Assembly (NCBI GenBank): GCA_029556545.1
Contig: JAKQEQ010000071.1
Span: 1-13,311 of the forward strand
Direction of reading: 5' to 3'
Source: Candidatus Hydrogenedentota bacterium
GTDB taxonomy: Bacteria > Hydrogenedentota > Hydrogenedentia > Hydrogenedentales > JAGMZX01
Length of the DNA: 13,311 nucleotides
The translations under genes and the position numbers were made by a program. The first letter of the stretch is position 1, and every line of letters starts with the position of its first letter. Positions 1-13,311 of this stretch are shown piece by piece. The notes under the pieces were generated by a model. That model worked only from the letters and a program-made list of their open reading frames with translations. It did not search any database and had not been told where the DNA came from.

Positions 1-88
1 CCTCGCCTTCACCCTCACCCTCACCCTCGCCTTCACCCTCACCCTCGCCTTCACCGCCTTCGGCGGATTCCCCTTCACCTTCCCCTTC
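1..88 (-). repeat. Hexanucleotide-type coding repeat encoding Glu-Gly
   Basis: On the minus strand the sequence is a run of GGTGAA, GGTGAG and GGCGAG hexamers, interrupted once by a short Ser-Ala-Glu-Gly-Gly segment at about 51-68. It encodes the Glu-Gly tail of the secreted protein and is still running at the window edge. The hexamers vary mainly at synonymous third positions, so the peptide pattern is kept while the DNA differs. Such tracts expand and contract readily. Confidence 0.85.
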
Positions 89-475
89 GGCGGGGCCGTC
101 GCCCGCGCAGAAGCCGTCCTCGGTCTCTTGGGCGGGACACGCGTGATAGCCGCCGCTATTGAAGAACTGAATCAGCCGAAGCAACTCAGACAGGCTGATG
201 CGCCAGTCGTGCGGGGCGTAGTCGCTGTCGTGCGCATCGCAGTCCGCCTCGGGCGGGACCGGTCCCGGCCCCGGCGCGTAACCGTCTTCCGTGCCCGCTT
301 CGCAATGGAATCCCGACGAATTGTAGAACTGGATGACGCGCAGGAGTTCGGACAGGCTGACGAACCCGTCGTGGTCTTGGTCGGCGGTGTGGAAGGGGGC
401 GGCGGACGCCCCCGGCGCCGCCGCCGTGAGCAGCGCCGCGACACACAATGCCTGGAGGACACCTCTACTTGCCAT
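1..475 (-). CDS. Secreted EF-hand/dockerin-like repeat protein with Glu-Gly tail (3' end outside window)
   Basis: Reading leftward from ATG at 473-475 the frame stays open for 158 codons to the window edge, so the C-terminus is missing. Residues 1-25 form a signal peptide: Arg near the start, an Ala/Leu-rich core and an ASA cleavage site. Residues 32-43 (DQDHDGFVSLSE) are a textbook 12-residue EF-hand loop with Asp at 1, 3, 5, Gly at 6 and Glu at 12. It is followed by LLRVIQFYN and Cys58. A second, looser copy lies at residues 83-106 (DSDYAPHDWRISLSE, then LLRLIQFFN) with Cys113 and Cys123. From residue 129 the protein becomes Glu-Gly repeats. I infer an exported, calcium-binding, acidic surface or matrix protein; the paired loops recall dockerins, but no cohesin is visible. 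Similar LSELLR-x-IQF repeats with GE tails are, from memory, common in Hydrogenedentes-like genomes. Function unknown. Confidence 0.85.
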   Translation of the reverse strand, partial: MASRGVLQALCVAALLTAAAPGASAAPFHTADQDHDGFVSLSELLRVIQFYNSSGFHCEAGTEDGYAPGPGPVPPEADCDAHDSDYAPHDWRISLSELLRLIQFFNSGGYHACPAQETEDGFCAGDGPAEGEGEGESAEGGEGEGEGEGEGEGEGEGE

Positions 476-520
476 GATATCCGCGCCTCGCCGCGCATCG
501 GGACATCGCGCCTGTACGCC

Positions 521-549
521 AGTCTATGCTTGCCCCGGAAGCCTGTCAA
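521..549 (-). promoter_or_regulatory. Sigma70-type promoter for the secreted EF-hand-like protein
   Basis: On the minus strand there is a perfect -35 TTGACA (549-544), a 17-base spacer, and a -10 TAGACT (526-521, four of six consensus positions). Transcription would begin near 514 and leave a leader of about 40 bases before the ATG at 475. A weak GGCGAGG lies about 12-18 bases upstream of the ATG. Confidence 0.65.
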
Positions 550-556
550 GGGCTGA

Positions 557-584
557 TGAAGGGTGAAGGGTGAAGGGTGAAGGG
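557..584. repeat. Four tandem copies of heptamer TGAAGGG
   Basis: TGAAGGG occurs four times in perfect tandem (557-563, 564-570, 571-577, 578-584), followed by a degenerate TCAGGAG. A single inverted copy, CCCTTCA, lies at 713-719. The decayed four-helix-bundle fragment sits between the two, so the repeats mark both edges of a gene remnant. Confidence 0.85.
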
Positions 585-716
585 TCAGGAGGGGTTGGGT
601 TCGCGTGCATTTCGTTTGTTCTTGACGACGATTGTGGTGATGACGGCGATCAATTCGTCGGTCTCGCGTTTGATCTCGGCGAGGCGGTTTGCCGGCACAA
701 GTCTAGCCTTCCCCCT
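585..716 (-). pseudogene. C-terminal remnant of a four-helix-bundle (S23/TIGR02436-like) protein gene
   Basis: The minus strand has an open stretch of about 43 codons ending at TGA (587-585). It is preceded in frame by a stop (TGA at 719-717) and has no start codon. The peptide contains NRLAEIKRETDELIAVITT followed by IVVKNKRN. That is the pattern of the last helix in four-helix-bundle proteins related to those encoded in 23S rRNA intervening sequences, where 'EADELIAILTTIV' is typical. Such proteins are usually about 115-130 residues, so roughly the first two thirds are gone. The fragment is bounded by TGAAGGG-type repeats on both sides. The match is from memory of the family; the missing start is directly visible. 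Confidence 0.55.
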
Positions 717-723
717 TCACAAT

Positions 724-1050
724 TCATGCCACGCGTATCTGCTTTCCCTCGCGACGGGCGATTTCTATGACGGCGTTAGATGTGTCCTCATGCCATTGTT
801 GCAGGCCGCAGGCAATCGGCTCGATGCGGCTGTCGGTCCGGGCCGCCATGTACCATAGTACGCCCGTGTCCTCGCGATGCCTCGGTCCGTCAAACTGCGG
901 CGATACGACGAGCAGATCGATGTCGCTCCATTCATGCGTGTCGCCCAAGGCTTGCGAACCGAAAAGAACGACAAAGGATACGGGAATACCCGCGCCCTCG
1001 ACGGCGCGTATGTACCGCTGGACGCTGTCTATAACTTCCCGTTCAGCCAA
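724..1050 (-). CDS. Minimal nucleotidyltransferase (MNT), partner of the HEPN protein
   Basis: This 108-residue protein carries the signature of minimal nucleotidyltransferases: G31-S32 followed after ten residues by D43-x-D45 (FGSQALGD then WSDIDLLVV), with E77 as the likely third metal ligand. Such proteins transfer a nucleotide, AMP in the characterised MntA, from ATP to a partner HEPN protein and act as the antitoxin. The start codon is TTG at 1050. It is supported by a strong GGAGG (1065-1061) ten bases upstream, inside the HEPN gene; the nearest ATG (1058) is in another frame. The gene overlaps the 3' end of the HEPN gene by 22 bases, implying coupled translation with toxin first. Family assignment is secure; the antitoxin role is inferred from pairing. 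Confidence 0.85.
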   Translation of the reverse strand: MAEREVIDSVQRYIRAVEGAGIPVSFVVLFGSQALGDTHEWSDIDLLVVSPQFDGPRHREDTGVLWYMAARTDSRIEPIACGLQQWHEDTSNAVIEIARREGKQIRVA

Positions 1051-1409
1051 GTGAGCATTTCCTCCACACGCCGTAGGATTCCTCTGGCTTGCTTGAGTTC
1101 CGGTACGGCCCCAAGATACTCGCCGTAACGCCCCTCCAAGTTGAAGTCGTTTACCTGCCCCAGAAACTTGATTTCGTCTTCGGCCAGGTCCAGGCCGGCC
1201 AATTCACTCAAACGAACGAGATTATGGATGCGCGGCGCAAGATCGCCCGTCTGCTTGCAGACATGGGCCTTCAACATCTTCTCTAGCGTCAAGTGCGCCC
1301 AGAATAGACCTTGGCGAACATGTTTCTTCGCGATGAGAACACGGGAAACCTCCAACTCTTCCAGACTGGAGTCGCGCCAATGTCGTATCTGGGTTTCGAT
1401 ATTGATCAT
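1029..1409 (-). CDS. HEPN-domain protein, probable toxin of a HEPN/MNT module
   Basis: A 126-residue, all-helical HEPN protein (PF05168-like). It has an N-terminal helix with paired Trp and Arg, the conserved RQGLFWAHLTLEKMLKAHV helix (R32 to H39, E43, K44, K47), THN-type 'RIHNLVRL' at 60-67, and 'NLEGRY' at 90-95 where the family often has ARYPD. HEPN proteins are frequently metal-independent RNases. The usual C-terminal RX4-6H catalytic motif is not obvious here, but R32-x6-H39 fits that spacing, so nuclease activity cannot be claimed. I chose ATG at 1409 (MINIETQ) over the open extension to 1445 because the -10 box of a strong promoter lies just upstream, at 1422-1417. The MNT gene follows with overlap. 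Confidence 0.82.
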   Translation of the reverse strand: MINIETQIRHWRDSSLEELEVSRVLIAKKHVRQGLFWAHLTLEKMLKAHVCKQTGDLAPRIHNLVRLSELAGLDLAEDEIKFLGQVNDFNLEGRYGEYLGAVPELKQARGILRRVEEMLTWLNGKL

Positions 1410-1416
1410 CGCATGG

Positions 1417-1445
1417 ATTGTATCCCCCCTCAAGAAGCGATTCAA
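1417..1445 (-). promoter_or_regulatory. Sigma70-type promoter of the HEPN/MNT operon
   Basis: Minus strand: -35 TTGAAT (1445-1440), a 17-base spacer, -10 TACAAT (1422-1417, five of six consensus). The expected start of transcription, 6-8 bases past the -10, falls at about 1409-1411, that is, on or next to the HEPN ATG at 1409. The mRNA would therefore be leaderless, and the G-rich stretch at 1424-1430 that looks like a ribosome site would lie in the promoter spacer. Confidence 0.6.
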
Positions 1446-1511
1446 TCGCAGGCTCGAGCCGCCGCGGACTTGTGCGGGGCGAGGCGCGTGTGGCAGAGTA
1501 GGGTTTTCCTA

Positions 1512-1589
1512 CCCCGCCGTGACTGGCGAGTTGACGTGGAAGGGACCACGGGGAAGCGGCGGGGCGCAATTGCCGTTCGCCTGGGCGCC
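1512..1589 (+). promoter_or_regulatory. ZTP (pfl-motif) riboswitch upstream of gcvT
   Basis: All core elements of the ZTP/ZMP riboswitch are visible. P1 is CCCCGCCG (1512-1519) paired with CGGCGGGG (1557-1564), a perfect eight base pairs. The conserved TGACTGGCG follows P1. P2 is CGTGG (1535-1539) with CCACG (1546-1550), then the conserved GGGGAAG. The 3' hairpin is GCCGTTCGCCTGGGC (1572-1586), with GCC pairing GGC. Its loop CGCC (1578-1581) can form the pseudoknot with GGCG (1525-1528). This RNA class binds the purine-biosynthesis intermediate ZMP (AICAR) or ZTP, which accumulates when 10-formyl-tetrahydrofolate is short, and normally turns on one-carbon and purine genes. Here it precedes gcvT by 65 bases. 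Motif recognition was by eye from the known consensus. Confidence 0.9.
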
Positions 1590-1650
1590 GGACCTTTGTT
1601 GCGAAATGGGCCGGAAAGAGTGCGGGGGAAGCGTGTGCTTCCCGAGGGCG
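1587..1650 (+). promoter_or_regulatory. Probable riboswitch expression platform and gcvT ribosome site
   Basis: Downstream of the aptamer there are two potential hairpins: CCGGACC with GGGCCGG (one mismatch, about 1588-1614), and a perfect seven-pair stem GGGAAGC (1626-1632)/GCTTCCC (1637-1643) with a four-base loop. The second ends directly against the GAGGG ribosome site (1644-1648), five to six bases before the gcvT ATG at 1655. There is no U-run, so control of translation or of local RNA structure seems more likely than intrinsic termination. How the aptamer is coupled to these stems cannot be decided by eye. Confidence 0.45.
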
Positions 1651-1654
1651 TATC

Positions 1655-2728
1655 ATGCGTCGAACACCTTTGTGCGATGAATACGCGCGTCTGGGCGCGA
1701 AGGTCGTGGATTTCCACGGTTGGGCGCTGCCGGTGCAGTTCGGCGGGATTATCGAGGAGCATCTGCACACGCGGTCACAGGCGGGGCTCTTCGACTGCTC
1801 CCACATGTCCGAGTTCCTGCTTCAAGGCCGGGACGCCATCGCCGCGCTGGACCGGCTGGTCTTCTCGGATTTCGTCGGCCTGAAGTCGGGGCGCTGTCGT
1901 TATAGCGCGCTGCTGAACGACGCGGGGGGCGTCGTGGACGATTGCGTCGCCATGCGGCTCGATGAGGAGACGCTGTATCTCGTGACGAACGCCGGGCCGG
2001 TGGGTGCGGTCGAGGCGCTGTTCGCGCGACACGGGGTGACGGCGGCGAATGTCTCGGACACGACGGCGAAGATCGACGTGCAGGGGCCACGGTCGCGGGA
2101 CGTGCTGCTTGCCGTGGGGTTGGAGGCGGCGGGGCCGCTGCCTTATTGGAGCGCACGGCGTATGGGGTGGCGGGAGCATGAGATTCTGGTGGCGCGGGCG
2201 GGTTACACGGGCGAACTAGGCTACGAACTGTATGTCCCGAACGAAGTGGCGGTTGACCTGTGGCGCGCGTTCCTCGAACACCCGGAGACGGCGCCGTGCG
2301 GCCTGGGCGCGCGCGATACGCTCCGCTTGGAGGTAGGGTATCCGCTTTACGGAGAGGACGCGTCGGAGGAGAAGACGCCCCTCGAATGCGGGATGGAACG
2401 TTTTATCGTGTGGGAAAAAGATTTTAATGGGAAGACGGCCATCGAGGCGCAGCGGGCGCGCGGCGATTATTCGCGGCTTACGGCCATCGTCTCGGCGGAC
2501 CGGCGCTCGCCCCGGCGCGGTTTCGAGGTCAGGTGCGGCGCGGAGGCAGTCGGCGTTGTCACGAGCGGGACCTACGGCCCGAGCGTCGGCCGGGGCGTGG
2601 GGTTTGCCTTGCTTGCGCCGGCTTATGCGCATGCGGGCGTGGCGTTGACGGCGGGACCACGGGAAATGCCGATTACTACGGCGGAAATCCCCATCTATAA
2701 GGAGGGGACATGCCGGGTGAAGGTGTAG
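1655..2728 (+). CDS. gcvT: Glycine cleavage system T-protein (aminomethyltransferase)
   Basis: A 357-residue T-protein of normal length. It takes the aminomethyl group from lipoyl-GcvH, passes the methylene to tetrahydrofolate to make 5,10-methylene-THF, and releases ammonia. The N-terminal folate-binding domain shows FHGWALPVQFGGI near residue 20, the AGLFDCSHMSE motif (43-53) and LNDAGGVVDDC (87-97); its Asp pair includes the position equivalent to the catalytic Asp of E. coli GcvT. The GLGARDTLRLEVGYPLYGED motif lies mid-protein, and the C-terminal barrel ends with YGPSVGRGVGFALL and an IYKEG close. ATG at 1655 is preceded by GAGGG. It is the first gene after the ZTP riboswitch and is separated from gcvH by a 515-base repeat-filled gap, so the downstream genes may depend on readthrough or on their own promoter. 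Confidence 0.96.
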   Translation: MRRTPLCDEYARLGAKVVDFHGWALPVQFGGIIEEHLHTRSQAGLFDCSHMSEFLLQGRDAIAALDRLVFSDFVGLKSGRCRYSALLNDAGGVVDDCVAMRLDEETLYLVTNAGPVGAVEALFARHGVTAANVSDTTAKIDVQGPRSRDVLLAVGLEAAGPLPYWSARRMGWREHEILVARAGYTGELGYELYVPNEVAVDLWRAFLEHPETAPCGLGARDTLRLEVGYPLYGEDASEEKTPLECGMERFIVWEKDFNGKTAIEAQRARGDYSRLTAIVSADRRSPRRGFEVRCGAEAVGVVTSGTYGPSVGRGVGFALLAPAYAHAGVALTAGPREMPITTAEIPIYKEGTCRVKV

Positions 2729-2733
2729 GGGGA

Positions 2734-2880
2734 ATGCGGAATGCGGATTGCGGAATGCGGAATGCGGATTGCGGAATGCGGAATGCGGATTGCGGAATGC
2801 GGATTGCGGATTGCGGAATGCGGATTGCGGAATGCGGAATGCGGATTGCGGAATGCGGAATGCGGATTGCGGAATATGGA
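2734..2880. repeat. Tandem heptamer array (ATGCGGA/TTGCGGA), 20 units plus one variant
   Basis: Twenty perfect 7-bp units run from 2734 to 2873 and start only six bases after the gcvT stop codon. Units differ only in the first base: ATGCGGA (A) or TTGCGGA (T), in the order AATAATAATATTATAATAAT, followed by one ATATGGA variant (2874-2880). The partly periodic AAT order suggests 21-bp higher-order duplication. The minus strand reads as the peptide pattern IPHSAFR, which explains spurious frames here; I regard the array as noncoding. Confidence 0.95.
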
Positions 2881-2916
2881 GACCTTCGGTCGGTCGGGTG
2901 GCGCGGTCCCACCTTC

Positions 2917-3194
2917 GTCACGCGCGGCGCGTGACTTCGGTGCGGCAAGCCGGAGACCGGCCACAGCAGTGTGGGGGCCCCGAAGGGGCGAAAACATGAC
3001 AGCCCAGGGCAACGCCCTGGGGATAGGGACAGACCCGTATGCGAAGCCCTGAAAGGGCGGGACAAGGCGATGCAAGATTCGCAACTGCGAGGGATATCGG
3101 CTGGATGTTGCGCCCTTTCAGGGCTTCTTGTTGGGTGTTGCCCGTATTCCCAGGGCGTTGCCCTGGGCTGCCATCTTACGGGCCTTTGGCCCGT
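2917..3194. repeat. Hairpin cluster with mirror symmetry (REPIN/MITE-like) between gcvT and gcvH
   Basis: Nine short stem-loops follow one another: GTCACGCG/CGCGTGAC (2917-2935), GCCGG/CCGGC (2949-2961), CACA/TGTG (2962-2973), GCCCC/GGGGC (2977-2989), CCCAGGGC/GCCCTGGG (3003-3021), GCCCT/AGGGC (3046-3058), GCCCT/AGGGC (3112-3124), CCCAGGGC/GCCCTGGG (3149-3167) and ACGGGCC/GGCCCGT (3178-3194). Most have a three-base loop. The last four or five are arranged head-to-head about a centre near 3085: loop GAA becomes TTC and loop AAC becomes GTT, so 3003-3058 is mirrored by 3112-3167. This resembles REP doublets mobilised in trans by REP-associated tyrosine transposases. No transposase gene is present here. 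Confidence 0.8.
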
Positions 3195-3243
3195 GCGTGA
3201 AGACCTGAGGTGTGCGAAGCTTAGTGAAGTGAGGAATTGATCA

Positions 3244-3630
3244 ATGGAGCCGAAGAGACTGCGTTATACCAAGGATCATGAGTGGGTCGGGCGCGACGGC
3301 GACACCTATGTCGTCGGGATCACGGACTATGCGCAGGAACAGTTGGGCGACGTGACATATGTCGAGTTGCCGGAGGTCGGGCGCAGGGTCGCCGCGGAGG
3401 AGGAGACGGCGGTGGTGGAGTCGGTGAAGGCGGCGAGCGACGTGTTCGCGCCGGTGGCGGGCACGGTGGCGTCGGTAAACGAGGCGCTCGAAACGCAGCC
3501 GGAACTGGTGAACCAGGACCCCTATGGCGAAGGGTGGTTCTTCAAATTGCGGGACGTGAAGGCGGCGGACGTGGAGGGCCTGATGGACGCGACGGATTAT
3601 AACGCCTTCCTGGCTACGCTGGAGGAGTAG
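3244..3630 (+). CDS. gcvH: Glycine cleavage system H-protein (lipoyl carrier)
   Basis: A 128-residue H-protein of full family length. It shuttles the aminomethyl group from the P-protein to the T-protein on a lipoyl-lysine arm. The start YTKDHEWV (8-15) is characteristic. [19 protein letters not shown] (25-43) and G46 precede the lipoylation site, V57-V58-E59-S60-V61-K62 with K62 as the modified lysine. The C-terminal [15 protein letters not shown] motif is present. ATG at 3244 is chosen with GAGG at about 3231-3235. The stop codon TAG is directly followed by the gcvPA ATG, so the two are cotranslated. The only plausible source of its lipoyl group in this window is the ligase-family gene at 6368. 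Confidence 0.96.
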
Positions 3631-4917
3631 ATGAGCTGGGTCCCGCATACGGACGCCGACCGCGCGGCGATGCTGGCGGTTATCGGCGTCGATTCGACGG
3701 ACGCGCTGTTCGAGGCCATCCCGCCGGAGGCGCGGCTGCAATCCTGGAACGTGCCGCCCGGTCTTTCGGAGATGCGGGTGCGTGCGTTGCTCGGGGAACT
3801 TGCGGCGCGCAACGACACGGGCAGGGTGAGCTTCCTGGGCGGGGGCTATTACGACCACTACATCCCGGCGGCGGTGGACGCGCTCCAGGGCCGCAGCGAG
3901 TTCTATACGGCGTACACGCCCTACCAGCCGGAGTGTTCGCAGGGCACGCTCCAGGCCATCTACGAATATCAATCGGTGATCTGCCGACTGACGGACATGG
4001 ACTTCGCGAACGCTTCGCTCTATGACGGCGGCACGGCGGTCTTCGAGGCGGCGACGATGGCGGCGCGGGTGACGGGCCGCCGCCGCGTGGTGTGTCATCC
4101 GTCGCTGAGCCCGACGTGGCGGGCGATGCTCGATACGCACACGGCCCATCTCGATTTCGAGGTAATCGACGGCGACGATCCGGCGGGCGCGGCCTGCGTC
4201 ATCGCGCAAAACCCGTCGTTCCTCGGCGACGTAGTGGATTTTGAGCCGCTGGCCGCGCGCTGCCGCGAGGCGGGCGCGCTGTTTGTGCTGTCCGTCTATC
4301 CGGTCTCGCTCGGGCTGATCAAGACGCCCGGCGAAATGGGCGCGGACATCGCGGTGGCGGAAGGGCAGAGCCTCGGGCTGCCGCTGGGCTTCGGCGGGCC
4401 GTACCTGGGCATTCTCGCGACGCGCAAGGCGCACGTGCGCAAGATGCCGGGGCGCATTGCGGGCGTGACGGGGGACGCGCAGGGCCGGCGCGGCTTCGTG
4501 CTCACGCTTCAGGCGCGGGAGCAGCATATCCGCCGCGCGAAGGCCACGTCGAATATCTGCACGAACCAGGCATTGTGTGCGCTGCGTGCGCTGATCCACT
4601 TGTGCCTGCTTGGAAAAGAAGGATTGCGGGAGGTCGCCGTCGCGTGCCATTCGAAGGCCGAGTACCTCAAGAGCAAACTCGCCTTCGCGCGCGTGTTGAA
4701 CGAACACCCGACGTTCAACGAATTCGTGGTGCGGCTGCCGCGCGACGCGCGGGAAGTCGTGGCGCGATTGCGCGGGGTGGGCTATCACGCGGGGCTGCCG
4801 CTGGCGTGCGTCGGGCGCGGCGAAGCGAACGACCTGCTGATCGCCGTGACGGAGAAGCGCACGCGCGCGGAGTTGGACGCCTTCGTGGCGGCGTTGGAGG
4901 AGGTCGCATGCAGTTGA
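3631..4917 (+). CDS. gcvPA: Glycine dehydrogenase (decarboxylating) subunit 1
   Basis: A 428-residue N-terminal half of the split P-protein. With GcvPB it forms the PLP enzyme that decarboxylates glycine and loads the methylamine onto lipoyl-GcvH. Typical features are WVPHT at the N-terminus, FLGGGYYDHYIPAAVD (about 67-82), TAYTPYQPECSQGTLQAIYE, the SLYDGGTA segment, GQSLGLPLGFGGPYLG in the middle, and RRAKATSNICTNQALCAL in the last third. The protein ends within a few residues of the expected family length. The ATG directly abuts the gcvH stop (TAGATG), with GGAGGAG inside gcvH as ribosome site. Its TGA (4915-4917) lies beyond the gcvPB start, a 10-base overlap, so the two subunits should be made in equal amounts. 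Confidence 0.95.
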   Translation: MSWVPHTDADRAAMLAVIGVDSTDALFEAIPPEARLQSWNVPPGLSEMRVRALLGELAARNDTGRVSFLGGGYYDHYIPAAVDALQGRSEFYTAYTPYQPECSQGTLQAIYEYQSVICRLTDMDFANASLYDGGTAVFEAATMAARVTGRRRVVCHPSLSPTWRAMLDTHTAHLDFEVIDGDDPAGAACVIAQNPSFLGDVVDFEPLAARCREAGALFVLSVYPVSLGLIKTPGEMGADIAVAEGQSLGLPLGFGGPYLGILATRKAHVRKMPGRIAGVTGDAQGRRGFVLTLQAREQHIRRAKATSNICTNQALCALRALIHLCLLGKEGLREVAVACHSKAEYLKSKLAFARVLNEHPTFNEFVVRLPRDAREVVARLRGVGYHAGLPLACVGRGEANDLLIAVTEKRTRAELDAFVAALEEVACS

Positions 4918-6347
4918 TCTTTGAGAAATCGGTGCCGGGCCGGCGCGCGGTCCGGTTTGACGCGCTCGATGTGCCGGAGGCGGGGCTGCCCGAGACGCTG
5001 CGCCGCCGCGAGGCCGCCGCGCTGCCGGAGGCGGCGGAGATCGACGTGGTGCGGCATTTCACGCATCTATCGAAGCGGAATTTCGGCATCGACTCGCATT
5101 TCTATCCGCTGGGCTCGTGCACGATGAAATACAACCCGAAAGTGGCCGAAGTCGTGGCCGCGCTGCCGGGCTTCGCGCAGTTGCACCCGCGGCTGGCGAA
5201 CGCGCCGGAATACGAGGACGCGGTGCAGGGGGCATATGCGCTGATATACGGACTCGAAGCGCTGCTGGCGGAAATCGGCGGGATGCGCGCGGCGTCGATC
5301 CAGCCGATTGCGGGCGCGCACGGCGAGTTGACGGGCGCGCTGCTCATGGCCGCCTACCACCGCGACCGGGGCAATGCGCACAAGGACACGGTGCTCGTGC
5401 CGGACTCGGCGCATGGGACGAATCCGGCGAGCGCGGTGATTGCGGGCTTCCACGTGGTCGAGGTCCCGTCGTGCGCGAAGGGGTTCGTCGATTTCGAGGC
5501 GATGAAGGCGGCGCTCGGGGACCATGTGGCGGGCGTGATGCTGACGTGTCCGAACACGCATGGAATGTTCGAGCCGGAGGTGCGCGAGATCGCCCGGATC
5601 GCGCACGAGAAGGATGCGTTGCTGTACTATGACGGCGCGAACCTCAACGCGATTGTCGGCCAGTGCCGCCCGGGCGACCTCGGCTTCGACGTCATGCACT
5701 TCAACCTGCACAAGACCTTCGCGACGCCCCACGGCGGCGGCGGGCCGGGATCGGGGCCGGTGGGCGTGGGCGAGCGGCTGCTGCCGTACCTGCCGGGGCC
5801 GCGGGTCGTGAAGCGGGAGGACCGCTACACCCTTGATACGCCGGAGAAATCCATCGGGCGCGTGGCGGCGTTCTTCGGGAACTTCCTCATCGCCGTGCGC
5901 GCGTATGCGTACCTGCGCTATTACGGCGGCGACGGACTGCGGGGGATGAGCCGCGACGCGGTCCTTAACGCGAATTACGTGCAGGCGCGCCTCGAAAAGG
6001 CGTACCAGCCCGCGTTCGACGGACGGTGCATGCACGAGTGCGTCTTTACCGGCGCGCGCCAGGCGGAGAAGGGCGTCCGCGCGATGGACATCGCGAAGGC
6101 GTTGCTTGACCGGGGCTTCCACGCGCCGACGGTGTATTTCCCGTTGACCGTCAAAGAATGCCTCATGATCGAGCCGACCGAGACCGAGTCGAAGGAGACG
6201 CTCGACGCTTTCTGCGACGCGATGCTGGAGATCGCGTCGCTCGTGGACCGCGACCCGGATGCGCTGCACGCCGCGCCCGTGACCACGCCGGTGGGGCGTC
6301 TGGACGAGGTGAAGGCGGCGAAGGACCTCGATTGCGCGTGCCGGTGA
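4908..6347 (+). CDS. gcvPB: Glycine dehydrogenase (decarboxylating) subunit 2
   Basis: A 479-residue PLP-bearing half of the split P-protein. The N-terminal part has HFTHLSKRNFGIDSHFYPLG and SCTMKYNPK, the hallmark of this subunit. PDSAHGTNPASA and YYDGANLNAIVG follow. The cofactor lysine is K269 in NLHKTFATPHGGGGPGSGP. The C-terminus carries VYFPLTVKECLMIEPTE. ATG at 4908 is inside the end of gcvPA and is preceded by GGAGG, so translation is coupled; a longer open frame upstream of it is only a shadow of gcvPA. A split P-protein (PA plus PB) is found in Firmicutes, archaea and many deep bacterial lineages, in contrast to the single-chain GcvP of Proteobacteria and mitochondria. Confidence 0.96.
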   Translation: MQLIFEKSVPGRRAVRFDALDVPEAGLPETLRRREAAALPEAAEIDVVRHFTHLSKRNFGIDSHFYPLGSCTMKYNPKVAEVVAALPGFAQLHPRLANAPEYEDAVQGAYALIYGLEALLAEIGGMRAASIQPIAGAHGELTGALLMAAYHRDRGNAHKDTVLVPDSAHGTNPASAVIAGFHVVEVPSCAKGFVDFEAMKAALGDHVAGVMLTCPNTHGMFEPEVREIARIAHEKDALLYYDGANLNAIVGQCRPGDLGFDVMHFNLHKTFATPHGGGGPGSGPVGVGERLLPYLPGPRVVKREDRYTLDTPEKSIGRVAAFFGNFLIAVRAYAYLRYYGGDGLRGMSRDAVLNANYVQARLEKAYQPAFDGRCMHECVFTGARQAEKGVRAMDIAKALLDRGFHAPTVYFPLTVKECLMIEPTETESKETLDAFCDAMLEIASLVDRDPDALHAAPVTTPVGRLDEVKAAKDLDCACR

Positions 6348-6367
6348 GGCGGGTACGATACGGTGTC

Positions 6368-7099
6368 ATGCGGGTTGTTGATTACAGTTTTCGTTTCCCG
6401 GCGCTGAACCTTGCGTTGGATGAGGCGTTGTTGAACGGCGTCGAGCGGGGGGGCGCGCCGGAGACGCTGCGCTTTTGGGAAAGCCCGACGCATTTTGTCG
6501 TGGTGGGGACGGCGCAGGCGCTGCGGGAAGAGGTGCATGAGGACCATTGCCGGGCGGACGGGGTGCCGGTGCTGCGGCGGTGCAGCGCGGGGGGCTGCGT
6601 GCTGCAGGGGCCGGGCTGCCTGAACTTCGCACTGGCGCTGCGCACGGAGTCGCGCCCGGAGATCGCGTCGCTGCACGCGTCGTATGACTATATCCTTGGC
6701 GCGTTGATCCGGGCGTTTGCGCGGCGGGGGCTGCACCTTTCGGCGGCGGGTGTGTCGGACCTAGTCCAGGGCGACCGGAAGGTGTCGGGTAACGCGCAGC
6801 GCCGTCGGCGTCGCGCGATCCTGCATCACGGCACGCTCTTGTACCGCGTGGAGGCGGGGCGCATGGACCGCTACTTGAAGGAGCCGTCGAGGCGTCCGGC
6901 GTATCGCGGCGCGCGGACGCATGGGCAATTCCTGGCGGCGTTGCCGCTGCCGCCCGCCGCGTTGCGGGCGGTGGTGTGCGAGGCGTTTGGCGCGACGGTC
7001 GGGGACGCGGGCGCGGAACTCCTGGATTCCGAGCGGGATGAATGCGAGGAGTTGGCTCGGTCCAAGTACAGGACGGACGCTTGGACCTACCGGCGTTGA
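6368..7099 (+). CDS. Lipoate-protein ligase / octanoyltransferase family protein (LplA/LipM type)
   Basis: A 243-residue single-domain protein of the biotin/lipoate ligase fold. It has N14-L-A-L-D-E-A-L (family NxAxDE), the R70-R71-x-S-A-G-G-C-V-L-Q segment ending in N86 (family RRxSGGGxVxHxxGNxNxxL), and G135-D-R-K138-V-S-G-N-A-Q followed by HHGTLL. K138 matches the lysine that attacks the acyl group in this family. The position usually occupied by a third Gly in RRxxGGG is Cys77, and an Arg5 run (145-149) follows the catalytic loop. It could ligate free lipoate or transfer octanoate; sequence alone does not separate these. Position 20 bases after gcvPB suggests GcvH as substrate. ATG at 6368 gives the natural N-terminus, but its ribosome site is weak: GAGG lies about 18 bases upstream. 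Confidence 0.85.
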   Translation: MRVVDYSFRFPALNLALDEALLNGVERGGAPETLRFWESPTHFVVVGTAQALREEVHEDHCRADGVPVLRRCSAGGCVLQGPGCLNFALALRTESRPEIASLHASYDYILGALIRAFARRGLHLSAAGVSDLVQGDRKVSGNAQRRRRRAILHHGTLLYRVEAGRMDRYLKEPSRRPAYRGARTHGQFLAALPLPPAALRAVVCEAFGATVGDAGAELLDSERDECEELARSKYRTDAWTYRR

Positions 7100-7133
7100 G
7101 CGGCTATCTTCGCAGATTTCTTTGATTGCGCAA

Positions 7134-7163
7134 TTGACCCCGGCACGCGCCGCCTGTTACCAT
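7134..7163 (+). promoter_or_regulatory. Extended -10 sigma70-type promoter before the envelope cluster
   Basis: TTGACC (7134-7139, five of six consensus) is followed after 18 bases by TACCAT (7158-7163, four of six), which is preceded by TG plus one base, the extended -10 form. It lies in the 95-base gap between the lipoate ligase gene and the GTG-started membrane protein gene, leaving a leader of about 25 bases that contains a strong AAAGGAG ribosome site (about 7182-7188). Confidence 0.45.
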
Positions 7164-7194
7164 TTACGAGGAGCCTGCTGCAAAGGAGTATCCG

Positions 7195-7815
7195 GTGGCC
7201 CGGCGGTGGCTGATTGCGATGTTAATCGGTGCGGTTGCTGGACTTACGACGGCACTCGCCATACGGTACCTGCGCTCGCCGGAGACGCCGGCGGCGCCCG
7301 AGGCGATGGAGATCGTCACGCCGGACGCGGGCCCGGCGGTGCGTTACGCGCTGGCGTTCCAGGAAGGCGACTGGGATTACATAATCGAGCACACGCTCTG
7401 GATTCAGGAGCGATTGCGGTACGAGCGGGCGCGAACCGGCGAGGCGGCCGGCAGCGAGGCGGCGCGGCTGACGATCAGCCGGGAGTTGGGCGACCGGTCC
7501 GAGCCGGGCAACCGGCTGCGCGATACGGGCGTCGAGGACCAATACGTATTCCGCCCCGGCGCGGCCATCGAGGTGGCGGCGCGCGACGCGGGCCGGGACG
7601 ACCTGGAGCGGCCGGCGGCGGACCGGACGTGGCTGCGGGTGCGGTTTCCGACCGCGACGAACGCGCTGTACGATGCGTCGGGTCTGGCGATTCGCGCGGT
7701 GACGGTGGGTGTGAATGTCTCGTCGGAAGGCTATATACTGAAGGCGAACGTGGACGGGAACCTGGACGTTGACTGGGACTCCATCGTGTATTGGGGGGTA
7801 AAGGCAGGAGACTAG
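7195..7815 (+). CDS. Membrane-anchored protein of unknown function
   Basis: A 206-residue protein I do not recognise. Residues 1-26 hold two Arg and then a hydrophobic helix (WLIAMLIGAVAGLTTALAI), so it is either a membrane anchor or an uncleaved signal. The remainder is hydrophilic and predicted to be outside the cytoplasm. Visible elements are a pair of acidic/aromatic stretches (FQEGDWDYIIEHTLWIQERL near 59-78) and a beta-rich C-terminal part (TWLRVRFPT, IRAVTVGVNVSSEGYILKANV, DWDSIVYWGVKAGD). The GTG start at 7195 is fixed by AAAGGAG about seven bases upstream. It begins a run of six same-strand genes and ends five bases before the zinc-ribbon gene, so it is probably the first gene of that operon. 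Confidence 0.8.
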   Translation: MARRWLIAMLIGAVAGLTTALAIRYLRSPETPAAPEAMEIVTPDAGPAVRYALAFQEGDWDYIIEHTLWIQERLRYERARTGEAAGSEAARLTISRELGDRSEPGNRLRDTGVEDQYVFRPGAAIEVAARDAGRDDLERPAADRTWLRVRFPTATNALYDASGLAIRAVTVGVNVSSEGYILKANVDGNLDVDWDSIVYWGVKAGD

Positions 7816-7820
7816 GAATC

Positions 7821-8252
7821 ATGCCGCTGGCCAAGTGCGCACGATGCAAGAAGATGTTCAACAAGGAGGACTCGCCGATCTGCCGGCACTGCATTCCGGC
7901 GGAGGAGGCTGACTACGACAAGGTGCGGGCCGCGCTCGAGAAGGAGCCGCGCTTGAATGCGGAGGAGGTGGCGGCGAAGGCGGAGGTGGACGTCGAGTGT
8001 GTGAAGCGGATGCTCGAGGCGGGCGTGATTGAGGCGGTGACGGGCGAGGGCGTTCGTTGCGGCATGTGCGGCGCGCCGGCGATCAGTGCGAGCAAACGGC
8101 TGTGTCAGGCCTGTCTGGACAAGTTGAACATGGACATGGCAAAGGCCCAAAGCAAGATACGATTGGGAATGAAGAAGCCGCCGGAAATCGGCGGCAAAGC
8201 CGATGTGCATCAGGCCTTCGATGCGAAGCGGCGTGTTCCCGGAGACCGTTAA
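7821..8252 (+). CDS. Zinc-ribbon protein resembling YvyF/TIGR03826 (flagellar-operon protein)
   Basis: A 143-residue protein. The N-terminus has a four-Cys zinc ribbon, C6-x2-C9 and C21-x2-C24 (LAKCARCKKMF then SPICRHC). It is followed by an acidic helix-turn-helix-like region (about 28-72: YDKVRAALEKEP, LNAEEVAAKAEV, VKRMLEAGVIE). This order, KCxxCxxxF - CxxC - helix with 'NPxxxxEEIAxxTGV' - 'xRLIREGRL', is that of the TIGR03826/YvyF proteins encoded beside flgM in Firmicutes flagellar operons. A second four-Cys site, C80/C83 and C95/C98, is an addition here. ATG at 7821 is chosen over an in-frame ATG at 7791, inside the upstream gene, because AGGAG/AGGAA precede it. No flagellar gene is in this window, so its role is unknown; regulation or protein-protein contact is plausible. 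Confidence 0.72.
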   Translation: MPLAKCARCKKMFNKEDSPICRHCIPAEEADYDKVRAALEKEPRLNAEEVAAKAEVDVECVKRMLEAGVIEAVTGEGVRCGMCGAPAISASKRLCQACLDKLNMDMAKAQSKIRLGMKKPPEIGGKADVHQAFDAKRRVPGDR

Positions 8253-8411
8253 ATGACGACGGGCGAAAAGACAGGGTTGGCGTTGCTCGTTGGGATATTC
8301 GCCCTGCTGATCGCGGCCTTGGTCGTGAGTTTTCGCGGTCCCTCGGGGCCCGTGGGCACGGCGTCGGACAACGCGATAGTTGACCAGGCGGTCATCAACC
8401 ATACGAAGTAG
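8253..8411 (+). CDS. Small single-helix membrane protein (52 aa)
   Basis: ATG at 8253 directly abuts the TAA of the zinc-ribbon gene and is preceded eight bases upstream by GGAG (8241-8244). The peptide starts MTTGEKTGLALLVGIFALLI and continues AALVVSFRG, a single transmembrane helix of about 20 residues (8-27), with a short polar tail to residue 52. It ends at TAG 8409-8411, 11 bases before the amidase gene. The good ribosome site, tight spacing and clean hydrophobic segment support a real gene, but no family is recognised. Confidence 0.6.
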   Translation: MTTGEKTGLALLVGIFALLIAALVVSFRGPSGPVGTASDNAIVDQAVINHTK

Positions 8412-8422
8412 CCGAGTAATCC

Positions 8423-9565
8423 GTGAAGAACAGCGTCATGCATCGCCATTATAGGAGGGGAGCCCTTCTTGTCTTGGTGTCGCCACTGCTCCTGTGCGCG
8501 GTGGGCGCGCGGGCGCAAATCGTCATCACGACGCGCGTGCACGGCGAGCCGCGCACGGCGACGATATCGAGCGTCCTCGAAGTCGAGGGCGTGCGGCACG
8601 CGTCGTTGAACGGCTTGGCCGCGCAGTTGGGCGGGGCCGTCGGCGTCGAGGGCGCGCGGGTGAAGGTCGACCTGGCGGGGGGCGCGGCGTTCCTTTGGAT
8701 CAACGGGACGGAGGTCGAGAGCGCGGAGGATGCCTTCACGCTCGACTATCCGATTCGCAGTCATGATGGCGAAGCGTGGGTGGCGGTGTCGGACATTGAT
8801 CGTTTACTCGCGCGGGCATTTCGGTTGACCCTCGAACCTGCCGCCGTGACACCCCCCGCGCGGCCGGAGGAGCCGGCGGCGGAGGCCCTCCAGGACGTGC
8901 AACTGATGGCGCCGCTTGAACCGCCCTCGCCGCCCGCCTCCACGCCCGCGCCCGCGCGGACGACGTCCGCAGGGCTTGCGCGGGAGGACGTAATCGTGAT
9001 CGATCCCGGCCACGGCGGGCATGACGCGGGGGCCATCGGGGCGCAGGGGCATCTGGAGAAGGACCTGTCGCTCGCGCTTGCGCGGGAGGTGGGCCGGGCC
9101 CTCAAGGAGACGACTTCGTTCACCATCTACTTGACCCGTTCGGAGGACCAAGACCTTGCGTTGGCGGACCGGGTGAAGATCGCGCGGGAGTTGCGGGGCC
9201 GCCTGTTCGTGAGCATCCACGCGGGGAGCGGGTATTCCCCGACCGCGCGGGGATGCATGGTTTTCCACGCGGGGGCGGCGGGACAGCCCGGCGCGAAGCA
9301 CGGGCAGGTGAGCGGGGTCGTGGCGGCGGGCGTGGCGGAACGGTTGGGCGAGGCGATGCAGCCCGCATGGGGGTATCACGAGCCGCGGGAAGCGCCGTTG
9401 CGACTGCTGCAAGAGGTGGACATGCCCGCCGTGCTCGTCGAGGCGGGATTCCTTACGAACGGCGACGACGCGGCGTTGCTCGGGTCGGAGGCCGGGGTGC
9501 GGCGCGTGGCGCGGGCGATCGCGGAAGGGATCGCACAGTCGGTCCGCGACGGCGCGGGAGGGTAA
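8423..9565 (+). CDS. Secreted N-acetylmuramoyl-L-alanine amidase (Amidase_3) with copper-amine-oxidase-like N-domain
   Basis: A 380-residue exported amidase that cuts the bond between MurNAc and L-Ala in peptidoglycan. Residues 1-32 form a signal peptide (basic HRHYRR, hydrophobic core, ARA cleavage region). Residues about 37-135 look like a copper-amine-oxidase N-terminal-like fold (PF07833 type), common as a wall-associated module, followed by a Pro/Ala linker (about 140-185). The catalytic domain has zinc ligands H197 (DPGHGG), E212 (HLEKDL) and H266 (FVSIHAGS), and catalytic E340 (VLVEAGFLTN). The usual SIHAN/SIHAD reads SIHAG here. The GTG start at 8423 and ATG at 8438 are both in frame with weak ribosome sites, so the first five residues are uncertain. 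GerMN and MurI genes follow, giving a cell-wall context. Confidence 0.9.
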   Translation: MKNSVMHRHYRRGALLVLVSPLLLCAVGARAQIVITTRVHGEPRTATISSVLEVEGVRHASLNGLAAQLGGAVGVEGARVKVDLAGGAAFLWINGTEVESAEDAFTLDYPIRSHDGEAWVAVSDIDRLLARAFRLTLEPAAVTPPARPEEPAAEALQDVQLMAPLEPPSPPASTPAPARTTSAGLAREDVIVIDPGHGGHDAGAIGAQGHLEKDLSLALAREVGRALKETTSFTIYLTRSEDQDLALADRVKIARELRGRLFVSIHAGSGYSPTARGCMVFHAGAAGQPGAKHGQVSGVVAAGVAERLGEAMQPAWGYHEPREAPLRLLQEVDMPAVLVEAGFLTNGDDAALLGSEAGVRRVARAIAEGIAQSVRDGAGG

Positions 9566-9571
9566 CGGGTC

Positions 9572-10234
9572 ATGTCGGCATTTCGCGCGGGGATTCTGCG
9601 GCGGGTGATGATGTCCATCTGGGCGCTGGCGACGCTCGTGCTGATCTTCACGCTCGGGTTGCTGGTCAACGAAATGGTGCGATCGGGCGAAGACCCGCTG
9701 GCGCTGTTGCGCGGCCCTTCGGCAGGCGCGCCCGCGCAGCCCGCGTCGCGGTCCGTGGCGGTCCCCCTCGGGACGCGCGAGATCGTGCTTTATTTCGCCG
9801 GGGCCGACGGGGCGTCGCTCGTGCCGGAGAAGCGCCGCATCGACATTGTGCCGTCCGCGGTCGAGAATTGCCGGGCCGCGCTTCGCGAACTTATCGCGGG
9901 TCCGTCGCGGCTGCATTTTCCGGTACTTCCGGGCACGGCGAAGGTGCGGGCGCTCTACCTGCTCGATGACGGCGAACTCGTCATCGACTTTTCGGGGGAA
10001 ATTCAGCCGGACACGGCGGCGCTGCGAAGCGCGACGCTCGAGGCGCTGATGGTCTACGCAATCGTGAACACGGTAACGCAGCCGGAATTGCGGGGCGAAC
10101 ACGCGAAAGGGGCGCGGCGGGTCCGGTTCCTTGTCGAGGGGTCGCCGCCGCGCGAGACGTTCCCGGCGCATTTGGACTTGAGCGCGCCGATCGCGCCGGA
10201 TCCGCGTTGGATAGCGGCGCCCGGGGCGGCGTAG
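9572..10234 (+). CDS. Membrane-anchored GerMN-domain protein
   Basis: A 220-residue protein with a transmembrane helix at 12-32 (VMMSIWALATLVLIFTLGLL) and an extracytoplasmic GerMN domain at about 68-197. The latter shows EIVLYFAGADGASLVPEKRR, ALRELIAGPS, FPVLPGTAKVRALYLLDDGE, LVIDFSGEI, EALMVYAIVNTVTQ and RRVRFLVEG, which follow the domain's usual order closely. GerMN domains occur in B. subtilis GerM, required for spore cortex and germination, and in many wall-associated proteins of non-sporulating bacteria. ATG at 9572 is supported by GGAGG (9557-9561) at the end of the amidase gene. The amidase-GerMN-glutamate racemase order recalls the racE-gerM neighbourhood of Bacillus, supporting a peptidoglycan role. 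Confidence 0.88.
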   Translation: MSAFRAGILRRVMMSIWALATLVLIFTLGLLVNEMVRSGEDPLALLRGPSAGAPAQPASRSVAVPLGTREIVLYFAGADGASLVPEKRRIDIVPSAVENCRAALRELIAGPSRLHFPVLPGTAKVRALYLLDDGELVIDFSGEIQPDTAALRSATLEALMVYAIVNTVTQPELRGEHAKGARRVRFLVEGSPPRETFPAHLDLSAPIAPDPRWIAAPGAA

Positions 10235-10237
10235 GGA

Positions 10238-10307
10238 ATGCGGAATGCGGAATGCGGAATATGGAATGCGGAATGCGGAATATGGAATGCGGAATGCGGA
10301 ATGCGGG
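10238..10307. repeat. Second ATGCGGA heptamer array, 10 units
   Basis: Ten 7-bp units begin three bases after the GerMN stop codon: ATGCGGA three times, ATATGGA, ATGCGGA twice, ATATGGA, ATGCGGA twice, and a final ATGCGGG. The ATATGGA variant is the same one that closes the array after gcvT, while the TTGCGGA unit of that array is absent here. Like the first, it starts immediately after a stop codon. Confidence 0.93.
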
Positions 10308-10345
10308 GGCGAGGGTAGCGCGGGGGGCGGCTGTGCCGGAAGGCG

Positions 10346-11143
10346 ATGTGTGAGGCGCCTATCGGGGTCTTCGACTCGGGCGTGGGCGGCCTGACGGTCT
10401 ACCGCCGCATCGTGGAGTTGTTGCCGCGGGAAGCGGTGGTCTATCTCGGCGATACGGCGCGGGTGCCCTACGGGACGAAGTCGGCGGACACGGTCATCCG
10501 TTACGCGCGGTCGTGCGCGGGGGTGCTGCTGGCGCGGGGCGTGAAGATGATCGTGGTCGCGTGCAACACGGCGTCCGCCTATGCGCTGGAGGCGCTGGAG
10601 GCCGAGTTGGCGGTCCCGGTCGTGGGCGTGATCGCGCCGGGGGCGGCGACGGCGGCGGGGATCAGCCGCGGGGGGCGGATCGGGGTCATCGGCACGCCGG
10701 GCACGATCGCAAGCGGGGCTTACGACCGGGCCATCCGCGGGCGGCGGCCGGACGCGCGGGTCCACGCGAAGGCGTGCCCGCTTTTTGTGCCCCTGGCCGA
10801 AGAAGGCTGGACGGACGGGCCGGTGCCGCTGGGGGCGGCGCAGGCGTATCTCGAGGAGTTGCGCGCGGCGGCAGTGGACACGCTGGTGCTCGGCTGCACG
10901 CACTATCCGCTGCTGGCGGGGGTCATCGGCGCGGTCATGGGGGAGGGGGTGGCGCTGGTGGACAGCGCGCGGGAGACGGCGCGGGCGGTCGCGAAGGTTG
11001 TGGTGGAGCGGGAACTGCTCCGCAAGTCGTCGACGCGGCCGGATCACCGGTTCCTTGTGAGCGACGACCCGGAGAACTTCATGCGGATTGGCCGGCGCTT
11101 CCTCGATGACGTACTTCCCGCCGTCGAGTGGGTGGATTTCTGA
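10346..11143 (+). CDS. murI: Glutamate racemase
   Basis: A 265-residue MurI of normal length. It converts L- to D-glutamate for the peptidoglycan peptide. The N-terminal IGVFDSGVGGLTV (6-18) carries D10-S11. YLGDTARVPYGTKS follows. The two catalytic cysteines are C73 in VVACNTASA and C184 in LGCTHYPL, with H186 beside the latter. ATG at 10346 has GGAAGG only two bases upstream, closer than usual, so ribosome binding may be weak; no better in-frame start is seen. The 111-base gap from the GerMN gene is filled mainly by a heptamer array, which may interrupt the otherwise continuous wall-gene operon. It is the last plus-strand gene in the window. Confidence 0.96.
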   Translation: MCEAPIGVFDSGVGGLTVYRRIVELLPREAVVYLGDTARVPYGTKSADTVIRYARSCAGVLLARGVKMIVVACNTASAYALEALEAELAVPVVGVIAPGAATAAGISRGGRIGVIGTPGTIASGAYDRAIRGRRPDARVHAKACPLFVPLAEEGWTDGPVPLGAAQAYLEELRAAAVDTLVLGCTHYPLLAGVIGAVMGEGVALVDSARETARAVAKVVVERELLRKSSTRPDHRFLVSDDPENFMRIGRRFLDDVLPAVEWVDF

Positions 11144-11300
11144 CGGACGGGGCGCGGACAGGGGGCGGCAATTCCCGTGCCGTTGAAGAAACGCCGCTGT
11201 TGCCCCAGGCGTTGCGAACGCGGCGCGGACGGGTGTCGGGACCGTTCCTCGCGGATCGCGGCGTTCTTGGGCTGCCTGGACGGTCGCCGCCCGGCGGCGG
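11144..11300. other. Convergent intergenic region with one GC-rich hairpin
   Basis: This gap lies between the ends of murI (plus) and the replication-type gene (minus). I see no gene in it. A perfect six-pair stem CGCCGC/GCGGCG with loop CCG sits at 11285-11299, touching the stop codon of the minus-strand gene. It has no T-run on either side, so it is at best a weak or Rho-aided terminator. Confidence 0.45.
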
Positions 11301-12143
11301 TCAGAAGGTCGCGCGGTCATCATTGAGGTCCTCATCGGTCTTGTTGGATTCGGCGATGTTGTCCGGGGGTCCGGGTTCGTCTTCCCATATGCGATTGAGG
11401 AGGAAGTTGTGGGGAAGGGGCACGTAGCGGCCGCGCTCGCTCTGCCACTGCTTGCTCCGCTTCCAAGCCTTCACGGCGTCGAGGATGGTGACGGCGGTAT
11501 CGGTGTCGGGGTCGAGTTTGTTCCATGCCTGGGCGGCCTTGGTCTGTTGTTGCTTTCTGGGGTATGCCTTCCAGAAGTCCTCGAAGCTTATCGAAGAGGA
11601 ATTATTAGAAGAAGAGCCAGAAGAAGAATCAGAACATCCCACACCAGCACCAAACGCACGCGTGCTCGCGTGCGTGCGCGTATGGGTGTGTGTGCGTGTT
11701 GCACTCTCCGTTTTCAATTCGGGGAAGTAGTGAGCGGCAGCGCGCCGGATTTTGGGACTCTGTTGTTCGACATGGTCGAGAAATCGGCGAATTTGGTCGC
11801 TGTACACGGGGCACTCGGGGAGAGGTTGGAGTTGGGAGTGCGCGAGCGTGACTTGTTTCGCGGTTACGATCGGATTGTGCTTAAGGTAGTTGGGAACGGC
11901 GATCACGCCGTCGGCGAGGTCCGACGCGATGAGACCCAGCGCATCGAGCCTGGAGATCATGGGGAAGACGTCGTCGCGTGAGACGTTGAGGGTGGCGGCA
12001 AACTCGTCGGCGAAAGCGTAGACGGTCCCGATACGCGTGAGGAAGGGGTGCGTGAGTACATAAAGAAAAGCCAACTTCTCGTCATGCGCTAATGGGTGGA
12101 ACTTGGCGTTCCTCCAGATGGAGGGGTTGACTGCTCGATACAT
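11301..12143 (-). CDS. Phage-type replication/helix-turn-helix protein
   Basis: A 280-residue protein. Residues about 8-90 form a winged-helix unit (NAKFHPLAHDEKLAFLYVLT, DEFAATLNVSRDDVFPMISR, LDALGLI, IAVPNYLKHNP) of the kind found in phage replisome organiser and DnaD/O-like proteins. Residues 147-184 are a low-complexity linker rich in Thr-His and then Ser/Asn. Residues 186-260 carry the C-terminal block FEDFWKAYPRKQQQTKAAQA, WNKLDP, AVKAWKRSKQW, GRYVPLPHNFLLNRIWEDE, a well-known tail of phage replication proteins. I chose ATG at 12143 because GGAG lies ten bases upstream. An alternative ATG at 12251 overlaps the upstream HNH stop as ATGA and would add a 36-residue Arg/Pro-rich leader. The family match is from memory; helicase loading at a phage origin is inferred. 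Confidence 0.72.
   Translation of the reverse strand: MYRAVNPSIWRNAKFHPLAHDEKLAFLYVLTHPFLTRIGTVYAFADEFAATLNVSRDDVFPMISRLDALGLIASDLADGVIAVPNYLKHNPIVTAKQVTLAHSQLQPLPECPVYSDQIRRFLDHVEQQSPKIRRAAAHYFPELKTESATRTHTHTRTHASTRAFGAGVGCSDSSSGSSSNNSSSISFEDFWKAYPRKQQQTKAAQAWNKLDPDTDTAVTILDAVKAWKRSKQWQSERGRYVPLPHNFLLNRIWEDEPGPPDNIAESNKTDEDLNDDRATF
11654..11699. other. Alternating purine-pyrimidine tract inside the linker coding region
   Basis: Three alternating blocks, 11654-11665, 11667-11684 and about 11686-11699, are built of CG, CA and TG steps. Together they give about 44 bases with strong Z-DNA potential. On the minus strand they encode the Thr-His/Arg-rich part of the linker in the replication-type protein (about residues 149-164). 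The low-complexity peptide may simply be a by-product of this simple sequence. Confidence 0.6.
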
Positions 12144-12247
12144 ATCCGGAAGGCTCCATGTTTGTGATTGTCGAGGTTGTTGTTGATGTGAGCGTGTTAT
12201 GCGTGGCGGAGGAGCGCGGTTCGGGGTCGCGCGCGGGTCGCGGCGCC

Positions 12248-13084
12248 TCATGCGTCGTCTTCCCTGCCGGAGAGGTCGGTGGTGATGGGCTGTGGCGCGC
12301 GGGCTTCCAGCAGGTCGATCAGATGCCACAGCCGCCACTGGTCCGCTTCGTCAAAGAACCGCGGCGCCTCCTGGCCCGGACCCGCCTCGGCCACGCTGCG
12401 GCCTTTGTACCGGACCTGGAGGGTGCGGCTCGGACAGGGCGTGTTGTCGATGGTCCGGGGCCTTTCGGCGCGGTTAAGCACGACGTGGTAGCGCGCAAGT
12501 GCCCAGATCGCGACGCCATCGCAGGGATTGTTTTTACGTTTTTCGAAGTTTTCGTATAGCGGCAGGTGCCTTCGCGCCGCCGCCTCGCATTCGTCACGGC
12601 TGAACGGGTGCCGCGCGGCCAAGGTCTCGCCAGGGCGCTCGGGAAAGTTGCAAGAGAGCGCGGGCGCGCCGACGGCGCGCTTGGCCTCGTCATAAGCGCG
12701 GGCGGCAAGGTCGGGACGTGAGAAACTGGCGCGCGCGGGGCGGCGTCGCTTGAAGGTCATCTGGAACTTGCGGCGGTCACGCGATACGCCCAGAGCGACG
12801 GCGGAGGCGGCGCATCGGTTGAGCGCGTTAATTCTGTGGGTGACGACGCGGAGGTTTCTTCTGCGGTTGTCGAGGGCATCATGGTTGATGTGGTCGACTT
12901 GCGCGTAGGGCGGGGGGTTGAGGATGAGGCTATGGACCGAGACGGTGCGCCCTTTCTTCCTTACAAAGGGGAAGGGGCGCGACCCCGGGTGGTAGTAGAC
13001 AGTCATGCCCTCGAACAGGTGCAGGTCCTTGTCATCCACCAGGATGACCGCGTCGGGATGACCTTTCGTGCGAATACTTGCCAT
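12248..13084 (-). CDS. HNH endonuclease with AP2-like DNA-binding domain
   Basis: A 278-residue protein. The HNH part has VSVHSLIL (H51), then QVDHINHDALDNRRRNLRVV with D64-H65, N73 and N77, the standard HNH_3 layout seen in phage and homing endonucleases. Next comes an AP2-like domain (about 98-148): LGVSRDRRKFQMTF, LAARAYDEAKRAVG and a closing CNFPE, matching the 'GVyw - W/F - EAArAYDeAA - NFP' pattern. About 130 C-terminal residues (RHPFSRDECEAAARRHLPLY onward) are not recognised. ATG at 13084 is chosen over the open extension to 13132 because GAGGA lies about nine bases upstream. Such proteins are typically selfish or phage-borne nicking or homing enzymes. The following replication-type gene, with possible ATGA overlap, supports a phage or mobile origin. 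Confidence 0.8.
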   Translation of the reverse strand: MASIRTKGHPDAVILVDDKDLHLFEGMTVYYHPGSRPFPFVRKKGRTVSVHSLILNPPPYAQVDHINHDALDNRRRNLRVVTHRINALNRCAASAVALGVSRDRRKFQMTFKRRRPARASFSRPDLAARAYDEAKRAVGAPALSCNFPERPGETLAARHPFSRDECEAAARRHLPLYENFEKRKNNPCDGVAIWALARYHVVLNRAERPRTIDNTPCPSRTLQVRYKGRSVAEAGPGQEAPRFFDEADQWRLWHLIDLLEARAPQPITTDLSGREDDA

Positions 13085-13218
13085 ATGATAATTCCTCGTT
13101 TCCCCCCACCCCCCTATGGAGCAGCGTTGCATTGCGAGTCGCGTGGCGGGTGCATCAAAATCCGCACATCATGTCCACTGCGGGAACCGCGCGGTTTGCG
13201 CGATTTGGCGAAGGGCAC
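13085..13218. other. Upstream region of the HNH gene
   Basis: No gene is seen. On the minus strand it contains the HNH ribosome site (GAGGA, 13098-13094) and, further out, two G6 runs separated by one T (about 13101-13113). A perfect 12-bp palindrome AACCGCGCGGTT lies at 13185-13196 and could be an operator or simply a stem. No convincing -35/-10 pair was found. Confidence 0.4.
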
Positions 13219-13302
13219 GGCCCTGAAAGGGCCGGAGAAGACAGCCCAGGGCAACGCCCTGGGAAGAGGGATGCCTGCTATAAAGAGAAGCCCTGAAAGG
13301 GC
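13219..13302. repeat. Second copy of the hairpin repeat family
   Basis: Three stem-loops occur in order: GGCCCT-GAA-AGGGCC (13219-13233), CCCAGGGC-AAC-GCCCTGGG (13245-13263) and GCCCT-GAA-AGGGC (13290-13302). The second and third units have the same sequence, order and orientation as 3003-3058 in the gcvT-gcvH gap, about 10 kb away, while the linkers differ. The window ends nine bases later, so the mirrored half, if present, lies outside. Confidence 0.85.
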
Positions 13303-13311
13303 GAAACACGA

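Follow-up and report, generated by a model that had tools for sequence, protein, structure and literature searches.

The glycine cleavage system is a textbook target of glycine riboswitches, and the locus analysed here raises the question of which signal its glycine cleavage genes answer to. Within the window, that is, the whole stretch of 13,311 nucleotides, we found a complete ZTP aptamer immediately ahead of gcvT, an arrangement kept across the phylum Hydrogenedentota, and no glycine riboswitch. The arrangement is best explained by a ZMP/ZTP (pfl) riboswitch that occupies the gcvT 5' leader and most likely acts as an ON switch, a reading to which we assign a probability of about 0.85. A shortage of 10-formyl-THF would let AICAR (ZMP) and the corresponding triphosphate, ZTP, accumulate and stabilise the aptamer with its P1, P2 and P3 helices and GGCG/CGCC pseudoknot, and expression of gcvT would then rise. 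The glycine cleavage system would convert glycine into 5,10-methylene-THF, from which FolD would make 10-formyl-THF. A ZTP riboswitch acting on gcvT was also the reading of the original prediction, and it is supported as far as computation on the sequence allows.

A complete ZMP/ZTP aptamer ahead of gcvT

To identify structured RNAs in the window we searched it against Rfam using cmscan. The only match was the ZMP-ZTP aptamer RF01750 at 1509-1593 on the forward strand (62.4 bits, E = 2.1e-8), spanning model positions 1-86 of the full model of 86. The gathering score of RF01750 is 39 bits, so that the aptamer lies 23 bits above it, and the covariance-model check suggested with the original prediction thus returned a match well above threshold. 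The whole 6.1-Mb source genome contains a single RF01750 match, namely this gcvT-leader copy. The prediction had placed the riboswitch at 1512-1655; the aptamer accounts for this span as far as 1593, and the remaining part (1594-1654) is leader sequence up to the gcvT ATG at 1655, which puts the 3' end of the aptamer 61 nt upstream of the start codon.

All the parts named in the prediction were found, each on the forward strand. In the covariance alignment and in the alignment of homologues, P1 pairs 1512-1520 with 1556-1564 through eight Watson-Crick pairs and U1520-G1556. The aptamer parts GACTGGCG (1521-1528) and GGGGAAGC (1550-1557) are present, flanking a P2 hairpin (1535-1550) in which CGTGG at 1535-1539 pairs with CCACG at 1546-1550 and the core is almost invariant in the alignment. 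P3 (1571-1587, strands 1571-1574/1584-1587) carries the conserved ligand/pseudoknot loop GCCG-NN-CGCCTGGGC, with CGCCTGGGC at 1578-1586. The predicted pseudoknot strands, GGCG at 1525-1528 and CGCC at 1578-1581, are both there and complementary. The class-defining nucleotides of RF01750 are all intact; judged by them, the window aptamer belongs to a known riboswitch class as an ordinary and complete representative, and their conservation suggests that it binds ZMP/ZTP.

The structure was then assessed in an alignment of 43 gcvT-linked aptamers from Hydrogenedentota. The standard pairs form in 91.3% of cells, compared with 41-48% when partners are slid, and the covariation score was 0.204 vs 0.105 in shuffles, none of the 500 shuffles scoring as high. 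The expected conservation of pairing in homologues was borne out by compensatory, both-side changes in 10 pairs, nine of which belong to P1 and the inner helix (9/12 pairs there). P2 and most of P3 are nearly invariant among these 43 aptamers. Equally, GGCG and CGCC are complementary and each invariant in 43/43, an invariance that neither proves nor disproves their pairing. What supports the pseudoknot, along with most of P2 and of P3, is therefore identity with the class and not covariation.

A near-copy of the P3/pseudoknot strand, (C/T)CTGGGCGC, is spelled by codons close to the gcvT start (1690-1698). It is present in the source genome and its sister only and is probably a codon coincidence (Arg-Leu-Gly-Ala).

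Covariance searches with the glycine riboswitch model (RF00504) gave no match in the window or the source genome, as originally claimed. None of 60 Hydrogenedentota genomes had a match over the cut-off, one match being just below it. Glycine riboswitches were observed upstream of two gcvT loci from other phyla (L082, L086), and three Clostridia-type gcvT loci (L084, L085, L087) carried T-box leaders upstream, at a distance of about 1.3-1.8 kb from gcvT.

Two further regions of the window were annotated. Divergent from the riboswitch leader, a nucleotidyltransferase-domain gene (724-1050, reverse strand) adjoins a HEPN-domain gene (1029-1445, reverse strand), the two resembling an MNT/HEPN toxin-antitoxin pair. 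Towards the contig end, two reverse-strand frames (11301-12338 and 12248-13132) have no NCBIfam matches, one of them containing an HNH endonuclease domain, and this segment may be mobile or phage-like.

Distribution of the aptamer in Hydrogenedentota

The source genome belongs to Candidatus Hydrogenedentota, as do the named relatives of GcvT in genome contigs. At least one RF01750 match above the cut-off was detected in 59 of 68 Hydrogenedentota genomes, and in 37 of the 38 with completeness of 90% or more and contamination of 5% or less. For 60 genomes, which together hold 64 RF01750 places (one of them a contig-end duplicate), the surroundings were fetched and the first downstream gene was classified. 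The aptamer lies 31-138 nt upstream of gcvT in 49/60 genomes, so the survey of relatives proposed with the prediction found the arrangement to be widely kept; gcvT-linked copies occur in 8/11 families. The rest of the gcvT leader varies in length and sequence while the aptamer stays. None of 25 gcvT loci from other phyla had a ZTP aptamer before gcvT, in a small sample that includes loci with little upstream DNA, and the single ZTP aptamer found in 14 genomes of other phyla was upstream of an apparent glyA.

A second target emerged from the survey. In 14/60 genomes a ZTP aptamer sits 48-123 nt upstream of a stand-alone, 372-residue AICAR transformylase (loci L061, L062, L064, L050, L056, L059 and others), and 11/60 genomes have both gcvT-linked and AICAR transformylase-linked aptamers. 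PurH is split in the phylum, its Pfam model being matched by two separate genes at positions 1-62 and 63-311. Upstream of the source genome's own AICAR transformylase, no weak ZTP aptamer was found. In a few AICAR transformylase leaders a GC hairpin and U-run follow P3 and resemble an intrinsic terminator; by a simple rule, a hairpin and U-run just after P3 were detected in 3/13. The two kinds of target may therefore use different kinds of expression platform. The proposed ligand logic is internally consistent because these other copies precede the gene for the ZMP-consuming enzyme, AICAR transformylase.

The gcvT leader and the direction of switching

Directly 3' of P3, the leader can form a possible hairpin P4 (CCGG...CCGG, 1588-1614), identified by eye in two leaders; the sister genome could form it too, and a two-sequence fold gave it partial support from those two sequences. 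A strong hairpin, GGGAAGC-GTGT-GCTTCCC (1626-1643), is conserved in the sister genome, has no U-tract after it and abuts the probable Shine-Dalgarno sequence of gcvT, GAGG at 1644-1647. The terminator scan found no terminator-like site in the gcvT leader of the window, and an intrinsic terminator was rejected as its platform. Because the leader has no terminator, we infer that control is exerted at translation, which is the natural guess. The two-sequence fold of window and sister did not yield a convincing conserved switch.

To examine access to the ribosome site we used a two-state fold model, in which leaders were folded either unconstrained or with the aptamer (the ligand-bound fold) forced, and the cost of opening the Shine-Dalgarno site was determined in both states. 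One locus, L004, was left out of this model, of the own-partner permutation and of one run of the Shine-Dalgarno-P3 pairing analysis described below. In the gcvT leaders as a group, the site becomes easier to open when the aptamer is forced (mean drop in cost 1.0 vs 0.2 kcal/mol in shuffled leaders, p = 0.012). Release of the ribosome site was seen in several relatives but not in the window leader, where forcing the aptamer makes opening 2.7 kcal/mol more costly (-2.7 on the same scale; -0.8 for the sister). The ON direction proposed here thus comes from the class in general and from the gcvT leaders as a group, not from the leader of the window.

We also asked how well the Shine-Dalgarno region pairs with the P3/pseudoknot strand. 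The predicted pairing is stronger for gcvT than for gcvH/gcvP starts (-14.0 vs -10.5 kcal/mol, p = 6e-7), the gcvT start regions being richer in G+C than those of gcvH/gcvP. With composition controlled the group gave p = 0.09, and own-partner permutation gave 301/5000 (579/5000 when each genus was represented by a single sequence). Base composition explains a good part of the phylum-wide complementarity. As the group effect fades once composition is controlled, this pairing was rejected as a general mechanism and kept for individual loci only, in family f10 and in a few further cases. In f10 the ribosome site, AGGCGAAC or AGGCGACC, is complementary to the NNCGCCU strand of the aptamer, and both variable positions, GU or UU in the aptamer, match in five leaders.

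These results bear on two alternatives. An OFF switch, in which the ligand would lower expression of gcvT and so spare glycine for purine synthesis during folate shortage, draws on the fold model of the window leader, where the Shine-Dalgarno site is harder to open in the bound state, and on the fact that glycine is itself a purine precursor; one tandem ZTP pair, before moeA, is moreover a predicted OFF switch (PMC9481103). We nevertheless regard it as improbable, given that the gcvT leaders as a group lean ON in the fold model, that the f10 ribosome site is complementary to the P3/pseudoknot strand in a way that fits ON, and that the remaining copies in the phylum lie ahead of AICAR transformylase, a target for which an ON switch makes sense. 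Less probable still, to the point of being hardly credible, is that the source genome retains a leader that still has the shape of the aptamer but has lost the ability to switch. Folding and the terminator scan found no clear expression platform in the window leader, as a relic would have it, yet the class-defining nucleotides are all intact and the family keeps compensatory changes in P1 that a relic would lose. An ON riboswitch acting on gcvT is thus the reading carried forward below.

Extent of control, folate supply and known systems

The glycine cleavage genes predicted to lie downstream were confirmed, all above curated NCBIfam cut-offs and all on the forward strand. gcvT (1655-2728), encoding aminomethyltransferase, matched TIGR00528 with 296.6 bits (cut-off 235.85) and Pfam GCV_T; it is followed by gcvH (3244-3630; TIGR00527, 172.2 bits), gcvPA (3631-4917; NF001696, 562.2 bits) and gcvPB (4911-6347; NF003346, 699.2 bits). 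The start of gcvPB is approximate, its homology beginning inside an open frame that starts at 4575 and covering residues 112-586 of that frame. A lipoate-protein-ligase-like gene comes next on the same strand (6347-7099, start approximate), with a good Pfam match (LplA-B_cat, 130.2 bits) and a score below the NCBIfam equivalog cut-off; its product plausibly lipoylates GcvH.

How far control extends beyond gcvT is uncertain because of the long gap before gcvH, 515 nt in the source genome, which contains a repeat array. The 7-bp unit GCGGAAT/GCGGATT forms tandem arrays at 2731-2875, within this gap (145 bp), and at 10235-10306; a 21-bp probe of the unit matched the source genome 27 times but neither the sister nor either of two further genomes. 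It is possible, though rather doubtful, that the aptamer controls gcvT alone, in which case only the THF-using T-protein would be adjusted and gcvH-gcvPA-gcvPB would be transcribed on their own. Such a restriction would be compatible with an ON switch, and it is favoured by the gap with its 145-bp array and one terminator-like hairpin (3112-3124), as well as by the fact that translational control directly affects the first gene only. Against it, the terminator scan gave fewer sites than shuffles do on average, and the gap is only 113 nt in the sister genome. Across the phylum, gcvH follows gcvT wherever it is within reach, usually after 16-185 nt, nearly all other loci falling in this range. 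Gaps this short in relatives suggest that, in the phylum, the genes form a single operon.

The folate metabolism of these bacteria gives the proposed control a plausible purpose. A gene search found no fhs (FTHFS) in the source genome or its sister, and the source genome has folD and glyA; methylene-THF is therefore the expected route to 10-formyl-THF, which makes it plausible that ZTP sensing should lead to glycine cleavage. Only 6 of the 30 Hydrogenedentota genomes examined have fhs and 24/30 are without it. The ZTP-gcvT arrangement is present in 21/24 genomes without fhs and in 3/6 with it, a trend in the expected direction and too small to lean on. That most sequenced members of the phylum keep the aptamer before gcvT suggests that they draw one-carbon units from glycine breakdown in times of folate shortage. 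We would give even odds to a broader proposal: that throughout the phylum the gcv operon answers to ZTP and not to glycine, since most genomes are without fhs and have to obtain 10-formyl-THF by way of methylene-THF made from glycine or serine, and that in f10 the invariant pseudoknot/P3 strand itself acts as an anti-Shine-Dalgarno, the ligand freeing the ribosome site.

If so, this catabolic operon can equally be wired to secure the folate supply, with the ZTP alarmone in place of glycine. This leads to a testable prediction for hardly studied bacteria, namely induction by trimethoprim and no direct response to glycine, and enlarges the ZTP regulon of Hydrogenedentota, which would then comprise both gcvT and AICAR transformylase. 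Among the papers searched, none linked Hydrogenedentota with riboswitches. Kim et al. 2015 is said to describe the ZTP class and its genes, and the ZTP-gcvT association may already be tabulated there. The class itself is well known; what would be new is that gcvT, an uncommon target for it, is kept across a phylum in which most of the genomes examined are without fhs.

Several known systems can be set beside this locus. ZTP riboswitches are described as raising expression as their ligand rises (PMC2864571, PMC7266159). The aptamer described here shares with the class the P1, P2 and P3 helices, the GGCG and CGCC pseudoknot strands, the CGCCTGGGC loop and placement within a one-carbon gene's 5' leader, but differs in its target, gcvT, and in that no intrinsic terminator was found in the window leader. 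The glycine riboswitch (gcvT motif, RF00504) usually targets the same operon, with another fold and another ligand. The tandem ZTP/glycine riboswitches of Bacillus and Oceanobacillus likewise tie ZTP sensing to glycine one-carbon supply, although they consist of two aptamers before a serine-biosynthesis gene (PMC9481103), whereas here a single ZTP aptamer precedes gcvT. In Cupriavidus, a pfl-glyA-lacZ fusion was induced by trimethoprim (PMC10882993); there too, ZTP sensing drives the loading of THF from serine or glycine. A pfl riboswitch has been stated to lie upstream of gcvH in Cupriavidus metallidurans (2026, PMC13192273); this is uncertain because a single pfl, before glyA, was found in the same strain (2024, PMC10882993). 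Neither of these two cases is a gcvT leader, the position that the ZTP aptamer occupies here.
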